A stretch of DNA of 64,000 nt. It comes from Candidatus Nitrosotenuis cloacae (GTDB lineage Archaea > Thermoproteota > Nitrososphaeria > Nitrososphaerales > Nitrosopumilaceae). The notes below the pieces were generated by a model. That model made no database searches, was not told where the DNA came from, and was given only the letters and a program-made list of their open reading frames with translations. The DNA lies in the NCBI RefSeq assembly GCF_000955905.1, contig NZ_CP011097.1:1390582-1454581 (forward strand), read 5' to 3'. The first letter of the stretch is position 1. The number at the start of each line of letters is the position of its first letter. The translations under genes and the position numbers were made by a program. Below, piece by piece: positions 1 through 64,000 of this stretch.

Positions 1-1
1 A

Positions 2-241
2 ATAGAAAAAATTGCGTCAGATCTGAACTATCTAAAAAACACAAACAACTTTTTGGAAATGCCAGTGACTGGATTCGGATTAGAATATGCAAAGGTCATA
101 ACAAAAGACATCATGGTAAACGAGCTTGCAAGCATTATGTTTGGAATGCAGCACCCCTATGCAGTCTTTCGTGATCAGGTGATCAGCCCATGGGATATCT
201 GTCTGGCTCTGCTTTCAGAGCGAATGCAGGAATACGACTAG
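2..241 (+). CDS. 5'-truncated hypothetical protein
   Basis: An open frame enters from the left window edge and ends at a TAG, leaving 79 C-terminal residues. No start belongs to this fragment with certainty, because the frame is open to base 2, and the internal TTG (53) and ATG (59) are probably not the real starts. The sequence is amphipathic, has no Cys cluster or membrane segment, and ends in an acidic helix-like stretch (LLSERMQEYD). I do not recognise the family. Its 3' end overlaps the convergent secreted-protein gene by 59 nt, which is long for this compact genome but leaves both readings plausible. Confidence 0.6.
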   Translation: MEKIASDLNYLKNTNNFLEMPVTGFGLEYAKVITKDIMVNELASIMFGMQHPYAVFRDQVISPWDICLALLSERMQEYD

Positions 242-779
242 ATTTTTTCCTTAGTTTTTGTGCCAGGATCACACCAGATGATACAACAATCAAGGCTAGA
301 ACGCCTGATGGGAACTCTGGAATCACTCGTGTTCCAACAATTTCTACCTGTGTCGTGTCTTTGGGTAGAACAAAGATCATCGTGCTTTTGTTATTCTGGG
401 ATGAGGATTCGTATCCTTTTTCTTTTCCATCTATGAGCAAAGTCAGTCGTTTCCCTTCGCCGAATACAAGCTCCTGTGAGAATCTTACTGACATTATATC
501 TTCCTGGTTTACATTATCAAGTGAAATTACCAGTGATTTTCTGTCCTGATTTACATCAATAGATGTAATCTGTGCAATGTGATCCTCGTCTGAGCTTTCA
601 CCCTCCCCAACGGTACTAAATCGATAGAATATTGTAAAATCGGTATTATCCACATTGATTTGGTATTTTTTCATCATGATTTCTGCAATGTCCGCATACT
701 GGACTGGCTGAATAGAATCTGCAAACGCAAATCCTGGAAACAAAACAACTCCAAATATCAAAAACAGGATTAATTGCAT
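183..779 (-). CDS. Secreted protein with PEFP C-terminal sorting tail
   Basis: A 198-residue exported protein. Residues 1-20 form a signal peptide (hydrophobic run ending FAFADS). The C-terminus carries PEFPSG at about residue 154, then a hydrophobic helix and a basic KLRKKSS stretch. This tripartite layout is typical of archaeal PEF/PEFG-CTERM proteins handled by an archaeosortase. An upstream in-frame ATG exists, but the ATG at 779 puts the signal peptide at the N-terminus. It also follows the stop of the small zinc-finger gene by one base, so the two are likely co-transcribed. The tail continues about 18 residues past the basic patch, which is unusual. The middle domain is not recognised; function unknown, probably cell-surface. 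Confidence 0.75.
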   Translation of the reverse strand: MQLILFLIFGVVLFPGFAFADSIQPVQYADIAEIMMKKYQINVDNTDFTIFYRFSTVGEGESSDEDHIAQITSIDVNQDRKSLVISLDNVNQEDIMSVRFSQELVFGEGKRLTLLIDGKEKGYESSSQNNKSTMIFVLPKDTTQVEIVGTRVIPEFPSGVLALIVVSSGVILAQKLRKKSSRIPAFALKAEPDRYPMG

Positions 780-780
780 T

Positions 781-906
781 TTAGAATCGTCTGGTATCGC
801 CTTCCAATAATCCAGACCCATCATGGATTCGGTCAATGTGTTTTGAGAGGTCTTCTTTGGAAGGAAACTTGGATTCGCAGTAAGGACATGTGTATTGTTT
901 TCCCAT
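781..906 (-). CDS. 41-aa single C2H2 zinc-finger protein
   Basis: A 41-codon frame that is almost entirely one classical zinc finger: CPYC (C-x2-C), then 12 residues with the conserved Phe and Leu of the finger core, then H-x4-H (HIDRIH). The start is ATG 906, with an adjacent in-frame ATG at 909. Its stop lies one base before the start of the secreted PEFP protein, suggesting an operon. Single C2H2 fingers of this size occur in archaea and may bind DNA or RNA or mediate protein contacts; no target can be read here. A TGATAATT-containing sequence lies about 41 nt upstream of the start. Confidence 0.75.
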   Translation of the reverse strand: MGKQYTCPYCESKFPSKEDLSKHIDRIHDGSGLLEGDTRRF

Positions 907-975
907 CATTACTGATCCTTGATTTAGTTATTTGAAAGAGCTAGTCAATTATCAAAATAGAAAAAGAACTTAATC

Positions 976-990
976 TCATTTGTGATAATT
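976..990 (+). promoter_or_regulatory. TCAGN2CTGATAATT-type element, uspA 1031
   Basis: TCATTTGTGATAATT differs from the consensus at two positions. It ends 40 nt before the GTG of the UspA gene, the same spacing as at several other genes in the first 19 kb. Confidence 0.45.
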
Positions 991-1030
991 TTGTGTTTGC
1001 TTTAATTACATTCAGTCTCGGTATTACTCC

Positions 1031-1459
1031 GTGATCAAGCCAAAGTATCAGAGAATTCTTGTTGCGTTGGACGGCTCCAAGAATTCTATTCGCGGACTGA
1101 ATAATGCGATTTATCTGGCAAGGCAATGCCAAGCAACAATAACTGGAATCTATGTAATTCCAAGGCCTCCGCATCCAGCGTTTAGATCACCTAGATATCC
1201 AGAAAAACCACGCCTAAGAGGCGCCCAAAATCTGATGGATTTTGCAAAAAGACACTCGGCACAAAATGGAATCATCTTTGAGCAAAAAATAGTGTTTGGC
1301 GATACCAGTAGTACGATTGTAAAATTTGCCAAGAATAAGAGATTTGATCTTATTGTGATTGGTGCTAGAGGGATAAGTGCAGTGAAGGAAGTCTTCTTTG
1401 GAAGCGTATCAAACTATGTGTTGCATAAATCATCCATACCAGTGCTAGTAGTAAAATAA
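1031..1459 (+). CDS. Universal stress protein UspA family
   Basis: A 142-residue single-domain Usp. It opens with the β1 strand and acidic ATP loop (RILVALDGS) and carries the nucleotide motif G-x2-G-x9-G-S as GARG...GS near residue 117, so it should be an ATP-binding Usp. These small cytosolic proteins dimerise and modulate stress survival, with partners usually unknown. The start is GTG at 1031, since no ATG fits the conserved N-terminus. It is one of six Usp genes within 12 kb; most similar to the 7678 and 11945 copies in the SVSNYVLHKS region. A variant of the shared upstream element lies 40 nt before the start. Confidence 0.9.
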   Translation: MIKPKYQRILVALDGSKNSIRGLNNAIYLARQCQATITGIYVIPRPPHPAFRSPRYPEKPRLRGAQNLMDFAKRHSAQNGIIFEQKIVFGDTSSTIVKFAKNKRFDLIVIGARGISAVKEVFFGSVSNYVLHKSSIPVLVVK

Positions 1460-1468
1460 GAAAAAGAG

Positions 1469-2002
1469 TTAGCTCTTAAGAGCTTGACCGTTGTTTTGGT
1501 TTAGCTTTGATGTCGGGATTATTCTATAACCACCACACTCAAACTCAAAGACATCTGCATAGACAAACTTGGTTTTGCCCGAAAATGTCTCATCATTATC
1601 ATGCAAGGTAGTAACAAAATAGTCAGTTATGCGACAATCCGTATAGGCAAGTTTTCGTAGTATCTTCGCATTGTGAGCCACAGAAATATCTACATCAAAC
1701 TCATCATAATCAGAGTCGTGCGCCATTCCGCGTCGCTCATAGCTCATCTCTGCAGTCTTGTATAGAATTTCCTTGTCGGCACCTACACCACCCCATAGCT
1801 GAAACGTTGGAGTCTGTCCCCACTTGTAGCCAGAGTTTTGCGTAAACACTTTGAAAGAATTTACGTCCTCGTTGCCTTCTGAAAACTTGAAAGTGGTTCG
1901 AATGCTCAGATCGCCCACACTGTCACTATCGGCATAAGCGTTTGTTGTTGCAAAGACTGCCGTGACTAGAGCCGCAGCTAGTATCGAATAGTTCAGAATC
2001 AT
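1469..2002 (-). CDS. Secreted hypothetical protein
   Basis: A 177-residue protein with a clear signal peptide (MILNYSILAAAL to NAYADSD). The mature part has four Cys residues, two of them near the C-terminus, and many aromatic and acidic residues. No known domain is evident. I chose ATG 2002 over an upstream in-frame ATG because it begins the signal peptide. Upstream on the coding strand lies a near-palindrome (2034-2051) that recurs in front of the neighbouring HTH regulator gene, so the regulator may control this gene. Confidence 0.75.
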   Translation of the reverse strand: MILNYSILAAALVTAVFATTNAYADSDSVGDLSIRTTFKFSEGNEDVNSFKVFTQNSGYKWGQTPTFQLWGGVGADKEILYKTAEMSYERRGMAHDSDYDEFDVDISVAHNAKILRKLAYTDCRITDYFVTTLHDNDETFSGKTKFVYADVFEFECGGYRIIPTSKLNQNNGQALKS

Positions 2003-2033
2003 TGTAGGTGTGGAGTCATAAACAAAAAGATAA

Positions 2034-2051
2034 GCAGTATGAATGCACTGC
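2034..2051. promoter_or_regulatory. Putative operator copy 1 (GCAGTa...CACTGC)
   Basis: GCAGTATGAATGCACTGC has 6-bp arms around a 6-bp spacer with one arm mismatch. It lies about 32 nt upstream of the secreted-protein start at 2002, overlapping where its TATA/BRE should be. A second copy in the same orientation is at 2220-2237. Confidence 0.5.
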
Positions 2052-2219
2052 ACTCAGTTTGATTTTGACCAATTAATACGATATGCAGTTATGATCATCG
2101 GCTCGGATTTTCCCCATTCACCTTTTGTGTGGCCCGAATTTTGCTCAGAAATTGTTCCCCACTGGAATTTTGGGAATTTTGTCTCAATCATGCCTAGGTT
2201 TGGGCATTTTTTCACATAA

Positions 2220-2237
2220 GCAGTGTGATTGCACTGC
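2220..2237. promoter_or_regulatory. Putative operator copy 2 (GCAGTG...CACTGC)
   Basis: GCAGTGTGATTGCACTGC has perfect 6-bp inverted arms. It lies 50 nt before the HTH regulator start at 2288. Together with copy 1, 186 bp away, it brackets the intergenic region between the secreted-protein gene and the regulator; homology also extends a few bases beyond the arms. The 2003-2287 gap holds no other convincing gene. Confidence 0.5.
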
Positions 2238-2287
2238 AATGCAATGCAGTCCTACTGGATATATCAAATTTTGATCACCATCATACC

Positions 2288-2620
2288 ATGCAAGTTCAGC
2301 TCGAAGGAAGAAAAATTGATGACGAACGAAAAGGCGTCATCTTGGGTATCATGTCTGACAAGTATTGTCGGGCAATAATTGAGGCCACCATAACTGCACC
2401 AAAGGCAGCAATTGAGATCTCAGCAGAGTGCAAGATCCCAATAAGCACAGTATACAGAAGGCTGCAGATCTTACACGACAACAAGCTACTTGCCATTTCC
2501 GGCTCGATAACACAAGAGGGCAAAAAGCACTTTTTGTATAAGAGCAAGGTAAAGGCAATGTCGTCAACATTCAACGGTGGCAACCTAGAAGTCGAGATCG
2601 TTCCTAATCTATCCAATTAG
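2288..2620 (+). CDS. Winged-HTH transcriptional regulator
   Basis: A 110-residue protein with an ArsR/MarR-like winged helix-turn-helix: the helices span AAIEISAECKIPISTVYRRLQIL (about residues 40-62) and the wing is near LAISGSITQEGKKHFLY. No Cys metal site typical of ArsR sensors is present in the recognition helix. ATG 2288 is preferred over an earlier in-frame ATG because the earlier one lies inside the putative operator. The paired operators in front of this gene and its divergent neighbour suggest autoregulation plus control of the secreted protein. Ligand unknown. Confidence 0.8.
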   Translation: MQVQLEGRKIDDERKGVILGIMSDKYCRAIIEATITAPKAAIEISAECKIPISTVYRRLQILHDNKLLAISGSITQEGKKHFLYKSKVKAMSSTFNGGNLEVEIVPNLSN

Positions 2621-2644
2621 GGGCTAATTTCCAATTTTTGAAAT

Positions 2645-2659
2645 TCAGCCTTGATAATC
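2645..2659 (+). promoter_or_regulatory. TCAGN2CTGATAATT-type element, CBS gene 2698
   Basis: TCAGCCTTGATAATC has two mismatches to the consensus and ends 38 nt before the ATG of the CBS protein. Confidence 0.5.
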
Positions 2660-2697
2660 AAAATTCGTTTTAAATCATTTGTTAGGTATGACTAGTC

Positions 2698-3558
2698 ATG
2701 GATGAAAAGCTGTACTCATCGCCAGTGTTTACTTTGGCCGAAAACGACTCGATCCATGATGCCTTGGTTTTGATGAAGACCAATTTTGTAAAGCGAGTCG
2801 TAATTACAAAAGACAAAAAACCAATAGGAATAGTAACAGAACGCAACATTAACGCATTCTTGGAACAAGACACAACATCTAGAGCACTAGACGAAATAAG
2901 ATTAAAGGAAATAATGAAAACAAATGTCATAACAATTGATGGAGGTCAACAGGATCATCTGGCACAGTGCGCAACAAGGATGGACACCTTCAAGATCGGC
3001 TCGATTGTTGTAGTTGATGAAAAAGGTGAAGTCATAGGCATCACCACCCAGACAGACATCAATCGTCACTATGCCAAACTATACCCAGGGAAATACAGGG
3101 TCCGAGACTACATGACAGATGAGGTGATAAGCTGCCGAGAATCCGATTCGCTCGGATTTGCACTCGATATAATAAACAACAACAAGACATCACGCCTTGT
3201 TGTAACAGACAACAAGGGCAATGTCAAGGGAATAATCACAACAAATGATTTTCTAAAGCACAGTGAATATTTCAAAAAGGCAATTGCAAAGATTCGTGAT
3301 TATCTACTGCCAAAGGGAACATCCGAGGACAAAAAGGTTGGCGAGATGATCAAATATGAGGTTCTTATCGTAGAGCCAGATGACGATTTGGCAACAGCCG
3401 CTGATCTAATGACAAAAAACAATGTCAGTGGCGTACCAGTAATTGTACTAAAAAACAACAAGCTTGCTGGAATTGTAACCAAGGCAGATATCGTACGGGC
3501 ATTTAGTCAAGTGCTCACACACGCAAGTCTGCTTGAAAAATACAAGACATTCCGCTAG
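2698..3558 (+). CDS. Four-CBS-domain protein
   Basis: 286 residues made of four consecutive CBS motifs (roughly 1-62, 75-125, 140-195 and 220-280), i.e. two Bateman modules. Repeated signatures are visible: PIGIVTERN, VIGITTQTDI, VKGIITTNDF and LAGIVTKADI. Bateman modules bind adenine nucleotides such as AMP, ATP or SAM. With no catalytic domain attached, this is probably an energy- or nucleotide-sensing partner protein. It is one of five CBS genes in the first 13 kb and has the shared upstream element 38 nt before its ATG. Confidence 0.9.
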   Translation: MDEKLYSSPVFTLAENDSIHDALVLMKTNFVKRVVITKDKKPIGIVTERNINAFLEQDTTSRALDEIRLKEIMKTNVITIDGGQQDHLAQCATRMDTFKIGSIVVVDEKGEVIGITTQTDINRHYAKLYPGKYRVRDYMTDEVISCRESDSLGFALDIINNNKTSRLVVTDNKGNVKGIITTNDFLKHSEYFKKAIAKIRDYLLPKGTSEDKKVGEMIKYEVLIVEPDDDLATAADLMTKNNVSGVPVIVLKNNKLAGIVTKADIVRAFSQVLTHASLLEKYKTFR

Positions 3559-3591
3559 ACTATTTAGTGAGAATTGTAGTATAGATCCAAG

Positions 3592-4179
3592 TTGGAAACT
3601 ACAATCCCAAGAAGAAAGCCCCATCCACCAAAAAAAGAAACCACTCGTAGTATCACGTACAGACTTCCAGCTAAAGTAGTCGAAGAGCTAGAAACAGAAG
3701 CCATGCAAAAAAACATCTCGCACAATGTTTTGGTAAAGCAAATTTTGGAAAAATATCTGGCCTGGGACAGATTTGCAGACAAAATCGGCATAATTCCAAT
3801 CCCTAAAAGCATCCTAGAAGAGCTTGGTAAGGAGATGTCGGGTGCTGACATCAACAGAATAATCAGTGTCATTGTTCCGCTAATCAAAGAATCGGTATTA
3901 TTCATGAAAGGTTCCTATGATCTCAAGCGCTGCATAGAAACCTTGGAAGACTACATGCGTGCCTCAGGCATGAAGTCAGACCACCGGATCGAGGGAGCAT
4001 TGCACCATTTCATAGTACAGCACGAACTGGGCCTGAAATGGTCGTTTTTCACAGAGCAACTATTCAAGGAAATATTTCACGAGTTTTTGCCAAACAAGTC
4101 ACTAAAAATCCAGACTACTGAAAAAACAGTGATTGCATCAATTGAGCTTGGATCGGATTTCTCAGAGCACGATTATTAG
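3592..4179 (+). CDS. RHH-like DNA-binding hypothetical protein
   Basis: 195 residues with a TTG start 33 nt after the CBS gene, so probably the same transcript. Residues 18-60 (SITYRLPAKVVEELETEA... then VLVKQILEKYL) fit a ribbon-helix-helix fold: one β-strand followed by two helices. The remaining 130 residues are mostly helical with several His and acidic residues and are not recognised. A related layout (RHH N-terminus plus an unknown C-terminal domain) occurs at 25916. It could be a transcription factor whose C-terminal domain senses a ligand. Confidence 0.7.
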   Translation: METTIPRRKPHPPKKETTRSITYRLPAKVVEELETEAMQKNISHNVLVKQILEKYLAWDRFADKIGIIPIPKSILEELGKEMSGADINRIISVIVPLIKESVLFMKGSYDLKRCIETLEDYMRASGMKSDHRIEGALHHFIVQHELGLKWSFFTEQLFKEIFHEFLPNKSLKIQTTEKTVIASIELGSDFSEHDY

Positions 4180-4210
4180 ATGATCATTTAGTTCGAGTTT
4201 TGCTTGTATC

Positions 4211-5356
4211 TTAAGAAATAGATCTAATGCTCAGCTTGTATCGCTTCTTTGCCCGCTTTGACAATAATCGCATCAGTCTTCCAGATATCTCATCAAAGAT
4301 CTTGCTGAGATCATATCCACTCCTTGAGAACATGTACCTTTGATGTGGCGTGATTATTGTGGTGGAGACCTCAAAGTTGTATCTGCTGCCGGTTCCGTGG
4401 TTTTTCTTCACATAGACTTTGGCCTCTTGGATGTCAGGATAGACTCGCTGTATCTTATCAAGTATCTTTGTGAATTTCTCCCCGATTATTCCGGCATTGT
4501 CGTCTTTTGGCATTCCGACGATAAACAACGGAACCTTGCTCTTTACTTTGGTGCCAAGCAGATTGAGTATGTCCCTGTATGTTATGATCCCCTGCAGATT
4601 ATCCCACAATGAGACAAGACAGAACGTAGTGTCTGCATGAAGCATCTCGTCTAGGATGTAATTCAGATCATCAAGTGGTGCACAGCTTGCCATTCTGTTT
4701 GTGCCAAGGTTTCCAACGGATGATTCCAGTCGATTGAGCTTGCCCGATCTAATATCGCCCCTTCCCATGCTCTCTGACGGGATTATTGTATGCAACATGT
4801 GATTTGAGGTCAGAACTTGGACTATCTTGTCTTTTTTCACAACCGGTAGATGATCCAGTCGTTTGCTGCTCATCAACATTCTTGCCGTACTCAATAGGGT
4901 GTTGCTTTCTATGACAAGTGGATTTGCAGTAAAGATCTGGTTTGCCTTTATCCACTTGTTGTCAAGCTCAGAGACCAGCTTTAGGATGTCTTTTGATGAG
5001 ACCACCCCTATGATTTGGTCGTCCTTTACTACTGGCGCTGAGCGAATTCTATTGTGGGTAAGTATGTTGACTGCCTTTTCTATGGTGTCGCCCTTTTGCA
5101 GGCTGGAAATTGGGCGCAAGAAAGAGCGGACATTCATCTTTACAATGTCTTTTCCAAGCAAGAGATCTCGCGTGTTTACGTTTAGTGTTACGTGGTTTTC
5201 CCTGCAAAACGCATCAAACGTGTTATTGTGCAGGATGGTATGGATTGCCTCAGATACTGTAGAGGTCGGATCAACCAGTACTGCTTTACTAATTAGGGAA
5301 TCAATTTTTTTGTTCATTATGCCACTAAAGTGGTCATGAATTACATCCAGGCTCAT
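4211..5356 (-). CDS. CBS protein with HPF/RaiA-like C-terminal domain
   Basis: 381 residues: four CBS motifs (about 10-270; signatures IIGVVSSKDIL, IVQVLTSNHML and LQGIITYRDIL) followed by about 105 residues resembling the ribosome hibernation fold. That tail has β-strands around EAKVYVKKN and NFEVSTTIITP, then a Dx2Kx2DEI helix and a strongly basic end. A CBS plus HPF arrangement fits an archaeal ribosome-dimerising or hibernation factor controlled by adenine nucleotides. That role is inferred from domain order; the HPF match is by eye. The gene is divergent from another four-CBS gene, with a shared element at 5403-5417 between them. Confidence 0.75.
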   Translation of the reverse strand: MSLDVIHDHFSGIMNKKIDSLISKAVLVDPTSTVSEAIHTILHNNTFDAFCRENHVTLNVNTRDLLLGKDIVKMNVRSFLRPISSLQKGDTIEKAVNILTHNRIRSAPVVKDDQIIGVVSSKDILKLVSELDNKWIKANQIFTANPLVIESNTLLSTARMLMSSKRLDHLPVVKKDKIVQVLTSNHMLHTIIPSESMGRGDIRSGKLNRLESSVGNLGTNRMASCAPLDDLNYILDEMLHADTTFCLVSLWDNLQGIITYRDILNLLGTKVKSKVPLFIVGMPKDDNAGIIGEKFTKILDKIQRVYPDIQEAKVYVKKNHGTGSRYNFEVSTTIITPHQRYMFSRSGYDLSKIFDEISGRLMRLLSKRAKKRYKLSIRSIS

Positions 5357-5402
5357 GAATTGACTGAATCACCACACATGAATTAAACAAGCAAGACAAT
5401 TT

Positions 5403-5417
5403 TCAGATCTGATATTC
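5403..5417. promoter_or_regulatory. TCAGN2CTGATAATT-type element between CBS genes
   Basis: TCAGATCTGATATTC keeps the perfect TCAG/CTGA core and is 46 nt from the minus-strand ATG (5356) and 53 nt from the plus-strand GTG (5471). Confidence 0.5.
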
Positions 5418-5470
5418 AGCATTGATATTCTTTGTCTATATTTAAAAAAACTTGGCACCAGATTAGTGCT

Positions 5471-6325
5471 GTGAAATTAAAAAACTCTAGCCTTGATCAG
5501 GTGATCAGAAATGCAATCACAGTAACTGATACCATGAATCTGCTTGAGGCACGCGAGGTCTTGCTAAAACACCATGTAGGGCGTATGCCTGTTCTGAACA
5601 GTAACAAAAAGCCAGTTGGCATAATCACAGAAAAAGACTTTGTTCGGGCAATCTACAAGTTCAGCGGAAAAGAGGTCAGCAAGATCTCAGTCAGAGATTT
5701 TATGTCAAAGGATTTGATCACAGTGAAAAAATCAGACACCATTTATGATTGTGCCAAATTGATGCAATCACATAGGATAAGCTCGATTCTGGTCATGGAT
5801 AATGACAGGTTGGCTGGAATCATAACAAAGACAGACCTGGCGTCAGTGTTTTTGACCCAGTCAGTAGAGCCACTCAAGGTGTCACAGATAATGACCAAGG
5901 ACATGATTACTGTAATGCCAGCAGACTCGCTCTTGTTAGTGGAAAGTCTTCTAGTCAAGCACAAAATATCTCGCATCATAGTTGCACGAAACAAAAAACC
6001 AGTTGGCATAATTACAAACAGAGATTTTCTGCCTGCAAAGATGCCAAAATGGATTAGAGAATTCGCAGACCCAAAAGAAGTGGAAAAGTACAGGCTAAAC
6101 CCAAATCCAGACGAGTTCAAAATGAACCAGCTTTCCTATATTCTGTCATTTAGGGCAGAGGACATCATGACCCCAAATCCAGTAACGGTAAATGCAGACG
6201 AGCAAGTATCAGCTGCCATACTAATCATGATACGAAGTGGAATCAGCGGTCTGCCAGTAGTTAGAAAATCACTCTTGTGCGGAATTATCACGAAATCAGA
6301 TGTGGTAAGGGCAATCACTAGCTAA
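5471..6325 (+). CDS. Four-CBS-domain protein
   Basis: 284 residues with four CBS motifs (PVGIITEKDF, LAGIITKTDL, PVGIITNRDF and LCGIITKSDV). Between CBS3 and CBS4 lies a roughly 40-residue insert rich in Pro and Lys. I chose GTG 5471 over the upstream in-frame TTG because a TATA-like TTTAAAAAA (about 5440-5449) sits 22-30 nt before this GTG, as in leaderless transcripts. Probably a nucleotide-binding regulatory protein with no enzymatic domain. Its 3' end overlaps the convergent cupredoxin gene by 8 nt. Confidence 0.87.
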   Translation: MKLKNSSLDQVIRNAITVTDTMNLLEAREVLLKHHVGRMPVLNSNKKPVGIITEKDFVRAIYKFSGKEVSKISVRDFMSKDLITVKKSDTIYDCAKLMQSHRISSILVMDNDRLAGIITKTDLASVFLTQSVEPLKVSQIMTKDMITVMPADSLLLVESLLVKHKISRIIVARNKKPVGIITNRDFLPAKMPKWIREFADPKEVEKYRLNPNPDEFKMNQLSYILSFRAEDIMTPNPVTVNADEQVSAAILIMIRSGISGLPVVRKSLLCGIITKSDVVRAITS

Positions 6326-6818
6326 CAGTCACTACACCGACTCGCCAAGGGTGAATTGTGCAGAAATAATGGTACACTCCTTCCTCATTGAACTTGTATG
6401 CAAATCGCTCACTTGTCTTTAGCGCCTTGCTGTTAAAGAGCGACATTACGTTTCCTTGCTCGTCCTGGCTTTGTATTGTATGCTGAATGTTATCATCATT
6501 TATCCATACTACGGTGGTTCCTTTTTTGACTTCAAGGTTTAGCGGAATGTAAAATCCAACGTTTCCCACCTCAGAATTGCCGTTTGGAATTACCACGTTT
6601 GCTACTGTGTTAACTGGTTTTGCCTCTTTTTGCTCAATTATGATAATATTTTTCTCAATTAGAAATTTTATTGCATTTAGGAATTCAGTCTCGGTGATTT
6701 TGCCTTCCACCCACCATTTTGCAGTATTTTTTATCCAATCGGGAACTGCCTCGGCATGAGCTGAGCCTACCAAAGACATGATAGCAAGCACAGCAAAAAG
6801 TGGAATTGCATAATTCAT
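6318..6818 (-). CDS. Secreted cupredoxin-like copper protein lacking axial Met
   Basis: 166 residues: signal peptide (1-22), a thaumarchaeal WIKNTAKWW...GKIT...LIEKNII helical motif (28-60), and a plastocyanin/amicyanin-type domain (85-166). Copper ligands His113 (IQHTI), Cys153 and His156 (YFCTIHPW) are present. The residue where amicyanin-like proteins carry the axial Met is Arg159 (HPWRVG). Ammonia-oxidising archaea use many such blue copper proteins as electron carriers outside the membrane. This variant may have an unusual copper site or be a copper-binding rather than electron-transfer protein. A weak copy of the shared element lies 44 nt upstream. Confidence 0.85.
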   Translation of the reverse strand: MNYAIPLFAVLAIMSLVGSAHAEAVPDWIKNTAKWWVEGKITETEFLNAIKFLIEKNIIIIEQKEAKPVNTVANVVIPNGNSEVGNVGFYIPLNLEVKKGTTVVWINDDNIQHTIQSQDEQGNVMSLFNSKALKTSERFAYKFNEEGVYHYFCTIHPWRVGVVTVS

Positions 6819-6862
6819 GATTGCTGAATATTATTGTATAATTATAATATCAAAGAAGAAAA

Positions 6863-6877
6863 CCAACTCTGAGAATT
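6863..6877. promoter_or_regulatory. Weak TCAGN2CTGATAATT-type element, cupredoxin
   Basis: CCAACTCTGAGAATT has three mismatches but lies 44 nt from the cupredoxin ATG, matching the spacing at other genes. Confidence 0.3.
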
Positions 6878-6878
6878 A

Positions 6879-7634
6879 CTATCCTTCAGATGCAGATTTT
6901 CCGCCATCTATATTCAGAATGGTTCCAGTAATCCATTTTGATTCATCAGATGCCATGAATATTGCGGCGTTTGATACATCTGCAGGATCGCCAATTCTGT
7001 TTAGTGGCTGTCTTTGCTCGAGAACCTTTCGTGCCTGAGGATCATCAAGGTACGGCTTTATCATGCCCGCATTGATTATTCCAAGATTCAAACAGTTACA
7101 TCGAATGTTTTTTCTTGCATATTCAACTGCAATGGACTTTGTAAACATGGAAATTGCGGCCTTTGTAGCAGAATACACAGCTAGGTGAACTCGCGGAATT
7201 GCACGCTCACTTGAGATAGATCCAATGTTGATTATAGAGCCATTTTTGTTATCCAGCATCTTGGAGATTACTGCCTTGGTAATTTTGAATGTGCCCAAGA
7301 TGTTTGTATTTACCAAATCCACAATATCAGAGTCCTTCATTTCATGAAAATGGATTGCGTCATTAATTTTTGCAGCATTGTTTACCAGGATGTCGATTTT
7401 GCCATACTGATCAACTACCTGTTCCACAACGCTTAGCACCTGAGAGTCATTCATGATATCGCATGCCATCGATACTGCGTTTCCCCTGACAGATGCACGA
7501 GCTTTTTCCAATGATTTTAGATTTCTGCCAAGCATGATTACGGTGGCGCCCTCTTCTGTGAATCTCTTGGACATGTCTGTTCCAATGTCGCTTGATGCGC
7601 CCGTTATGATTGCAATTTTGCCTTTAAGCTTCAT
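6879..7634 (-). CDS. Short-chain dehydrogenase/reductase (FabG-like)
   Basis: 251 residues of the classical SDR family. The N-terminal Rossmann glycine motif is TGASSDIG (11-18), the adenine-site NNAA follows β4, and the catalytic Ser (NIGSISS) and Tyr-x3-Lys (YSATK) are all present. The C-terminal region ends WITGTILNIDGG, usual for FabG-like 3-oxoacyl or alcohol dehydrogenases. The glycine motif contains SDIG where SRGIG is usual, which does not remove the glycines. The substrate cannot be read from sequence. It lies immediately downstream of a UspA gene on the same strand (43-nt gap). Confidence 0.9.
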   Translation of the reverse strand: MKLKGKIAIITGASSDIGTDMSKRFTEEGATVIMLGRNLKSLEKARASVRGNAVSMACDIMNDSQVLSVVEQVVDQYGKIDILVNNAAKINDAIHFHEMKDSDIVDLVNTNILGTFKITKAVISKMLDNKNGSIINIGSISSERAIPRVHLAVYSATKAAISMFTKSIAVEYARKNIRCNCLNLGIINAGMIKPYLDDPQARKVLEQRQPLNRIGDPADVSNAAIFMASDESKWITGTILNIDGGKSASEG

Positions 7635-7677
7635 GATAATACTATAACAAATTATCTTAAATCAGTTGTGCTAGGAT

Positions 7678-8112
7678 TCACTTGATCACCAAAACCGGTG
7701 CAGGCGATTTATGCAAAACATAGTTCGATACGCTTCCCAAAAAGACCTCCCTTACTGTGCTACGCCCACGTGAGCCAATCACTACCAGATCAATTTTGTT
7801 GCTTTTGATGTATTTTGTAATGGTATAGCCCGGCGTTCCATATAGTATGGCTTGGTTTGATTTGATGTCACTTTTTTTGCATATGGATAGTGCCTTTTTG
7901 AGCACCGATTCCGCAAACTTGCGCTCCAGAATTTGGCATTTTATTGGATCAATCATTTGCACCTCAATGCTTGGAAACACAGAAACACAATACACCAAGT
8001 CTATTGCAGAATCAGACTTGGATGCCAGAAAAATTGCCGCATCTAGTGCCCTAAAGGAGTTATCAGAACCATCAAGCGGAACCAGAATTTTTTCAAGCGA
8101 GAACAACACCAC
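7678..8112 (-). CDS. Universal stress protein UspA family
   Basis: 144 residues with KILVPLDGS at the N-terminus and the ATP-binding G-x2-G-x9-G-S (GSRG...GS), then SVSNYVLHKS. It starts at GTG 8112. The next codon is also GTG, so the exact start is ambiguous by one residue. It is divergent from the phosphoribosyltransferase gene at 8222, with a weak copy of the shared regulatory element between them. Likely the first gene of a two-gene unit with the downstream SDR. Confidence 0.9.
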   Translation of the reverse strand: MVLFSLEKILVPLDGSDNSFRALDAAIFLASKSDSAIDLVYCVSVFPSIEVQMIDPIKCQILERKFAESVLKKALSICKKSDIKSNQAILYGTPGYTITKYIKSNKIDLVVIGSRGRSTVREVFLGSVSNYVLHKSPAPVLVIK

Positions 8113-8165
8113 ACAATTACTCGTATAACGACATAAAGCTCCAACCAGATTACCAGATTTGAATT

Positions 8166-8180
8166 TCAGTCATGAGAATT
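8166..8180 (+). promoter_or_regulatory. TCAGN2CTGATAATT-type element, PRTase 8222
   Basis: TCAGTCATGAGAATT has two mismatches and ends 41 nt before the ATG of the phosphoribosyltransferase. It is 53 nt from the divergent uspA start. Confidence 0.4.
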
Positions 8181-8221
8181 AACCGACAGAGTCATAATGT
8201 TTTGATTGGAATCACTGGTTA

Positions 8222-8647
8222 ATGAAAAAGGGAATTGTCCACGACTACAAGAACTGGAGCGAAATAGAATCGGCCATCACGAGGCTGGTGGAAAAGCTGG
8301 CAGCAAAAAAGCTCCAATTCAGAACAATATCGACAATCAGCAGGGGTGGACTGGTGCCAGCAAGATTGATGGCAGACCGACTAGGCATCAAACAAATTCT
8401 GGTGGATTCAGAGTCGGTTCCTGCAGATTCGCTTTTTGTTGATGACATTTACGATTCTGGTGAGACGTTCAGAAAAATAATACAGAGAGCAGACGACCCG
8501 GACAGTATGGTCTTTGCAACAATTTATGCTCGAAGAAAACAAAACTATCCAAAACAGCTAGTATATGCCGAGCTCACACGAGACACAGAATACATTGTAT
8601 ATCCATGGGATCGATTTGAGCACGGTATGCCATATGAAGCACACTAG
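8222..8647 (+). CDS. Purine-type phosphoribosyltransferase
   Basis: 141 residues with the type I PRTase fold. The PRPP-binding loop is LFVDDIYDSGET (71-82) and the upstream loop TISRGGLVPA (38-47) is as in xanthine/hypoxanthine-guanine PRTases. The C-terminal YPWDRFE hood motif is also typical of Gpt-like enzymes. It should transfer phosphoribose from PRPP to a purine base in salvage, but the base is not determined. It lies among Usp and CBS genes that probably bind adenine nucleotides. Confidence 0.85.
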   Translation: MKKGIVHDYKNWSEIESAITRLVEKLAAKKLQFRTISTISRGGLVPARLMADRLGIKQILVDSESVPADSLFVDDIYDSGETFRKIIQRADDPDSMVFATIYARRKQNYPKQLVYAELTRDTEYIVYPWDRFEHGMPYEAH

Positions 8648-8696
8648 GTCAAAAATTTGAATAGTTGCCTGCGCTTTTCTGTTGTTTATTCTATTG

Positions 8697-9131
8697 TCAT
8701 TGCGGCTTTATTCGCAAAAGGATCTGCTCAGTTATCTTGCGCATTTCCGAATCAGAGCCTATGCTGCACAGCTTTACTATATCAGATGTCGTAATCATGC
8801 CAACAAGCATGTTGTTTTGTACTGCCGGTATTCGATGTATTCTGCGAGTCTTCATTAGCTGAGCGGCCTCCCATACAGAATCATCTGGGTTTACCACCAC
8901 AACAGGTGATGACATTACTTCCTTGACGCCCATGGTGTATTGTTTGCCCTTTGCAATTACCCTTCGTGTCATGTCGCGCTCTGTTATGATTCCAACTACG
9001 ACTCCGTTTTCTAAAACTACGATTGCCCCAATGGATGCATCATCCATCATCTTTGCTGCGTCCTGTATGTTCATGGACGAGTCAATTGAGATGACGTTTT
9101 TTTTCATCACATCTCGGACAAGTTCTGTCAT
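8697..9131 (-). CDS. Two-CBS (single Bateman module) protein
   Basis: 144 residues comprising one CBS pair: MTELVRDVMKKNVISID...VVGIITERDMTRRV and VMSSPVVVVNPDDSV...MLVGMITTSDIVKL. The RxIHRIP stretch in CBS2 resembles AMP-binding Bateman proteins. It closely matches the CBS gene at 12478 in length and order, so the two are likely paralogues, and each has the shared upstream element about 40 nt before its ATG. Confidence 0.9.
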   Translation of the reverse strand: MTELVRDVMKKNVISIDSSMNIQDAAKMMDDASIGAIVVLENGVVVGIITERDMTRRVIAKGKQYTMGVKEVMSSPVVVVNPDDSVWEAAQLMKTRRIHRIPAVQNNMLVGMITTSDIVKLCSIGSDSEMRKITEQILLRIKPQ

Positions 9132-9170
9132 GTGGAATGTGTCTTTTTGTTCTTTAAAAGATCAGAAGAT

Positions 9171-9185
9171 GATTATCAGTTCTAG
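9171..9185 (-). promoter_or_regulatory. TCAGN2CTGATAATT-type element, CBS gene 9131
   Basis: Read on the minus strand, CTAGAACTGATAATC ends 39 nt before the CBS ATG, in the same orientation and spacing as the element at its paralogue 12478. Confidence 0.45.
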
Positions 9186-9248
9186 GATTGTCTCTCAGAT
9201 GTGATTTTTCCCTAAGACATTAAATAGTAAAAATTGATTTTCAAAAAC

Positions 9249-9623
9249 ATGGGCATACTTGAGAGCCTAAATGGATATGACCCAAAAAAGGCAAAAGAGT
9301 CACTGGACATGCTCTTAATTGATAGAAACAACGAATTCAAGGAGCTTGCAAACGGCATGAAGATTCCAACCACATCAAAAAACTGGGAGGAAAACATTCT
9401 GAAGTTCTGCCTAGACTTTAATGTCTGCTTTTATGATGTCATAACAAAGGTGGAAGGCCCAAACGACGCAACAGAAGAAAGTCACAACAAGATTCACCAG
9501 TGCATGACACTAATCAGGCAGCTTGCCCGCGGAAAGACAAACATGATAGAGATAACCCACATGCAAAATCTCGCATACACTCTAGCAGAAGAGTTCAAGT
9601 CAATTTACAAAAGACTAACCTAG
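9249..9623 (+). CDS. Hypothetical helical protein
   Basis: A 124-residue soluble protein, mostly helical, with three Cys (two in KFCLDFNVCFYDV) and no recognised motif. I use ATG 9249 (MGILESL) rather than the upstream in-frame ATT-rich extension. It is convergent with the zinc-binding protein gene at 9620, overlapping by 4 nt. Family and function unknown. Confidence 0.65.
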   Translation: MGILESLNGYDPKKAKESLDMLLIDRNNEFKELANGMKIPTTSKNWEENILKFCLDFNVCFYDVITKVEGPNDATEESHNKIHQCMTLIRQLARGKTNMIEITHMQNLAYTLAEEFKSIYKRLT

Positions 9624-9898
9624 GGAAGAACCGAGATCTGGCCCTCTATCAAATTCTGATAGGCCCACAAGAACAATTCTTTTTTTGTATGCGACCATTT
9701 TAGGTGTCCTGCATATTCTGTTTTGCTTGGAATCAATCTCGGATATGCACCAAGAGGACATTTTTCATAGTTATCTACGATATGTGCAATGATTTTTTCT
9801 CGATGGCCTGCCAGGTGTATTAGCCATTGTCTCTTATCAGCATGAATTGTCCTTGGGTTGTCACAGAAAACACAGAATGCCCCATGATGCATGCTCAT
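9620..9898 (-). CDS. Small zinc-finger-like protein
   Basis: 92 residues with two potential zinc sites: C-x2-C followed by spaced His (FCVFCDNP...WLIHLAGH), and a second Cys followed by H-x4-H (CPLGAY...GHLKWSH). This resembles two degenerate C2H2 fingers. Its ATG overlaps the stop of the upstream UspA gene (ATGA at 9895-9898), so it is translated with it. Probably a nucleic-acid- or protein-binding cofactor; function unknown. Confidence 0.75.
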   Translation of the reverse strand: MSMHHGAFCVFCDNPRTIHADKRQWLIHLAGHREKIIAHIVDNYEKCPLGAYPRLIPSKTEYAGHLKWSHTKKELFLWAYQNLIEGQISVLP

Positions 9899-10314
9899 TT
9901 CACTATCAGCACAGAGCAGAGCGAGTGGTTTGCTATTTTTGTGGAAACACTTCCAAGCATGAATCGCAACACGGCACCCAGCCCCTTGCTGCCAACCACA
10001 ATAAGATCAGTCCTTGATTTTTTGGAATACTGGATTATTTGCTCAGATACGTTTCCCTCCTTTATTATCACATTTGACTCGATTCCTTGAGATTTTGCCA
10101 GTCTTTGTGCTCGCAATATGGTGTCTTGTGCATATTTTCTGAGAATTTTTGTGTACTCGGATCCCGCAAACACATCAGACCTGAGGGTTTTATCCACCAC
10201 GTAGATGATGGTAAGATCCGAGTCGTATTTTTTTGCAATATCACACGATATCTTGATTGCTTTATCCGAATGTTTGGAGCCATCACAGCACACCAAAATC
10301 TTGCAAAACACCAT
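9895..10314 (-). CDS. Universal stress protein UspA family
   Basis: 139 residues from ATG 10314 (MVFCKILVCCDGSKHS). A longer in-frame extension to 10356 lacks Usp homology. The ATP motif is GSKG plus nine residues plus GS. A Cys pair (VCCDGS) in the first loop is unusual compared with the other five copies. It overlaps the downstream zinc-finger-like gene by four bases and is divergent from another Usp gene, with a near-perfect shared element 45 nt upstream. Confidence 0.9.
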   Translation of the reverse strand: MVFCKILVCCDGSKHSDKAIKISCDIAKKYDSDLTIIYVVDKTLRSDVFAGSEYTKILRKYAQDTILRAQRLAKSQGIESNVIIKEGNVSEQIIQYSKKSRTDLIVVGSKGLGAVLRFMLGSVSTKIANHSLCSVLIVK

Positions 10315-10359
10315 CACACCAAGACAGCAAAAATCGTATTTATTGAATAAAGACAAATC

Positions 10360-10374
10360 TCAGGGCTGATAATT
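10360..10374. promoter_or_regulatory. TCAGN2CTGATAATT element between two uspA genes
   Basis: TCAGGGCTGATAATT is a perfect match to the consensus. It is 45 nt from the minus-strand uspA ATG (10314) and 71 nt from the plus-strand uspA ATG (10446). The latter has its own TATA-like GTTTAAATTAAAA near 10415-10428. Confidence 0.6.
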
Positions 10375-10445
10375 TGGAGTCAATCATTACTAGAGATGAT
10401 AATCATACCAAGATGTTTAAATTAAAAAGCCAAAACCATATCATC

Positions 10446-10874
10446 ATGGTAAAAAATCAAATCAAGAGAATTCTTGTCCCAATGGACGGCTCTAAAACTG
10501 CCGAGCGAGCACTAGATCAGGCAATCGAGATGGCTCGTGCAACCCATGCAAGAATCCTTGGCTTGAATATAATTCCGTTTTTGCCAGCAGAGTTTGTGCC
10601 GGCAGTCTCGCCCTACAAAATCTACCAAAGAAAGGAGGCCGGAATATTTTTGGAGCGAGCCAAATACAGAGCGGCAAAACATGGGATTCTTTTCACATAT
10701 GCCATATTGTATGGCAGCCCAGTTGAGCAGATAATCGGCGTTGCAAAAAAGAAAAAAGTTGATCTCATAGTAATTGGCGCCAGAGGCAAAGGCAGAGTAA
10801 AGGAATTGTTTTTGGGATCGGTATCAAACGCAGTCTTACACAAGTCCCAGATTCCGGTTCTTTTGGTAAAATGA
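10446..10874 (+). CDS. Universal stress protein UspA family
   Basis: 142 residues from ATG 10446 (MVKNQIKRILVPMDGSK). The start is supported by a TATA-like element about 25 nt upstream, whereas the longer frame from 10374 overlaps the regulatory element. The nucleotide motif is GARG plus nine residues plus GS. The loop FLPAEFVPAVSPYKIY differs from the other copies. It overlaps the next Usp gene by ATGA (10871-10874), giving a two-Usp operon. Confidence 0.9.
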   Translation: MVKNQIKRILVPMDGSKTAERALDQAIEMARATHARILGLNIIPFLPAEFVPAVSPYKIYQRKEAGIFLERAKYRAAKHGILFTYAILYGSPVEQIIGVAKKKKVDLIVIGARGKGRVKELFLGSVSNAVLHKSQIPVLLVK

Positions 10875-11335
10875 CATATCAAAGAATTCTTGTGCCATTT
10901 GATGGCTCCAAATATGCAAAAAAGTCACTAGAGCATGCAGTAGACATTGCAAAAAATAATGACGCAATAATTCATCTTTGTACCATAATTACTACGGGTG
11001 GTGTGGTTCCCCCAGGCTCGCTTTTGGGCCTGGTCCGAGAGTCGGCGCGCGGAACCTTACAAAAAAGGCTGCTTCAGGCATCAAAGATAGAAGCCGAACA
11101 CATGCAAAACGAACAGGTAAAGTTTTGCAAATCAAAAGGAGTCAGGGCATACCCAAAGGTGGCAGTGAATGGTAATGTTGCAGAGCAGATACTGGCCATG
11201 GCAAAAAAGAAATCAGCCGATCTAATCATCATAGGCAGTCAGGGACTGCACGGAGTTTCCAAGCTAAAGTCACTTGGCAGCGTAAGCAGAAAGGTATCAG
11301 AACATGCTAGCTGTCCTGTTTTGATTGTGCGCTAA
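10871..11335 (+). CDS. Universal stress protein UspA family, divergent
   Basis: 154 residues, second gene of the Usp pair. The N-terminus RILVPFDGSKYAKKS is typical. The nucleotide motif has ten residues instead of nine between GSQG and GS (LHGVSKLKSL), so ATP binding may be altered. A long Gly/Pro-containing loop (TTGGVVPPGSLLG) is also distinctive. It overlaps the convergent phosphoribosyltransferase gene by 29 nt. Confidence 0.88.
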   Translation: MTYQRILVPFDGSKYAKKSLEHAVDIAKNNDAIIHLCTIITTGGVVPPGSLLGLVRESARGTLQKRLLQASKIEAEHMQNEQVKFCKSKGVRAYPKVAVNGNVAEQILAMAKKKSADLIIIGSQGLHGVSKLKSLGSVSRKVSEHASCPVLIVR

Positions 11336-11945
11336 ACTTGTGTAGTATCCCAACCACTATAGAGTCCGGTATTTGGTCAAATTTTCTGTAGAATTGTCCG
11401 ACTGATGAGAATTCTTTTGGTGTTTGCAGAGATACGATTTGTACGTCAAATCTTTTGATTATCTCTGCTGTCACATATGGTATGACTGGCGTTGCCAGAA
11501 TTATTTTGATTGCTTTTTTCTGCAACCATTGTATTATGGCACAAACAGTAGCACCAGTTGCAATCCCATCATCGACTAGTATGACGGTTTTGTTGCCAAA
11601 CTCATAGTTTGTGTGGCCCCGATACGCCTGAATCTGTCTTGTTACTTCGGATTTCTTTTTGTTTATTTCTTCCTGAAATCTAGGATCGGTCGAGTACCGC
11701 TCCCAGTCATGTCCAAAGTACATCACTCCATCATATGTCAGAGCACCGATTGCATATTCAGGATGCTCAGGCGGCGTTATCTTTTTGGAAATTATTACAT
11801 CCAGTGGTATATCAAGAATCTTTGCCATCTCGGCGCCAATTATGACACCTCCACGTGGAATTGCCAATATTATGCAGTTTGTCCCTTTGAGATGACTCAG
11901 CTTTTCTGATAACAGCTTTGCGACATGAACCCTGTCATGAAACAT
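11307..11945 (-). CDS. Phosphoribosyltransferase-domain protein
   Basis: 212 residues from ATG 11945. The much longer in-frame extension is the antisense shadow of the Usp gene. The PRPP loop is VILVDDGIATGAT (about 118-130), and an upstream IPRGGVIIG loop is present. The insert with conserved Tyr/Gly (YDGVMYFGHDWE) is typical of the PRTase family often found next to stress genes. Its start overlaps the upstream Usp stop by one base (TAATG), so both are translated from one message. Substrate unknown. Confidence 0.85.
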   Translation of the reverse strand: MFHDRVHVAKLLSEKLSHLKGTNCIILAIPRGGVIIGAEMAKILDIPLDVIISKKITPPEHPEYAIGALTYDGVMYFGHDWERYSTDPRFQEEINKKKSEVTRQIQAYRGHTNYEFGNKTVILVDDGIATGATVCAIIQWLQKKAIKIILATPVIPYVTAEIIKRFDVQIVSLQTPKEFSSVGQFYRKFDQIPDSIVVGILHKFSAQSKQDS

Positions 11946-12364
11946 TATTTTATTATCAATACTGGAATCTGGGATTTTTGCGTCACATAGTGAGACACGC
12001 TGCCCAAGACAAATTCCCTGGCATTTGATTGCCCACGGGATCCCATTACTATGAGATCGGATTGGTTGCTTTTTGCAAAATGCACCAGCTTGAATCCTTC
12101 GTTTCCGCACAGTATTTTTTGGTAAAACAAGACTCCGTTTTTTGCGCACCTTGACTTTGCCTCATCCAGTATTTTCTTGCCACCCTCTGCTAGTGTCTTG
12201 CCTAGCTTTGATGCGGGTTTTGCCACATTTACTGAAAACAACGGAATCACAAACACGCCAGTAATTGTTCCCTGGTTTTGTCTTGCCAGGTAAATTGCCT
12301 GGTCTAGTGCCTTGTATGAGGATTTAGAGCCATCCAGTGCAACTAGGATTTTTTTGTGCGCCAT
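11945..12364 (-). CDS. Universal stress protein UspA family
   Basis: 139 residues: KKILVALDGSKSS at the N-terminus, then GSRG plus nine residues plus GS (GSRGQSN...LGSVSHYV). It is first in a two-gene unit with the phosphoribosyltransferase and divergent from the CBS gene at 12478. A perfect copy of the shared element lies between them, 57 nt from this ATG and 41 nt from the CBS ATG. Confidence 0.92.
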   Translation of the reverse strand: MAHKKILVALDGSKSSYKALDQAIYLARQNQGTITGVFVIPLFSVNVAKPASKLGKTLAEGGKKILDEAKSRCAKNGVLFYQKILCGNEGFKLVHFAKSNQSDLIVMGSRGQSNAREFVLGSVSHYVTQKSQIPVLIIK

Positions 12365-12421
12365 GGACTTGACTGGAATGTGATCAAATTAAAGAGATGT
12401 TGTGATTTTCTAGATTGATTT

Positions 12422-12436
12422 TCAGGTCTGATAATT
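12422..12436 (+). promoter_or_regulatory. TCAGN2CTGATAATT element, CBS gene 12478
   Basis: TCAGGTCTGATAATT is a perfect consensus match ending 41 nt before the CBS ATG. A TATA-like GATATAG follows near 12448, about 29 nt before the ATG. Confidence 0.6.
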
Positions 12437-12477
12437 CACAAGAATGTGATATAGTGTTGTGGTGTGATCAGACATGA

Positions 12478-12954
12478 ATGGCCCAAACCCAGCCAACGAT
12501 ACTGGTCAAGGACATCATGAGCAGATCCTTGGTTATGGTAGATTCCTCATCTACCGTAAATGAAGCAGCCAAACTAATGGAAAAGGCAAAGGTGGGTTCG
12601 GTAATTGTCACGGAAAAAAGCATCCCAATTGGGATAATGACAGATAGGGACTTTGCAATTACGATTGCCGCCCATGCATATCCAATTCACACAAAGGTAA
12701 AGCAGGTAATGTCGTCTCCTTTGATTCACATTGGCCCAAACGAGGAGGTCTGGCTTGCTGCCGATCTGATGTATTCGCGCAAAATACGAAGACTGCCAGT
12801 CTTAGATGAGGACGAACTATTAGGAATAGTTACGGCAACAGATTTTGTGAAGTTGTATACTGTATGCAACAGAGAGGACACTAGAAACATGTACTATCAT
12901 GCACTAACTAGAATCTTTGATGATAACAACGAACAACAAGTAACAAGCTTTTAG
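12478..12954 (+). CDS. Two-CBS (single Bateman module) protein
   Basis: 158 residues: a CBS pair (VKDIMSRSLVMVD...IPIGIMTDRDFA and VMSSPLIHIGPNEEV...LLGIVTATDFVKL), then a short acidic helical tail. The RKIRRLPV stretch in CBS2 fits phosphate contacts of an adenine nucleotide. It is a paralogue of the 8697 gene, with an intervening basic/aromatic linker (AHAYPIHTKV) in place of IAKGKQYTMGV. The stop overlaps the convergent VIT gene by 4 nt. Confidence 0.9.
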   Translation: MAQTQPTILVKDIMSRSLVMVDSSSTVNEAAKLMEKAKVGSVIVTEKSIPIGIMTDRDFAITIAAHAYPIHTKVKQVMSSPLIHIGPNEEVWLAADLMYSRKIRRLPVLDEDELLGIVTATDFVKLYTVCNREDTRNMYYHALTRIFDDNNEQQVTSF

Positions 12955-13634
12955 CTTATCAATCCAGCCAATAGCACACCGATCAGATACGCAACACTTG
13001 CAGCAATTGCACCAATTAGTAAGGTGATCATGCCAGATCTGATCAATGATTTTTTGACTATCCTTCCTTTGATTATTCCGATCAGAAAAAACGCCACACT
13101 AGTAGATATTACAGAATAAAAAAAGCTCTCAGAGTTTAGGCTGACTCCAGTTACATAAATGATCAAAAACGGAATCAGCGGAATTATTCCAATTATCACA
13201 AAGCCAAACATTGTGCTTGCCGCAGTATCAAGTGGCCTTCTACCATCTTCAATCAGTCCAAGCTCTTCTTTCATCATGGTATCAACCCAGACCTTTTTTC
13301 TTGAGGTAATCACACGCACTATCTCATCTAGCAGATCGGCTGTGAATCCTTTTTTTTCATAAATGTCTCGGATCTCGCGTTTTTCAGATTCCACCATGTG
13401 CTCTATTTCCCATTCCTCTCTTTTTCTCTCCTTTTGGATGAATTCGGCTCGTGCCTTTGAGGCCTGATAGTTCCCAACTGCCATGGAAAATCCATCTGCA
13501 AACAGATTGGCAAAGCCCAAAATCACCACTATCATTGGAGATAAGGACGCGCCAATAGCGCCTGCAACTATGGCAAACGTGGTAACCGAGCCATCAAATG
13601 CACCATAAATGAAATCCTCAAAGTGCCACTTCAT
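12951..13634 (-). CDS. VIT1/CCC1-family metal transporter
   Basis: 227 residues of the vacuolar-iron-transporter family. TM1 holds the conserved FIYGAFDGSVTTFAIVAG, TM2 holds FANLFADGFSMAVGNY, and a cytosolic, highly charged metal-binding helix region follows (about 60-125, rich in Glu with several Met). Three further TM segments follow. The family exports Fe2+ or Mn2+ from the cytosol in exchange for H+. A copy of the shared element lies 45 nt before the ATG, placing metal efflux under the same putative control as Usp and CBS genes. Confidence 0.88.
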   Translation of the reverse strand: MKWHFEDFIYGAFDGSVTTFAIVAGAIGASLSPMIVVILGFANLFADGFSMAVGNYQASKARAEFIQKERKREEWEIEHMVESEKREIRDIYEKKGFTADLLDEIVRVITSRKKVWVDTMMKEELGLIEDGRRPLDTAASTMFGFVIIGIIPLIPFLIIYVTGVSLNSESFFYSVISTSVAFFLIGIIKGRIVKKSLIRSGMITLLIGAIAASVAYLIGVLLAGLIS

Positions 13635-13679
13635 TGTATGAAGTTAGGTATAATCAGATTAATAATAATTAGAAAAAAA

Positions 13680-13694
13680 TCAAAAATGATAATT
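13680..13694. promoter_or_regulatory. TCAGN2CTGATAATT-type element, VIT gene
   Basis: TCAAAAATGATAATT has two mismatches and lies 45 nt from the VIT ATG. Confidence 0.4.
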
Positions 13695-13702
13695 GATTCA
13701 AT

Positions 13703-14518
13703 CTAGAATAGGTTTCGAATGTTATCCAGTTCTTTTTTGATTGAATCTATTGTGGAGTTGATTTCCTCTGCAGATTGGCCAGTATTGATTGCATGTCTGA
13801 GGTCTTGTCGCAACATGAGCTCAACTTTTTCCATCTGATCTGGGTCCTTTGATGCAATAGCTCCTTCAATGTACTCATAGTTTTCCAGATATGCTTCTGT
13901 AGCAGTAGATAATGCTCCTACAGAATCACCATCACTGTATTTTGTGGAAACCTGATCAAGTAGATCTTCGATTTTATCAATTGTTTTGAGAACATCGGAT
14001 TGTTTGGTGATCGGCGTTCCCATCATCATAGAGCCCATCATCATTCCTTGGCCCATCATGCCCGGACCCATCATCGAGTTTGGATTCATCATTCCTTGGC
14101 CCATCATGCCTGGATTCATGCCAGTCATGTTCATCATGCCCATCATTTGCTGCATGTGCTGAGGATCTTGGAACATCATTTGATGCATTTGTTGCATTGT
14201 TGCAGGATCCATCATCATTTGGCCCATCATCTGTTGCATGTGTTGAGGATTATTCATCATCATTGCATGCATCTGTTGCATATGATCTGGGTTGCTCATC
14301 ATGGTGTCATGCATTTTTTGCATTGCCTGTGGATTTGCCATCATTTGGTTCATCCAGTCATTCATTGTGGCAGGATCCGACATCATTTGCGCCATCATCT
14401 GTTGTCGCGATTGCAACATCATACTGCTTGGGCTGGACTGAAACGCCGCATAACCAATTCCCAGTCCTGCAAAAAACACACTAATTGCTATTCCAATCCA
14501 TATTGCTTGGTTTGCCAT
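13703..14518 (-). CDS. Membrane-anchored Met/Gln-rich repeat protein (STI1-like)
   Basis: 271 residues. Residues 5-25 are a membrane anchor or uncleaved signal. Residues 30-165 are extremely Met-rich, with about six units around NP(x)2MQ(Q/K)M(H/M)xMM at 13-14 residue spacing, then GMM(G/N)-type repeats. Residues 170-271 form a charged, helical domain. The NP-x2-M-x-x-M spacing resembles STI1 repeats of ubiquilin and co-chaperones, while Met and His clusters could also bind Cu(I). It is divergent from the thermosome gene with an inverted pair of the shared element between them. That context favours a proteostasis role, but copper binding is not excluded. Confidence 0.8.
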   Translation of the reverse strand: MANQAIWIGIAISVFFAGLGIGYAAFQSSPSSMMLQSRQQMMAQMMSDPATMNDWMNQMMANPQAMQKMHDTMMSNPDHMQQMHAMMMNNPQHMQQMMGQMMMDPATMQQMHQMMFQDPQHMQQMMGMMNMTGMNPGMMGQGMMNPNSMMGPGMMGQGMMMGSMMMGTPITKQSDVLKTIDKIEDLLDQVSTKYSDGDSVGALSTATEAYLENYEYIEGAIASKDPDQMEKVELMLRQDLRHAINTGQSAEEINSTIDSIKKELDNIRNLF

Positions 14519-14563
14519 GGAATGAAACCCATGGTTATTCTATATACAGACAATACACAATTC

Positions 14564-14596
14564 TCAGAACTGATAATTCCAAATTATCAACTCTGA
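14564..14596. promoter_or_regulatory. Inverted pair of TCAGN2CTGATAATT elements
   Basis: Two copies face each other across 3 bp: TCAGAACTGATAATT at 14564-14578 (45 nt from the Met-rich ATG) and, on the minus strand, TCAGAGTTGATAATT at 14582-14596 (42 nt from the thermosome ATG). The thermosome side then has a TATA-like CATAAATACG about 25 nt before its start. Confidence 0.65.
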
Positions 14597-14638
14597 GATT
14601 TGTGCTGATTCCATAAATACGATTTTTATCATTCTGGT

Positions 14639-16279
14639 ATGATGTCATCCATTCAGACCACATCAGAAGGCATACCGGTAATAGTTCTAAAGGAGGGCTC
14701 TAAGCAATCGCGAGGCAAGGACGCCCAGAAAAACAACATAAACGCAGCAAAACTGATTGCCGAGATCATCTCATCTAGCCTTGGCCCAAGAGGTATGGAC
14801 AAGATGTTAGTTGATTCCATTGGCGATATTACCATAACAAATGACGGCGCAACCATTCTCAAGGAAATCGACGTGCAGCACCCAGCAGCAAAAATGATGG
14901 TAGAGGTTGCCAAGGCAACAGATTCCGAAGTAGGCGATGGCACAACATCAGCAGTTGTGATTGCAGGTGCATTGTTAGAAAAAGCAGAATGGCTAATTGA
15001 TAATGACATTCATCCGGTGATAATTGCAGACGGCTACAAAAAGGCAGCAACAAAGGCCATATCGTTTTTGGGCGAGATTGCAAAGAAAATAGACATTTCA
15101 GATAAACAAACCTTAGAAAAAGTAGCAAGGACTTCGATGCTCACAAAGCTTGTGGCAGTAGAGGCAGCAGATCTTGCAAAGTTGGTAGTTAGTGCAGTAT
15201 TATCCATAACGGAAGAAAAGGATGGTGATCATCGAGCAAACATCTCCAACGTAAAGGTGGAAAAAAAGACAGGTGGCTCTATTTCCGATAGCCAGATGAT
15301 AAACGGCATAGTGTTGGACAAGGAAATAGTAAACAACAACATGCCAAAGAAAATCAACAACGCCAAGATCGCACTGGTGTCTGCCCCATTAGAAATAGAA
15401 AAGACAGAGTTTGAGGCAAAAATAAACATCTCAAATCCAAACCAGATCAAGTCCTTCATGGAAGAGGAAAACCAGATTCTAAAGGAGATGGTGGACAAGA
15501 TAAAAAACACTGGTGCAAACGTGGTCCTCTGCCAAAAGGGAATTGACGATATCGTTCAACATTATTTGGCAAAGGCAGGAATCATGGCAGTTCGCCGCAT
15601 CAAGGAATCTGACATGACAAAGCTTGCAAAGGCAACTGGTGCCCGTGTGGTAGGAAATGTTGATGATCTCACAGAAAAAGACCTAGGGTCGGCACAAAAC
15701 GTGGAGGAAAAACAGATTGAAGAGGACAATTGGACCTACATTGAAGGATGTAAGAACCCAAAGGCAGTCACGTTTTTGATTCGAGGCGGCTCACAACGAG
15801 TAATAGATGAGGTAGAGCGCGCAATTCATGACGCGTTAATGGTAGTAAAGGATGTCATAGAAAGGCCATATTTTGTTCCTGGCGGTGGAGCACCTGAAGC
15901 ATACATGGCAACAAAGCTTCGAGCATGGGCACAATCACTGTCTGGTCGAGAACAGCTGGCAGTAGAAAAATTTGCAGAAGCCCTAGAATCAATTCCCATA
16001 TCTTTGGCAAGAAACTCGGGGATGAATCCAATTGATGTGATAACTCAGTTGCGAGCAAAGCAGAGTGCCGGAGAAAAATACACTGGAGTTGATGCCACAA
16101 ACGGAGTGGTTGGAGACATTGAAAAAATCGATGTGCTAGAACCAATCAAGGTAAAAGAGCAGGTAATAAAATCCGCAACAGAGACCGCAAACATGATCCT
16201 ACGAATAGACAATGTAGTAGCAGTATCAAGATCATCTCCACCCCCACAGATGCCTGGCCAGGGACAGGGAATGTACTAG
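14639..16279 (+). CDS. ths: Thermosome subunit (group II chaperonin)
   Basis: 546 residues covering the full equatorial, intermediate and apical domains. Diagnostic motifs are SSSLGPRGMDKMLVD (46-59), the ATPase GDGTTS (99-104), and the ATP-site GGGAPE in the last third. The C-terminus is a Gly/Pro/Met-rich flexible tail ending GQGMY, typical of chaperonin chambers. It forms the double-ring ATP-dependent folding machine in the cytosol. A TATA box and the shared element precede it, and a TTG-started nuclease-fusion gene begins 3 nt after its stop. An adjacent in-frame ATG at 14642 is the only start ambiguity. Confidence 0.97.
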   Translation: MMSSIQTTSEGIPVIVLKEGSKQSRGKDAQKNNINAAKLIAEIISSSLGPRGMDKMLVDSIGDITITNDGATILKEIDVQHPAAKMMVEVAKATDSEVGDGTTSAVVIAGALLEKAEWLIDNDIHPVIIADGYKKAATKAISFLGEIAKKIDISDKQTLEKVARTSMLTKLVAVEAADLAKLVVSAVLSITEEKDGDHRANISNVKVEKKTGGSISDSQMINGIVLDKEIVNNNMPKKINNAKIALVSAPLEIEKTEFEAKINISNPNQIKSFMEEENQILKEMVDKIKNTGANVVLCQKGIDDIVQHYLAKAGIMAVRRIKESDMTKLAKATGARVVGNVDDLTEKDLGSAQNVEEKQIEEDNWTYIEGCKNPKAVTFLIRGGSQRVIDEVERAIHDALMVVKDVIERPYFVPGGGAPEAYMATKLRAWAQSLSGREQLAVEKFAEALESIPISLARNSGMNPIDVITQLRAKQSAGEKYTGVDATNGVVGDIEKIDVLEPIKVKEQVIKSATETANMILRIDNVVAVSRSSPPPQMPGQGQGMY

Positions 16280-16282
16280 TTA

Positions 16283-17098
16283 TTGAAAAAAATCATCATA
16301 ACAAAGGCAAACGGGCAAAAGGCAGAGTTTGATCCAAGAAAGGTAGTGATCACATGTATTAGGGCAGGCGCAGATCCAATACTGGCAAAAAGAATTTCAA
16401 GGCAGATCCATTCCAGGGCCCATTATGGAATGAGCACCAAAGAAATCTACAGGATGGTTCTCAAATATTTATCAGACAATGCAACTCCTGCCATAAAGCA
16501 TCGATACCGCCTAAAGGAGTCCATAATGAAGATGGGTCCTGCAGGATTTTCCTTTGAATCCTATGTTGGACAGATTCTGAGGCATTTTGGTTACAAAGTA
16601 AAATCAATTGGCGCAAAGATGCAGGGACGGTGTGTAATTCACGAGGTAGACCTCGCATTAGAGTCGGAAAACGGCAAAAAATGGCTAGTCGAGTGCAAAT
16701 ATCACAACTTTCCAGGAAGGTACACAGGCCTCAAAGAATCACTATACACACATGCAAGGTTTTTGGATCTTGGGGAAAAATTTGACAATGAAATGTTAGT
16801 ATGCAACACCAAGGTATCGCCAGAGGCAATAACATATGCTACATGCATAGGACAGAGGATTCTTTCGTGGAGATTTCCGCAAAACATGGGCCTTGAAACA
16901 ATGATAGAGCAAAAGAAACTATACCCAGTTACTATTTTGGGCCCAAGCAAAAAAGAACTGTACCTATTATCTGAAAACAACATCATGATTGCAAAGGACC
17001 TTCTGGATGTAGATTTGTACGAGCTTGCACAGAAAACAAGAATCCCGATCAAAAGGCTGGTATTTCTGCAACGACTCACAAATCAGATCATCGGCTAG
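16283..17098 (+). CDS. ATP-cone domain fused to Mrr-like PD-(D/E)xK nuclease
   Basis: 271 residues. The N-terminal about 85 residues match an ATP-cone (FDPRKVVITCIRAGA...ISRQIHSRAHYGMSTKEIYRMVLKYL), the nucleotide-sensing domain of ribonucleotide reductase and NrdR. Residues 92-190 resemble an Mrr-type nuclease with Glu92, Asp123 and Glu137-x-Lys139 (EVDL...VECKYH) in the right order. The C-terminal roughly 60 residues may be a small DNA-binding helical domain. It starts with TTG 3 nt after the thermosome stop, so it is likely translated from the same message. The natural target (DNA repair, defence or restriction) is unknown. Confidence 0.85.
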   Translation: MKKIIITKANGQKAEFDPRKVVITCIRAGADPILAKRISRQIHSRAHYGMSTKEIYRMVLKYLSDNATPAIKHRYRLKESIMKMGPAGFSFESYVGQILRHFGYKVKSIGAKMQGRCVIHEVDLALESENGKKWLVECKYHNFPGRYTGLKESLYTHARFLDLGEKFDNEMLVCNTKVSPEAITYATCIGQRILSWRFPQNMGLETMIEQKKLYPVTILGPSKKELYLLSENNIMIAKDLLDVDLYELAQKTRIPIKRLVFLQRLTNQIIG

Positions 17099-18014
17099 AT
17101 TTTAGAAATTCTTGAGCTCTTGCAATATTTTTTTGTATTATACCAGCTGATTTTTGTAATTGTTGTTTTTCCTCACCAGTCAATGCGACTTCGTTGATTT
17201 GTACAATTCCGTCTTTTGTTATTGTAACTGGAACTCCCATACACACATCATCAAGCCCATACTGCCCATCCAGCAAAACAGATGCACAGACATCGAATGA
17301 TTTGTTTTGTATCATGGCACATATGATGTCATAGGTATTTTTTGCAATTCCAAACACAGAGCTGCCCTTGTAGTTGCGCAGCGACTTCCAATAGTTTCGC
17401 ACATCAGATGTTATGTGTGATCTTTGCTTTTCATTTAGCAGATCATTTACTGGTGTGTTGCCAAGCTTTGCATGGGAAAAGACTGGCACCATTGAATCAT
17501 CATGCTCACCCAATACTAGCGCATCATGAATTTGGGCCTGGCTCACCCCAAAGTGTTTTGATAAATAATACCGGAGTCGCGCAGAATCGAGGCTGGATGC
17601 CACGCCAAGGACATTTTTTGAGCCTAATTTGCCTTCTTTTTGAACCAAATACGTCATCACATCAACTGGATTTGTCACCATCAAGACTTTTGCAGATGGT
17701 GCAAAGGTTTGGATTTTTCTGGCAATGTCTCTTATCAGCATGCTTTGATCAAGCATGATATCGCTCCTACTAGCTTGGTGTGTGCCAATGCTTGCAGTAA
17801 CTATTATGACATCCGAGTTTATGATTTGTGAATAATCTCCAGTACCTTTGATTGACATGGTGGAATTAGACGGTACTGCATTTGATATGTCCAGTGCTTC
17901 ACCTATTGCCTTTTTTTCGTCCCGGTTTACCAGAACAATATCATCCAGTCCTTCAGAGCCGCACAAAAACGCAACTGCAGATCCGACTTGTCCTGAACCA
18001 ATTATTGATATCAT
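17088..18014 (-). CDS. mdh: Malate/lactate dehydrogenase family, altered specificity loop
   Basis: 308 residues. The Rossmann motif is GSGQVGS (6-12), NPVD (115-118) is conserved, catalytic Arg is in SSLDSARLR (141-148), and catalytic His171 is in GEHDDS. The residues after β2 are VNRDE rather than an acidic D, which suggests NADP(H). The mobile substrate loop is SIGTHQASR, one residue shorter than the usual GIPRKPGMSR, and lacks the discriminating Arg. So although the fold is MDH/LDH, the 2-oxoacid used is uncertain. It overlaps the convergent ATP-cone nuclease by 11 nt and follows a small membrane-protein gene. Confidence 0.88.
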   Translation of the reverse strand: MISIIGSGQVGSAVAFLCGSEGLDDIVLVNRDEKKAIGEALDISNAVPSNSTMSIKGTGDYSQIINSDVIIVTASIGTHQASRSDIMLDQSMLIRDIARKIQTFAPSAKVLMVTNPVDVMTYLVQKEGKLGSKNVLGVASSLDSARLRYYLSKHFGVSQAQIHDALVLGEHDDSMVPVFSHAKLGNTPVNDLLNEKQRSHITSDVRNYWKSLRNYKGSSVFGIAKNTYDIICAMIQNKSFDVCASVLLDGQYGLDDVCMGVPVTITKDGIVQINEVALTGEEKQQLQKSAGIIQKNIARAQEFLKSSR

Positions 18015-18015
18015 A

Positions 18016-18456
18016 TTATTCGGTAAGATTTACGCGCTTTATCTGAATTGTTCCGAGGAGCTGCTTTTTTTCTGCAATATCATAATATTGGAAGGTGGCC
18101 TCTTGCTTGCTTTGGATGATTATGGTATCGGATTGTCCAGACTCTAGTAGCTTGGTCTTTACTCCTATGGTATCAACATAGAACAGATGCGGCTTGGTGT
18201 CTGCGTTTTTGATGGTCAGAATATAGGCAAACTCTGTCCTAGAGATAAGACTGGGGTTTACCCCCAAATTACCAATTGTTCCAACCACTACGGTTTGGCC
18301 ATCAATGTTTTGAAATTCTAGGGTTTGGCGGATCTCTTCTGGAAAGAAAATGTTGACATGTCTGACATAGCCTTGTCCTGTAAAGAGAATAATTCCTCCA
18401 AGCGCGGCAAATCCTCCAACCAGTGCAACGATTACAAATCTTTTTTCGCGGTCCAC
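18016..18456 (-). CDS. Membrane-anchored hypothetical protein
   Basis: 146 residues: one N-terminal TM helix (about 8-28, ALVGGFAALGGIILF) and an extracytoplasmic β-rich domain. The order of strands and the phrase YILTIKNADTKPHLFYVD suggest an immunoglobulin- or cupredoxin-like sandwich, but no copper ligand set is present. Its stop is one base before the MDH ATG, so the two are likely co-transcribed. A gapped relative of the shared element (TCAGACTTGGAATT) lies about 45 nt upstream. Function unknown. Confidence 0.72.
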   Translation of the reverse strand: MDREKRFVIVALVGGFAALGGIILFTGQGYVRHVNIFFPEEIRQTLEFQNIDGQTVVVGTIGNLGVNPSLISRTEFAYILTIKNADTKPHLFYVDTIGVKTKLLESGQSDTIIIQSKQEATFQYYDIAEKKQLLGTIQIKRVNLTE

Positions 18457-18532
18457 AGACTAGGATTTGGTTTGTTGATATTTGTACAGCGAATATAATT
18501 TTCAGACTTGGAATTATAAAAAATAAAATGGG

Positions 18533-18802
18533 CTAGTTGCCCTTGTTTGTGCTTTTTCGAGCGCCCGTTCCCCTATTGGTGACGCGCACCATTCCCTCAG
18601 TGGATGGTCTGCTCTTTGGTGTAGGAAGGTCCTTGAGCGGAATGCTTCGATTACCCCTGCCCAGCGCAAGTGTTACATTTTTGCCTATTTTGGCAAGATT
18701 TTCCTGCTGGGTTTTTCTGTATTCGTCGCCCGCCCAGTTTTGGGACGAGACATCAGTTGTTCTGGTGCCAGTTCCTCTTCCTGTAACTTTGGTTACTTTC
18801 AT
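18533..18802 (-). CDS. Small basic hypothetical protein
   Basis: 89 residues, rich in Gly, Arg, Thr and Lys, with the related segments VTGRGTGTRTTD and VTNRGTGARKSTNKG at its two ends. This is a low-complexity, highly basic design that could bind nucleic acid. A TATA-like TTTCTAAATAATT about 26 nt upstream of the ATG supports a leaderless transcript and a real gene. No family recognised. Confidence 0.6.
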   Translation of the reverse strand: MKVTKVTGRGTGTRTTDVSSQNWAGDEYRKTQQENLAKIGKNVTLALGRGNRSIPLKDLPTPKSRPSTEGMVRVTNRGTGARKSTNKGN

Positions 18803-18864
18803 GGATTTTGGTTGTATGACAAATTATTTAGAAACTAGGTATACACTGCATTGCACAGCAAGAA

Positions 18865-18926
18865 TGGAAGGAAGGCGAAGAAAGCAGTTTTGGGGAAATA
18901 CAGGAATCAGCTAATCCTCCCTTCCA
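18865..18926 (+). ncRNA. Candidate hairpin RNA
   Basis: Between divergent genes lies an 11-pair stem with one A-C mismatch: TGGAAGGAAGG (18865-18875) pairs with CCTCCCTTCCA (18916-18926), around a 40-nt loop. A TATA-like GGTATACA ends about 20 nt upstream of the stem. An encoded 16-codon frame (ATG 18864 to TAA) overlaps and could be the alternative explanation. No known RNA family is recognised. Apart from this and the 18972 element, the 18803-19029 gap holds nothing else visible. Confidence 0.3.
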
Positions 18927-18971
18927 ATGGTATGGTTATGCAATTTTTGTATTTAATCAGAGCCATGATTC

Positions 18972-18986
18972 CCAGATATGATAATT
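18972..18986 (+). promoter_or_regulatory. TCAGN2CTGATAATT-type element, APC transporter
   Basis: CCAGATATGATAATT has two mismatches and ends 43 nt before the APC transporter ATG. Confidence 0.4.
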
Positions 18987-19029
18987 GAATTTCCATTAAA
19001 CATAAAGCAATTCAACATTTGATCATGAC

Positions 19030-20316
19030 ATGGTTGAGCTAAAGCGTCACCTAGGATTGTTCCATACCACAATGTATGGTGTTGGTTTGATTTTGGGTGC
19101 AGGAATCTATGCATTGATTGGCGATGCTGCAGGCGAGGCCGGGAATTCGGTTTGGATTTCATTTGTTCTGGCAGCAGTCTCTGCAATATTCACCGGCTTG
19201 AGCTATGCGGAATTGTCCTCAATGTATCCAAAGGCAGCTGCAGAATATTCGTTTGTCAAAAATGCGTTTGGGAATAATTTTGTGGCGTTTTTGGTTGGCT
19301 GGCTGACATTGTTTGTTGCAGTAATATCGGCAGCTGCAATCGCTCTAGGATTTGGCGGATATCTCACGCAGTTGTTTCAAATTCCAATTGTTCTGGCAGC
19401 GATTCTAATCATTACGATACTGACATTTGTGAATTATTTTGGAATTAAAGAATCCTCATCAATGAACATTATATTTACCATAATAGAAGCAGTAGGGCTT
19501 GGCATTGTTATTTGGGTTGGCCTATCCATTACCGGAATAGAAATCGATTATTTTGATGCGCCACATGGATTTTCAGGTATATTCTCTGCATTTACGCTCG
19601 TGTTTTTTGCCTACATTGGATTTGAAAATATAGCAAACATTGCCGAGGAGATAAAAAACCCAAGAAAGGTCCTGCCCCGCGCAATCATTTTGGCCATATC
19701 AATTACTGCCATTGTGTACATGTTGGTCTCTATATCCGCAGTACGAGTACTGGACTGGCAGGAACTTGGCATATCCGTTGCACCACTTGCCGATGTCATA
19801 AAAAAATCACTTGGGCAGGAATGGGGCTTTGGAATTTTGATAATTGCACTTTTTGCCACTACAAATACCGTTCTGATAATGCTGGTGTCTGGCTCTAGAA
19901 TCCTATATGGCATATCACTGGATAAGGCGCTGCCTGGAATTTTTTCTGCCATACACCAAAAAAGAAAGACTCCGTGGATCGCAGTCATACTAATTGGTGC
20001 ATTATCTGCATCGTTTGTCTTTATTGGAGACATTGGAACGGTAGCAAACATTTCGGTTTTTGCAATAATCATGGTGTTTGTGTTGGTGAATTTTGCATTA
20101 ATTTGGCTGCGATACAAACAACCAGATATGGAAAGGCAGTTCAGATCACCAGTAAATGTAAAAAAGTTTCCAGTTTTGGCTGCACTTGGAATCATTACAC
20201 CAATTCTTGGAATAATACAGTTTGAGCCATTTGTTGTAATGATGGGCCTCGGTGTTGTAGCTAGCGGTGCATTATTTTATTACATTTACAACAAAGTCAG
20301 AGACGACTCAAAATAA
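19030..20316 (+). CDS. APC-superfamily amino-acid permease
   Basis: 428 residues with about 12 TM helices. The TM1 unwound motif is GLILGAGIYALIG (16-28) and TM6 is FTLVFFAYIGFENIANIAEE, both diagnostic of the amino acid/polyamine/organocation superfamily. It should import an amino acid or amine by proton symport; the substrate is not readable. The 3' end overlaps the convergent NRAMP-related gene by 20 nt. A copy of the shared stress element precedes it. Confidence 0.92.
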   Translation: MVELKRHLGLFHTTMYGVGLILGAGIYALIGDAAGEAGNSVWISFVLAAVSAIFTGLSYAELSSMYPKAAAEYSFVKNAFGNNFVAFLVGWLTLFVAVISAAAIALGFGGYLTQLFQIPIVLAAILIITILTFVNYFGIKESSSMNIIFTIIEAVGLGIVIWVGLSITGIEIDYFDAPHGFSGIFSAFTLVFFAYIGFENIANIAEEIKNPRKVLPRAIILAISITAIVYMLVSISAVRVLDWQELGISVAPLADVIKKSLGQEWGFGILIIALFATTNTVLIMLVSGSRILYGISLDKALPGIFSAIHQKRKTPWIAVILIGALSASFVFIGDIGTVANISVFAIIMVFVLVNFALIWLRYKQPDMERQFRSPVNVKKFPVLAALGIITPILGIIQFEPFVVMMGLGVVASGALFYYIYNKVRDDSK

Positions 20317-21589
20317 AAAATGTAAACATTACACATACAGATGCTAACATTAGGCAAAAAGTAAACCAACCAAGCACGTTTGATGTTTTGTTGTTGGTGT
20401 TATCATGCAAGAGCTGCTTGTTGTTTGCAATTTTTAATATTACAAATAACATTGGTACTGCAACTATACCATTAATGATTGCCGCATAGACTAAGGCAGT
20501 AATTGGATTTGTCTCTACTAGATTTATCAAAAGGCCTATCACAGTTGAGATAATTATGGACAGATAGAATGCCTTTGCTTGCCTGAATTTTTTACTCAAG
20601 CCTTGCCTCCAGCCAAAGCCGTCTGCAAGTGCATATGCAGAAGAGCCCGCCAATACAGGAATTGCCAATAATCCAGTACCAATTATTCCCAGTGCAAAAA
20701 TTATTTTCGATATTTGTCCAGAATATGGAAAGGATTGGACTAGTGGCTCTAATGCTTTTGCTGCATCATCAGCAGTTGCAATGTTAGTTATTCCATTTTG
20801 ATACAATGTTTGCGCACATGTAAAAATGATAAACCACATCACTAACTGAGAAAAGGCCATGCCAATCTTGACATCCATTCTCATTGTATTGAGTTCTGAT
20901 TTTGTTATTTTTGGGATTCCGCTGCCAATGTCTTGGATTTTGTTTTTTGCCACGTCTTCTTCTGCTTCTTCGGATGCCTGCCAAAAGAAAAGATATGGAG
21001 AAATTGTCGTGCCAAACAATGCTACAAACATCATTGCAAATGCCGGATTAAGCTCAATGTGTGGAACAAAAGTCGACACAAGGAGTTGTTCTAGATTTCC
21101 GCCCACAATAACTGCGGTGACTACATACGCAAGCAGTGAAAATGTCAAGAATTTGAGAATCTTAACGTATTTTTTATACGGAATGAAGATTTCGGCAACT
21201 ACAACAAACACAGTAAAGCAGATTGCTGCAATAAAGACTGGAATTTGTGGAAAAATGAGTCTTGTTGCAGCTCCCATTGCAGTAATATCAACTCCAATGT
21301 TTATTGTATTTGCAATCAGAAGAAGTGCAGTTATTGGGAGTATGGTTTTGTTTGAGAACTGTTTTTTTATTGCATTGCCCAATCCTCCACCGGTGACCAG
21401 ACCGATTCTTGCACACATTTCCTGAATTGCATTCATCAACGGATATTGAAACGGTGCAAGCCATAGAGGCCCAAATCCAAACTGGGCTCCCGCCTGTGAA
21501 TACGTGGCAATTCCGGAAGGATCATCATCTGAGGCACCAGTGATCACACCAGGCCCAAGACTTTTGAAAAAACGCCTAATCTTGTTCAA
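20297..21589 (-). CDS. NRAMP-related divalent metal transporter with variant site
   Basis: 430 residues with about 11 TM helices of the NRAMP fold. The TM1 metal motif that is DPGN in classical Mn/Fe NRAMPs reads DPSG (Asp23 to Gly26). The TM6 motif that is MPHN reads SPYL (Ser197-Pro198-Tyr199), so the sulfur ligand that selects transition metals is missing. Such replacements are known from NRAMP-related Mg2+ transporters, so Mg2+ or Mn2+ uptake is more likely than Fe2+. That is an inference from site residues only. Confidence 0.87.
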   Translation of the reverse strand: MNKIRRFFKSLGPGVITGASDDDPSGIATYSQAGAQFGFGPLWLAPFQYPLMNAIQEMCARIGLVTGGGLGNAIKKQFSNKTILPITALLLIANTINIGVDITAMGAATRLIFPQIPVFIAAICFTVFVVVAEIFIPYKKYVKILKFLTFSLLAYVVTAVIVGGNLEQLLVSTFVPHIELNPAFAMMFVALFGTTISPYLFFWQASEEAEEDVAKNKIQDIGSGIPKITKSELNTMRMDVKIGMAFSQLVMWFIIFTCAQTLYQNGITNIATADDAAKALEPLVQSFPYSGQISKIIFALGIIGTGLLAIPVLAGSSAYALADGFGWRQGLSKKFRQAKAFYLSIIISTVIGLLINLVETNPITALVYAAIINGIVAVPMLFVILKIANNKQLLHDNTNNKTSNVLGWFTFCLMLASVCVMFTFFILSRL

Positions 21590-21665
21590 TGTTGTAAGGA
21601 GATTGTTTTTGTAGATAATCTAAGTGGTTGATTATCATATTAAGAAAAAAGTTGGGATTGAAAAA

Positions 21666-22514
21666 TTACTTTAACATCTTGTCTATCACGCCGGAAAACA
21701 CGGATGCAGGTTGCGGGCCAGAAATCTTCTCTGTTACACCATTGGGCCCAACAATTAGAAATGTCGGAGTTCCTTGTGCACCACTTGATGACGATACCAC
21801 ACCATTGTGCTTTATTCTGTCGGAATATTTGGCAGAGTCCAGACAGGCATCAAATTTTGCTGAATCAAGTCCAAGATCAGATGCAAATTTTTTCAGATTG
21901 GCATTGCTTGCCCATCCGCTCTGAATTCCGCCCTGGTTCTTGTATAGGGTGCTGTGATATTGCCAGTATTTTCCCTGCTCGTCTGCGCAATATGACGCAA
22001 TTGAAGCAGAATCAGAGTCTGCGCCCAAAAACGACAGATCCACAAAGACCAGGTTTGCCTTGCCGGTATTGATGTACTGGGATTCAATTGTTGGCTTTTC
22101 CTTGGTAAACCAGGAATAGCATTTGGGGCACTGATAATCACCAAATTCTATTATGGTTATTTTGGCATCAGGTGAGCCCTGGATCGGGGATGCCATGGAA
22201 AGGTCCACGCTGCCAATTGATTTTGGTGCAGTGTGTGTTTTTTCCATTTTATCTGCCATTTTCTTTTCCGTCATTTTTTTATCACTAGTTTTGTCTGTTT
22301 TGGCCGTAGCTTTTTTTACCATCTTTTTCTTGTCTGATTTCTTTTTGGTGTCTTTTTTGTCGGTCTTTTTCTTGTCTGTCATCTTTTTGTCCATCTTGTC
22401 TGATGATTTTTTATCAAACATGTGATCTGATTGCTCCATTGCACTAGCTGGGTATGAGCTAATCAGAAGCGAAATCATTGCAATTGATAATACAATTGCA
22501 AATATTGTTTTCAT
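21666..22514 (-). CDS. Secreted DsbA-like thiol oxidoreductase with Lys-rich linker
   Basis: 282 residues: signal peptide (1-25), a low-complexity linker of DKK/TDK repeats (about 34-92), and a thioredoxin-fold DsbA-like domain (105-282). The active site is Cys129-Pro-Lys-Cys132 (GDYQCPKCYSWF), with a cis-Pro near GTPTFLIVG. It probably catalyses disulfide exchange outside the membrane, as expected for an organism with many secreted Cys and Cu proteins. The Lys-rich linker may span the S-layer space or bind anionic surfaces. A 49-codon small gene lies just upstream on the same strand. Confidence 0.9.
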   Translation of the reverse strand: MKTIFAIVLSIAMISLLISSYPASAMEQSDHMFDKKSSDKMDKKMTDKKKTDKKDTKKKSDKKKMVKKATAKTDKTSDKKMTEKKMADKMEKTHTAPKSIGSVDLSMASPIQGSPDAKITIIEFGDYQCPKCYSWFTKEKPTIESQYINTGKANLVFVDLSFLGADSDSASIASYCADEQGKYWQYHSTLYKNQGGIQSGWASNANLKKFASDLGLDSAKFDACLDSAKYSDRIKHNGVVSSSSGAQGTPTFLIVGPNGVTEKISGPQPASVFSGVIDKMLK

Positions 22515-22526
22515 TGTACCACAGAA

Positions 22527-22676
22527 TCAAAATTTTGCATTTAACCATTTTTCCAGATCTTGGCACAATCTGGGAAAATGCTTTAGTATTTTTGCACTCA
22601 ATTGTGTGTGATTCGGTTCAAGGCTGAAGTATAATTCAGTCAGTTCCTTTTCCCCTGCAGTTTTGAATCGAATCAT
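22527..22676 (-). CDS. 49-aa charged hypothetical protein
   Basis: A 49-codon frame (MIRFKTAGEKELTELYF...LEKWLNAKF) with regular hydrophobic spacing and an even charge mix, looking like a small helical protein. It starts at ATG 22676 downstream of an AT-rich promoter region (TTTAATTTTGTAAATT on the coding strand) and ends 12 nt before the DsbA-like gene, so an operon is likely. No family recognised. Confidence 0.5.
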   Translation of the reverse strand: MIRFKTAGEKELTELYFSLEPNHTQLSAKILKHFPRLCQDLEKWLNAKF

Positions 22677-22691
22677 TTTTTGATAAAAAAT

Positions 22692-22733
22692 TTACAAAAT
22701 TAAAACCAGATCTCAAAAAATTACAAAATTAAA
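22692..22733. repeat. Direct repeat TTACAAAATTAAA x2
   Basis: The 13-mer TTACAAAATTAAA occurs at 22692-22704 and again at 22721-22733 (29-bp period, close to three helical turns). It lies between the 49-aa gene and the divergent gene at 22800, and may be a regulator site or chance in AT-rich sequence. Confidence 0.35.
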
Positions 22734-22799
22734 CGCGATCCTCATACCCAATGGCAAGACTTTAATCTAGATTTTCGAGGCCTTTGAATCGGGGAGAAA

Positions 22800-23162
22800 T
22801 TGAGCAGACAGCACAGTCCACTGGATGTATGCAATCAGATCTTAGAAATGGATGACTCCATTAGGTTCGTTGGGAGGATCAAGGACAAAAAGGTAGTTGC
22901 ATTTGCCCGCAACACATCAAAAACACCACTGCTGGATTCAGAGCTTGGCAACATGGCGCATTATTGGGCATCAATCAAGGCAGGAGTGGAGGAAATGTTT
23001 GATGGTCCCTTGGGCAAGACAAACTGGATGATTACTGCCAAGGAATACGTAAAACTAGTTACATTGTTCCTAGATGACGGATTGCTGATATTCTCGCTGG
23101 AAGTAGAAGCAGACCATGATAGTATAATAAAACAGATTCAGAATCTGAATCTTTCATTATGA
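22800..23162 (+). CDS. Small sensor-like protein, paralogue of 35834 gene
   Basis: 120 residues from TTG 22800. The order is SIRFVGRIKDKKVVAFARN, a helical middle, then MITAKEYVKLVTLFLDDGLLIFSLEVEAD. This β-α-β layout matches the protein at 35834 (IRFAGILDEFGKLVAGG...INYLAARRDKIILISFPF), so the two belong to one family. The fold may be roadblock/profilin-like. No catalytic residues are visible. Likely a thaumarchaeal-type small signalling protein; function unknown. Confidence 0.7.
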   Translation: MSRQHSPLDVCNQILEMDDSIRFVGRIKDKKVVAFARNTSKTPLLDSELGNMAHYWASIKAGVEEMFDGPLGKTNWMITAKEYVKLVTLFLDDGLLIFSLEVEADHDSIIKQIQNLNLSL

Positions 23163-23284
23163 TATGACATACTTGTATAGAACAAGACTATTATAAACAA
23201 GTATTACGCTATACAATCATAGCAACACAGCCATCCATACAAAAAAAGACCAATTCGCACACACCTACACTAAAAACAATTGAG

Positions 23285-23509
23285 ATGATCGAAGGCGTTT
23301 TGGCAAAACAAAAGGAGTTTGACTCTAGAAACAAGCTTTCACGTGCATTGCCAAAGCAGGTCCAGCCAAAGACAATTGATGCTGTTCTGGATTATTTAGA
23401 AAAATCAAACAAAGTCATGCGAGACAAAAAAGGTGCGATTTTGTGGATCTTTGCAGAAGATAGTCCCAAGCTAATGAAATTGCACAAAAATTCAACCATA
23501 CTCAGATGA
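23285..23509 (+). CDS. Small hypothetical protein with uncertain start
   Basis: 74 residues from ATG 23285, Lys-rich and helical (VQPKTIDAVLDYLEKSNKVMRDKKGAILWIFA) with a winged-helix feel. The same frame is open upstream and reads ATA-GCA-ACA-CAG from 23219, about 25 nt after a TATA-like TTATAAA (23191-23197). The natural leaderless start would therefore fall on the ATA codon and add 22 residues. It ends one base before the convergent RelE-like gene begins its stop codon. Confidence 0.6.
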   Translation: MIEGVLAKQKEFDSRNKLSRALPKQVQPKTIDAVLDYLEKSNKVMRDKKGAILWIFAEDSPKLMKLHKNSTILR

Positions 23510-23839
23510 TCAATAGCCAAACCTTTTTTCATATTCCTTATGATTTAGAAAAATTTCCAAAATGTTACAATAATGTACACCAGATACAGAATATACACTG
23601 TAAATGATTCTCTTCCCTTTGCTCAGCTCTAATCTAAACAAATTTTTCACATCAAAAGCATCTACATAACATTTTGGCCATAATTGTTTTCTTATTCTAT
23701 TGCCAAAATCAGGTTTTTCTTTTAGCAGATCAAGAATATTGTTAATCTCATCATAGAGATCTGCAGTTTTGAGCAATGGACCATACGATTTCATAAATTT
23801 ATTTGAACCACCAACCTTTACATTCAATTCAGAGATCAT
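23510..23839 (-). CDS. RelE/ParE-like toxin-fold protein
   Basis: 109 residues from ATG 23839 (a TTG at 23857 is an alternative). The C-terminal half shows the RelE-type pattern: a basic strand FRLELSKGKRIIYSVYSV, then HYCNILEIFLNHKEYEKRFGY. The N-terminal helices are LLKTADLYDEINNILDLLKEKPDFGNRIRKQLWP. RelE-family proteins are ribosome-dependent RNases or gyrase poisons, normally with an antitoxin. No same-strand antitoxin is adjacent; the convergent gene at 23285 is the only small neighbour. Activity is uncertain. Confidence 0.6.
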   Translation of the reverse strand: MISELNVKVGGSNKFMKSYGPLLKTADLYDEINNILDLLKEKPDFGNRIRKQLWPKCYVDAFDVKNLFRLELSKGKRIIYSVYSVSGVHYCNILEIFLNHKEYEKRFGY

Positions 23840-23945
23840 ATCATGCCAATTCAACAATATCTTTTTGGTTTACTGATCGCAAACCAAGTAGCTATGCTGA
23901 TTTAGCTAGATCAGAAATTGTTTGTAAAAAAAAGAAAAAAGAGAA

Positions 23946-25226
23946 TTATGGTTGTGTTGCGTATCCGCGCTGCATCAGAATGCTTGCAGAGCTTGGCGTA
24001 ACACAGATTGCAGAACCACTGGATTGCTTGAGTAACAGTTGTAGGCCTTCATTGCACTGGACTTGTCTTGGCTCGACTCCATCTTGCATTTGCTTGAGTG
24101 GAGGTATTGACATTGTATCATCAAATGCTCTATCTCGAGTGTCTGGAACGGTCATTTCCATTGTATCGGAAATCTTTTCGTTTGCATCAACTGCGATAAA
24201 TTGGCAATTCACGATGAATCCGCCAAGAGAGGTTGTGATTTCTTTGTTTTCGGCAGCCTCTGTTATTTCTACCGTAGTGGTCAGAAATCTGGCAGATTCT
24301 GGCTCTGCCCAAGTTATGGTCTGGATTCTCCAAAATGGCGAGTAGAACTCGTCTCCTAGGTTGGTTGAGCCAATGCTTGCCTGAAATCCAAGTGGACCTG
24401 TGCCTGTAATGCCGTTTGTAAAGACATACAGATCAGATGCCGCAGAAGACACCAAGGTCTTGCCAACTTTGTCGACATGAATTACACCCAATGCGTTTGC
24501 TACATCTGGAGCGGATGCATCAGTTGCAATATAGTAAATGGTTGAACCATCTGGGCCAAAGCCTCGATGTCCTACAAATGTTACTACCAGATTTTCTGTA
24601 TCGATTTCAAGTACTTGGCCTCCACCGTATGGTGCATCATCTGTTAGCTCTTGGTTTTCGCGGATTTGCAAGTGTTTTCCGTCCTTCCATTGTATGAATG
24701 GACAGTTCACCACAACACCAGTCTCCTCTATTGTTAACTCGTCTGACGCCTGTGCTGCCAGAATTTCTTCTTCTGATGTCAGTTCTCTGACAACAGATTC
24801 ATCAGTCCAAGTTACGTGTTGTACTGCCCATGCCGGACTGTACTCTGGATCTCCTGGTTGCGAGTCTGCAACGTTTGGCTGGAATCCCAATGGGCCCGTG
24901 CCCTCTACTCCGTTTGTAAACTCGTAAATGTTTGCAAGAGCTGCCTTTGGTGTGTTCTTTATGGCTGGTGTGTATGTTACTGAAAAGCCCAATAGTGTGG
25001 TCAGATGATTAGCTACTTCCTCATGTGATGCTTCTGTTGTAATATAGAAGACTTCGTTTCCATCTGCATATCCCATGATTAGTGGGATATCAATTGGAAT
25101 CGCAGTGTCTGTTAGGTTTTGTGTTGCAGCGTTTGCTGATGACACAATGCCTGAGAACAACATTGCAACACTGAATGTCAGTGCCAAAAATCTCGCGGTC
25201 TGTTTTGATCGTTGTGCATTTTGCAT
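23946..25226 (-). CDS. Secreted two-repeat protein
   Basis: 426 residues from ATG 25226, which follows a TATA-like CTTAAATA by about 26 nt. A signal peptide (1-33) is followed by two copies of a roughly 165-residue domain. Matched signatures are VFYITTEASHEEVANHL / IYYIATDASAPDVANAL, FTNGVEGTGPLGFQPNV / FTNGITGTGPLGFQASI, and VVVNCPFIQW / FIVNCQFIAV. One Cys per repeat in the same place (VNC) and a C-terminal Cys pair suggest metal or disulfide roles. The domain resembles a family found in thaumarchaeal exported proteins; function unknown. Confidence 0.8.
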   Translation of the reverse strand: MQNAQRSKQTARFLALTFSVAMLFSGIVSSANAATQNLTDTAIPIDIPLIMGYADGNEVFYITTEASHEEVANHLTTLLGFSVTYTPAIKNTPKAALANIYEFTNGVEGTGPLGFQPNVADSQPGDPEYSPAWAVQHVTWTDESVVRELTSEEEILAAQASDELTIEETGVVVNCPFIQWKDGKHLQIRENQELTDDAPYGGGQVLEIDTENLVVTFVGHRGFGPDGSTIYYIATDASAPDVANALGVIHVDKVGKTLVSSAASDLYVFTNGITGTGPLGFQASIGSTNLGDEFYSPFWRIQTITWAEPESARFLTTTVEITEAAENKEITTSLGGFIVNCQFIAVDANEKISDTMEMTVPDTRDRAFDDTMSIPPLKQMQDGVEPRQVQCNEGLQLLLKQSSGSAICVTPSSASILMQRGYATQP

Positions 25227-25306
25227 TGCTAGCGATCTTATGCATTTGGTATTTAAGAATTGTACCAAATTGATATCACGATATCATTTACAACAATCTT
25301 TATATG

Positions 25307-25324
25307 ATGCTATCATGATAGCAT
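25307..25324. promoter_or_regulatory. Perfect 18-bp palindrome at ArsR-like promoter
   Basis: ATGCTATCATGATAGCAT is perfectly self-complementary. It sits between a TATA-like TTTATATGA (25298-25306) and the ATG at 25329, i.e. over the transcription start of a leaderless gene. A second symmetrical sequence, GATATCACGATATC (25272-25285), lies upstream toward the divergent secreted-protein gene. Together they suggest repression by the encoded regulator. Confidence 0.6.
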
Positions 25325-25328
25325 TAAT

Positions 25329-25676
25329 ATGATAAACATGCGACTGCTCCAAACAAAAGCAGACAAAGAAACAAAGGCAAAGTTTTGGTACCTATTTGCA
25401 GACAGCAAGGGGGCAGCAAACCGCAGGAAATTGATGATTTATCTTAAGAACAATTTGGCAAACGCAAACCAGCTTGCAAATCATTTCGGTATGGACTATA
25501 AGGCAATTCGATTCCACCTAAGAATTCTAGAAGAAAACAACCTACTCAGAAATAGTAATCATGGATACAATGACTATTACTTTGTTGCTCCATACTTTGA
25601 GATAAACGAGGAAATGTTCTGGGAGATCAACACCATAATAGAAAAACAACAAGAAAAACAGATCATCATAACATGA
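25329..25676 (+). CDS. ArsR-like winged-helix regulator
   Basis: 115 residues. A winged helix is visible at about 28-85: RRKLMIYLKNNLANANQLANHFGMDYKAIRFHLRILEENNLL, then a wing near NSNHGYNDYYFVAP. The C-terminal helix is Gln/Glu/Lys-rich and probably dimerises. No Cys metal site is present. A second in-frame ATG is at 25338. The stop overlaps the start of a 59-aa zinc-ribbon gene (ATGA), and the operator-like palindrome over its own start implies autoregulation. Confidence 0.82.
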   Translation: MINMRLLQTKADKETKAKFWYLFADSKGAANRRKLMIYLKNNLANANQLANHFGMDYKAIRFHLRILEENNLLRNSNHGYNDYYFVAPYFEINEEMFWEINTIIEKQQEKQIIIT

Positions 25677-25852
25677 CACAGTCAAACATTATTTTCAAAA
25701 TCGGACAAAAGATTCTACACAAGAACCAATCAGATCACACCAAAGTTGAGTGTCCAATTTGTAATAGAGAAATTCAACCATATTGGGAACCAAGATATGG
25801 CGGCCTCCGAGCAACATGTCCTGTTTGCGAGGCGAACTGGGCGGAGTCATAA
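25673..25852 (+). CDS. 59-aa zinc-ribbon protein
   Basis: A 59-residue frame with two Cys pairs, CPIC and CPVC, separated by about 21 residues (CPICNREIQPYWEPRY...ATCPVCEANW). This is a classic small zinc ribbon. Its ATG overlaps the TGA of the ArsR-like gene, so translation is coupled and the protein may be a partner of that regulator. Aromatic residues between the pairs could contact nucleic acid. The frame is shorter than common length cut-offs. Confidence 0.75.
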   Translation: MTQSNIIFKIGQKILHKNQSDHTKVECPICNREIQPYWEPRYGGLRATCPVCEANWAES

Positions 25853-25915
25853 GAAAATGTGCGATATCATATTTCAATCTGGATTTTATAGTGGAACGGG
25901 GGATGAAAAATAACA

Positions 25916-26569
25916 TTGGCGCATGATTTACTAGTGAGGGGCCTCGATGATGAGGTTCACTCCAAGATTACTGATGCATCAGAGCATCTTGGCATGTCAG
26001 TTAATGCAATTATCAAAGATGCAGCCGACAAGTGGGTCTCGCAGCTAGGCAAGGAGCGTCACAGGCACGACCTGATATTATATTCGGATGATGAATCTTT
26101 GAAGTATTTACTATCAAAGATGGATGAGCTGACTGAGGCGAACTGGTCCAAGATTTGCTGCGGACCACCAAACCACCTAGGCATTACTACGTTGAGAAAA
26201 CTTGACTGGTTTGATGGGACAATAAAGCCCTACGAGCGATTTTACCAAAATCCAACTGAATATGCAAAAAAGCTAATCCAGTCAGTCCCAAAGACAGCAA
26301 AAAACAAACAGTTGCTGATTGCGGCATTTCTGACAGGTGATCTGGCAAAAAACTCTGTCAAAGAGTCTGCCAAATTTTGCGAATGGTATGACAAGCAACA
26401 TGTTCCTGGAATCACTCACTGCATTGCACTAACAAAGACCATCATGCAAGACAAGATAGAAGACATTTTGGATTTGTTTAATTGTCATGAGCAAGTCTTT
26501 ATTGTCAAAAACAAAAAACTACACCGACTGCGCGTATCAGAAGAAAACTTTTACTCGCTGATTCTCTAG
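25916..26569 (+). CDS. RHH-like N-terminus plus unknown domain
   Basis: 217 residues starting at TTG 25916. Residues 4-45 (LLVRGLDDEVHSKITDASEHLGMSVNAIIKDA) match FitA/Arc-type ribbon-helix-helix DNA-binding domains. The remainder (about 60-217) contains CCGPPNHLGI, a helical core and VFIVKNKKLHRLRVSEENF, and is not recognised. Unlike a typical RHH antitoxin it is long and has no toxin gene beside it, so a ligand-sensing regulator is more likely. It overlaps the convergent small membrane gene by 4 nt. Confidence 0.7.
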   Translation: MAHDLLVRGLDDEVHSKITDASEHLGMSVNAIIKDAADKWVSQLGKERHRHDLILYSDDESLKYLLSKMDELTEANWSKICCGPPNHLGITTLRKLDWFDGTIKPYERFYQNPTEYAKKLIQSVPKTAKNKQLLIAAFLTGDLAKNSVKESAKFCEWYDKQHVPGITHCIALTKTIMQDKIEDILDLFNCHEQVFIVKNKKLHRLRVSEENFYSLIL

Positions 26570-26802
26570 ACTGAAAAATCAGAGTAAAACATGTTATCGT
26601 ATGGCATTAATGATATGCCAATAGCTAGCGGGATTAAGAAAAGCCCAATTCCAATTGCGGTCAGAATGATTCCAAGCCATAAGCAGTTTTTTGCTCTTTT
26701 TGGATCGTCTTCTTTTATGATAAAATAGGCAATCACACCACCAATCACATTGAACAGAATCGGTAGCAAAAACCACCATGCACTTCGTCGTTTTACTTCC
26801 AT
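26566..26802 (-). CDS. Small two-TM membrane protein
   Basis: 78 residues with two hydrophobic helices (about 10-30 and 43-68) joined by a charged loop (KEDDPKRAKN). The Lys/Arg-rich N-terminus should stay in the cytosol. The pattern FNVIGGVIAYFIIKEDDPKRAKNCLWLG is like the small conserved archaeal membrane proteins with PLD-N-like hairpins. Function unknown. Confidence 0.7.
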   Translation of the reverse strand: MEVKRRSAWWFLLPILFNVIGGVIAYFIIKEDDPKRAKNCLWLGIILTAIGIGLFLIPLAIGISLMPYDNMFYSDFSV

Positions 26803-26837
26803 GGTATGATCACCATGATTGTTCTAAAAAACATTAG

Positions 26838-28169
26838 TTATTTCAGATACTTGGCCAGTTGATATTTTTGATTCCCTGGAATCTTGGCTATTTCAAACCC
26901 TTCCTGACGTTTATCCAATGGCCTAGTAGCATCGATTCCCAGCTTGGCAGTGAGAAGATTTTTCTGATCACTTGATGGGTCCAGACTAGAGCCCCGCACT
27001 TTTTCTATTATGGTAAGATTTCGATCTGCCTGGAATCGAGTCGCCATTGCATATTCTACCTGGACTGGATCAGACGGATCAATATCATCATCAACTACTG
27101 TCACCATCTTTAGTGAGCGGTGTGCTGCAAATGTCTCCTCGATTGTCTTTTTGCCGTCGTTTTTATTTTTCTTTGATATTTGTACAACTGCGTGCAGCCA
27201 GTTGCATCCACCGTCCGACATGATCACTTGTTTTGTTTGCGGAATTTTCTTTTTGACATCGCGGTTTATCTTGGATTCAATCGGCATTCCCATGAGCAGT
27301 CGGTGTTCCGCAAATCCAGCCAGAATGTCATGAAATATTGCATCATTCCGATAGTACAGATTTTCCAGCTCAAAGACCGGCTGTGATCGTGCAAAGTCAT
27401 ATGTGCGGAGCATTTCCACCATCCATTCCTTGTGGGTCTTGTCTGCCAGAATCTTTCCCTCCATCACTATCTCGGTTCCAGAGGGCACCATTCTGCCGGA
27501 ATATGGCAGTTTTGTAAGAGTAAGCTTGCCACCAAGTATGGCATTTGCAATTTCCAGTTCGTCTTGGCCCCACTCTGCTTGGTATGCCCCAGCAATTGAT
27601 ACTGCAGGGTGCACACCAACTGTAATTGCTACTTTGAGGTCCTCTCCATGTTCTTTGGCATCCATGAATGCTCGGTGTAGATGCCTGCCTTCGACCATCC
27701 TAATGGAAAAGTGTCTTTTGCTAATTGGCATTAATCTATGGAATGAGGAGTTTTGCGTCTTTTTTTCTGGATTTTGTGAATAAATTATAGATGATGTGAT
27801 GAATGGTCCGGATTCCTTTTCAAAATGAGTAACTATAGGTAAGATGGAGAGATCCTTGGAATGGTTCTCAAGGAATTTACCAGACGGGGAGACCCTTGGC
27901 TTTTTTGCGTGCTCTATTGCAGAGATCACCTTTTGGTGTATGGTATTTTCAGTACCAGAGATTGCCTTTGCAAATCTGGTTCTATTCCCAACCATGTTTG
28001 CGACCAATCTGAGCTTGCTTTCCTTGATATTTGAGAACAGTATGGCGTTGCCCCCATCGACTTGTGCAGTCAATGATGCTATTTCAAATTTGGTGGATAC
28101 TTTTTTTGATATCGTATGAAGCTGGCCCATTTTTTTTATCTGATCAAGGTAGCTACGCAGATCCGTCAT
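26838..28169 (-). CDS. UbiD-family decarboxylase
   Basis: 443 residues of the UbiD/prenylated-FMN decarboxylase family. Visible features are VGVHPAVSIAGAYQAEWGQDELEIANAILGG, PEPTIDE-like GTEIVMEGKI, and the active-site acidic stretch VVDDDIDPSDPVQVEYAMATR. In archaea a UbiD homologue acts as trans-anhydromevalonate 5-phosphate decarboxylase in the modified mevalonate pathway, and that is the best candidate role here; other aromatic-acid substrates remain possible. The N-terminus of its frame overlaps the stop of an upstream small gene (ATGA at 28166-28169). Confidence 0.85.
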   Translation of the reverse strand: MTDLRSYLDQIKKMGQLHTISKKVSTKFEIASLTAQVDGGNAILFSNIKESKLRLVANMVGNRTRFAKAISGTENTIHQKVISAIEHAKKPRVSPSGKFLENHSKDLSILPIVTHFEKESGPFITSSIIYSQNPEKKTQNSSFHRLMPISKRHFSIRMVEGRHLHRAFMDAKEHGEDLKVAITVGVHPAVSIAGAYQAEWGQDELEIANAILGGKLTLTKLPYSGRMVPSGTEIVMEGKILADKTHKEWMVEMLRTYDFARSQPVFELENLYYRNDAIFHDILAGFAEHRLLMGMPIESKINRDVKKKIPQTKQVIMSDGGCNWLHAVVQISKKNKNDGKKTIEETFAAHRSLKMVTVVDDDIDPSDPVQVEYAMATRFQADRNLTIIEKVRGSSLDPSSDQKNLLTAKLGIDATRPLDKRQEGFEIAKIPGNQKYQLAKYLK

Positions 28170-28501
28170 GACCTAATGGCCTCCGTTATCTTCTCAATTA
28201 GAACCTTGCTTGGGCCTGCGCCAAGTTCGTGTTGCACGGATAGTGAAACAATGCAGAGGCCGCGAATCTCAGACGCCATCTTTTGTGATATTAATTTCAA
28301 AAACAACGAGTCCTGTCTTGTTGGTATTATCTCAGACGAGCTTGGAGATGGGCCACTCCCTATTGATATGATCATTCCGCCCAATCTGGATGGACCTTCA
28401 GAAATTGAAATGAAAAAAGCGTTTTCGTACTTTAAGATTTTGACATCGAATTTCCGATTTTCTGTTTCCACAGCTATTGTTCTGTGGTCAGAACTTGACA
28501 T
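28166..28501 (-). CDS. Hypothetical protein upstream of UbiD
   Basis: 111 residues with alternating β-strands (RTIAVETENRKFDVKILKYENAFFISISEG) and a C-terminal helix, compact and soluble. The pattern loosely recalls proteasome-assembly-chaperone (PAC3/4-like) small proteins, but I cannot confirm that. It is translationally coupled to the UbiD gene. Function unknown. Confidence 0.65.
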   Translation of the reverse strand: MSSSDHRTIAVETENRKFDVKILKYENAFFISISEGPSRLGGMIISIGSGPSPSSSEIIPTRQDSLFLKLISQKMASEIRGLCIVSLSVQHELGAGPSKVLIEKITEAIRS

Positions 28502-28519
28502 TATTTGCCTTGGATTGAC

Positions 28520-28951
28520 TTATGCCTTTATTGCTATCGCTTCTTCTGGGCTAGTCTCAATTGCAGCTTTGGATTTTGGTGTTCTTGCCTTGCGTACTTT
28601 TGGCTCGGCTTTTGCTGTCTTGGCTGTTTTTGCCTTGGCAGTCTTGGTTTTTCTTGGAGCCTTTGTCTTGACGACTATTGGCTCTTCGACTTGGACTGTC
28701 TCCTCTACTGTATCAACTGAGCTAATTCCGGTAGCTTCTTGAGCTTCGGCTTCGACTCTGGCACGCAGCTTGGCTTTGTACTTGAGATTTCGTGGTTTTG
28801 TTCTCAGTCTATATCCACAGCATGGGCACCATAGTCCTTCCCATTTGATGAAGATTTCACAAATTTGACAACGTCTTTGACCTGAAGCATAACGTCCAGT
28901 TCCTACTGGCTTTTGAGCCTTGTATCTGGAGCAGATTCCTTTACATGTCAT
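28520..28951 (-). CDS. Zinc-ribbon protein with Ala/Lys-rich tail
   Basis: 143 residues. The first 60 carry CKGIC, RRCQIC and CPCCGYRLR, a zinc-binding domain shared with the genes at 50132 and 61615. A low-complexity tail follows, rich in Ala, Lys, Thr and Pro (KAKTAKTAKAEPKVRKA), resembling histone-H1-like tails. This combination suggests a nucleic-acid- or chromatin-associated protein. The tail is unique to this copy. It follows a TATA-like CTTAAATATTT near 28985. Confidence 0.8.
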   Translation of the reverse strand: MTCKGICSRYKAQKPVGTGRYASGQRRCQICEIFIKWEGLWCPCCGYRLRTKPRNLKYKAKLRARVEAEAQEATGISSVDTVEETVQVEEPIVVKTKAPRKTKTAKAKTAKTAKAEPKVRKARTPKSKAAIETSPEEAIAIKA

Positions 28952-28990
28952 ATTTTGTCATCATATTATAGGAATCGTAAATATTTAAGC

Positions 28991-29018
28991 ATGGATCCAT
29001 ATTTTTTATAGGATCCAT
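28991..29018. repeat. ATGGATCC / GGATCCAT inverted repeat
   Basis: ATGGATCC (28991-28998) and GGATCCAT (29011-29018) are perfect inverted arms around an AT-rich 12-nt centre; GGATCCATA is also a direct repeat. They lie just upstream of the TATA box of the zinc-ribbon gene. The rest of 28952-29182 is AT-rich, with a second TATA-like TATAAATAT at 29091-29099 but no visible gene. Confidence 0.4.
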
Positions 29019-29182
29019 ACCGAAATCTTATAAAAATTTCAACAGATCTTGGCGATCAGCTTGATCAATTTGACAAAAACTAGGAAAGTTGTATAAATAT
29101 CTAACGATTTTTTTACGCACGAGATTATACCTACTTGGAGCGTGATTTTGGGTTGTTTTTGAGTGTTTTTTGAGATTTGATC

Positions 29183-29761
29183 TCATCCGGTTTGGGATAA
29201 TGGCAGTATGATGTGCCTGTAGCCCTCTCTTTGCGCGATGTACTTTGCAGACAACATGTCGCGCTCGCCCCGCTTGTTATAGTTTTTAATTTTCTTTGTT
29301 GTTTTTCGCTCATCCACAAATTCCAGCTCAAAGTGCGAGCAGAATCTGAGATTCAGTAGATACGTTATTTGTTTTGCAACCTGCATGTTTCCATTTCCTA
29401 TTCTTACTAGCTTGCGATCCGCTCTTAATCCGCCTAAAATCTTGGCAATGTGCGATGCCAGATCTTCTGGTGATGTGTATAGTCCACGTTCTATTTCCTT
29501 GCCCAAATAGCTAACAGACAAACCGATTCGCTGTCCCGGATCTATTCCAATTAATAATTCGGATTGGTTTAGGCCCGAATCCAGCTTTTCTATTATTATT
29601 CCCTGAATGACAGTAGGATCCTCCTTTAAGATTTCCTCATTCAGTATGGCTTGGCTGGCAAACTTGGGGGACTCATCATCCGTTGTGAATATCAGATTCC
29701 CAGGATATGTTGGAATTTCATCAGGTAGTAGGGAATCATATTTTAGGTTTAATAATTTCAA
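29183..29761 (-). CDS. RuvC/RNase H-fold (YqgF-like) protein, start uncertain
   Basis: 192 residues from TTG 29761. The RNase-H-like core is LLIGIDPGQRIGLSV (catalytic Asp), followed by VRIGNGN, FVDERKTTKKIKNYNKRGERDM (Glu and Asp in the expected order). This fits a Holliday-junction-resolvase-like fold. The reading frame is open about 54 nt further upstream and encodes IGIATAYGKSYFQFVKALK, which looks like a genuine N-terminus. However, the only ATG there (29819) is one base out of frame. Either a frameshift follows the start codon or a non-standard start is used. Confidence 0.75.
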   Translation of the reverse strand: MKLLNLKYDSLLPDEIPTYPGNLIFTTDDESPKFASQAILNEEILKEDPTVIQGIIIEKLDSGLNQSELLIGIDPGQRIGLSVSYLGKEIERGLYTSPEDLASHIAKILGGLRADRKLVRIGNGNMQVAKQITYLLNLRFCSHFELEFVDERKTTKKIKNYNKRGERDMLSAKYIAQREGYRHIILPLSQTG

Positions 29762-29868
29762 AGCCTTGACAAACTGAAAATAGGATTTACCATAGGCGGT
29801 GGCAATACCAATGCGACATTGAGTTTGCGCGCTGATACTGACTAGTAAGGAATTAGCGATTTAAGGAT

Positions 29869-30222
29869 TTAGGGCTTCAAAATTGTTGACACTACGCTGT
29901 CAACTGCTTCATTGAATTTAGAGTCGATTGTAGACTTTGTCTTTTCCAGCTTTGCTGCACCATCGGAGCTTATCTTTTTTGCTTGGCTTTCCGCCTTTGA
30001 TCGGGCCTCAGAAATTATGGATTCTGCCTCTTTGATTGCCATCTGGGTTACTTGCTCTCTTAGGGAATCAATCTCTTTTTGGGCACGAGAACTGAGGTTT
30101 TTCTTCATGTCAGATACTTTGACATTCAAAGAGTCCAGATCGTCCTCTAGTTCGGATAAGGATTTGATAATTTTGCTTACCTTGGAATCTGCAACCGCTG
30201 TCTGAGCTGGTGCCTCTTTCAT
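29869..30222 (-). CDS. Coiled-coil protein, possible A-type ATP synthase subunit H
   Basis: 117 residues, almost all helical, with heptad-like spacing and high Lys/Glu/Ser/Ala content (ELEDDLDSLNVKVSDMKKNLSS...EAESIISEARSKAESQAKKI). Length and composition match archaeal AhaH/peripheral-stalk subunits, but no ATP synthase genes are adjacent, so another coiled-coil role is possible. Its neighbours are the NAC gene upstream and the RuvC-like gene downstream. Confidence 0.6.
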   Translation of the reverse strand: MKEAPAQTAVADSKVSKIIKSLSELEDDLDSLNVKVSDMKKNLSSRAQKEIDSLREQVTQMAIKEAESIISEARSKAESQAKKISSDGAAKLEKTKSTIDSKFNEAVDSVVSTILKP

Positions 30223-30258
30223 ATAGCTAAAACCGCCTAGTTCGGCTAATTAAATTCT

Positions 30259-30609
30259 TCATTTTGTGGTCAAAAGCAGTATTGCTCGGGAGAGATCGCC
30301 GCCGGTCTCCTTTAGCGCATTTGCAGCTACTTCTGGTGTGACATTTGCCTGGCTGCACACCAGCATTATGTCATCTTCTGAAAAAATAGGAGTTTCCAGT
30401 TCCTTTTCCTCATAGGAATTTGCAATCACCTGAAAAATTGAATTGTCCTTTGATTTCATTTCAGTTACTGCGGGCTTGGCAATGATGATTTCTTTTTTGT
30501 CTGTTTTTATTATGACTTCTTGGACGTTGGTGAGCTCCTTCATATCTAGGCCCATTCTGTCCAGCATTCTTCGCATTTCACGATTTCCGCCACCGCCGCC
30601 TCGCATCAT
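30259..30609 (-). CDS. nac: Nascent polypeptide-associated complex protein (aNAC)
   Basis: 116 residues: a Gly/Arg-rich N-terminus (GGGGGNREMRRMLDRMGLDM) with ribosome-binding basic residues, a central NAC β-barrel (about 25-70) and a C-terminal UBA domain (EDDIMLVCSQANVTPEVAANALKETGGDLSRAILLLT). Homodimeric aNAC shields nascent chains at the ribosome exit. Its ATG overlaps the upstream PUA gene stop (ATGA), so the two translation-related proteins are made together. Confidence 0.95.
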   Translation of the reverse strand: MMRGGGGGNREMRRMLDRMGLDMKELTNVQEVIIKTDKKEIIIAKPAVTEMKSKDNSIFQVIANSYEEKELETPIFSEDDIMLVCSQANVTPEVAANALKETGGDLSRAILLLTTK

Positions 30610-31082
30610 GTCTTTTTTTGCTCCAAACTATTTTTTAAACTATCTCGCACCTTTACTGCAACACCACGCTTCATGGATAGCATCATGGTATGATTGAGGA
30701 CTGCTTTGCCCACTGCTATGACTTCTCCCCGATATAATACCGGAACGTCCGCTCCAATTAGGATATTTTTTCCAGCTGATATGATATGTTTACAAAATAC
30801 AGACTTGCCGTCCCGCACAAATGGGGCCGAGTCATCATCAATTTCTATACAATTGTGGCGAAACTTTTTGTTCTTTAGTAGGATTTGCGCAAAATAGGGT
30901 GAGATTGCCAGTCCTCCATCGATGCGCAAAGTACAGAGCAGTTTTTTGACATGGTATACTTCTCTGATTCTGCCTGTCTTTTTGGAAAATGTCATGGTAA
31001 TGTCTTTAGGCAGATTTTTTGATATTCCATTTCCAAATAATGCGTCAATTGTGTGTCTTAGCTTTACCAGAGGATCCAACAA
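30606..31082 (-). CDS. PUA-domain protein (MCT-1/Tma20-like)
   Basis: 158 residues from TTG 31082. An N-terminal α/β pre-PUA region is followed by a PUA domain (about 75-150) with VRDGKSVFCKHIISAGKNILIGADVPVLYRGEVIAVGKAVL. That order resembles archaeal MCT-1/eIF2D-type or tRNA-modifying PUA proteins. No catalytic domain is present, so an RNA-binding or ribosome-recycling role is more likely. Operon with aNAC. Confidence 0.85.
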   Translation of the reverse strand: MLDPLVKLRHTIDALFGNGISKNLPKDITMTFSKKTGRIREVYHVKKLLCTLRIDGGLAISPYFAQILLKNKKFRHNCIEIDDDSAPFVRDGKSVFCKHIISAGKNILIGADVPVLYRGEVIAVGKAVLNHTMMLSMKRGVAVKVRDSLKNSLEQKKT

Positions 31083-31118
31083 TCTATGACAAAATTATTC
31101 CATTAATATGTCAAAATG

Positions 31119-32810
31119 CTACTTTGGAAGATGTATTGTAAAGATTGTAGGGTTGTTCTTTACATAGATTGAACCATTATGTTGTTCTATGATGTTTTTG
31201 ACGGTTGCAAGTCCCAGGCCTGTTCCCTTTGGTTTTGTGGTAAACAGCGGCTCAAAGATTTTTGGCAAAACATTTTCTGGAATTCCTGAGCCCGAGTCCT
31301 CGATTTCTATGGTGTAGAATTTGTCTTGATCATTTACTCGTATGTTGATTGTTCCATCTCCATCCATTGCCTGTATGGAATTTGTGATCAGATTTGCTAT
31401 GACGACTTCGAGTTTTTCTGCATCGCATTTTATGGTACGATCAGATTCGGGAAGATTTATTGTTACTATGGACGGTTTTTCAATCCTATCAACCACAAGT
31501 GAGAGAATTTGTTTTATCGAGTTTTCTTTGATTTGCAGTGGTGTTGTTCTAACAAAATCCAATGTATCACTTATTTGATAGTTGATTTTGGATGTAGCCC
31601 TGTCAATTCTATCTAGTTGGGATATGGTTTTTTCATCAAGTGCGTTGTTCTTTTTGGCAATCTCTACTGTGTTTTTGATTACAGATAGAGGATTTCTAAT
31701 GTCATGCGCTAATCTGCTTGCTAGCTGTCCAATTGCAGAAAGCTTTTCGCTTTTTAGGAGATCCTCATTTAGCTTTGTTATGCGGTTTATGTTTCGCTGA
31801 TTAGAGCGAATGGCAATAAAGACAAATGCGCTCATTGATACCCCTATTGCAGGAATGGCGACCAATACAGACGTTTCAAAGTCTGTAAATGCGTGAATAC
31901 GGCTAAACTCGATTAGCCATGTTCTATGGCCAAATTCGAGATTGGTTGATTTTATCCAGGTATAGTCAGGTGTCGCTTTTTTGGAATCATAGTAGAGGGT
32001 TTCATCGGACTTTGTGCCGTCATAGATCTTGATTCTGACATTACCAGTTGCTGTCTCTTGTAAGACTGGTAGTATTGCATCGAACAGATCATGCGTTCTA
32101 AAGGCACTGTACACAAATCCCTGTAGTGCGGCAGTTTTTTGCTCAACTGTCTGATGCGGTTTACCCTTTTCATATACTGGTAAGAACATCAAAAATCCCG
32201 GCTGAACATCTTCCGTAGTTTCTTGCACTAGAGTTACTTTGCCTGAAATTGTTGCAGTGCTAGTTTCACGTGCTTTTTCCATTGCTGCTCGCCTTACTGG
32301 TTCCGAGAACGTGTCGTATCCCAATGCCATAAGATTACGAGCGTTAACTGGTTCGACATAGACAATGGAATGATATTCGTCTCTTGGCGTATCAGGACGA
32401 ACTGTATAATCAGGGTATGTCAAGCGCATTTCCTGTATATGTTTTGCCAGGTCCTCAGAGTTGCCTATCTTTTTTGAATATCCTGTTACTTGCACTCCAG
32501 GGAATCGAGTCTCTAATTGTTGATTTGCGATAAAGGTTCGCCACTCGTCTGATGTAACTTCATCTGAGCTGATAAACAACCCCTGTGCTGAATACAAGAC
32601 TTGTTCATAGTTGACCAGTCTGTTTTCTATTGTATGTGTGAGTTTTTTTGCAATGAAATCAAATTCATGATCTTGTTGAATGAGAATATAGCTGTAGAAC
32701 AATCCTAGTATGGTAAATGTGATAAACAAAGATCCGCCAAGTGCAATAAAGTCAATATGTCTACTGTGCATGGTTCTTGATTTTTGGGCTAGGGACTTGT
32801 AAATAGACAT
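31119..32810 (-). CDS. CHASE-domain membrane histidine kinase
   Basis: 563 residues: TM1 (about 20-44), an extracytoplasmic CHASE-type sensor (45-300; FPGVQVTGYSKKI), TM2 (about 313-336), then HisKA with phospho-accepting His369 (ASRLAHDIRNPL) and HATPase with N box (VIANLITNSIQAM), G1 (DSGSGIPENVLPKIF) and G2 (GTGLGLATV). It should sense a small extracellular molecule and phosphorylate a response regulator, but no regulator gene is adjacent, so it is an orphan. Divergent from the AbrB-PhoU gene. Confidence 0.93.
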   Translation of the reverse strand: MSIYKSLAQKSRTMHSRHIDFIALGGSLFITFTILGLFYSYILIQQDHEFDFIAKKLTHTIENRLVNYEQVLYSAQGLFISSDEVTSDEWRTFIANQQLETRFPGVQVTGYSKKIGNSEDLAKHIQEMRLTYPDYTVRPDTPRDEYHSIVYVEPVNARNLMALGYDTFSEPVRRAAMEKARETSTATISGKVTLVQETTEDVQPGFLMFLPVYEKGKPHQTVEQKTAALQGFVYSAFRTHDLFDAILPVLQETATGNVRIKIYDGTKSDETLYYDSKKATPDYTWIKSTNLEFGHRTWLIEFSRIHAFTDFETSVLVAIPAIGVSMSAFVFIAIRSNQRNINRITKLNEDLLKSEKLSAIGQLASRLAHDIRNPLSVIKNTVEIAKKNNALDEKTISQLDRIDRATSKINYQISDTLDFVRTTPLQIKENSIKQILSLVVDRIEKPSIVTINLPESDRTIKCDAEKLEVVIANLITNSIQAMDGDGTINIRVNDQDKFYTIEIEDSGSGIPENVLPKIFEPLFTTKPKGTGLGLATVKNIIEQHNGSIYVKNNPTIFTIHLPK

Positions 32811-32905
32811 TAGGTTTTGCTGACAGGCTGGTAAAACATATGCATATCATACTGGGAATATATTTTGAGGACACATCTATATAGATAGACCAAATTCATT
32901 TAGTT

Positions 32906-33952
32906 ATGTCAGAGAGAGAAGAGACAAGACGCATCCAGTTTACGGGAAAATCATCATACATTGTGTCGCTGCCAAAACAGTGGATTATGGAGCTTGGCCT
33001 AAAGCAGGGAGACCAGATCAGCATAACCAGAGAGGGCAAGTCCGCACTAAAGATAATCCCATCAAAGGACCAGGCAAAATCAACTCAGAATGAGGAGGCC
33101 ATACTAGAGATAACGCGGGATGATGACAATGCCGCAATTATTAGAAAGCTAGTATCATTGTATTTTCTTGGCTACAAAACCATACAGGTAAAGCCAAAAT
33201 CAGATAGACTACAGCCAGGACAGAGAAACGCCATCAAATCCGCCGTAAAGGGAATGCTGATGGGCGCTGAGATAATTTCAGATTCCATTGACGGCATAAC
33301 AATCCAGGTTTTAGTGAATTTGTTGGAATTAACAGTCGATGGCGCATTCAAGCGAATGCTGCACCTGGCAAAATCAATGCTCCGAGATGCATTGCTTGCA
33401 GTGAGGGAGGCAAACTTGGAGCTTGCCAAAGAAGTGATTGATTCGGATGATGAGGTGGACAGGTTTGGCTTTTACATCATACGACAGCTAAAGATTGCCA
33501 TTCAAAACGAGTACATGCTGCGAGACATGGGCTTTACAAACGCAAGGCAGTGCCTTGGATATAGGCTGATTGTAAAAAACATCGAGCGAACTGGTGACCA
33601 TGCAACCTTAATTGCAAAGGATCTCCTAGAGTTCAAAGAATCCGTCAGAAAGGATGCAATGGACAAAATCGAGGACCTAACAGACTTTGCCATATCCACA
33701 CTAGATCAGGCATGTTTGGCATTATTCAAGGAAGACTTTGCCCAAGCAGAGGCCGCAATCAAGAAATCATCCGAATTATCAAAGTACGAGAAAAAGATCC
33801 TAGAATCCGTCAAATCAATAAAAAACGAGGAAGAGGCCTACCGTATAAGAAGAATGGCAGAAAACATCGCCAGAATCGCTGAATACGCAAGCGATATTGC
33901 GGAAATCGTACTAAACATGAACATCGAAAAGATGTTAAGAAAACGCCCATAA
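32906..33952 (+). CDS. AbrB/SpoVT-PhoU fusion regulator
   Basis: 348 residues. The N-terminal about 50 residues are a swapped-hairpin AbrB/SpoVT DNA-binding domain (RRIQFTGKSSYIVSLPKQWIMELGLKQGDQISI). The rest holds two PhoU three-helix domains with metal-binding E/D-rich helices (IDSDDEVDRFGFYI, NIERTGDHATLIAKDLLE, NIARIAEYASDIAEIVL). Such fusions regulate phosphate metabolism in archaea. A TATA-like TATATAGATAG lies about 25 nt upstream. HflX follows 9 nt later and aTrm56 after that, so the three may form one transcript. Confidence 0.9.
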   Translation: MSEREETRRIQFTGKSSYIVSLPKQWIMELGLKQGDQISITREGKSALKIIPSKDQAKSTQNEEAILEITRDDDNAAIIRKLVSLYFLGYKTIQVKPKSDRLQPGQRNAIKSAVKGMLMGAEIISDSIDGITIQVLVNLLELTVDGAFKRMLHLAKSMLRDALLAVREANLELAKEVIDSDDEVDRFGFYIIRQLKIAIQNEYMLRDMGFTNARQCLGYRLIVKNIERTGDHATLIAKDLLEFKESVRKDAMDKIEDLTDFAISTLDQACLALFKEDFAQAEAAIKKSSELSKYEKKILESVKSIKNEEEAYRIRRMAENIARIAEYASDIAEIVLNMNIEKMLRKRP

Positions 33953-33961
33953 CCGAATAAC

Positions 33962-35092
33962 ATGCACAGTGCGATTCTAATCACATACGACAATGAAGAT
34001 TCTATAAAAGAAGCATATGGCTTGTGCGAGGCAGCCGGCTACAAAGTTGACAAGCTGATTCGCCAAAAATTCCTCAACAAATCTCGATACGGGATAGGTG
34101 AGGGAAAAATGCTAGAGATAAAGGAATTATCAGAAAAAATAAAGCCAGATGTTCTCATATATGATGAGATTCTCAAGCCGAGTCAAAACTACAACCTGGC
34201 ATCAAAGCTGAAAATCAACATTTTGGACAGAGAGTCATTAATTTTGGAAATATTTGAGCGACGAGCAACCAGCGCGGAATCACATCTGCAGATCAAGCTG
34301 GCGCAGTTCCGATATGAGATGTCAAGGGCAAAAGAAAAGGTCAGACTTGCAAAGATGGGCGAGCAGCCCGGATTCATGGGAATTGGAATGTACGAAGTGG
34401 ATTCATACTATAATGACATTCAAAACAGAATGCGCAGCGTAAAATCAAAGCTAGTAAAGATGGGAAAGCAGCGAGCATTGCACAGAGAGGCAAGAAGACG
34501 CGTAGGCCTCAAAACAATATCGCTTGCAGGATATACTTCAGCTGGAAAGACTACAATGTTTAATGTGCTAACAGGCGAGACAAAGCAGGAAAGCCCAGAA
34601 TTATTTACCACCCTATCCACGACTACAAGAAAAACCATGATAGAGAAATATCCGGCCTTGATCTCAGATACGGTAGGATTTATCTCAAAGCTGCCTGCCT
34701 ATATGATAGAGGCATTCAAGTCCACACTTGAGGAGCTAAAGTACGCAGAGGTAGTAATTGTTGTGATTGATATTTCAGATTCAGAGATGGATCTTAGAAA
34801 AAAATACCGAAGCTGCCTCAAAACTATGGCGGATTTGGATGTTGACCAAGAGCGTGTGATCTATGCGCTAAACAAGTCCGATCTGGTAGAGCCAGAAGAT
34901 ATCATAAAAAAAGCAGAGTTCATTGGACTGTCTGATAGCAAAAAATGGGTGCCAGTCTCGGCAGTCAGCCAGCAAAACATTCCAAAGCTAATGGAGCTGG
35001 TCAAAAAAATGATAGAGCGTCCACCTCAGCAAATAAAAGAGATTCCAAGAAAACAGGACTTGACAAAATTCTATGAGCAAGATGACGATTGA
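33962..35092 (+). CDS. hflX: GTPase HflX
   Basis: 376 residues: the HflX N-terminal domain (1-180; [38 protein letters not shown]) and a G domain with G1 GYTSAGKTT (190-198), switch II DTVGF, and NKSD (G4). HflX splits or rescues stalled ribosomes using GTP. The C-terminus is short and lacks a long extension. It overlaps the downstream tRNA methyltransferase start by 11 nt. Confidence 0.95.
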
Positions 35093-35612
35093 GGTACTAA
35101 GAATAGGCCAGCGAGTCGTCCGCGATGACCGAGTAACTACGCATGTAGCTCTTGTGTCTCGAGCATTTGGCGCATCAAAGATATTCATGAACGAGATAAA
35201 CCCCGAAATAAAGCAGACCTTACAGCGAGTAAACAAATCCTGGGGCAGCAACTTTGAGATCGAATACATTGAGAGCTGGCGCGCACTCTTAAAATCAAAG
35301 AAAAAAGATGGTGCCAAAATAGTGCACCTCACCATGTATGGTCAAAACATCAATGACGTGCAAAAAAAGATTGGCGCTGAAAAACACATCTTAATTGTGG
35401 TAGGCGCAGAAAAGGTTCCGCGAGACGTATATGAAAATGCAGACTATAATGTTGCAGTGGGTAATCAACCACATTCTGAGATAAGCGCACTAGCAATCAC
35501 ATTGGACAGGATTCAAAACGGCAAGCAGTTTGATGCAAAGTTTGATGATGCCAGACTACAAATCGTACCATCAGAGAAAGGCAAGCAGGTAGTTGCCAAA
35601 AAGAAAAACTAG
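35082..35612 (+). CDS. trm56: tRNA (cytidine(56)-2'-O)-methyltransferase
   Basis: 176 residues from ATG 35082, which fits the family N-terminus ([31 protein letters not shown]); ATG 35073 is an alternative. The SPOUT knot region is [42 protein letters not shown]. aTrm56 methylates the 2'-OH of C56 in the tRNA T-loop, an archaeal-specific modification. It overlaps hflX and ends 4 nt inside a minus-strand zinc-ribbon mini-gene. Confidence 0.93.
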
Positions 35613-35722
35613 TTTGATTGTACCCATCCGCCGCACGATGAGCAGATAAGCATACCATCATCATTTTCATATGAGGGAGTTCCTGGCGGACACTCACATT
35701 TTGAGATTACCTCTTCATCCAT
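35609..35722 (-). CDS. 37-aa zinc-ribbon mini-protein
   Basis: A 37-codon frame with C-x-C (KCECPP) and C-x2-C (CSSCGGW) separated by about 18 residues and a Gly-Trp hook after the second pair, so a minimal zinc ribbon. A TATA-like TTAAAATAAC lies about 24 nt before the ATG, as in leaderless genes. Its stop overlaps the convergent trm56 stop by 3 nt. Confidence 0.6.
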   Translation of the reverse strand: MDEEVISKCECPPGTPSYENDDGMLICSSCGGWVQSN

Positions 35723-35833
35723 AGAGTAATGTTGTGGTTTATGTTATTTTAAGAAGACATGTTGAAAATCAAACATTTGTTTATTGATTTGTGCTTATTT
35801 ATTGCAATTTTAAGGGATTAGCTGCGATTTTCG

Positions 35834-36235
35834 CTATCTGTCAGCTAGTCTTGCCTGCTCTGTGCTAAATGTATCAATCACATGGGATGCGAGGCGCTCA
35901 ATGTCAAGGTCCTTATCAGCAGAGATCAATAGAGTCATCCTTGCTATAGGAAATGGAAAGCTTATCAGAATTATCTTGTCCCGCCTTGCGGCCAAATAGT
36001 TGATTGGTCCCAGTTCCTTATCCAGCCCTCGCCTCAGGGAGATCTCTGAGATGAACTCCATGAATTTAGTTAATTTTTGTTTGTCACCCTCCATGGGAAT
36101 CAGGCCTTGTTTGAATCCGCCTGCAACTAGCTTGCCGAATTCATCCAATATTCCTGCAAATCTTATCTTCTTTTCCAGTACGAGTTTTTTGCATTTCTCA
36201 TCATATGTAGGATATTTTATTTTGCCCACTAACAT
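35834..36235 (-). CDS. Sensor-like protein, paralogue of 22800 gene
   Basis: 133 residues from ATG 36235 (ATG 36250 is possible). It shares IRFAGILDEFGKLVAGG...GPINYLAARRDKIILISFPF with the gene at 22800, suggesting a small roadblock/profilin-like signalling fold. It is last in a three-gene unit behind a stand-alone RAM/Lrp domain and a Cys-rich mini-protein. The combination of ligand-binding, Cys-rich and sensor-like proteins suggests a signalling complex. Function unknown. Confidence 0.7.
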   Translation of the reverse strand: MLVGKIKYPTYDEKCKKLVLEKKIRFAGILDEFGKLVAGGFKQGLIPMEGDKQKLTKFMEFISEISLRRGLDKELGPINYLAARRDKIILISFPFPIARMTLLISADKDLDIERLASHVIDTFSTEQARLADR

Positions 36236-36468
36236 GGAGCCATCCCCCATAATGTCAGAGTTGATCTGACTCGTGAAATGGCCCTAATCTTGCTAGTTAC
36301 AACATTTTTGATCATTGTATCAGATGGCGCCTCTATTCTTGCAACTATATCATATGCCCCAAATACCCCATACGTTTCCTTGATTTTTTTGATTGATTTT
36401 AGCTCAGATAAAACATGTTCCTCAGAACCAACATCACAATTTATCAAAACATATGCAGATGACATCAT
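36229..36468 (-). CDS. Stand-alone Lrp/AsnC ligand-binding (RAM) domain
   Basis: 79 residues that form just the RAM domain of Lrp/AsnC proteins (AYVLINCDVGSEEHVLSELKSIKKIKETYGVFGAYDIVARIEA...IRAISRVRSTLTLWG), with no helix-turn-helix. Such stand-alone domains oligomerise and bind amino acids and can modulate full-length Lrp proteins. It overlaps the next gene by 7 nt and follows a Cys-rich mini-protein by 8 nt. Confidence 0.88.
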   Translation of the reverse strand: MMSSAYVLINCDVGSEEHVLSELKSIKKIKETYGVFGAYDIVARIEAPSDTMIKNVVTSKIRAISRVRSTLTLWGMAPC

Positions 36469-36476
36469 TATTCACC

Positions 36477-36614
36477 TTATGGAATGTGCTTTTTGCAGTA
36501 ACACTTTAGTTCGGTGCACTCTTTTAGTGCACTGACATATTCAGTCATTGGCTTTTTTTCTATTCCACAGAAGCACACTTCTGCTTCATCTCCACATTTT
36601 ACACAATAGCTCAT
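36477..36614 (-). CDS. 45-aa Cys-rich protein
   Basis: A 45-residue frame with eight Cys in two C-x2-C pairs and further isolated Cys (SYCVKCGDEAEVCFCG...ECTELKCYCKKHIP). Probably binds zinc or an iron-sulfur cluster. It is preceded by a TATA-like GATATATA about 25 nt upstream and heads the unit with the RAM and sensor-like genes. Confidence 0.65.
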   Translation of the reverse strand: MSYCVKCGDEAEVCFCGIEKKPMTEYVSALKECTELKCYCKKHIP

Positions 36615-36825
36615 GATGTTAATACACAGTTTACGTATATATCATAAATCATGTAAAAACCATTAATTCATTAATCATTTTAGAAATAACATAAACAAAT
36701 GTTTAGAATTTTATCACATATTCCAACAAAAGTAGACATCTGTAAGGTAATTTGATGACTAAACAGACAAAATCAAAGAAAACACATGATCAGGCTTTTG
36801 TGCCATGGTGTGGTATGGTATGATA

Positions 36826-36923
36826 GAAGCTGACGCAGTAGCCAATTCATGACGCAACACCGGTTTGCCGGTAGAACATACTGCTTCTGCCCTAAGCAAA
36901 GGATGTTGTCCCCCGTCAGCTTT
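36826..36923 (+). ncRNA. Candidate structured non-coding RNA
   Basis: A 98-nt element closed by a 9-bp stem, AAGCTGACG (36827-36835) with CGTCAGCTT (36914-36922), extendable by a G-T pair. Inside are CAGTA/TACTG (36836-36840/36879-36883), a perfect hairpin ACCGG-TTTG-CCGGT (36859-36872), a GCTT/AAGC hairpin, and a possible pseudoknot CAAC/GTTG (36855-36858/36905-36908). It is more GC-rich than its flanks, codes for no convincing protein and ends just before the tfe TATA box. It lacks a T-loop, so it is not a tRNA. The strand and the ends are inferred. The rest of the 36615-36963 gap is AT-rich with no gene seen. Confidence 0.5.
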
Positions 36924-36931
36924 GTTCGCAG

Positions 36932-36942
36932 ATATTAAATAT
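36932..36942 (+). promoter_or_regulatory. TATA box of tfe
   Basis: ATATTAAATAT lies 22-32 nt before the tfe ATG, the spacing of a leaderless archaeal promoter, and starts right after the candidate RNA. Confidence 0.6.
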
Positions 36943-36963
36943 GCAAAAGGAATTTTCAAGTCA

Positions 36964-37479
36964 ATGGTCGAATCTTACGAGGACCCATTTGTTAGAATCT
37001 CTGCAATGATTGGCGGAGACGAATACCTCAAAGTAGCCCGCGCATTACTAAAAGCAGAAGACGCAACAGACGAGGAAATTGCCAGTTCGACCGGACTGAG
37101 AATAAACATGGTAAGAAAAGTTCTCTATGATTTGTTTGGCAAAGCACTCATCACAGGAATTCGCGTAAAGGATGAGCGAAAGGGCTGGTTTGTGTACAGA
37201 TGGCGCTCAAGAAAGGACGAAGTTGAGAATTTCATTGAAAACCAAAAGAAAAAGATCTCAGAGCGACTCCAGCAAAGACTAGACTATGAGAACTCGTCGC
37301 AATTTTATCACTGTGGAAATGAGGACTGTCCAAGAATTACATTTGAGACGGCACTGGAACAGTTCTTCAAGTGTCCAAGGTGTGGCGGCGTGGTGAACCT
37401 AAAGAAAAACGACAAGCTCAAAAAGGCACTAGAATCAAAGGTCACCGAAATAAGAAACGACATGCGTCGTCAGTTATAG
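36964..37479 (+). CDS. tfe: Transcription factor E (TFE alpha)
   Basis: 171 residues from ATG 36964. A winged helix (ATDEEIASSTGLRINMVRKVLYDLFGKALI) is followed by a coiled linker and a zinc ribbon (HCGNEDCPRITFE...FFKCPRCGG). TFE stabilises the open RNA-polymerase promoter complex. The upstream frame extension runs through the structured RNA and is rejected on the basis of the TATA position. The 3' end overlaps the convergent arfC gene by 10 nt. Confidence 0.95.
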   Translation: MVESYEDPFVRISAMIGGDEYLKVARALLKAEDATDEEIASSTGLRINMVRKVLYDLFGKALITGIRVKDERKGWFVYRWRSRKDEVENFIENQKKKISERLQQRLDYENSSQFYHCGNEDCPRITFETALEQFFKCPRCGGVVNLKKNDKLKKALESKVTEIRNDMRRQL

Positions 37480-38117
37480 TATAGTACGAGTTCGTTGTTT
37501 TGGCGTGTAATTTTGCACAGATTTAGCCTCAGGGATTGGCTGATTTTTGAGAACCCATCTCCTTCGACTAGGGTCTTTGCTTTGTTTCCACCAACCAGAT
37601 ATGGTGTTACGGTAACAACTACCTCATCGACCAGGCCCTGACTTACAAAATCCCAGTTTGTGGTTCCGCCACCCTCCAACAATATGGTTTTGATTTTTTT
37701 GTGGTGTAGAAACCTCAAGAGTCTTTTTAGCTCAACTTTGTTTTGTCCTGCAATCACAACATCAACCGGGAACTTGGCAAGATTTGCCAGGTTTTTCTTT
37801 GATGCTTTCTTTGATACTGCTATGATGGTTGGAATTTGGTGCGAGCTCTGAATTATTTTGGAGCTTGTCGGTATTTGTCCAAGCGAATCCAGAACTATTC
37901 TGATTGGATTTTTGCCTTTGACATATCTGACATTGAGCATGGGATTGTCTTGCAGTATAGTGTTTTTGCCTACTAGAATAGCATCCATTTGAGATCGTAA
38001 TCTGTGCAGTCGGATTTTGTCTTTTTTTGATGATAATGCCGAATCACCAGTTATGGTGGCAATTTTTCCATCAAGTGAGATTGCTGCAGAGAGAATAATG
38101 TGCGGCCTAGAGCTTAC
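37470..38117 (-). CDS. arfC: Diaminoribosylaminopyrimidinone phosphate reductase (ArfC/RIB7)
   Basis: 215 residues from ATG 38117. RibD-C/DHFR-like reductase: HIILSAAISLDGKIATITGDSALSS, MDAILVGKNTILQDNPMLNVR, TILLEGGGTTNWDF. In archaea it reduces the ribosyl group of the pyrimidine intermediate before deamination. It is last in the riboflavin operon and overlaps the amidohydrolase stop by 11 nt. Confidence 0.92.
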   Translation of the reverse strand, partial: VSSRPHIILSAAISLDGKIATITGDSALSSKKDKIRLHRLRSQMDAILVGKNTILQDNPMLNVRYVKGKNPIRIVLDSLGQIPTSSKIIQSSHQIPTIIAVSKKASKKNLANLAKFPVDVVIAGQNKVELKRLLRFLHHKKIKTILLEGGGTTNWDFVSQGLVDEVVVTVTPYLVGGNKAKTLVEGDGFSKISQSLRLNLCKITRQNNELVLYYN

Positions 38118-39279
38118 CATGTATGATTTTGCCTCCAATCATTACTGCAGATATGGCAGACTCGCTTGCCCTGTGCACTAGACTTGCATATGGATTGTGC
38201 ATTGGCTCCAAATCCAACGAATGCTTGTCAAAGAACACACCATCTGCCAAAAACCCAGGCTGAATTGAGCCTATTTTTTTGCCCAAGAGCATCCCGCCAT
38301 TTACGGTTGCCATCTTTAGGATCTCCTTTGGATCTATTCTTTTTTGGTGTAATCCCATGTGAACCTTCCAGAGATAGTCCATTTCTCTGAACATATCAGG
38401 TGAGTTTATCATCACATTATCGGTGCCTATTGCCACCTTGCAGCCGGCATTTTGCATTGCCTCAAAATTTGGAATCCCTTCTGCCAGTGATGCGTTTGCT
38501 CGAGGACAAATCACTATGCCTCGTGTCTTCTTTGCTGCCTTTTTGAGATCCGCCATTCCGGCATATGTCATGTGGATCATAAAGTGCGGTTTCATCTGTA
38601 GGGCGCGCTCCGTTTCTGTTCTTTTTGCGATTTTTTTAGAGACCAGAATACTTTGTTTTGTTTCGGAGCTGTGAATTGCGCGAATCTTTTTTGTTTTGGA
38701 ATAATATTGCAATGCAGAATCGCTGTTTTCATTTGCGCCAGAGATTCCAATACCATCAGAGATCTTAATCACTGCGGCAAGATTTTTTTTGATATCACCA
38801 GAGAGTGGTAGATTTTTTTTGATTTGGGCGTGGTCATGGTATGATTCAACCCTACCAAGAATTACTCCTCTGATTGGTGTATGCTCTAGTGCTTTTTGCA
38901 ACAATACAACACCGTATGATCCCCCCTCTCGAAAATCAACAAATGTCGTTATTCCTTTTCGGATCATGGAATGACACGCATTTTTCATAAATGACATCAA
39001 ATGTTCAGGATTACTCTGCTTGAGAATTCTCTGTTTTGCACCCAAAACAGGATGAATCTTGTTATCTACTGTTCCAGACAGTGTGGCATCTTTTGCAATA
39101 GAATCCCCAATGTGCGTGTGCATGTTGATAAATCCAGGCACAAGAAGGAGTCCCTCACAGTCGATTGCCTTGCCTTTTCTTTGGTTTAGCTTGCCAAACG
39201 TCTCAGATACAGGCAGGTTAGCTGATCTAACATATGTAAGGTCTTTGCCATAAAGGATGCTGAGATTTTTTAAAAGCAT
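38107..39279 (-). CDS. Metal-dependent amidohydrolase in riboflavin operon
   Basis: 390 residues of the amidohydrolase/cytosine-deaminase-like superfamily. Metal ligands are visible: NMHTHIGD, AIHSSET, HMTYA and IGTDN. Related enzymes deaminate purines, cytosine or s-triazines or hydrolyse amides. Its place between arfA and arfC points to one of the archaeal steps lacking a generally accepted enzyme, either deformylation of the ring-opened GTP product or deamination of the pyrimidine after ArfC. This is an inference from context. The gene overlaps arfA by 10 nt. Confidence 0.85.
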   Translation of the reverse strand: MLLKNLSILYGKDLTYVRSANLPVSETFGKLNQRKGKAIDCEGLLLVPGFINMHTHIGDSIAKDATLSGTVDNKIHPVLGAKQRILKQSNPEHLMSFMKNACHSMIRKGITTFVDFREGGSYGVVLLQKALEHTPIRGVILGRVESYHDHAQIKKNLPLSGDIKKNLAAVIKISDGIGISGANENSDSALQYYSKTKKIRAIHSSETKQSILVSKKIAKRTETERALQMKPHFMIHMTYAGMADLKKAAKKTRGIVICPRANASLAEGIPNFEAMQNAGCKVAIGTDNVMINSPDMFREMDYLWKVHMGLHQKRIDPKEILKMATVNGGMLLGKKIGSIQPGFLADGVFFDKHSLDLEPMHNPYASLVHRASESAISAVMIGGKIIHGKL

Positions 39280-40025
39280 GACAGCTCATAGATTTCCGGC
39301 TTTACTTGTTTGGCATCACGTATCTCTCGTATGGTATCAAGTGATTTTGTTGCAAGCTTTACTGCCTCCCTTGCTGTGCGTCCAGTGCCTATTCCGCAAT
39401 TAAACGAAACATCAAATTCCTTTTTTGCGATTTCCAGAAATTCCCGTGCATTTTTCTTTGCATCGCCAGATGTTACCACCATGAAGTTGTCCCCGCCCAT
39501 AAAGAAGCTCAGTGATTTTTTTGCTAAGAAAAATTCAGACATTTTTGCATAAATCCCAAAAATGACAGATGATATTTCGTATGGTGACTTTATTTTTCTC
39601 TGTGATGTGATGTTTTCCACATCAAAGTGCATTATCGTTACCTTTTGATCTGCATGTCCGTTTACAAATCCAAAGATGTGGTGATGGTCATCTAGTATTA
39701 TGGGGGTTTTTTTGCCCTCGTATGCCTTGAGATTGGCATCAAATGGATTGTCTGCATAACCAATCGACATGGAAAGCTTTAGTGATGATACTTGAGATAG
39801 TTTTTTTTGTATCTCAATGTGATCTGCTAGAGTCAAGCCATTTGTTATGACAAAAAACTCATCAAATCTATTTGAGAACACTAGACAATTCTTCTCAGAG
39901 AATAGTTTTTGGATCTGGCCATACAGATGTGCCTGAAGCATTTGCAATTCATGCTCCCTATCGGAGCCCAGAGTCAGGGTCCACGGACCATACTCTGTTA
40001 TCTTTATGATGGTAAGCTGGATCAT
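39270..40025 (-). CDS. arfA: GTP cyclohydrolase III (ArfA)
   Basis: 251 residues of the archaeal GCH III/GGDEF-related palm fold, with tandem modules: IIKITEYGPWTLTLGSDREHELQMLQA..., and VTIMHFDVENIT...LSFFMGGDNFMVVTSG...FNCGIGTGRTAREAV. It converts GTP to the formylamidopyrimidine nucleotide that starts archaeal riboflavin and F420 synthesis. Overlaps ribH by 4 nt. Confidence 0.93.
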   Translation of the reverse strand: MIQLTIIKITEYGPWTLTLGSDREHELQMLQAHLYGQIQKLFSEKNCLVFSNRFDEFFVITNGLTLADHIEIQKKLSQVSSLKLSMSIGYADNPFDANLKAYEGKKTPIILDDHHHIFGFVNGHADQKVTIMHFDVENITSQRKIKSPYEISSVIFGIYAKMSEFFLAKKSLSFFMGGDNFMVVTSGDAKKNAREFLEIAKKEFDVSFNCGIGTGRTAREAVKLATKSLDTIREIRDAKQVKPEIYELSCF

Positions 40026-40435
40026 TGTATTTTCTTTAGCTCCTCAGAGATTTTGAATACCGCCTCTACCGCACGCTCGGCAACAGGCCTAATTCTGGCA
40101 TAGGCGTGACGCTCCTGCATTCCAGGACCCGAGATTCCAAGCGAGACTGGCTTTTTGTGCTTGAGCGAGAGTTCTGTGAGGGATTTTGCAGTGGAATGTG
40201 CAATGACCTCATCGTGTTTAGTTTGGCCCTTTATGATTGTGCCAAGCGTAACTACGGCATCAACGTCTTTTTTTGATAAAAGGGAATCCACCAAAATTGG
40301 CATGTCATATGCGCCTGGAACCATGCAGGAATACTTGACTGTAATTTTGAGTGATTGTGCCTTTTCTTTGGCAATAGCTAGCATCTTAGATGTTATCTCT
40401 GAGTTGAATTCCGCAGTAACAATTGCAATGTTCAT
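40022..40435 (-). CDS. ribH: 6,7-dimethyl-8-ribityllumazine synthase
   Basis: 137 residues. Signatures are VTAEFNSEITSKML, VPGAYDMPILVDSLL, VVTLGTIIKGQTKHDEVIAHS and MQERHAYARIRP, with conserved His at the proton-transfer site (KHDEV). It condenses the pyrimidine and dihydroxybutanone phosphate to lumazine. It abuts ribB (1-nt spacing) and overlaps arfA. Confidence 0.95.
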   Translation of the reverse strand: MNIAIVTAEFNSEITSKMLAIAKEKAQSLKITVKYSCMVPGAYDMPILVDSLLSKKDVDAVVTLGTIIKGQTKHDEVIAHSTAKSLTELSLKHKKPVSLGISGPGMQERHAYARIRPVAERAVEAVFKISEELKKIQ

Positions 40436-41110
40436 CTAATGCACCTTTGAGAATTCTAGTAGTTCTTTTCCATCAATAAATGGAATGGCATTTTCCTTTG
40501 CAAATTTTTGAGCCTTTTCCATTGATAGAGCTGAATATGTCTGGGCATCCATCATCTCGCATATCGCAGTGACTGGTGAAAGCTTGGCAAGCTCTGCCAA
40601 ATATACTGACATTTCTGTATGCCCTTGTCTTTTTGCCAACAGTCCATTTGATGCTAATAATAACGGTACATGGCCTGGTGTGGCAAAAGACGAGATAAAC
40701 TCTTTTTTTGCATTACTAGAACGATATAGATTTGCCATCTCTTTAATGGTCAGTGCTCGGTCTTTATCAGTTATTCCAGTATAGGTTTGCTTGTGGTTAA
40801 TTGAAATGGAAAATGTTGGATGATCACCATATGGAGCAGTGCCCATTATCATTTGCTTTGAATCAGAATCCATATCAGAAGATCTTGATAAGATATGGTG
40901 CATGTATTGCAGGTTTAGCGATTTTGCAAAAGAATCCCCTATTGCAAGGCAGATAAGGCCTCCAGCGTTTTGCCGCATTCTAGATATGTGCTCTGGTGTT
41001 ACAAATTGTGCGGCAACTACCATGTCCACTTCGTTTTCTCTTTTTCCAGAATCATAAAGCAGGACAAATTCGCCTCGTTTTAGTGACGCAATTGCATCAT
41101 CTAGTGCCAT
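40436..41110 (-). CDS. ribB: 3,4-dihydroxy-2-butanone 4-phosphate synthase
   Basis: 224 residues from ATG 41110, with a TATA-like element near 41138-41146. Signatures: GEFVLLYDSGKRENEVDMVVAAQF, HISRMRQNAGGLICLAIGD, SISINHKQTYTGITDKDRALTI, FATPGHVPLLLASNGLLAKRQGHTE. Monofunctional RibB, not fused to RibA. Together with the divergent-free upstream ribE it forms the riboflavin operon. Confidence 0.95.
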   Translation of the reverse strand: MALDDAIASLKRGEFVLLYDSGKRENEVDMVVAAQFVTPEHISRMRQNAGGLICLAIGDSFAKSLNLQYMHHILSRSSDMDSDSKQMIMGTAPYGDHPTFSISINHKQTYTGITDKDRALTIKEMANLYRSSNAKKEFISSFATPGHVPLLLASNGLLAKRQGHTEMSVYLAELAKLSPVTAICEMMDAQTYSALSMEKAQKFAKENAIPFIDGKELLEFSKVH

Positions 41111-41185
41111 TATATTCAAAATGGTTTTTGGTGGAATAATAAAGTTTACTAGTAAATTAGTAATTACCACTATTTTGGTAGAAAA

Positions 41186-41779
41186 TCATTCCTGCTTTAG
41201 GAGATATTTTCCCAAAATGTCGGTTTCAATATTAACTTTGTCGCCTATTTTTTTGGTGGAAAAATTTGTCACACCTATGGTATGAGGAATCAGACACACC
41301 GATGCAAGATTTTTTTTAACATCAACCACAGTTAGGCTAATTCCATCTATTGCAATTGAGCCTTTTTGCACTACGAATTTTGCCAGAGACTTTGGAATCT
41401 CAAACCAAATTTGGACTTCTTTTGGTTTTTTCTCTATTTTTTTTATTACACCAACTCCATCTATGTGGCCTAAAACAAAATGGCCTTCAAGTCTTTCCCC
41501 TACCTTGAGGCTTCGCTCTATGTTGACAATGCCGCCAACCTTTAGATTTCCAAGATCTGTCTTTTTTGTGGTTTCTTCTATCATCTCAAAGTCACATTTT
41601 GATTTGTTAATTCCAGTAACAGTAAGACAAACACCGTTTAGCGCAACGCTTTGGCCAAGCTTTAGCCCTTTGGAGTTTTTGCCAAGGTCCACTGTCATCT
41701 TTATGGCACTACGATTTTTTGTGTTTTGTTTTATGTTTATGATTTTGCCGATTCCTTCAACTATTCCAGTAAACAACAA
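41186..41779 (-). CDS. ribE: Riboflavin synthase
   Basis: 197 residues from TTG 41779. Two lumazine-binding repeats: MFTGIVEGIG...LNGVCLTVTGINKSKCDFEMIEET and FVLGHIDGVGVIKKIEKKPK...ISLTVVDVKKNLASVCLIPHTIGVTNF. This is the α-type (bacterial/eukaryal) enzyme, not the pentameric archaeal RibC of methanogens. A TATA-like TTTTATACC about 25 nt upstream marks the operon promoter, back-to-back with the nitroreductase gene. Confidence 0.93.
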   Translation of the reverse strand: MLFTGIVEGIGKIINIKQNTKNRSAIKMTVDLGKNSKGLKLGQSVALNGVCLTVTGINKSKCDFEMIEETTKKTDLGNLKVGGIVNIERSLKVGERLEGHFVLGHIDGVGVIKKIEKKPKEVQIWFEIPKSLAKFVVQKGSIAIDGISLTVVDVKKNLASVCLIPHTIGVTNFSTKKIGDKVNIETDILGKYLLKQE

Positions 41780-41854
41780 TTCTGCTCATCATATTATGGT
41801 ATAAAATGATTCAGACGTAACAAGCCTTAAAAATAAAACAAATTCAGATTTTTT

Positions 41855-42457
41855 ATGGATGTCTTTGAGGCAATAGAAAAACGACGCTCAGTCAAGAATT
41901 TTGATCCAAATCATACCATACCAAGACAGCAAATCGACAAGATTCTTTCTGCCGCAATATTATCCCCAACATCATACAATATCCAAAACTGGCGATTCAT
42001 TACCATAACTAACAAGGACTTGCAGTCAAAGATACGCCAGGCTTCGTGGAATCAGGCTCAAGTAACAGATGCATCAGTGGTGGTGATTTTGTGCGCAGAC
42101 TTGGTTGCGTGGAAAAAGAATCCTGCCAGGTACTGGAAGAATGCGCCACAGGAAGTGCGTGACTATTTGGTTCCTGCAATCATAAAATCATACGAAGGTC
42201 AAGACCAATTCCAGCGAGACGAGGCAATCAGGTCCTGTGGGATGGCGGCCCAAACCATAATGCTTGCAGCAAAGGCAATGGACTATGATTCATGTCCAAT
42301 GATAGGATTTGATCCAAAGCAGGTTGCAAAACTCATCAATCTACCAGATGATCATATGATAGCCATGATGATAACAATAGGTAAGGCACTAAAGCCTGCG
42401 GCGCCAAGGGGCGGACAGCTTCCACTGGATGAAGTTGTAGTGATTGATCATTTTTAG
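41855..42457 (+). CDS. Nitroreductase-family flavoprotein
   Basis: 200 residues of the FMN-binding nitroreductase fold: FEAIEKRRSVKNFDPN, ILSAAILSPTSYNIQNWRFITI, CGMAAQTIMLAAKAMDYDSCPMIGFDPKQV, and a basic C-terminus. It reduces a quinone, nitro compound or flavin with NAD(P)H; substrate unknown. It is divergent from the riboflavin operon, a fitting location for a flavoprotein. A paralogous domain is in the 48858 gene. Confidence 0.9.
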   Translation: MDVFEAIEKRRSVKNFDPNHTIPRQQIDKILSAAILSPTSYNIQNWRFITITNKDLQSKIRQASWNQAQVTDASVVVILCADLVAWKKNPARYWKNAPQEVRDYLVPAIIKSYEGQDQFQRDEAIRSCGMAAQTIMLAAKAMDYDSCPMIGFDPKQVAKLINLPDDHMIAMMITIGKALKPAAPRGGQLPLDEVVVIDHF

Positions 42458-42513
42458 ATTCAAGAATAACAAAGTTACTTGGGGTTTAATTACTCAAAAT
42501 TCAATTCTTCGAT

Positions 42514-42777
42514 ATGGACGTAATAGACATCACAATTACAATAATTCATCTAATAGTAGGATTCATCCTAGTGTTTTATGCTGCCAAGGCATACAGAAAA
42601 ACCAAATATCCTCCAATGCTGCTTTTAGTGGCTGGATTTTCAGTTCTTGTTTTAGGCGAAACAGTGATTGAAGATTTTTTTAATTTTCTGAACAATAACT
42701 TGTTACAAGAGATAATTGCAGAATCATTTGAAATTGTTGGCTTTGTGATATTGATTTTGGCAGTCAAGAAAAGCTGA
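42514..42777 (+). CDS. Small three-TM membrane protein
   Basis: 87 residues with three hydrophobic helices (6-24, 33-50, 65-85). The loop AKAYRKTKYPP is cytosolic by charge. It is followed after 2 nt by a winged-helix gene, and such membrane-protein/HTH pairs are common in Nitrososphaerota and haloarchaea. It probably acts with that regulator as a membrane-linked sensor. Confidence 0.7.
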   Translation: MDVIDITITIIHLIVGFILVFYAAKAYRKTKYPPMLLLVAGFSVLVLGETVIEDFFNFLNNNLLQEIIAESFEIVGFVILILAVKKS

Positions 42778-42779
42778 AA

Positions 42780-43118
42780 ATGGAAACTGACGGTGGCATC
42801 ACATCTGCACTGGCAGACAAGTACACACGAGATATTCTAACCATACTAGCAAAAGAAGAATTATCAGCACAACAAATCTCCACAAGACTAGACATTCCAA
42901 CATCTACAACATATAGAAAAATCAAAACGCTTGAGGACCTCAAACTTGTCAAGAAAACAAAGGTAATACGCACAACAGAAGGCCTAGGTGAAAGCTACTA
43001 CAGAAGCTTGGTTTTAGAGATCAATGTGAAATACAGGGACGGAAATCTTACCTACACTGTAGAGAGAATCAAAATGGATGACAGAATAGTCAGATTGTGG
43101 GAAAAATTCAAGGAATAA
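42780..43118 (+). CDS. Winged-HTH regulator paired with membrane protein
   Basis: 112 residues: an ArsR-type helix-turn-helix (KYTRDILTILAKEELSAQQISTRLDIPTSTTYRKIKTLEDLKLV) followed by a β-rich C-terminal part. No metal-binding Cys. Co-transcribed with the three-TM protein. Its targets are unknown. Confidence 0.82.
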   Translation: METDGGITSALADKYTRDILTILAKEELSAQQISTRLDIPTSTTYRKIKTLEDLKLVKKTKVIRTTEGLGESYYRSLVLEINVKYRDGNLTYTVERIKMDDRIVRLWEKFKE

Positions 43119-43183
43119 TCACTGCCATTCTCATAGATGAGAACGGTCGGCACTAAATTAAATATCAAATTACATACTCATTC

Positions 43184-43678
43184 ATGGAAAAAAAATCGAC
43201 GCATATTGCAGCATTTGTGCTTGCGGCAATTGTGATCTCAACTGGTGCGTTATACCTAATGGTAGCATCAGATGAATACAATGACTACAAGCAGGAAGCT
43301 GGCGCAGCTACCAATGAGCAAGGCTCAGAATCATCCGAGCAGGAATCCGAAGAGGAGGTAGAGTCAGGAACATTCGGACCACAACATGAAGCAGTCTTCT
43401 TTGGAATAATTGGTACGATGTATGTGCCAATTGGTTTGTGGATATTAAAGAAAAAAGACCAAACCAAAACACCATACATAATTTCGCTAATTGGTTCTGC
43501 TGGATTGATTGTCTTCTATGTAGCAACAAGAACAGTTGATCTTCCACTTGTAGGCCTACAAACAGATATCGGCATACAAGATACGCTGGCAAAAGTGTTG
43601 CAGGGCACGATAGTTGCAATATCTGGATTTATGCTATTTTCAATAGCAAAACACAGAAAAGTCTCAAAACTAGCCTAG
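43184..43678 (+). CDS. Membrane protein with acidic loop
   Basis: 164 residues. TM1 (8-27) is followed by a highly acidic Ser/Glu-rich extracytoplasmic loop (TNEQGSESSEQESEEEVESG), then three further TM helices. His in GPQHEAVFFG lies at the start of TM2. The pattern is like other thaumarchaeal small membrane proteins; the function is unknown. A possible third member of the local membrane/regulator unit. Confidence 0.7.
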   Translation: MEKKSTHIAAFVLAAIVISTGALYLMVASDEYNDYKQEAGAATNEQGSESSEQESEEEVESGTFGPQHEAVFFGIIGTMYVPIGLWILKKKDQTKTPYIISLIGSAGLIVFYVATRTVDLPLVGLQTDIGIQDTLAKVLQGTIVAISGFMLFSIAKHRKVSKLA

Positions 43679-43742
43679 GTTTTTTATTAGGCATTTCAAT
43701 TTTTTATTAAAATTTTTACCAAGCAAAGCCCTGATCATAACC

Positions 43743-44615
43743 ATGGTATCTACTCAGATAATGGAAAAGATTCTCTTTGGGGTTGCAAAGCAGTGGATTG
43801 CAGGAAACACCATTGATGAGGCACTTGTTACGGCACAAAATTCCTACAAAAACGGAATGAGTGTAATCATAAACAAGCTTGGCGAATACCACACCTCAAA
43901 GAACCAAATAGAAAACACCATTTCAGAATACCACACCATAATGGCATCATTTAGGAAATGGAAGGTAAATGGCGCCATATCTGTCAAGCCGACTCAGATT
44001 GGTTTGATGAAAAGCAAAAAGAAATGCCTGAATAATTTTGAGATTTTGATTAGGGCTGCAACAAAATCGCAGACATTTGTGTGGCTGGACATGGAATCCT
44101 CGGACCACACAGACGAGACAATCCAAATTTACGAGAACCTGCTGGCAAGATACGAAAGGCTAGGCATTGCAATACAGGCAAACCTGATGCGAAGCGAGGG
44201 CGATTTGGCGGATTTATTATCAATGGGCGGCAAAATACGCCTAGTAAAAGGAGCATATCGCGAAAACTCCAACATATCATTCAAGTCAAAACAAAAGGTA
44301 GACCAAAACTATCTCAGACTGATGAAAATATTATTTGAGAATGCAAATGAATTTGGAATTGCCACACATGATGGCATAATGATAGATAGAGCAACAGAAT
44401 TAGCAAAAAAGAATGAAAAGAAATTCGAGTTCCAGATGCTTCGCGGGATTCGAGATGAGCTAAAGCCAATTCTAATCAAAAAAGGATTTTCCCTATCAGA
44501 GTATATCCCATATGGAACCAACTGGCTTCCATATTCCATTAGGAGACTAAAGGAGCGAAAAAGAAACATCTTGCTTTTGGGAAGCTCATTTATTTCGCAC
44601 CAAAAAATGCGTTAG
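43743..44615 (+). CDS. Proline dehydrogenase
   Basis: 290 residues with the FAD-binding TIM barrel of ProDH: TFVWLDMESSDHTD, GKIRLVKGAYRE, FGIATHDG, EFQMLRGIRDEL, and YIPYGTNWLPYSIRRLKER, whose last part carries substrate carboxylate contacts. It oxidises proline to pyrroline-5-carboxylate, feeding electrons to the membrane quinone pool. No P5C dehydrogenase is adjacent. Confidence 0.93.
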   Translation: MVSTQIMEKILFGVAKQWIAGNTIDEALVTAQNSYKNGMSVIINKLGEYHTSKNQIENTISEYHTIMASFRKWKVNGAISVKPTQIGLMKSKKKCLNNFEILIRAATKSQTFVWLDMESSDHTDETIQIYENLLARYERLGIAIQANLMRSEGDLADLLSMGGKIRLVKGAYRENSNISFKSKQKVDQNYLRLMKILFENANEFGIATHDGIMIDRATELAKKNEKKFEFQMLRGIRDELKPILIKKGFSLSEYIPYGTNWLPYSIRRLKERKRNILLLGSSFISHQKMR

Positions 44616-44664
44616 TAGAAATCCTACTTGAACGTTATATAGAAAAAATCCGTTGTTGTGTGTA

Positions 44665-45507
44665 ATGAAAACAACGGGAATCGTCTTGATTCTACTTGTT
44701 GCGACACTGGCACTACCTTTGGGGAATTCATTTGCAGTGCCAATATCAAATCCACCAACAAATCTTTCAGCCCAAGCAGTATCCAGTACACAAATCAACC
44801 TCTCATGGAGCGCACCAATCAATTCAACACAAAATGGTGTAAATGGCTACAAGATAGAGCGTGATGTGGGATGTTTAGGCACATTTACGGTTCTGGTTGC
44901 AAATCACACCAATACTAGCTATTCCAATACGAATCTGAGTGCATCAAAATGCTATGCATACAAGGTTTCTGCGCTAAATTCGGCTGGAATCAGCACATCA
45001 TCAAATGTTGCACAGGCAGCCACCCAGTCAGCACCATCCACAAATCAGACCAAGCCAACTGACAATTTGGGGCAAAAGGTATCAGAGTTTGTACAAAAAC
45101 GCAACGAGCTGCTCAAAAAACAACGCGAGGAAACAATAAAGATTATTCGCGAATGCCACGACAAGGCGCTAAATTCCACAGGAATTGCACGAAAGCAGAT
45201 CATGGAAGACTGCAGAGAGAAAATGCATGAGCTCAAAGACAAGTACCAAGATTCAAGAAAACAATTCAAAGAAGAATTCAAGACCTTCAAAAAAGACGCA
45301 AAAACCATCCTAAAGGAAGCCAAAAAGTCAGGCCTCATCGACAAAAGAGACATCAAGGAAATAAAACACGAGTTTCGAGACTTTGAGAACAACACAAAAC
45401 ACGAATCAAAGGAACTAAAGCACGACATCAAGGAGCTACGCAAAGATCTCAAAAAGGAGCTCAAAAAAGACAAGAAAAAAGACAAACACGATGACGATGA
45501 TGACTGA
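44665..45507 (+). CDS. Secreted FN3-domain protein with charged coiled-coil tail
   Basis: 280 residues from ATG 44665. Signal peptide (1-24), a fibronectin type III domain (28-115; PPTNLSAQAVSSTQINLSWSAP...CYAYKVSALNSAGIS), then an extremely charged Lys/Glu helical region ending in five Asp. FN3 domains mediate surface adhesion or enzyme-substrate contact; the tail is probably a coiled coil or polyelectrolyte spacer. Cell-surface protein of unknown role. Confidence 0.85.
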   Translation: MKTTGIVLILLVATLALPLGNSFAVPISNPPTNLSAQAVSSTQINLSWSAPINSTQNGVNGYKIERDVGCLGTFTVLVANHTNTSYSNTNLSASKCYAYKVSALNSAGISTSSNVAQAATQSAPSTNQTKPTDNLGQKVSEFVQKRNELLKKQREETIKIIRECHDKALNSTGIARKQIMEDCREKMHELKDKYQDSRKQFKEEFKTFKKDAKTILKEAKKSGLIDKRDIKEIKHEFRDFENNTKHESKELKHDIKELRKDLKKELKKDKKKDKHDDDDD

Positions 45508-45610
45508 TTCCTTTTTCATTTTATTTTTAGGCACAAAATCAACAAACTAGCTTATCATTTAACGAATCAGCTGAGCAGGCCCTATCAATCAGATATCATA
45601 TCACATAATC

Positions 45611-45739
45611 ATGCAAACATCACATTGGACTCGCGAAGTTCGAGCCCCATTCAAAAGAGTCATGGCTTGGGACATGCTTTTCTTTGTCCTAGGCATTGGC
45701 GTTGGCGCCGGAATCGGTGCATTCCTAGCCACAAGCTAG
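45611..45739 (+). CDS. 42-aa membrane peptide
   Basis: A 42-codon frame starting MQTSHWTREVRAPFKRV, then a single Gly-rich hydrophobic helix (LFFVLGIGVGAGIGAFLA). The basic N-terminus should face the cytosol. It resembles small single-TM accessory subunits. It ends before a T-rich tract (AATTTTTTTATT, 45740-45751) that can act as a terminator for it, although the next gene on the opposite strand also ends there. Confidence 0.6.
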   Translation: MQTSHWTREVRAPFKRVMAWDMLFFVLGIGVGAGIGAFLATS

Positions 45740-45747
45740 GAATTTTT

Positions 45748-46548
45748 TTATTCTTTCAGCTTGCTTTCCTGAAATATTTCGGACTCGTACCAGTTGTACC
45801 TAAAATAATCCAGGCACCACTCATGAAACATTGCGTCTGTGCTGTAAAACATCTCAGTAAGGTCTGCCTCACCCTCTGCATTCGAAAATGAGACGCTTGC
45901 CTCTTTTTCGTTTAGCACTATGAGGGTCTGAACTGTTTTTTGCATCTTTCTTTCTACCAGTCCTTTTTCTATCAGCTCATCATAGTTGAGCTTGGCCAAA
46001 AGCTTTTTTCTACCCTTTGGCACCACAGCAGATTCCGATAAGATATAGTTGAACTTGATCCCTTTTTCGATTCGCTTTACCTTTGGCTCTATTATATCGA
46101 GCGGGATTTCGGTTAGGATTTCATAGATGTACTGATTTGCGTTTTTGTAAATTGATTTCCATTGCTCCAAAACCTTTGATACTCCTTTTGTGTGTACAGA
46201 GTTTGCCAGCTGCCCAATTCTCATTATGAATTTTGGCGGTATATCACCAAAGGTGTGATCCTCAAAATATTTTCTATTCCTGGACAGAAATATGATAGAC
46301 GGGGTCTGGGAGCAGATTGTCTTGCCGTATGTGGTCAGGGTATAGTAGCCATCCATGTTTTTTGTGATAAATCCGCCATCCTCTAGTCTTGCAAAATTGC
46401 GATGCACTTCTTGGACGGTAGCACCGATTTCTTTTGCCATGTTGGTTACCTTGCATTTTTTTTCCAATAATCGAAATATTATTTGCAGCCGCTGTTGGCT
46501 GGACATCTCCAGAAAATTGTTTGCCGCCTCTTCGTACAGGTCCACCAT
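45748..46548 (-). CDS. HTH regulator with DUF1724-like sensor domain
   Basis: 266 residues from ATG 46548, which follows no Usp-like extension. An N-terminal winged helix (QQRLQIIFRLLEKKCKVTNMAKEIGATVQEVHRNFARLEDGGFI) is followed by a domain resembling DUF1724/FilR1-type archaeal sensor regulators (FGDIPPKFIMRIGQLANSV..., LNEKEASVSFSNAEGEADLTEMFYSTDAMFHEWCLDYFRYNW). It is divergent from the B12 photosensor and may control it or the photolyase; that link is inferred from position only. Confidence 0.82.
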   Translation of the reverse strand: MVDLYEEAANNFLEMSSQQRLQIIFRLLEKKCKVTNMAKEIGATVQEVHRNFARLEDGGFITKNMDGYYTLTTYGKTICSQTPSIIFLSRNRKYFEDHTFGDIPPKFIMRIGQLANSVHTKGVSKVLEQWKSIYKNANQYIYEILTEIPLDIIEPKVKRIEKGIKFNYILSESAVVPKGRKKLLAKLNYDELIEKGLVERKMQKTVQTLIVLNEKEASVSFSNAEGEADLTEMFYSTDAMFHEWCLDYFRYNWYESEIFQESKLKE

Positions 46549-46663
46549 ATGGTGTGATTTAGTCACAAGTTGGTAAAAAATGCTGAGTTCTATACATAAC
46601 AAGAAAATTAGCACTAGGTGAATTTTTTGGCATTATTTATTAGATTGAATTTAGGATTTTGTC

Positions 46664-47500
46664 TTGTTGGTCTATTTACGAACGAAGACAGTCAAGGGTG
46701 AAAAATACCTGTATCTAGTAAGATCAGTCTGGGATTCAAAAAAGAACACATCGCGCCAAGAGACAATAAAGTATTTGGGAAAATCATCAGAGGTAACCAG
46801 AGAAGATATACCAATACAATACAGAAACGACCCAAAGGTTGTCTCGTTTTTGGCCTCAGATGAGGCAATGGACCTGGACAGGCGAGATGAGATGCTAGGC
46901 AAGCTGCGGGACCAACTATTCAAGTTGTTCATGAAGGGGGATTTGGATGGATCGCTGGAATTATACCAGAACTATCGCACAGTATCTGGTACTACAAGTT
47001 TTTTTGAAAAGATTCTCACGCCAGTCATGTATGAGATCGGCGAGCTCTGGGTGAAAAACAAGATCAGCATCGCAGACGAACATGTTTGCAGTAATGTAGC
47101 AAACAGCATGGTTAGAATAATTTTTGATAGAAATGAAAAGATTCCAACAAAAAAGAAGATCCTAATCTGCACACCGGACGGTGAGCATCACAACTTGGCC
47201 GCAAGCATTTTGGAATCACATCTATCGTGCAGTGGATTCAAGGTCTTTAATTTGTCCCCGTCAGAGCCACATGAATCCATAGTTCGGTTTATTGACTCGG
47301 CCAAGCCAGATGCCGTGTTGGTTTCGATCACACTAACAGACAATATCAAGCCAGGCCAGAGGCTGGTCAAAAAGATAAGGGAGCGATCCTCCATCCCAGT
47401 CTTTGTTGGAGGCCAAGCCCTAAAGGATCAAGACGCCAAGTTTGATGCCCAGATAATCCGCGAATCCAGCCTCAAAAACATCCCAAGACTAATCAACTAA
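46664..47500 (+). CDS. CarH-like B12-binding photosensor with novel N-terminus
   Basis: 278 residues, TTG start at 46664 about 26 nt after a TATA-like ATTATTTAT. Residues 70-160 form the four-helix cap of CarH-type proteins with the exact Wx9EH signature (Trp129, Glu139, His140) that shields adenosylcobalamin. Residues 165-278 are the B12-binding Rossmann domain with PDGEHHNLA, His176 as the likely lower ligand. The light-state His next to Trp in TtCarH is Val130 here. In place of MerR there is an about 60-residue domain (YLRTKTVKGEKYLYLVRS...RQETIKYLG) resembling transposase N-termini. The photolyase gene follows immediately. Confidence 0.8.
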   Translation: MLVYLRTKTVKGEKYLYLVRSVWDSKKNTSRQETIKYLGKSSEVTREDIPIQYRNDPKVVSFLASDEAMDLDRRDEMLGKLRDQLFKLFMKGDLDGSLELYQNYRTVSGTTSFFEKILTPVMYEIGELWVKNKISIADEHVCSNVANSMVRIIFDRNEKIPTKKKILICTPDGEHHNLAASILESHLSCSGFKVFNLSPSEPHESIVRFIDSAKPDAVLVSITLTDNIKPGQRLVKKIRERSSIPVFVGGQALKDQDAKFDAQIIRESSLKNIPRLIN

Positions 47501-47501
47501 G

Positions 47502-48827
47502 ATGAAATTTGGGGTATCGGTCTTTGTATTTACGCGAGACCTACGAATTGAGGATAATGTGGGATTGGTTTCTGCATGTGCAAGCTCAGATGTTGTGATT
47601 CCATGTTTTGTTCTGAATCCAAAAATACAGGACTCTTACAGATTTAGATTTTTGCTTGACTGCATTGAAGATCTAAAAAACGAATTTACAAAGAGAAAGG
47701 CCGCCCTCCATGTTTTGTATGGGAATTACACTCAGGCATTGCAACAAATATCCAAGATGCAAAAAATCGATGCAGTTTTTGCAAATCAGGACTATACACC
47801 ATTTGCCAAAAAAAGACAAGACCAGATCACGTATTTTTGCACCACAAACAACATACCATTCCACCAATATGTGGATCACCTAATGTATGATCCAAACATG
47901 ATAAAAACACAAGAAGGAAAACCATACAGCGTGTTTTCTCAGTTTTTTAGAACCGCAATTCAAATTCCAGTCGCAAAACCGCAACAAAACGAATTTACAA
48001 ATTTTCATGCAAGGCTAATTGATGATTATTTCGCATCATCAGATCACACCATTCCAATCAAGGGCGGCAGAAAAAGCGCATTACAAATTCTAAAAAGCAT
48101 TAAAAACTTTGCAGACTATGAAGCAAAAAGAAACTATCCCATGTATCAAACCACGATGCTTTCTGCACACAGCAGGTTTGGCACAGTATCAGTCAGGGAA
48201 CTATACCACACCATATCGGAAAATCTCGGCATGCACCACACCCTGGTAAATGAGATTCATTGGAAAGAGTTTTTCAGTCATGTTTTGTATCATTTCCCTC
48301 ATGTGACCAAAGGAGCATTCAGAAAGAACCTCTCTGTCACACCATGTAAACACAACAAAGCCCACATTGATGCCTGGAAGAACGGCAGAACCGGCTTTCC
48401 AATAGTTGATGCTGGTATGAGGGAGCTAAACAACACGGGCTTTATGCATAATAGAATACGCATGATTGTTGCCTCTTTTTTGAGCAAAGACCTGCACGCA
48501 GACTGGAAGATAGGCGAGCGGTATTTTGCTGAAAAGCTAATCGACTATGATCTGGCAGTAAACAACGGCAATTGGCAGTGGGCTGCGTCTACTGGGTGTG
48601 ATGCACAGCCGTGGTTTAGGGTTTTCAATCCATGGCTGCAACAAAAAAAGTTCGACTCGGAATGCAGATACATCAAAAAATGGATTCCCGAGCTGGAAAA
48701 ACTGTCCGCAGAGAAAATACACAGACTAGAATCAGAATCATTTGATGTTGACTATCCAAGGCCTATAGTTGATCATGCAGAGGAATCAAAGATTGCAAAG
48801 CAAATGTTCCGGCAAGAGACACGATAA
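47502..48827 (+). CDS. phr: Deoxyribodipyrimidine photolyase (class I)
   Basis: 441 residues: an N-terminal antenna Rossmann domain (VSVFVFTRDLRIEDNVGL) and a C-terminal FAD domain with EIHWKEFFSHVLYHFP, WKNGRTGFPIVDAGMRELNNTGFMHNRIRMIVASFLSKDL, and NNGNWQWAASTGCDAQPWFRVFNP. It repairs UV-induced cyclobutane pyrimidine dimers using blue light. It starts 1 nt after the B12 photosensor stop, so both share a transcript. Confidence 0.96.
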   Translation: MKFGVSVFVFTRDLRIEDNVGLVSACASSDVVIPCFVLNPKIQDSYRFRFLLDCIEDLKNEFTKRKAALHVLYGNYTQALQQISKMQKIDAVFANQDYTPFAKKRQDQITYFCTTNNIPFHQYVDHLMYDPNMIKTQEGKPYSVFSQFFRTAIQIPVAKPQQNEFTNFHARLIDDYFASSDHTIPIKGGRKSALQILKSIKNFADYEAKRNYPMYQTTMLSAHSRFGTVSVRELYHTISENLGMHHTLVNEIHWKEFFSHVLYHFPHVTKGAFRKNLSVTPCKHNKAHIDAWKNGRTGFPIVDAGMRELNNTGFMHNRIRMIVASFLSKDLHADWKIGERYFAEKLIDYDLAVNNGNWQWAASTGCDAQPWFRVFNPWLQQKKFDSECRYIKKWIPELEKLSAEKIHRLESESFDVDYPRPIVDHAEESKIAKQMFRQETR

Positions 48828-48857
48828 GAATTTGTATTACAAATAACAAAAACAATC

Positions 48858-49793
48858 ATGGGTAAATTTTCCAAAGTAGAGCCATCCTACATTTCAAAGG
48901 ATGGGTGTAGACTAGTCTGGGAGGGAATAGACGAGGATGATTCTGATGTTGTGGTACTAAACAAGGAGGAGCTGGATTCACTCACTGAGATACTATCAAA
49001 AAACTCTACAGGCAAAGTTGAGCTTGAGGACGAATTCAGTACAATTCTGATAAACACTGACATTATCCAGTTTCGACTAAAGGACTCTAAAATGCTAGAA
49101 GTAAAGACCAGTACCATGACAAAGGCCATATTAGAATACAAAAAGGTCCCACACGTACCAAAGCCAATCAAGATTTACCCAAAAGAGTTTCTCCCATCAA
49201 TCCAAATAGAAAAGGATGATTCCGAGAAAAAGCAGCTGGATGCAGTCCTAAAATCAAAAGCAAAAAAAAATATCTCGGAAACCGACCTGTTTAGAGTATT
49301 ATCCACTAGGCGCTCTACTAGAAACTTTGATTCCTCAAAAATAATAGAGCAATGGCAGGTAGACAAGATACTAGCAGCTGCCGATACCGCACCCACTGCT
49401 GGCAACTTTCAAGGCTTTGAGGTCTTTTATGTCAAAAACAAGGAGGTAAAAAGAAGACTAGTCGAGGCTGCAAACAACCAGCCATATGTGAATGCACCAG
49501 TTGTTTTGGTGTTTTGCATGGACCCAGCACGAGTAAAGATGAACTTTAGGCCAGAGATCTTGGCCAAATTCTCACTCCAGGACGCAACGCTGGCGGCTGC
49601 ATATTCCCAGCTTGCAGCATCCGCATTGGGATTGAGCTCAATTTGGATTGGCATGATCAATGAGGAAAAGGTTCAGCAGATTCTTCAAACAGAGCTGAGG
49701 CCATCATCGATTCTTTGCATTGGATATCCGCAAAAGAGTCGCCCCCCAAAGTCCAGACGAAAGCTAAAGGATTTGGTTCGAGTCATAGAATAA
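48858..49793 (+). CDS. Nitroreductase with N-terminal extension
   Basis: 311 residues. Residues 140-311 are a nitroreductase (LFRVLSTRRSTRNFDSS, ILAAADTAPTAGNFQGFEVFYVKN, SALGLSSIWIGMINEEKV). Residues 1-135 are a separate β-rich acidic domain (VVVLNKEELDSLTEILSKNSTGKVELEDEFSTILIN), not recognised. It follows the photolyase by 30 nt on the same strand and may belong to the same unit. Possibly a flavin or redox cofactor enzyme. Confidence 0.8.
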   Translation: MGKFSKVEPSYISKDGCRLVWEGIDEDDSDVVVLNKEELDSLTEILSKNSTGKVELEDEFSTILINTDIIQFRLKDSKMLEVKTSTMTKAILEYKKVPHVPKPIKIYPKEFLPSIQIEKDDSEKKQLDAVLKSKAKKNISETDLFRVLSTRRSTRNFDSSKIIEQWQVDKILAAADTAPTAGNFQGFEVFYVKNKEVKRRLVEAANNQPYVNAPVVLVFCMDPARVKMNFRPEILAKFSLQDATLAAAYSQLAASALGLSSIWIGMINEEKVQQILQTELRPSSILCIGYPQKSRPPKSRRKLKDLVRVIE

Positions 49794-50130
49794 ACTCGCC
49801 AATATTTGTCTTTGATATAATCATGCCAGGAAATGTCTTTTGTATGATTCTTGCCATATAACTCAGTGATATCTTTACACCATCTGTTTTTTCCGGATCG
49901 GTTCCAGGATATAGCCGGACGGTTGTCTTTTGCTCTTTTGCAAATATCTCAATTAAAAATTGCTGGTTTTTCTCATCGATTACTATGGTAGAGACTAGTG
50001 TGGATTTTTTGCTCTGAGATAAAAACAAATCATTGAGCTTGATTATGCATGGCTGTTTTGTCACAAACGGAACAAAGCTAGAATACAAAACACTCAGATC
50101 TATTGTCCCATCAAATACAATGTGAGGCAT
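49783..50130 (-). CDS. Hypothetical β-rich protein
   Basis: 115 residues, mainly β-strands with a central hydrophobic run (LVSTIVIDEKNQQFLIEIFAKEQKTTVRLYPG) and no Cys beyond one. The pattern is unlike any family I know. It is 1 nt downstream of a zinc-ribbon gene and overlaps the convergent nitroreductase gene by 11 nt. Confidence 0.65.
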   Translation of the reverse strand: MPHIVFDGTIDLSVLYSSFVPFVTKQPCIIKLNDLFLSQSKKSTLVSTIVIDEKNQQFLIEIFAKEQKTTVRLYPGTDPEKTDGVKISLSYMARIIQKTFPGMIISKTNIGEFIL

Positions 50131-50131
50131 C

Positions 50132-50323
50132 TTAATTCACGGATGGAGTTCTGTGCCTTGCCTTTGATCGCAGTCTTGAGCCACAACACGGACAGTTGAC
50201 TGTTTCAACCTGCAGATACAAAGAACAGTTAGTACATCTTTTCTGTCCCAGATCATATCGAAATCGATTTGCAGTTCGCTCTGCCTTGTAATCGGTGCAG
50301 ATCCCCTTGCACATTGTGGACAT
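50132..50323 (-). CDS. Zinc-ribbon protein, paralogue of 28520 and 61615
   Basis: 63 residues: CKGIC, KRCTNC and CPCCGSRLR, with the order and spacing of the family shared with 28520 and 61615. ATG 50323 is 24 nt after a TATA-like CTTAAATAAA. Unlike the 28520 copy it has only a short basic C-terminus. Probably RNA- or DNA-binding. Co-transcribed with the β-rich protein. Confidence 0.78.
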   Translation of the reverse strand: MSTMCKGICTDYKAERTANRFRYDLGQKRCTNCSLYLQVETVNCPCCGSRLRSKARHRTPSVN

Positions 50324-50460
50324 GGTGTAATTCGGGTTTGATTTTATTTAAGCGCGTGATAATTTTGTGCCCTAGTGCCAACCAAGCACAATGAGGAAAA
50401 ATTAGCACTAGATCATAATTTTATCACTAGTTTATATAACAAATTTGCAAAATCACATCA

Positions 50461-51219
50461 ATGAAACATCAACGCACCATTAAACTTGCAGTTTTGATCG
50501 TAGCAACTTGTTTGGTCTTTAGCGTTAGCATGTCTGCATATGCAGATGATACAAAAAAAATAAAGGACTCTAAAAAAGATTCCAAAAAAGACGCAAAAAA
50601 GGATACAAAAAAAGACACTAAGAAAGAAAAGAAAAAAACTGTAAAAAAGACAATCAAAAAAGAAGCAAAACCAACAGAAACAAAGCCAGTCACAGCAGAA
50701 CCGGTAGTTGTTCCAACAGTTGATCCAATGCAGGAGAAGCTAAATGCCTGCAAAGCAAAGGAGACACAACGAGAGCAATACGAATGTGAAAAAGCCCTAA
50801 AGGCAAGCCAAGGATCAGACGAGTTCAAATCAAAGGCAACTGCGACCACAATCGGCCCAGTCACATTCTATTATGCAGGCGCAACCGTTGAGAAAAGTGG
50901 CGGACAAGACATTGTAAACTTGAGATTCCTAGTTGAGAACACTGGCTCTAAAGAAAATGTCTCACTATACTGCACAGGTCCTGCGGTTTGTAACTATGAT
51001 ATTTCTGATGGCACTATCACATACAAGTACGCCTCGCAAGACTTTACCAACGGACAAATCGTGCTAAAGCCTGGAGCATCCAGGACCTTTAACATGCTGT
51101 TTGGTCCGGCAATTGGCTATGGCAGCTATGTAGAGTTTGAGTTTGATCCATCAAAGCAGTACACGTTTAATGTAAAAGAGCCGTGGGGTTCTGGAAGCAT
51201 TCCATTGAACCTAAAATAA
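50461..51219 (+). CDS. Secreted protein with Lys-rich linker
   Basis: 252 residues: signal peptide (1-29), a KKD/KKT-repeat linker (30-72), a Pro/Thr spacer, and a C-terminal β-sandwich (130-252) with one Cys pair (SLYCTGPAVCNYD). It resembles the linker architecture of the DsbA-like protein at 21666. The C-terminal domain is not recognised. A likely S-layer- or membrane-proximal protein. Confidence 0.8.
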   Translation: MKHQRTIKLAVLIVATCLVFSVSMSAYADDTKKIKDSKKDSKKDAKKDTKKDTKKEKKKTVKKTIKKEAKPTETKPVTAEPVVVPTVDPMQEKLNACKAKETQREQYECEKALKASQGSDEFKSKATATTIGPVTFYYAGATVEKSGGQDIVNLRFLVENTGSKENVSLYCTGPAVCNYDISDGTITYKYASQDFTNGQIVLKPGASRTFNMLFGPAIGYGSYVEFEFDPSKQYTFNVKEPWGSGSIPLNLK

Positions 51220-51239
51220 CCCCTTTTTCTTCTTAAATT

Positions 51240-51431
51240 ATGATATTTTCCGCACTCAGAACCGGCCTAGTGTTATTTGCATTTAGCGGCTTGATCTTTG
51301 GATTTATGATTACATATGAAGAAGTAGATGCTGCCAAGGCATCAAAGGTAAAGACTTGGAAATATGGTGCAAAGACAAAGGGAATTGTATGTGGCGACAA
51401 GCTCTGCTCTGAGAAATACAAATCACGATGA
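51240..51431 (+). CDS. Small exported Cys-containing protein
   Basis: 63 residues: a signal or anchor helix (5-25), then a Lys-rich tail with C-x4-C (GIVCGDKLCSEKY). It overlaps the methyltransferase start by 4 nt. This kind of short exported C-x4-C protein is common in thaumarchaea; function unknown. Confidence 0.65.
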   Translation: MIFSALRTGLVLFAFSGLIFGFMITYEEVDAAKASKVKTWKYGAKTKGIVCGDKLCSEKYKSR

Positions 51432-52264
51432 ACCAAAAGATCAGAGTAAATCCACTTGATGTCATATTGTGGAATGGCAGGCATTCCGGAAAAGATGTAG
51501 TAAACATCTACACCAAGTTCTCCCCAATGATGCAGATTGGAGCAGACACCAAGATGCTAAATTTCGGCTTGTGGAAAAATTCCACTACGCTACCTGATGC
51601 GCAAAAAGAAATGTCAGAATATGTCGCAGACTTTGGCGAGTTTTCTTTGGCAAGTAAGGTCTTGGATGTTGGTAGTGGATTTTGCATTCCAGCTACAATC
51701 TGGAAGGAGAGGTTTCCTCATCTGGAGGTATTTTGCCTTGATGTGAATTTTTCAGAGCTGAATAATGGCAGCAATCATGTGATATCGCAGATAAACTCGT
51801 CCTCAAATAATATTCCGTTTGCAGAAAAGTCATTTGATAGAATAATTGCGCTGGAATCTGCCCAGCACTTTGTTCCACTGGAGAGATTTTTCAGCGAGGC
51901 AAGACGAGTTTTATCAGATGATGGCAAGCTAATCCTGGCAATTCCGGTAACTAGGGACTCATCAGCACTAAAGCTTGGCATACTGAGTATTACGTGGCTC
52001 TCAAAGAAATACACAAAAGATCATGTGTTTAATGTCATAAAGCAGGCTGGATTTAGCCTCAAAAAGGAGGAATCCATTGGGGATTTGGTGTATGAGCCGT
52101 TTGCCAACTATTACATACAAAACAGAAAATCCCTCAAAGAAAGACTGGTCAGCACCTATTCTGGAAATGTAGAGAATCTGACCTTCAAGTCCATGAAAAA
52201 AATGAAGGAACTATCAGAGAAGAAAATAATCGATTACCTTTTACTTAGTTTGCAAAAAGACTAG
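51428..52264 (+). CDS. Class I SAM-dependent methyltransferase
   Basis: 278 residues with a Rossmann methyltransferase fold: VLDVGSGFCIPATIWKERFPHLEVFCLDVN (motif I, about 79-108), DRIIALESAQHFVPLERFFSEARRVLSDDGKLILAIPVTRD. The helical C-terminal part resembles gamma-tocopherol/sterol or cyclopropane-type methyltransferases. Substrate unknown. The ATG overlaps the small exported protein gene. Confidence 0.88.
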   Translation: MNQKIRVNPLDVILWNGRHSGKDVVNIYTKFSPMMQIGADTKMLNFGLWKNSTTLPDAQKEMSEYVADFGEFSLASKVLDVGSGFCIPATIWKERFPHLEVFCLDVNFSELNNGSNHVISQINSSSNNIPFAEKSFDRIIALESAQHFVPLERFFSEARRVLSDDGKLILAIPVTRDSSALKLGILSITWLSKKYTKDHVFNVIKQAGFSLKKEESIGDLVYEPFANYYIQNRKSLKERLVSTYSGNVENLTFKSMKKMKELSEKKIIDYLLLSLQKD

Positions 52265-53301
52265 CTGGTAATTTTTTGCGCAAATCTGACACCCAGTGCT
52301 CCCACCACGCCGCCAGATATTATCAAAAATGGTGCAACCAACGGTACGAGCTCAAAATAGATCTGAGATGTAAGACTTGGCCACATTAGCTTGTCTAGTG
52401 TAATCTCGTTGTACGTGTATGTTATCAGTGGATAATACAGAAAATAGAAAATGCTGCCAAAGATTGCACCAGCTAGCATGACATGTTTTGTGGTTTTTGA
52501 TCTTGACAATACATAGTCACCCAGTATGATGGGAATGATGTTTGCAAGGTAAAATGGTATGGTGTGGATTAGGGTGTGGTTTGGAATTACAGCACTTAGT
52601 GTCATTATTCCCAAATATGATGCGCCAACCAAAGACGCAACACCGAATCTTTTCTTTGAGAGAATTGCCGAGCTTGCCAAAATAACTGTGACCAAAAACG
52701 GATATGCCACAGCTGCAAAGCCTGCTGCAAATATCGGATTTGGGTTGAAATCAAAATAGTCTGTCTTTGAGAACGGCAACGAAAACGAATAGAACAATCC
52801 GGTTACTGAAAACCATACTGGAATCATAGAAACCACGATGATGAAGCGACTTGGCTTCTCCGATCCCTTCAAAAAGACCTTGGCGTTGGCCAAAGCCCCA
52901 ATGCTGGTTAGGCCCATGCCTGCAATCAGCACCAAATGAGGTGGGCTGAGCAATCCATCCAGCCCAAATGTGGAATGCCACACAAAGTCAATTGGCCCTG
53001 CCGCAAGCAGTGACGCAATACCTATTGTGGTAATTTTGATTCCCCTGCTGAATTGTGATGGTTTTTGTGACTTTTGCCAGCTAACAAAAAGCAGAGTAAA
53101 TCCCAACAAGGCAATGCCAACACCAGAATACAGCATTGCATGAGGCGGTGCAAAAAACGTCTCTGGCTTGTTTAGTATGTGGTTTGTAATGTCCCAGCTT
53201 CCACCGCTCGTTACCAGAATGATTCCAATACTTGTCACAATGTTTGCTATTTTGAATAATCGGGAATAGTCCAATGATGTACTAGTAAATTCTGGCTTCA
53301 T
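52261..53301 (-). CDS. Polytopic membrane protein with conserved His
   Basis: 346 residues with eight or more TM helices. Conserved-looking His and Trp occur in WDITNHI, APPHAMLY, IDFVWHSTFG and SPPHLVLIAG near helix ends, as in metal- or heme-binding membrane proteins. No transporter motif is recognised. Co-transcribed with the secreted protein at 53298 through an ATGA overlap. Confidence 0.75.
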   Translation of the reverse strand: MKPEFTSTSLDYSRLFKIANIVTSIGIILVTSGGSWDITNHILNKPETFFAPPHAMLYSGVGIALLGFTLLFVSWQKSQKPSQFSRGIKITTIGIASLLAAGPIDFVWHSTFGLDGLLSPPHLVLIAGMGLTSIGALANAKVFLKGSEKPSRFIIVVSMIPVWFSVTGLFYSFSLPFSKTDYFDFNPNPIFAAGFAAVAYPFLVTVILASSAILSKKRFGVASLVGASYLGIMTLSAVIPNHTLIHTIPFYLANIIPIILGDYVLSRSKTTKHVMLAGAIFGSIFYFLYYPLITYTYNEITLDKLMWPSLTSQIYFELVPLVAPFLIISGGVVGALGVRFAQKITS

Positions 53302-53870
53302 GGTATCACCATAACGGTATGTTCCAAGACGAATTCGTTTTGATGGTCTGTTGTACCATCAATTGGAAAGTGTGATAGTTCATTGATGTGCGGCATTGCA
53401 ACAGTCTTGGTGTATATGGTAAAGGCCCCTGTTGTGGTTGGCGTGATTTGTAAGGTCATGGAATGAGTCAGGCCTGGTTTTGCTGGCCTGTTGTATGCCT
53501 CAATGAATGGATATTTGGATGGTATCATGGTTTGCCCACCTGTATAGTCAGTTCCTATTTCTTGCTCTGGCAGGAATAATTTTGGCGATTGCAAAAAGTC
53601 ATATGATTTTATTTGTATGTTGTCCAGGTTTTGGTTTTGCGGAAACTCTACTGTTATTGTTTGCAAGTCTGCCTCCTCGCCATTGTTTGTAGCAGTTATG
53701 GAAAGATCAAAGAATTCGCCAAGGCGTATCTGTGATGCAGATAATGTTACATCGATTGATGGTTGTGGGGCTGCAACCGGAACGCCCTGATAGGTTTGCG
53801 GAAATACGGCAAAATTGAGCGCAAAATAGGCACCCATTACGCATGCAACAACCAAGTATAGTTTTTTCAA
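53298..53870 (-). CDS. Secreted β-sandwich protein
   Basis: 190 residues: an N-terminal anchor or signal (1-20) and a mature β-rich domain (DVTLSASQIRLGEFFDLSITATNNGEEADLQTITVEFPQ; TLQITPTTTGAFTIYTKTV), like an Ig-type or CARDB fold. A GTDYTGGQ loop and two late His (MPHINELSHFP) are notable. It probably partners the polytopic membrane protein at 52261. Function unknown. Confidence 0.72.
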   Translation of the reverse strand: MKKLYLVVACVMGAYFALNFAVFPQTYQGVPVAAPQPSIDVTLSASQIRLGEFFDLSITATNNGEEADLQTITVEFPQNQNLDNIQIKSYDFLQSPKLFLPEQEIGTDYTGGQTMIPSKYPFIEAYNRPAKPGLTHSMTLQITPTTTGAFTIYTKTVAMPHINELSHFPIDGTTDHQNEFVLEHTVMVIP

Positions 53871-53872
53871 TT

Positions 53873-54730
53873 TTATTTCTTTTCCAGATCTAAGAGTGCC
53901 TTTGCCTGCTTGTAGTGGACCTCGTCTATCATTTTGCCATCAACTACAGTAGCTCCCTTTCCTTTCTTTGTAGATTCCTCGTATATGGAACAGACCTTTC
54001 TTGCCCATTCCAGCTCAGACTTGTTTGGTGCAAACAATTCATGACAAATAATGATTTGATCAGGATGAATTATTGATTTGCCGGAATAGCCAAGGTTTTT
54101 TCCAATAATACAGTCTTGCTTTAGGCCTTCCAAGTCCTTGAGGTCCTGCCAAATTGCATCAATTACCAAAACGCCTGCTGCTCTTGCATCCAGCGGGATT
54201 TTTGCGCGTGAATATTTTGCACCCTCTGATTGTTTTGTGTATTCTATTCCCATGTCGTTTAGCAGATCAAATACGCCAAACACGACTGCCGGAATTCTCT
54301 TGCTGCTTTTTGCTATATGATATGTGTTGACCACGCCTTCAGCAGATTCTATTGATGGTATTACAAAAAGAGGCTTTAGCTTTCTTTTCTTCTCAAGGGA
54401 TTGGATGAGTTTGATGATTTTTCCTAGCTCCTTCGCATTATTGACTTTGGGTATTACAATTCCATCCAGTCCTTTTTGGATTATCTCGGAGAGATCATCT
54501 GGGATTTTGCCAGAGATTGGCGAATTTGTCCTAACATAGATGCTGGAAGAATACGAATCACGTGATTTTAGTGCGTCCCGGATTAGCTTGCGCGCATTTT
54601 TCTTCTCAGAGTCAGGCACGGAATCTTCCAAATCAAAGCAGACAATATCAGATTGTGAGGTCTTTGCTTTTTCTAAAAAGCGAGGATTGTTTCCAGGTAC
54701 AAATAAGAGGCTACGATAAAGCCTTGCCAA
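53873..54730 (-). CDS. CitE-like HpcH/HpaI-family lyase
   Basis: 285 residues of the citrate lyase β-subunit/malyl-CoA lyase family: RSLLFVPGNNPRFLEKA, DIVCFDLEDSVPDSEK, YVRTNSP, VIPSIESAEGV, GVFDLLNDMG, and KSIIHPDQI. Conserved acidic residues (DLEDS) bind Mg2+. These enzymes cleave or form acyl-CoA C-C bonds (malyl-CoA, citramalyl-CoA) and the substrate here is not readable. It precedes secreted proteins and follows the Zn-alcohol dehydrogenase by 4 nt. Confidence 0.9.
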   Translation of the reverse strand: MARLYRSLLFVPGNNPRFLEKAKTSQSDIVCFDLEDSVPDSEKKNARKLIRDALKSRDSYSSSIYVRTNSPISGKIPDDLSEIIQKGLDGIVIPKVNNAKELGKIIKLIQSLEKKRKLKPLFVIPSIESAEGVVNTYHIAKSSKRIPAVVFGVFDLLNDMGIEYTKQSEGAKYSRAKIPLDARAAGVLVIDAIWQDLKDLEGLKQDCIIGKNLGYSGKSIIHPDQIIICHELFAPNKSELEWARKVCSIYEESTKKGKGATVVDGKMIDEVHYKQAKALLDLEKK

Positions 54731-54734
54731 GAAT

Positions 54735-55811
54735 TTAGACGCCTTCAGGCTTCATCAGGATTTTGCCAAAGAACTTGCCTTGAACCATCTTTGTGTGGGC
54801 CTCTGCTGCTTGCTCAAATGGATAAATCGAGTCAATGACTGATTTAATTTTGCCTCTGCCCATCCAGTAGAAACCATCTTCTAGTTCTGCTCTTGTTCCC
54901 TGTGTGGAACCTAGGATGTTTGTTCCCTTGAAGAAGATTTGTCGAAGGTCTGTCTTTGCATCATAACCAGTTGTTGCGCCACAGGATACCAGTGTTGCAC
55001 CATACTTTAGTAGTGTAAGCTGTGGGTTCCAGTGAGTCTGACCAATGTGATCAAATGACACATCAATTCCTGGTGCTCCGCCTGTTGTTTTTGCAATTTC
55101 TTTTGAAATCTTGAATACTTCTTTGGTCCAGTCTTCTTTTCTGTGATCCACTGCATAGTCTGCACCTAGCTTCATACATTTTTCGAGTTTGTCGCCAGAC
55201 GCAGTAGCTATAACTGTGCATCCGTATAGTTTTGCTATCTGAATTCCAAATGAACCAACACCAGAGCCGCCACCCATGATTAGGACCAGTTGGCCTGGTT
55301 TGATTTTTGCTCTTCCAACCAGCATGTGCCATGATGTTTGGAGAGTCATTGATGCAGCAGCTGCATCATCAAATGATACGGTGTCTGGAATTTTTATGAC
55401 GTTTACTTCTGGTAAATGAACATATTCACAGTATGCACCCCAGAGTGGACCTGTTTGGAAGCCCCAAACTTGACGCTTTGTACAGTCAAATTCGCGACCA
55501 TCAGTGCAAGCCTTGCAAACTCGGCATGCCAGATTAGAGTGTGTAGCTACTCTGTCACCTACTTTGAGAGTTGTGACTTCTTCGCCTACTGCAGTGACTA
55601 CGCCTGCGGCATCAGAGCCCGAAATGTGTGGTAATGGAATTGCGATTGGGACACCTCTCATTCCCCAGATATCGTTATAGTTTAGAGCAGTTGAATGTAC
55701 CTTGAAAACAACTTCGTTTGGTTTTGGTTTTGGATCTGGTACTTCTTTTACTTTGAGTATTTTTGCATAATTATCGTCTGGTGCATATTCTTCATAGACT
55801 ACGCCCTTCAT
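54735..55811 (-). CDS. Zn-dependent alcohol dehydrogenase/enoyl reductase
   Basis: 358 residues of the medium-chain dehydrogenase superfamily: catalytic-domain GSDAAGVVTAVGEEV, structural zinc Cys in CRVCKACTDGREFDC, and nucleotide-binding VLIMGGGSGVGSFGIQIAKLYG. The quinone-reductase-type C-terminal pattern fits acryloyl/crotonyl-CoA reductase relatives. Such a reductase would serve the thaumarchaeal 3-hydroxypropionate/4-hydroxybutyrate cycle, but this is a guess. Adjacent lyase gene on the same strand. Confidence 0.88.
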   Translation of the reverse strand: MKGVVYEEYAPDDNYAKILKVKEVPDPKPKPNEVVFKVHSTALNYNDIWGMRGVPIAIPLPHISGSDAAGVVTAVGEEVTTLKVGDRVATHSNLACRVCKACTDGREFDCTKRQVWGFQTGPLWGAYCEYVHLPEVNVIKIPDTVSFDDAAAASMTLQTSWHMLVGRAKIKPGQLVLIMGGGSGVGSFGIQIAKLYGCTVIATASGDKLEKCMKLGADYAVDHRKEDWTKEVFKISKEIAKTTGGAPGIDVSFDHIGQTHWNPQLTLLKYGATLVSCGATTGYDAKTDLRQIFFKGTNILGSTQGTRAELEDGFYWMGRGKIKSVIDSIYPFEQAAEAHTKMVQGKFFGKILMKPEGV

Positions 55812-55852
55812 GAATTTGGGTCTTGCAAACCCCTAATTATATTTTGTTTGGG

Positions 55853-56128
55853 CTATCGTCGCTCTATTTTGAAATCACGTTTTGGCTGCTGGACAGAGAG
55901 CAGTATTTGCTTTAGCTGATCGTCAGTTATTTGCGATCGGAGCTTGCCCTGCGATGCCATGCCAATCAAATAATTCTCGACAACCCCTGCCAGCTCTGGC
56001 TTTACCATTCTAACATTGTTTAGTCTCAGTCTTGCCTCTGGGGATAATAGTTGCTTTAGAATCATGTCTTTTTGCGCCAGAATCTCTTCGTCGCTTGGTC
56101 GATTTGGATCGCCTTGATCGTAGCTCAA
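55853..56128 (-). CDS. PDCD5/TFAR19-family DNA-binding protein
   Basis: 91 residues: DEEILAQKDMILKQLLSPEARLRLNNVRMVKPELAGVVENYLIGMASQGKLRSQITDDQLKQILLSV, the conserved three-helix core of archaeal PDCD5 proteins, with a basic C-terminus. It follows the ribosomal protein S19e gene by about 9 nt, a common archaeal pairing. Confidence 0.9.
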   Translation of the reverse strand: MSYDQGDPNRPSDEEILAQKDMILKQLLSPEARLRLNNVRMVKPELAGVVENYLIGMASQGKLRSQITDDQLKQILLSVQQPKRDFKIERR

Positions 56129-56137
56129 AGGATATCA

Positions 56138-56590
56138 CTAGGAATAGATTTTGAGTAGTGGGTTTTGCACTGCAAGCTCATCCAGTATGTCAGATGCTAG
56201 TCGGTCTAGTTTCTTCATTCCGGCATGAGTAACCACTCTGCCTTTTCCTTGCACCTTTTCGACATAGCCTAGCTTTTCAAGCTCCTGAATTGCGTTTCTA
56301 ATGATTGCGCCGCCTGCATCCCTGTGGTGTGAGAATGCATATCCGACTGCCTTGGATCCGCCATAATCGATTCTAAGGTCGTTTACGCCGATTGGGCCGT
56401 GCAGGTATATCTTTCTAAATATGGATGCGCATCTTGTGTACCACCATTCCTTTTCTTGTGGAGGTCGTACTGCATGCGAGCCTGTTTTTACGTATGAGGC
56501 CCAGTCTGGTTTTCCGATATTTTCTGACTTGAGCAGTGATGCTAGTCTTGATATCAGAACATCTGCTGGTACATCATAGGCTTTTGCCAT
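56138..56590 (-). CDS. rps19e: 30S ribosomal protein S19e
   Basis: 150 residues: KAYDVPADVLISRLASLLK, PDWASYVKTGSHAVRPPQEKEWWYTRCASIFRKIYL, RVVTHAGMKKLDRLASDI. This is a typical eukaryote/archaeal S19e winged-helix ribosomal protein. It lies between the RNase P subunit and PDCD5 genes. Confidence 0.97.
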   Translation of the reverse strand: MAKAYDVPADVLISRLASLLKSENIGKPDWASYVKTGSHAVRPPQEKEWWYTRCASIFRKIYLHGPIGVNDLRIDYGGSKAVGYAFSHHRDAGGAIIRNAIQELEKLGYVEKVQGKGRVVTHAGMKKLDRLASDILDELAVQNPLLKIYS

Positions 56591-56621
56591 GTGAAAGTCA
56601 ACCTTTCAAATCGTCTTATAT

Positions 56622-56930
56622 TCATTTAGGTTGTACGATGACTTTGCGATACGTATGATTGCAAAACCGGCACGTTATCCTAATTGATTTTAGAGTCGAT
56701 CTGCCGACTCGGATTCTAGCATTTACACCAGGCGGAATGAATGACTTGCACTTTTTGCAGAACTGCATCCTAATGTCATATGGCAGTCGGACCCGGTACT
56801 TGGTACTGATTCTTTTTGCAAGGCTTGCCTGTTTTTGGGCAAGCTCGGGATCAGACAGAATGTTTGATTGGGCCTCTTTTAGTATGATTTGGATTCTCTC
56901 CAGCGCTATTTGTTTTGGGCTTGGCTTCAC
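56622..56930 (-). CDS. rnp4: RNase P protein component 4 (Rpp21)
   Basis: 102 residues: an N-terminal helical half and a C-terminal zinc ribbon with MQFCKKCKSFIPPGVNARIRVG and ITCRFCNHTYRKVIVQPK, the four Cys of archaeal Rpp21. It stabilises the catalytic RNase P RNA together with Rpp29. No RNase P RNA is present in this window. Confidence 0.93.
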   Translation of the reverse strand: MKPSPKQIALERIQIILKEAQSNILSDPELAQKQASLAKRISTKYRVRLPYDIRMQFCKKCKSFIPPGVNARIRVGRSTLKSIRITCRFCNHTYRKVIVQPK

Positions 56931-57012
56931 TGGTTTTTGATCATAACAATGTGTCTAAAAAATCGATCATATCTTAATATGACTGGGCCAAGCTTTTTTT
57001 AAAATCAGGCAA

Positions 57013-58041
57013 ATGCAAACAAAAATTCTCAGAGTAAATCCAAGAAATCCATCGATTTCTCAGATAAGGCAGGCAGCCAAGAAAATAAGATCAGGCAATG
57101 TGGTTGCATTTCCAACCGAAACAGTATATGGTTTGGGCGCAAACGCACTGGACTCTAAATCGGTGAGAAAAATATTTGCAGCCAAAGGCAGGCCATCAGA
57201 CAATCCACTCATAGTTCACATATTCGATATAGCAGAGATTGGAATTTTGGCAGACAACATACCAAACATGGCATATGATCTGATGGAGAGATTCTGGCCT
57301 GGACCATTAACTCTGGTATTGAAAAAATCAAAAATCGTTCCAAAAATAGTCACCGGTGGACTGGATACAGTCGCAATCAGGATGCCAAAAAACAAGATTG
57401 CTCAGGCAATAATAAGAGAGGCTAGCGTACCAGTTGCAGCCCCTTCTGCAAATGTTGCCGGCAGGCCCAGTCCCACCATGGCAAAACATGTCAGAGAGGA
57501 TCTTGCCGGAAAAATAAGTCTGATCATTGATGGTGGTCCAACCAAGATAGGAATCGAATCCACTGTGGTGGATTTGTCCAAAAAAACTCCAATGTTGCTA
57601 AGGCCTGGCAGTGTTACTCTAGAACAACTACAAGAAATAGTCGGAGCAGTAAAGATTCATCCAATCATATTTGGCAAAAAGACAAATACTATTCATCGCT
57701 CACCTGGAATGAAATACAGGCATTATTCCCCAAGCGCTAAAATAATTCTAGTAGAAGGCACAAAGGCAAAACAGAAAATCTCACAGTTATTGCACCAATA
57801 CAAAAGCCAGGGAATGCGAGTAGGCATACTAAGCATGGAGAAAAGCCACACAAAATCAGACCTGACCAGATTCATTGGCTCAAATCCCGATACGATTGCA
57901 GCAAATCTCTTCAAGTCATTTAGGGAATTTGATGAAAAGAAAATTGACATCATACTGGCACAGGGAATCAGCCAAAAGGGACTAGGCCTTGGAATAATGA
58001 ACCGCTTGGGAAAAGCAGCCTACAAAAAAATCAGGGCTTGA
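57013..58041 (+). CDS. tsaC: L-threonylcarbamoyladenylate synthase (TsaC/Sua5)
   Basis: 342 residues. The YrdC domain (1-205) shows VVAFPTETVYGLGANALD, PSDNPLIVHI, VPVAAPSANVAGRPSPT and IDGGPTKIGIESTVVDL. The C-terminal Sua5 domain has GMKYRHYSP. It makes the carbamoyl-adenylate used for t6A37 in tRNA. Its 3' end overlaps a minus-strand regulator by 11 nt. Confidence 0.96.
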   Translation: MQTKILRVNPRNPSISQIRQAAKKIRSGNVVAFPTETVYGLGANALDSKSVRKIFAAKGRPSDNPLIVHIFDIAEIGILADNIPNMAYDLMERFWPGPLTLVLKKSKIVPKIVTGGLDTVAIRMPKNKIAQAIIREASVPVAAPSANVAGRPSPTMAKHVREDLAGKISLIIDGGPTKIGIESTVVDLSKKTPMLLRPGSVTLEQLQEIVGAVKIHPIIFGKKTNTIHRSPGMKYRHYSPSAKIILVEGTKAKQKISQLLHQYKSQGMRVGILSMEKSHTKSDLTRFIGSNPDTIAANLFKSFREFDEKKIDIILAQGISQKGLGLGIMNRLGKAAYKKIRA

Positions 58042-58459
58042 GCTTTTGATTTAGGGACTCGATTCGCCCCTTGTACTTTTCTTTGTATATTGCCCTACAT
58101 GTGGTGCAACAAAAGAATCGCTCAAAATTTGCTATCTTTAGCGGGTGAGGCTTGTCAGGAATTGGTCCCTGACACAGATCGCATGACATCTTTAGTATCA
58201 TGGTTTTTGTTAGCTTGGCCTGGCTGGGTTTTGTTTTGATGCTGCCAAGGCGTTTTTCTGCCTTTTCCTCTAATAGTCCGGTATCAATTATTGGCGAGAC
58301 CGATTTTATCAAACCCACATTGACTAGTCTTTCGTATCGAGCTTGGACGGTTGGCGTGCTAATTTTGATTTCGCGAGATATCTGTCTGAATGATTTTCGT
58401 CCATCCTTCATTAATGATTGAATGATTGCAATATCGATATCATCCAGCTGAAATGGCAT
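58031..58459 (-). CDS. Lrp-type HTH regulator with C-terminal TRASH-like metal site
   Basis: 142 residues from ATG 58459. An Lrp/AsnC helix-turn-helix (LDDIDIAIIQSLMKDGRKSFRQISREIKISTPTVQARYERLVNVGLI) is followed, in place of the usual RAM domain, by a Cys-rich segment MSCDLCQGPI...ANFERFFCCTTCRAIYKEKY. This C-x2-C and CC-x2-C pattern resembles a TRASH domain that binds Cu, Ni or Zn. It should act as a metal-responsive transcription factor. Located just downstream of dps. Confidence 0.88.
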   Translation of the reverse strand: MPFQLDDIDIAIIQSLMKDGRKSFRQISREIKISTPTVQARYERLVNVGLIKSVSPIIDTGLLEEKAEKRLGSIKTKPSQAKLTKTMILKMSCDLCQGPIPDKPHPLKIANFERFFCCTTCRAIYKEKYKGRIESLNQKLKP

Positions 58460-58485
58460 TATACAAAAAATGAAAATGTAGGATA

Positions 58486-58962
58486 TTAGCTTTCTATGGT
58501 TGCGCGCAACATCCAAGCAGTCTTTTCATGCTTTTCCATTAGCTGTGTTAGAAAGTCTTCAGTCCCATCATCATCCACATCATCGCATATCTCGATTGCC
58601 TTGCGTAGGCTGCGAATCACTGTTTCATGATCGGCCAAAAGATTTGCAATCATAGCTTTGGCAGATGGATATTTTCCCGGATGCTCCTTTAGTGTTGCTG
58701 CTTTGACAAATTCTGCAAGCGTTGCTGGGGTTTTTCCGCCCAATGCTCGGATTCGCTCCGCTACATCATCAATGTCTTCATCTATTGCAGAATATTGTTC
58801 TTCGAATAGCTTGTGGTATTGTGCAAAGTCTTCTCCGGTTACATTCCAGTGATAGTTTCGAGTCTTTGTGTACAGAATGTACTGGTCTGCTATAACACCA
58901 GACAGAACTGAGATGACTTTGGTGCGTGACTTTGGAGACAGTCCAATGTTTACTTTGTCCAT
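58486..58962 (-). CDS. dps: Dps-family ferritin-like DNA-protection protein
   Basis: 158 residues of the Dps four-helix bundle: RNYHWNVTGEDFAQYHKLFEEQYSAIDEDIDDVAERIRALGG with the intersubunit ferroxidase His/Asp/Glu. It oxidises Fe2+ with H2O2 and stores iron, protecting DNA. The metal-sensing Lrp-TRASH gene follows 27 nt downstream, so the two may share a transcript. Confidence 0.94.
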   Translation of the reverse strand: MDKVNIGLSPKSRTKVISVLSGVIADQYILYTKTRNYHWNVTGEDFAQYHKLFEEQYSAIDEDIDDVAERIRALGGKTPATLAEFVKAATLKEHPGKYPSAKAMIANLLADHETVIRSLRKAIEICDDVDDDGTEDFLTQLMEKHEKTAWMLRATIES

Positions 58963-59172
58963 TGATTATGATTGGCGGTTACAGTATACAATGTTTACTA
59001 GAATTTTCACAGTTAAGATAATTCAATTCGTAAACTAAGAGAAAAGTTAAGTGTCTCAATTAACGAGAATCTCATAAAATGGCTAGATTCTCAGATCAAA
59101 ACAAAATGACTTGCACCAGATCGCACAGAATTGAATTTGCATTAACGTAAATAAAAGAAGAATCTTATGTAG
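58963..59172. other. Intergenic region upstream of dps
   Basis: This 210-nt gap holds the dps promoter. An ACAGTTAAGATAATT (59009-59023), a weak relative of the shared element, lies 46 nt from the dps ATG. A 23-codon frame on the plus strand (59079-59150) has no supporting signature and is not called. Confidence 0.4.
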
Positions 59173-60039
59173 TTACTTCCTGTCTGGATTTATCAAATCA
59201 TGTTCTATCTGAATAGTGCAATGATTGATGCCAAACTTTTCTTTCATAATTTCGTTGATTTTTCGTAAAAGATTGTTGGTTTGTGAAATAAACTCGGATC
59301 GTATCTTTACATGAGCTGACATTGCAAATACATTTGACGTCAGAGTCCAGATGTGTAGATCGTGAACTTCGGAAACCTCTTTTAATCGCTCAATTTCATC
59401 TGAGACGGATTCTATTCTGATCTCCTTTGGAGTTCCTTCCATGAATATATGCACACATTCTTTGCAAAGCATTATTCCAGATCTTATTATCAACATACCA
59501 ATTCCAACGCTTACGATTGGATCAATTATTGGATAATTAGTAATGCTGATGATTATTCCACCAATAATCACACCAACAGATGATAGCATATCGCCAATTA
59601 CATGAGTGTATGAGCCTTTGATGTTAAGATTTGAATGGCTTTCTTTTTTGAGCAGAATCATCATTACTAGATTTGCTGCAAATCCAGCAATAGCAAAGCC
59701 AAGCAATGTGTCTGTTTGTATTGCCTGTGGATCCAGAAATCTTTTGTACGATTCATAGAAAATAAAGCCAGAAACAAGAATCAACGTAATTCCATTTATC
59801 AGCGCAGCTACAATTTCTGCCCGATGAAAACCAAAGGAAAGCTTGACTGAGTGTGGTTTTTTAGCAATTCTAAACGCAATTAATGATATCCCTATAGCAG
59901 AAAAATCAAGCATTACGTGAAATGAATCAGAGATTAATGCAAGACTGTTACTTAGAATTCCACCAATAATCTCTAGCACAAAAATCGATATTGAGATTAC
60001 AAAGACAAGCCAAAGTCTATGCTCTATATGATTATGCAA
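59173..60039 (-). CDS. CDF-family cation efflux protein
   Basis: 288 residues with six TM helices. The metal-binding motifs are SDSFHVMLD (HxxxD, TM2) and GDMLSSVGVIIGG (HxxxD-like DxxxS at TM5). A cytosolic C-terminal domain ends with His-containing segments (HDLHIWTL, NHCTIQIEHDL). Members export Zn2+, Co2+ or Fe2+ against H+. Start overlaps the upstream PEFP protein stop by 8 nt. Confidence 0.93.
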   Translation of the reverse strand: MHNHIEHRLWLVFVISISIFVLEIIGGILSNSLALISDSFHVMLDFSAIGISLIAFRIAKKPHSVKLSFGFHRAEIVAALINGITLILVSGFIFYESYKRFLDPQAIQTDTLLGFAIAGFAANLVMMILLKKESHSNLNIKGSYTHVIGDMLSSVGVIIGGIIISITNYPIIDPIVSVGIGMLIIRSGIMLCKECVHIFMEGTPKEIRIESVSDEIERLKEVSEVHDLHIWTLTSNVFAMSAHVKIRSEFISQTNNLLRKINEIMKEKFGINHCTIQIEHDLINPDRK

Positions 60040-60541
60040 TCCGTCTGCCTCTCACAAAAGAAAGGACAGGAATCAGAGAAAAAACTGCAGCAAATATTAT
60101 CATAGATGCTGGAAATTCAGGAGTAACCGAGATCGGAATTTCCACGTATTCAGAGCTTTTGTCGATGTTTTCTATTCGTAGTGTGGTTTGGCCTACGTTT
60201 GACTCTGAAAATCTAAAATTAACAAAGCTTCCTCCAGCCTGTGCAATACCTGACTGTCGAAATTTCTCATTAAAGATTTGTTTTCCATCTTTTGTTAATT
60301 CCATCATAAATGTGACGTGTTCTATTACCGCATCTGTTTTTCCATCGGTCAGCTTTACTGTAAGATAGCTTTCATTGTTTGTAGGATCAAAAACCGATGG
60401 CTGCACGCCCACAAACAATGTTGCGTTTCTATTTCCTATTGATACCGGTAAGTTCTCTCCACCTATTCCGTGACCAAATGCAGAATTTGCCAGTAAGGGA
60501 AGAAAAACTAACACTAATACTACAACCAGTATTATTTTCAA
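60032..60541 (-). CDS. Secreted protein with PEFP C-terminal tail
   Basis: 169 residues from TTG 60541, chosen because it starts the signal peptide (LKIILVVVLVLVFLPLLANSAFG) 5 nt after the regulator stop. The C-terminus is VTPEFPASMIIFAAVFSLIPVLSFVRGRRIA, the tripartite archaeosortase tail. The mature part has β-rich segments and a His (FGHGIGGENLPVS). It is in the operon with the CDF exporter, so it could be a metal-related surface protein. Confidence 0.78.
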   Translation of the reverse strand: MKIILVVVLVLVFLPLLANSAFGHGIGGENLPVSIGNRNATLFVGVQPSVFDPTNNESYLTVKLTDGKTDAVIEHVTFMMELTKDGKQIFNEKFRQSGIAQAGGSFVNFRFSESNVGQTTLRIENIDKSSEYVEIPISVTPEFPASMIIFAAVFSLIPVLSFVRGRRIA

Positions 60542-60545
60542 TTTA

Positions 60546-61061
60546 TTAAAAATATGAAAATGAATCTGCGAATCTGTCCTTGACTGTGTCAAACGTATTC
60601 ATCTTTATCTGCTCCAATGCCTTAACTGCGGATTCTCTATCAACAATACAGTATTTTTTTACCACACCTAGTTCAACTATCACAAGGTTGGCCTTGAGAA
60701 GATTTGATAGGGCAATGGACAAAGTAGATGGGCTTTTTTTGATGTGCTCTAGTATTTCTGCAAATGTTGCATCACCATCCAAAAGAAAGAAGAGAATTTT
60801 CTTGCTTGTCTCTTTTCGTAAATGGATAAAAAGAAAATCTTTTGACTCATCAAACGTGGATGCAAAATACCAGTCTTGATTTTTTATCTTCTTTGACCTA
60901 ATGAGTCCCATCTTTTCCATCATCATTAGATAATGGCTTACAACTCCATTTTTGAGTCCAGAATCGTTCATTAGATCTGTAAATCTAGATGCTGGTTTTT
61001 TTTCCAGTATTGTAAGAAGTTGGTTTGCCCTCGGATTGTACTTGTAGTTTGGATATCTCAT
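60546..61061 (-). CDS. Double winged-helix transcriptional regulator
   Basis: 171 residues with two ArsR/GntR-like winged helices: ANQLLTILEKKPASRFTDLMNDSGLKNGVVSHYLMMMEKMGLI (about 13-55) and TSKKILFFLLDGDATFAEILEHIKKSPSTLSIALSNLLKANLV (about 85-127). No Cys metal site is apparent. It lies between a membrane protein and the CDF/PEFP genes and is the natural candidate regulator of this metal-efflux operon. Confidence 0.82.
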   Translation of the reverse strand: MRYPNYKYNPRANQLLTILEKKPASRFTDLMNDSGLKNGVVSHYLMMMEKMGLIRSKKIKNQDWYFASTFDESKDFLFIHLRKETSKKILFFLLDGDATFAEILEHIKKSPSTLSIALSNLLKANLVIVELGVVKKYCIVDRESAVKALEQIKMNTFDTVKDRFADSFSYF

Positions 61062-61064
61062 GGT

Positions 61065-61484
61065 TTAATCCGACCTGAATATTCCAATGACAAAAAACAT
61101 CAACATCAGTAGTATTAGTGTATGGGATATCAGACCATCGAGGCCGACGCTAGACGGTATAAATGGAAAAATTAGATTCAGAAAGGAAAATGTCTCTGCG
61201 GCAGTCACTGCATAAAATGCACACATCATCAAAAACAGTCTTGTTGTCTTGAAGGATTTGTAGGTAAACAGGCCAACTACCGAAAGAAATGTTCCAAGCG
61301 ATATGCTTATGATGTGAATTGCGGCGTGAAGTCCATGGCCTAATAGAATGTGAGGAATTGCAAAGGGTAGGGTTGCACCACAAATACTGATTGACAGGAT
61401 CACAAGCAGCTTTGATTTGGAGCGAGTTGTGGAGAACGTCCTTTGCAATTTGTGATCTTTGGCCTTTTTCACATAATTAAACAA
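61065..61484 (-). CDS. Polytopic membrane protein
   Basis: 139 residues from TTG 61484 (GTG 61472 is an alternative). Four TM helices are interrupted by ILLGHGLHAAIHIISISLG, a His-rich helix that could bind metal or heme. First gene of the regulator/PEFP/CDF operon. Function unknown. Confidence 0.68.
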   Translation of the reverse strand: MFNYVKKAKDHKLQRTFSTTRSKSKLLVILSISICGATLPFAIPHILLGHGLHAAIHIISISLGTFLSVVGLFTYKSFKTTRLFLMMCAFYAVTAAETFSFLNLIFPFIPSSVGLDGLISHTLILLMLMFFVIGIFRSD

Positions 61485-61614
61485 GTTGGTAAAATTGTAA
61501 AACTAATAAAAATTACAATTAGGGTGAGCCAGCCATATATCAGACAAGTCTTTTGGGTAATTTTGGTAGCGCCTGCGTTGATCATAGACATAATTTAGAC
61601 GGCAAAAAGAAGCA

Positions 61615-61827
61615 CTAGATTAGGTTCTCTAATTTTGACCTAAGTTTTTGTTTGTAAAGCGAGTTTCGCGGTACCTTTCTAAGCTTTTTACCACAACATG
61701 GACAATACGTTCCATCCCAGTTTACAAACAGTTCACATACTTGGCATCTTTTTTGCCCCGCCGCATACCTGCCAATACCTTTTGGTTTTATAGCTCGATA
61801 ACTCTTGCAAATCTCTTTGCAGCTCAT
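61615..61827 (-). CDS. Zinc-ribbon protein, paralogue of 28520 and 50132
   Basis: 70 residues: CKEIC, KRCQVCELFVNWDGTYCPCCGKKLRKVPRN. It shares the domain and the GxGRYAxGQ(K/R)RCQ(I/V)CE signature with the 28520 copy. The basic Lys/Arg-rich tail is short. It follows the membrane protein at 61833 by 5 nt. Confidence 0.8.
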   Translation of the reverse strand: MSCKEICKSYRAIKPKGIGRYAAGQKRCQVCELFVNWDGTYCPCCGKKLRKVPRNSLYKQKLRSKLENLI

Positions 61828-61832
61828 TTTGT

Positions 61833-62114
61833 CTATTTCACAATCTCTGCTGTCGACAATGCTTTTTGATATGTGACTTTTGCTTTAGTTCCGATCTCTA
61901 GATCACAGTTTTCAATTTTTTTCGAAGACATTATAGAATCGCTTGTCTCTATGACGCACGAATTGTCTATTTTCCCATTAATTGTGACTTCTTCTGTTAT
62001 CTGTTCTCGTACTAGTGGGGCATCTTTGAACATGGAAAATGCAATAAATGCAATTACTGCTGCTCCTGCAATGACAAATAGAACTGCCAGATTTCTTTTT
62101 CCTTCAAAAGACAA
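61833..62114 (-). CDS. Membrane-anchored hypothetical protein
   Basis: 93 residues: one TM helix (about 8-28) and a β-rich extracytoplasmic part with two Cys (NSCVIETSD...IENCDLEIG). A TTTTACCAGTTA motif lies 41 nt upstream of its ATG, related to the bipartite element further right. Function unknown. Confidence 0.7.
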   Translation of the reverse strand: MSFEGKRNLAVLFVIAGAAVIAFIAFSMFKDAPLVREQITEEVTINGKIDNSCVIETSDSIMSSKKIENCDLEIGTKAKVTYQKALSTAEIVK

Positions 62115-62154
62115 TATTGAACAGCAAGACGAACTGTTATTATGTCTTATAGAT

Positions 62155-62166
62155 AACTGGTAAAAT
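62155..62166 (-). promoter_or_regulatory. Single TTTTACCAGTT half-element
   Basis: AACTGGTAAAAT is the single-copy relative of the bipartite CTGGTA/TACCAG element. It is 41 nt from the 62114 ATG. The rest of 62115-62351 is AT-rich and codes for nothing visible. Confidence 0.35.
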
Positions 62167-62351
62167 CATAAAACAATAGATAACTAAATTACAGAAATAT
62201 TTTGAATGTATTTTGAATTACTGTGGGACCAGCGTATGAGGTCAGGATTGTAAATTGTAAGTTCTGTAGCATGAATTGTTGAAAGAGTGTAATGGAATGT
62301 ATTCGCAATCAGAATAAAAAAATGGAAAAGAACATAGACATGAAAAAAGGT

Positions 62352-62852
62352 CTAATGCCCTGATTCTTCTTCCATAGGCATTATTTCATTTATGCCAATG
62401 GTGACTGTCGAAGTTGGCGGAAATCTAACTGGTTTATCAGTTGGATTTGACAGTGCGACATCAGTTACAATCATCTCATCAGAATTCAAGTCGACATGAT
62501 ACAGGCAGGATAATCCCGGCTTTGAGAGCTCTTTTATGTACTCCATTTCTGCTGCCTTGAGGTCTGGAGCCTTGCCTATCAATACCTCAAGCGGGGTTTT
62601 TGCATTTTTGTCACAGGGGAGCTTTGCCGCCACATGACCGTTCATGATCATGTATGGGGTAGTATCATAGAAGTGAATGTATTCTTTTGCCGGAATTGAT
62701 TTTCCTCCAAGAATTTCTGTGACCGTGTCTCTTACTATGAAAGTGTCTGCTGTATGTTCTTCGTCACTTTGTGCATTGGCAGATGTCATGATAATACCTC
62801 CAGCAAATACTGCTGAGATTGCCATTATCATTAACTGATTTTTTGTTTTCAT
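62352..62852 (-). CDS. Secreted hypothetical protein (operator group)
   Basis: 166 residues: signal peptide (1-27), then a β-rich domain with two Cys (KLPCDKNAKT, GLSCLYHVDL) and acidic ends. Shares the bipartite upstream element at 62885-62925 with the gene at 63032, so the two are probably co-regulated. No domain recognised. Confidence 0.72.
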   Translation of the reverse strand: MKTKNQLMIMAISAVFAGGIIMTSANAQSDEEHTADTFIVRDTVTEILGGKSIPAKEYIHFYDTTPYMIMNGHVAAKLPCDKNAKTPLEVLIGKAPDLKAAEMEYIKELSKPGLSCLYHVDLNSDEMIVTDVALSNPTDKPVRFPPTSTVTIGINEIMPMEEESGH

Positions 62853-62884
62853 TATAAACAGAAATGATTTTTTTTAATTAACAT

Positions 62885-62925
62885 TTTTGGTAGAAAAATC
62901 AAACGATTTTGATCATTTTACCAGT
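62885..62925. promoter_or_regulatory. Bipartite GGTA...TACC element, 62352 promoter
   Basis: GGTA at 62889-62892 and TACC at 62919-62922 (start-to-start spacing 30 bp) are embedded in TTTTGGTAGAAAA and ATTTTACCAGT. The near site is 36 nt before the 62852 ATG. Confidence 0.5.
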
Positions 62926-63031
62926 TTTTAAAATTAGTTGTCATAATGAATTTTTTGATCATCGCAACAAAAAACTAATCTTATGAGTTGACAGTGTTTT
63001 ACAAAATCATTTCTCACGTATTGTATTCAAA

Positions 63032-63559
63032 TCATCTTACACTTGAGACTATTTTTTCGGGATGGAATGTTATTTCGTATTCTTTTTTATCGATTTCACC
63101 ATAGAGATGCACTATTGGGTACCCTTCCTTTTGTGGATAATATTCTCCATAGTATGTGCCTGGTTTTTTCTTATCTTCCGCGAGGTTTAGAAATGTTTTC
63201 TGTCCGTTTAATGTGATGTCTACTTCTAGTGTGTCTGCTAGTCCTGTAACCCCTATGGGTTTTATTTTTGCGTTCATGCTTTGAGTCGATTTTTTATATT
63301 TTTTAGTACCCTGTTTTGTCGCATCGGCATCAAGAGTAGATTTTTTAACATTGCCTTCTTTTGTCATTTTTTTATCAGTACCAGATGCCTTTGACACCAT
63401 AACCACTACATTGTTTGATTTTCCTGCAATAGGTGGCTCTTTGTCCCATCCTACTTCGAATTTGTAATTATCAATTACTTGGCTTTTATGCGCATATGCA
63501 TTACCTAACAAGCCTACAGACAAAACTACTGCCACCAATATTCCCAGTTTCTTATTCAT
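63032..63559 (-). CDS. Secreted hypothetical protein (operator group)
   Basis: 175 residues: signal peptide (1-23), HKSQVIDNYKFEVGWDKEPPIAGKSN (an N-terminal β-domain seen in other thaumarchaeal exported proteins), a Lys/Thr-rich insert, and a C-terminal domain with GTYYGEYYPQKEGYPIVHLYGEI. The Lys/Ser insert resembles the linkers in the proteins at 21666 and 50461. Sits behind the second bipartite element. Confidence 0.75.
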   Translation of the reverse strand: MNKKLGILVAVVLSVGLLGNAYAHKSQVIDNYKFEVGWDKEPPIAGKSNNVVVMVSKASGTDKKMTKEGNVKKSTLDADATKQGTKKYKKSTQSMNAKIKPIGVTGLADTLEVDITLNGQKTFLNLAEDKKKPGTYYGEYYPQKEGYPIVHLYGEIDKKEYEITFHPEKIVSSVR

Positions 63560-63590
63560 GAAGAAAGATTCTCAAGTTTTGTTAAAATAT

Positions 63591-63632
63591 TTCTGGTAGA
63601 TATGCCAAACTACTTTATCGATCTTACCAGTT
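63591..63632. promoter_or_regulatory. Bipartite GGTA...TACC element, 63032 promoter
   Basis: GGTA at 63595-63598 and TACC at 63625-63628, again 30 bp start-to-start, embedded in TTCTGGTAGA and TTACCAGTTAAAAT. The near site is 35 nt before the 63559 ATG, the same geometry as at 62852. Confidence 0.5.
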
Positions 63633-63702
63633 AAAATCAAGTGCACATTTAAACTGGATTAATCATTAATTCTTTTCTTTGTAGAAAAGAATCCCCTACA
63701 TT

Positions 63703-63888
63703 CTAAGCTACTGCATGTCCGGTCATTGTCTGAAATATTTCAACTTGCCAGAAACAATCGCTATGCACTTGTTCAAGTGTTCGCGTTCCACACTTGACAC
63801 AAATGTTTTGAATTGTTCCTCTGCATTGTGCACAGATTGCACATCTTACAAATGATCCGCCGCAATTTCTGCATGATTCGTCTGGCAT
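63703..63888 (-). CDS. Small zinc-ribbon-like Cys-rich protein
   Basis: 61 residues with three C-x2-C pairs plus isolated Cys and His (SCRNCGGSFVRCAICAQCRGTIQNICVKCGTRT). A zinc-ribbon or rubredoxin-like pair of sites is likely. ATG 63888 follows a TATA-like TATAATATACT about 25 nt upstream. The function is unknown; the family differs from the 28520/50132/61615 trio. Confidence 0.7.
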   Translation of the reverse strand: MPDESCRNCGGSFVRCAICAQCRGTIQNICVKCGTRTLEQVHSDCFWQVEIFQTMTGHAVA

Positions 63889-64000
63889 GAAGCAATAGAT
63901 GTTACCAAAGTATATTATAATTGAGAGACAATTATCTAACTATTTCAAAAAAATATTCATAGCATAGTCATTAAAAAAATCAGGTATTTAGCTAACTGTA

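Follow-up and report, generated by a model that had tools for sequence, protein, structure and literature searches.

A covarying structured RNA family of Nitrosopumilaceae, probably the product of an independent small-RNA gene

A structured RNA of 98 nt (94–106 nt in relatives) lies on the + strand of the window, i.e., of the whole stretch of 64,000 nucleotides from Candidatus Nitrosotenuis cloacae that was analysed, and almost certainly represents a genuine RNA family outside Rfam. In our opinion, this RNA is very probably specified by a gene of its own and, given such an independent gene, it is probably a trans-acting regulator or a component of a ribonucleoprotein. The best explanation as a whole, namely an independent small-RNA gene with its own promoter and with a folded product most probably acting in trans, can be considered fairly likely. 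By classification, this is a new family of the broad kind of stand-alone structured small RNAs and a member of no narrower family. The element was delimited using covariation and the covariance models R1–R3, which recovered full-length homologues in Nitrosopumilaceae. Its parts are as follows:

36826..36923, + strand: RNA element, from P1 to P1′
36826..36834, + strand: P1 5′ strand, GAAGCUGAC, forming nine consecutive pairs with 36915–36923
36915..36923, + strand: P1 3′ strand, GUCAGCUUU, partner of the P1 5′ strand
36836..36848, + strand: P2 region (5′-proximal hairpin), in this genome three weak pairs read from the sequence
36855..36861, + strand: P3 5′ strand CAACACC, pairing with 36901–36908 with the A at 36903 bulged
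36864..36868, + strand: P4 5′ strand UUUGC, pairing with GCAAA at 36896–36900
36870..36876, + strand: P5 5′ strand GGUAGAA, pairing with UUCUGCC at 36885–36891
36877–36884, + strand: P5 terminal loop, CAUACUGC, including the widely kept AUAC (read from alignments)

The conserved fold consists of P1, the 5′ hairpin P2 and a long arm P3–P5 with a small P6, and covariation establishes this three-way arrangement. The main covariation alignment, which was fitted to the structure, contained 73 matches (63 distinct sequences) and 31 base pairs. Compensatory double changes were found in 21 of these pairs, amounting to 172 cells, and standard pairs made up 95.1% of the cells in paired columns. In shuffled controls, 86.4% of cells were paired and 12.5 pairs were double-changed (50 ± 6 cells); slid-partner controls gave 28–44% of cells paired, 7–12 double-changed pairs and 18–37 cells. 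The shuffles ignore the kinship of the sequences; the slid controls keep it and are equally far from the observed values. The same signal, although more modest, was present in plain MAFFT alignments that predated the structure fitting and were not fitted to any model (46 cells against 18 ± 4, and 11 against 4.4 ± 2.1). The proposal of the earlier note, a + strand structured RNA about 98 nt long, was borne out by the covariation and the full-length homologues.

The nine-pair closing stem P1, recognised already in that note, is nearly invariant in the window's genus. Elsewhere in the family it varies with compensation (GAAGCUAAC/GUUGGCUUC, GAAGCCAAC/GUUGGCUUC, AAAGUUGAC/GUCAACUUU and UAAGCCAAC/GUUGGCUUA), and double changes were found at six of its nine pairs. 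Substitutions breaking P1 had been named beforehand as grounds for abandoning the proposal; those found were compensated, and the suggested covariance search with models from relatives returned homologues with compensatory changes in this stem. P1 is preceded by G in 74% and followed by C in 69%, so the stem is frequently extended by one pair. In most relatives, the P2 hairpin directly follows the P1 5′ strand (CAAUA..UAUUG, CGAUA..UAUCG), with 93% of cells paired and one pair occurring as AU in 44 and as GC in 12 cases; it is strong in Nitrosarchaeum, Nitrosopumilus and g18 and weak in the window's genome. P3 changes from AACA/UGUU in the window's clade to GGCA/UGCC in L014-type relatives. 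P4 takes the forms UUUGC/GCAAA or UUUAC/GUAAA, as well as CUUGC/GCAAG in L017, and at one of its pairs 41 of the 63 sequences have A-U and 20 have G-C. P5 has double changes at all five modelled pairs, and the terminal loop of relatives usually contains AUAC.

Two other pairings proposed in the earlier note were not upheld. The perfect 5-bp hairpin ACCGG-UUUG-CCGGU is formed in 75% of cells and broken in many relatives, whereas the P3/P4 pairing, which uses the same bases and is mutually exclusive with this hairpin, is formed in 92–95%, with double changes. Of 34 sequences, only 2 contain the GCAGUA/UACUGC pseudoknot in full, and it is not conserved. An all-genera MAFFT alignment (A3) gave a poor fold with RNAalifold, the rows of the genus Nitrosotenuis being apparently out of register in P5; the revised model was built without these rows, which were then realigned.

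Concerning the distribution of the family, a DNA search of 151 genomes of the window's family gave 12 further matches; a match of that search at L013 was short and lay inside other sequence. The first covariance model, built from ten full-length sequences, matched 57 of 200 family genomes, after which the new sequences were realigned, the fold was revised and two further models were constructed. In a class-wide sweep, 73 of the 232 genomes that were at least 90% complete gave a match, corresponding to about a third of the high-quality Nitrososphaeria genomes. All of them belong to the window's own family, Nitrosopumilaceae (5 of 58 genera), and a sixth genus with the RNA was found in an earlier, larger sweep. 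The bearers are Nitrosotenuis, Nitrosarchaeum, Nitrosopumilus, a Nitrosomaritimum-like genus (Candidatus Nitrosomaritimum) and two others; the family spans marine and freshwater ammonia-oxidising archaea. No match was obtained in most genera outside these six in covariance-model sweeps with strict filters, which divergent members may escape. Within the window's genus, G034 and G094 gave no match, and in G062 (L007) the RNA is truncated, its 5′ half being replaced. Such a patchy distribution indicates that this is not a universal housekeeping RNA. Viral contigs did not match two P1-anchored exact patterns, which is a weak test. The RNA is also present in a record titled Nitrososphaeraceae archaeon SCK_bin.6 (L109, JAICOU010000007.1), whose flanks are Nitrosarchaeum-like; this record is probably misnamed or misbinned.

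Most genomes carry a single copy, and several Nitrosopumilus genomes have three to five dispersed ones:

G195: five copies, L075–L079
G011: four copies, L068–L071
G306: four copies, L080–L083
G154: three copies, L072–L074
G290: three copies, L084–L086

G011 contains two pairs of copies whose similarity (93% and 97%) extends little beyond the RNA, and their flanks, including the promoter, are unrelated. At the locus common to G011 and G154, identity reaches 94% in the far upstream flank and only 79% in the RNA. Judging from these alignments, the identity limited to the RNA suggests gene conversion between paralogues or the transfer or movement of RNA-sized units.

Signals of transcription were found on both sides of the element:

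36788..36802, + strand: probable RNA promoter, GATC...CTTTTGTG, TATA-like, centred about 28–30 nt upstream of P1
36921..36926, + strand: weak U-rich stretch UUUGUU, probable transcript end, with a putative terminator role

A common GGATC..TTTTTATT-like element was recognised in 42 non-redundant upstream sequences, with T in 86–88% at −30 to −28 before P1, and the window's version (GATC, CTTTTGTG) is weaker than the GGATCT-A-TTTTTATT of relatives. Of 73 loci, 65 have TTTT or TTTA at −35..−22, compared with 20 at −60..−47. This element keeps its distance whatever the neighbours, including the case of paralogues at unrelated sites, which points to a promoter independent of the neighbouring genes. 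In archaea, the TATA box is usually about 25 nt from the start, and transcription would therefore begin at or just before P1. Downstream of P1, relatives have T in 60–74% at +5 to +9, and at least four T within 15 nt in 38 of 73 loci; the U-rich end of the window's RNA is again weaker. Since the promoter-like and U-rich signals hold fixed positions, transcription of the + strand would be driven by a TATA promoter belonging to the RNA gene itself; it would start at P1 or no more than a few nucleotides away, and stop in the U-rich stretch just after this stem. The positions of both signals match the + strand, and paired columns contain 231 G-U against 19 A-C cells, a count somewhat biased by the model having been built on this strand. 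On the opposite strand, the model scored about 18–20 bits compared with about 100. A protein-coding reading was rejected as well, the lengths of 94–106 nt having no three-base periodicity.

The predicted discrete transcript of about 100–110 nt would fold into a three-way arrangement closed by P1, with a short P2 and a long irregular P3–P4–P5 arm bearing the terminal loop. Because the neighbours are not conserved, the paralogues multiply at unrelated sites and the structure is kept while the sequence drifts, we infer that the folded RNA acts in trans, either within a ribonucleoprotein, as its RNA component, or as a regulatory sRNA, and that it is probably protein-bound.

The genomic surroundings of the RNA in the window are:

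36964..37479, + strand: tfe (TFE alpha, 171 aa; TFIIE_alpha PF02002, E = 6.2e-16), downstream neighbour, outside the RNA gene
36932..36943, + strand: tfe TATA box, ATATTAAATATG, outside the RNA gene, conserved in L002–L007 including the RNA-less L006
36229–36468, − strand: single-domain AsnC protein (PF01037), in a divergent cluster upstream of the RNA
35834–36250, − strand: DUF6659 protein, in the same divergent cluster

Several other readings were weighed against an independent RNA gene. The properties of the single sequence would by themselves leave room for a chance structure in non-coding DNA. The element is richer in GC than its upstream flank, as had been remarked earlier (0.50 at 36800–36899 against 0.22–0.29 at 36600–36799), and its minimum-energy fold, which includes the conserved P3–P5 fold, has −30.0 kcal/mol with z = −2.55, being equalled by 2 of 200 shuffles. 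Such stability is moderately unusual and unconvincing alone; the comparative evidence is decisive, and the double changes together with full-length covariance-model matches in dozens of genomes refute chance, leaving it a negligible probability. It is also highly improbable that the RNA is a cis-regulatory leader (a riboswitch, an attenuator or a thermosensor) of the downstream gene, here tfe. A conserved core closed by P1 is reminiscent of riboswitches, and in the window's genome and in L002–L005 the RNA stands directly before tfe on the same strand, ending at 36923, just before the tfe TATA box, as the first reading of the sequence had stated. However, this TATA box sits between the RNA and the start codon, and it is kept in G131 (L006) with no RNA upstream; tfe is probably a separate, leaderless transcript. 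Moreover, tfe was not found around the RNA in five congeners (G100, G116, G070, G076 and G126; L008–L012) within about 1.5 kb per side, or less at contig ends, and a special relation to this gene was not supported. By simple ORF calling, 46 distinct neighbour contexts were distinguished for the RNA, in which the downstream genes fall into 28 families, only 13 co-directional, and the upstream genes into 30 families, 11 co-directional. Riboswitches and leaders typically precede, in the same direction, one particular gene or pathway in different genomes; this arrangement is not observed.

It is unlikely, although the least improbable of these alternatives, that the sequence is a small MITE- or SINE-like element, mobile or retroposed, in which P1 would be a terminal inverted repeat and the whole not a functional RNA gene. 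In favour of this reading are the inverted repeats that bound the element, the dispersed copies of some genomes and the G011 pairs whose similarity hardly exceeds the RNA. Against it, covariation of internal helices over several genera in a mostly single-copy sequence would be unexpected for a decaying element, the promoter occupies the same place in the copies although it is mostly unalike in sequence, and gene conversion between paralogues accounts equally well for the restricted identity. It is only marginally less probable that the RNA belongs, as a divergent member, to one of the known guide classes (H/ACA or C/D box RNA). Archaea are rich in such genes, and the size and the organism fit; archaeal H/ACA sRNAs resemble the new RNA in size, the lower stem and the irregular upper stem, and a closed stem with internal bulges is H/ACA-like. 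However, only 3 of 73 loci have an ACA in the 6 nt that follow P1, no consistent k-turn was noticed on inspection of the family, and the extra 5′ hairpin P2 takes the position of an H/ACA pocket strand. By its features, the RNA is not an H/ACA guide. C/D box sRNAs carry RUGAUGA and CUGA boxes close to their ends, together with a k-turn; in the new RNA, CUGA was read only within the P1 5′ strand. Rfam 15 gave no match in the window at the gathering threshold, its best sub-threshold matches there (E up to 10) were unrelated eukaryotic models, and eight relatives (E up to 1) had no relevant match over the RNA, including to C/D models.

Further known classes had been set aside in the earlier note, and rightly so. 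ARAGORN reported no tRNA in the window, and no catalogued riboswitch was matched in Rfam. The archaeal SRP RNA (RF01857) and RNase P RNA (RF00373) are, like the new RNA, stand-alone structured RNA genes of the same genome (G000); both were found elsewhere in it above the cut-off, and neither model matches the new RNA. A literature search outside subscription papers found no described non-coding RNA of Nitrosopumilaceae. Thalassoarchaea ncRNA 1 (Tan1), a 229-nt RNA of MG-II Euryarchaeota found by comparison of homologues and in metatranscriptomes, is likewise a free-standing structured non-coding RNA of abundant marine archaea with a function not known, and it is set apart from the new RNA by its described size and host (PMC5069720). 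For archaeal intergenic sRNAs, such as those described from Haloferax mediterranei, functions are mostly not known; compared with these sRNAs, the new RNA has as its defining trait a multi-helix scaffold of 31 pairs that is strongly conserved from genus to genus (PMC5852579).

Nitrosopumilaceae are among the most abundant marine archaea and drivers of nitrification, and their small RNAs are little known. A covarying, promoter-bearing family without an Rfam entry, extending from Nitrosotenuis to marine Nitrosopumilus, provides a concrete molecule for pull-down, probing and deletion, and its model can be used in annotation pipelines, keeping such RNA genes from being overprinted by false ORFs or mistaken for gene leaders. 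A bolder reading, which we regard as rather doubtful, makes the RNA the core of a ribonucleoprotein or global regulator that is confined to Nitrosopumilaceae and has so far escaped recognition. It might bind, for example, to the ribosome, to RNA polymerase or to a sensory protein, and in some Nitrosopumilus it would have been duplicated and diversified into paralogues that swap sequence by gene conversion.

Some minor observations concern the neighbouring genes. The open frame of tfe extends upstream into the RNA (TTG at 36865; 36865–36963 in the window), where an annotation pipeline might therefore set the start of the gene; the ATG at 36964 is favoured because of the TATA box at 36932. The DNA adjoining tfe in G062 (L007/L032) and G131 (L006) differs from that in other congeners and contains similar ATTTGTTTGAT stretches in both, which suggests a local rearrangement. 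In most members of the window's genus, the RNA has a single-domain AsnC gene within about 500 bp. The same applies to two G011 copies (4292–4525 in L068 and 3307–3540 in L071) and to the locus common to G306 and G195 (4247–4483 in L080), which makes three or four contexts. Each genome has 7–17 matches to single-domain AsnC (PF01037), and most other contexts are without such a gene; this proximity, noticed after the fact, may be more than chance, and a cis role is conceivable at some copies near AsnC genes in G011 and G306/G195.

Other observations concern the RNA itself. In Nitrosarchaeum (L029, L047, L049 and L031), the P2 5′ strand can find a partner either in the near UAUUG or in the farther AAUGUUG/AAUAGUG; the alternative pairing CACUAUU/AAUAGUG was observed in L029 and L047. 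The far pairing is favoured in L049 and L029, where a switch or a clade-specific refolding is possible. Finally, G197 has two divergent RNA copies in L087, at 4060–4163 (−) and 4553–4652 (+), separated by about 390 bp; the latter copy has an aberrant sequence (AAGGCAGAA..UUCUGUCUU) and is perhaps a decayed or very divergent paralogue.
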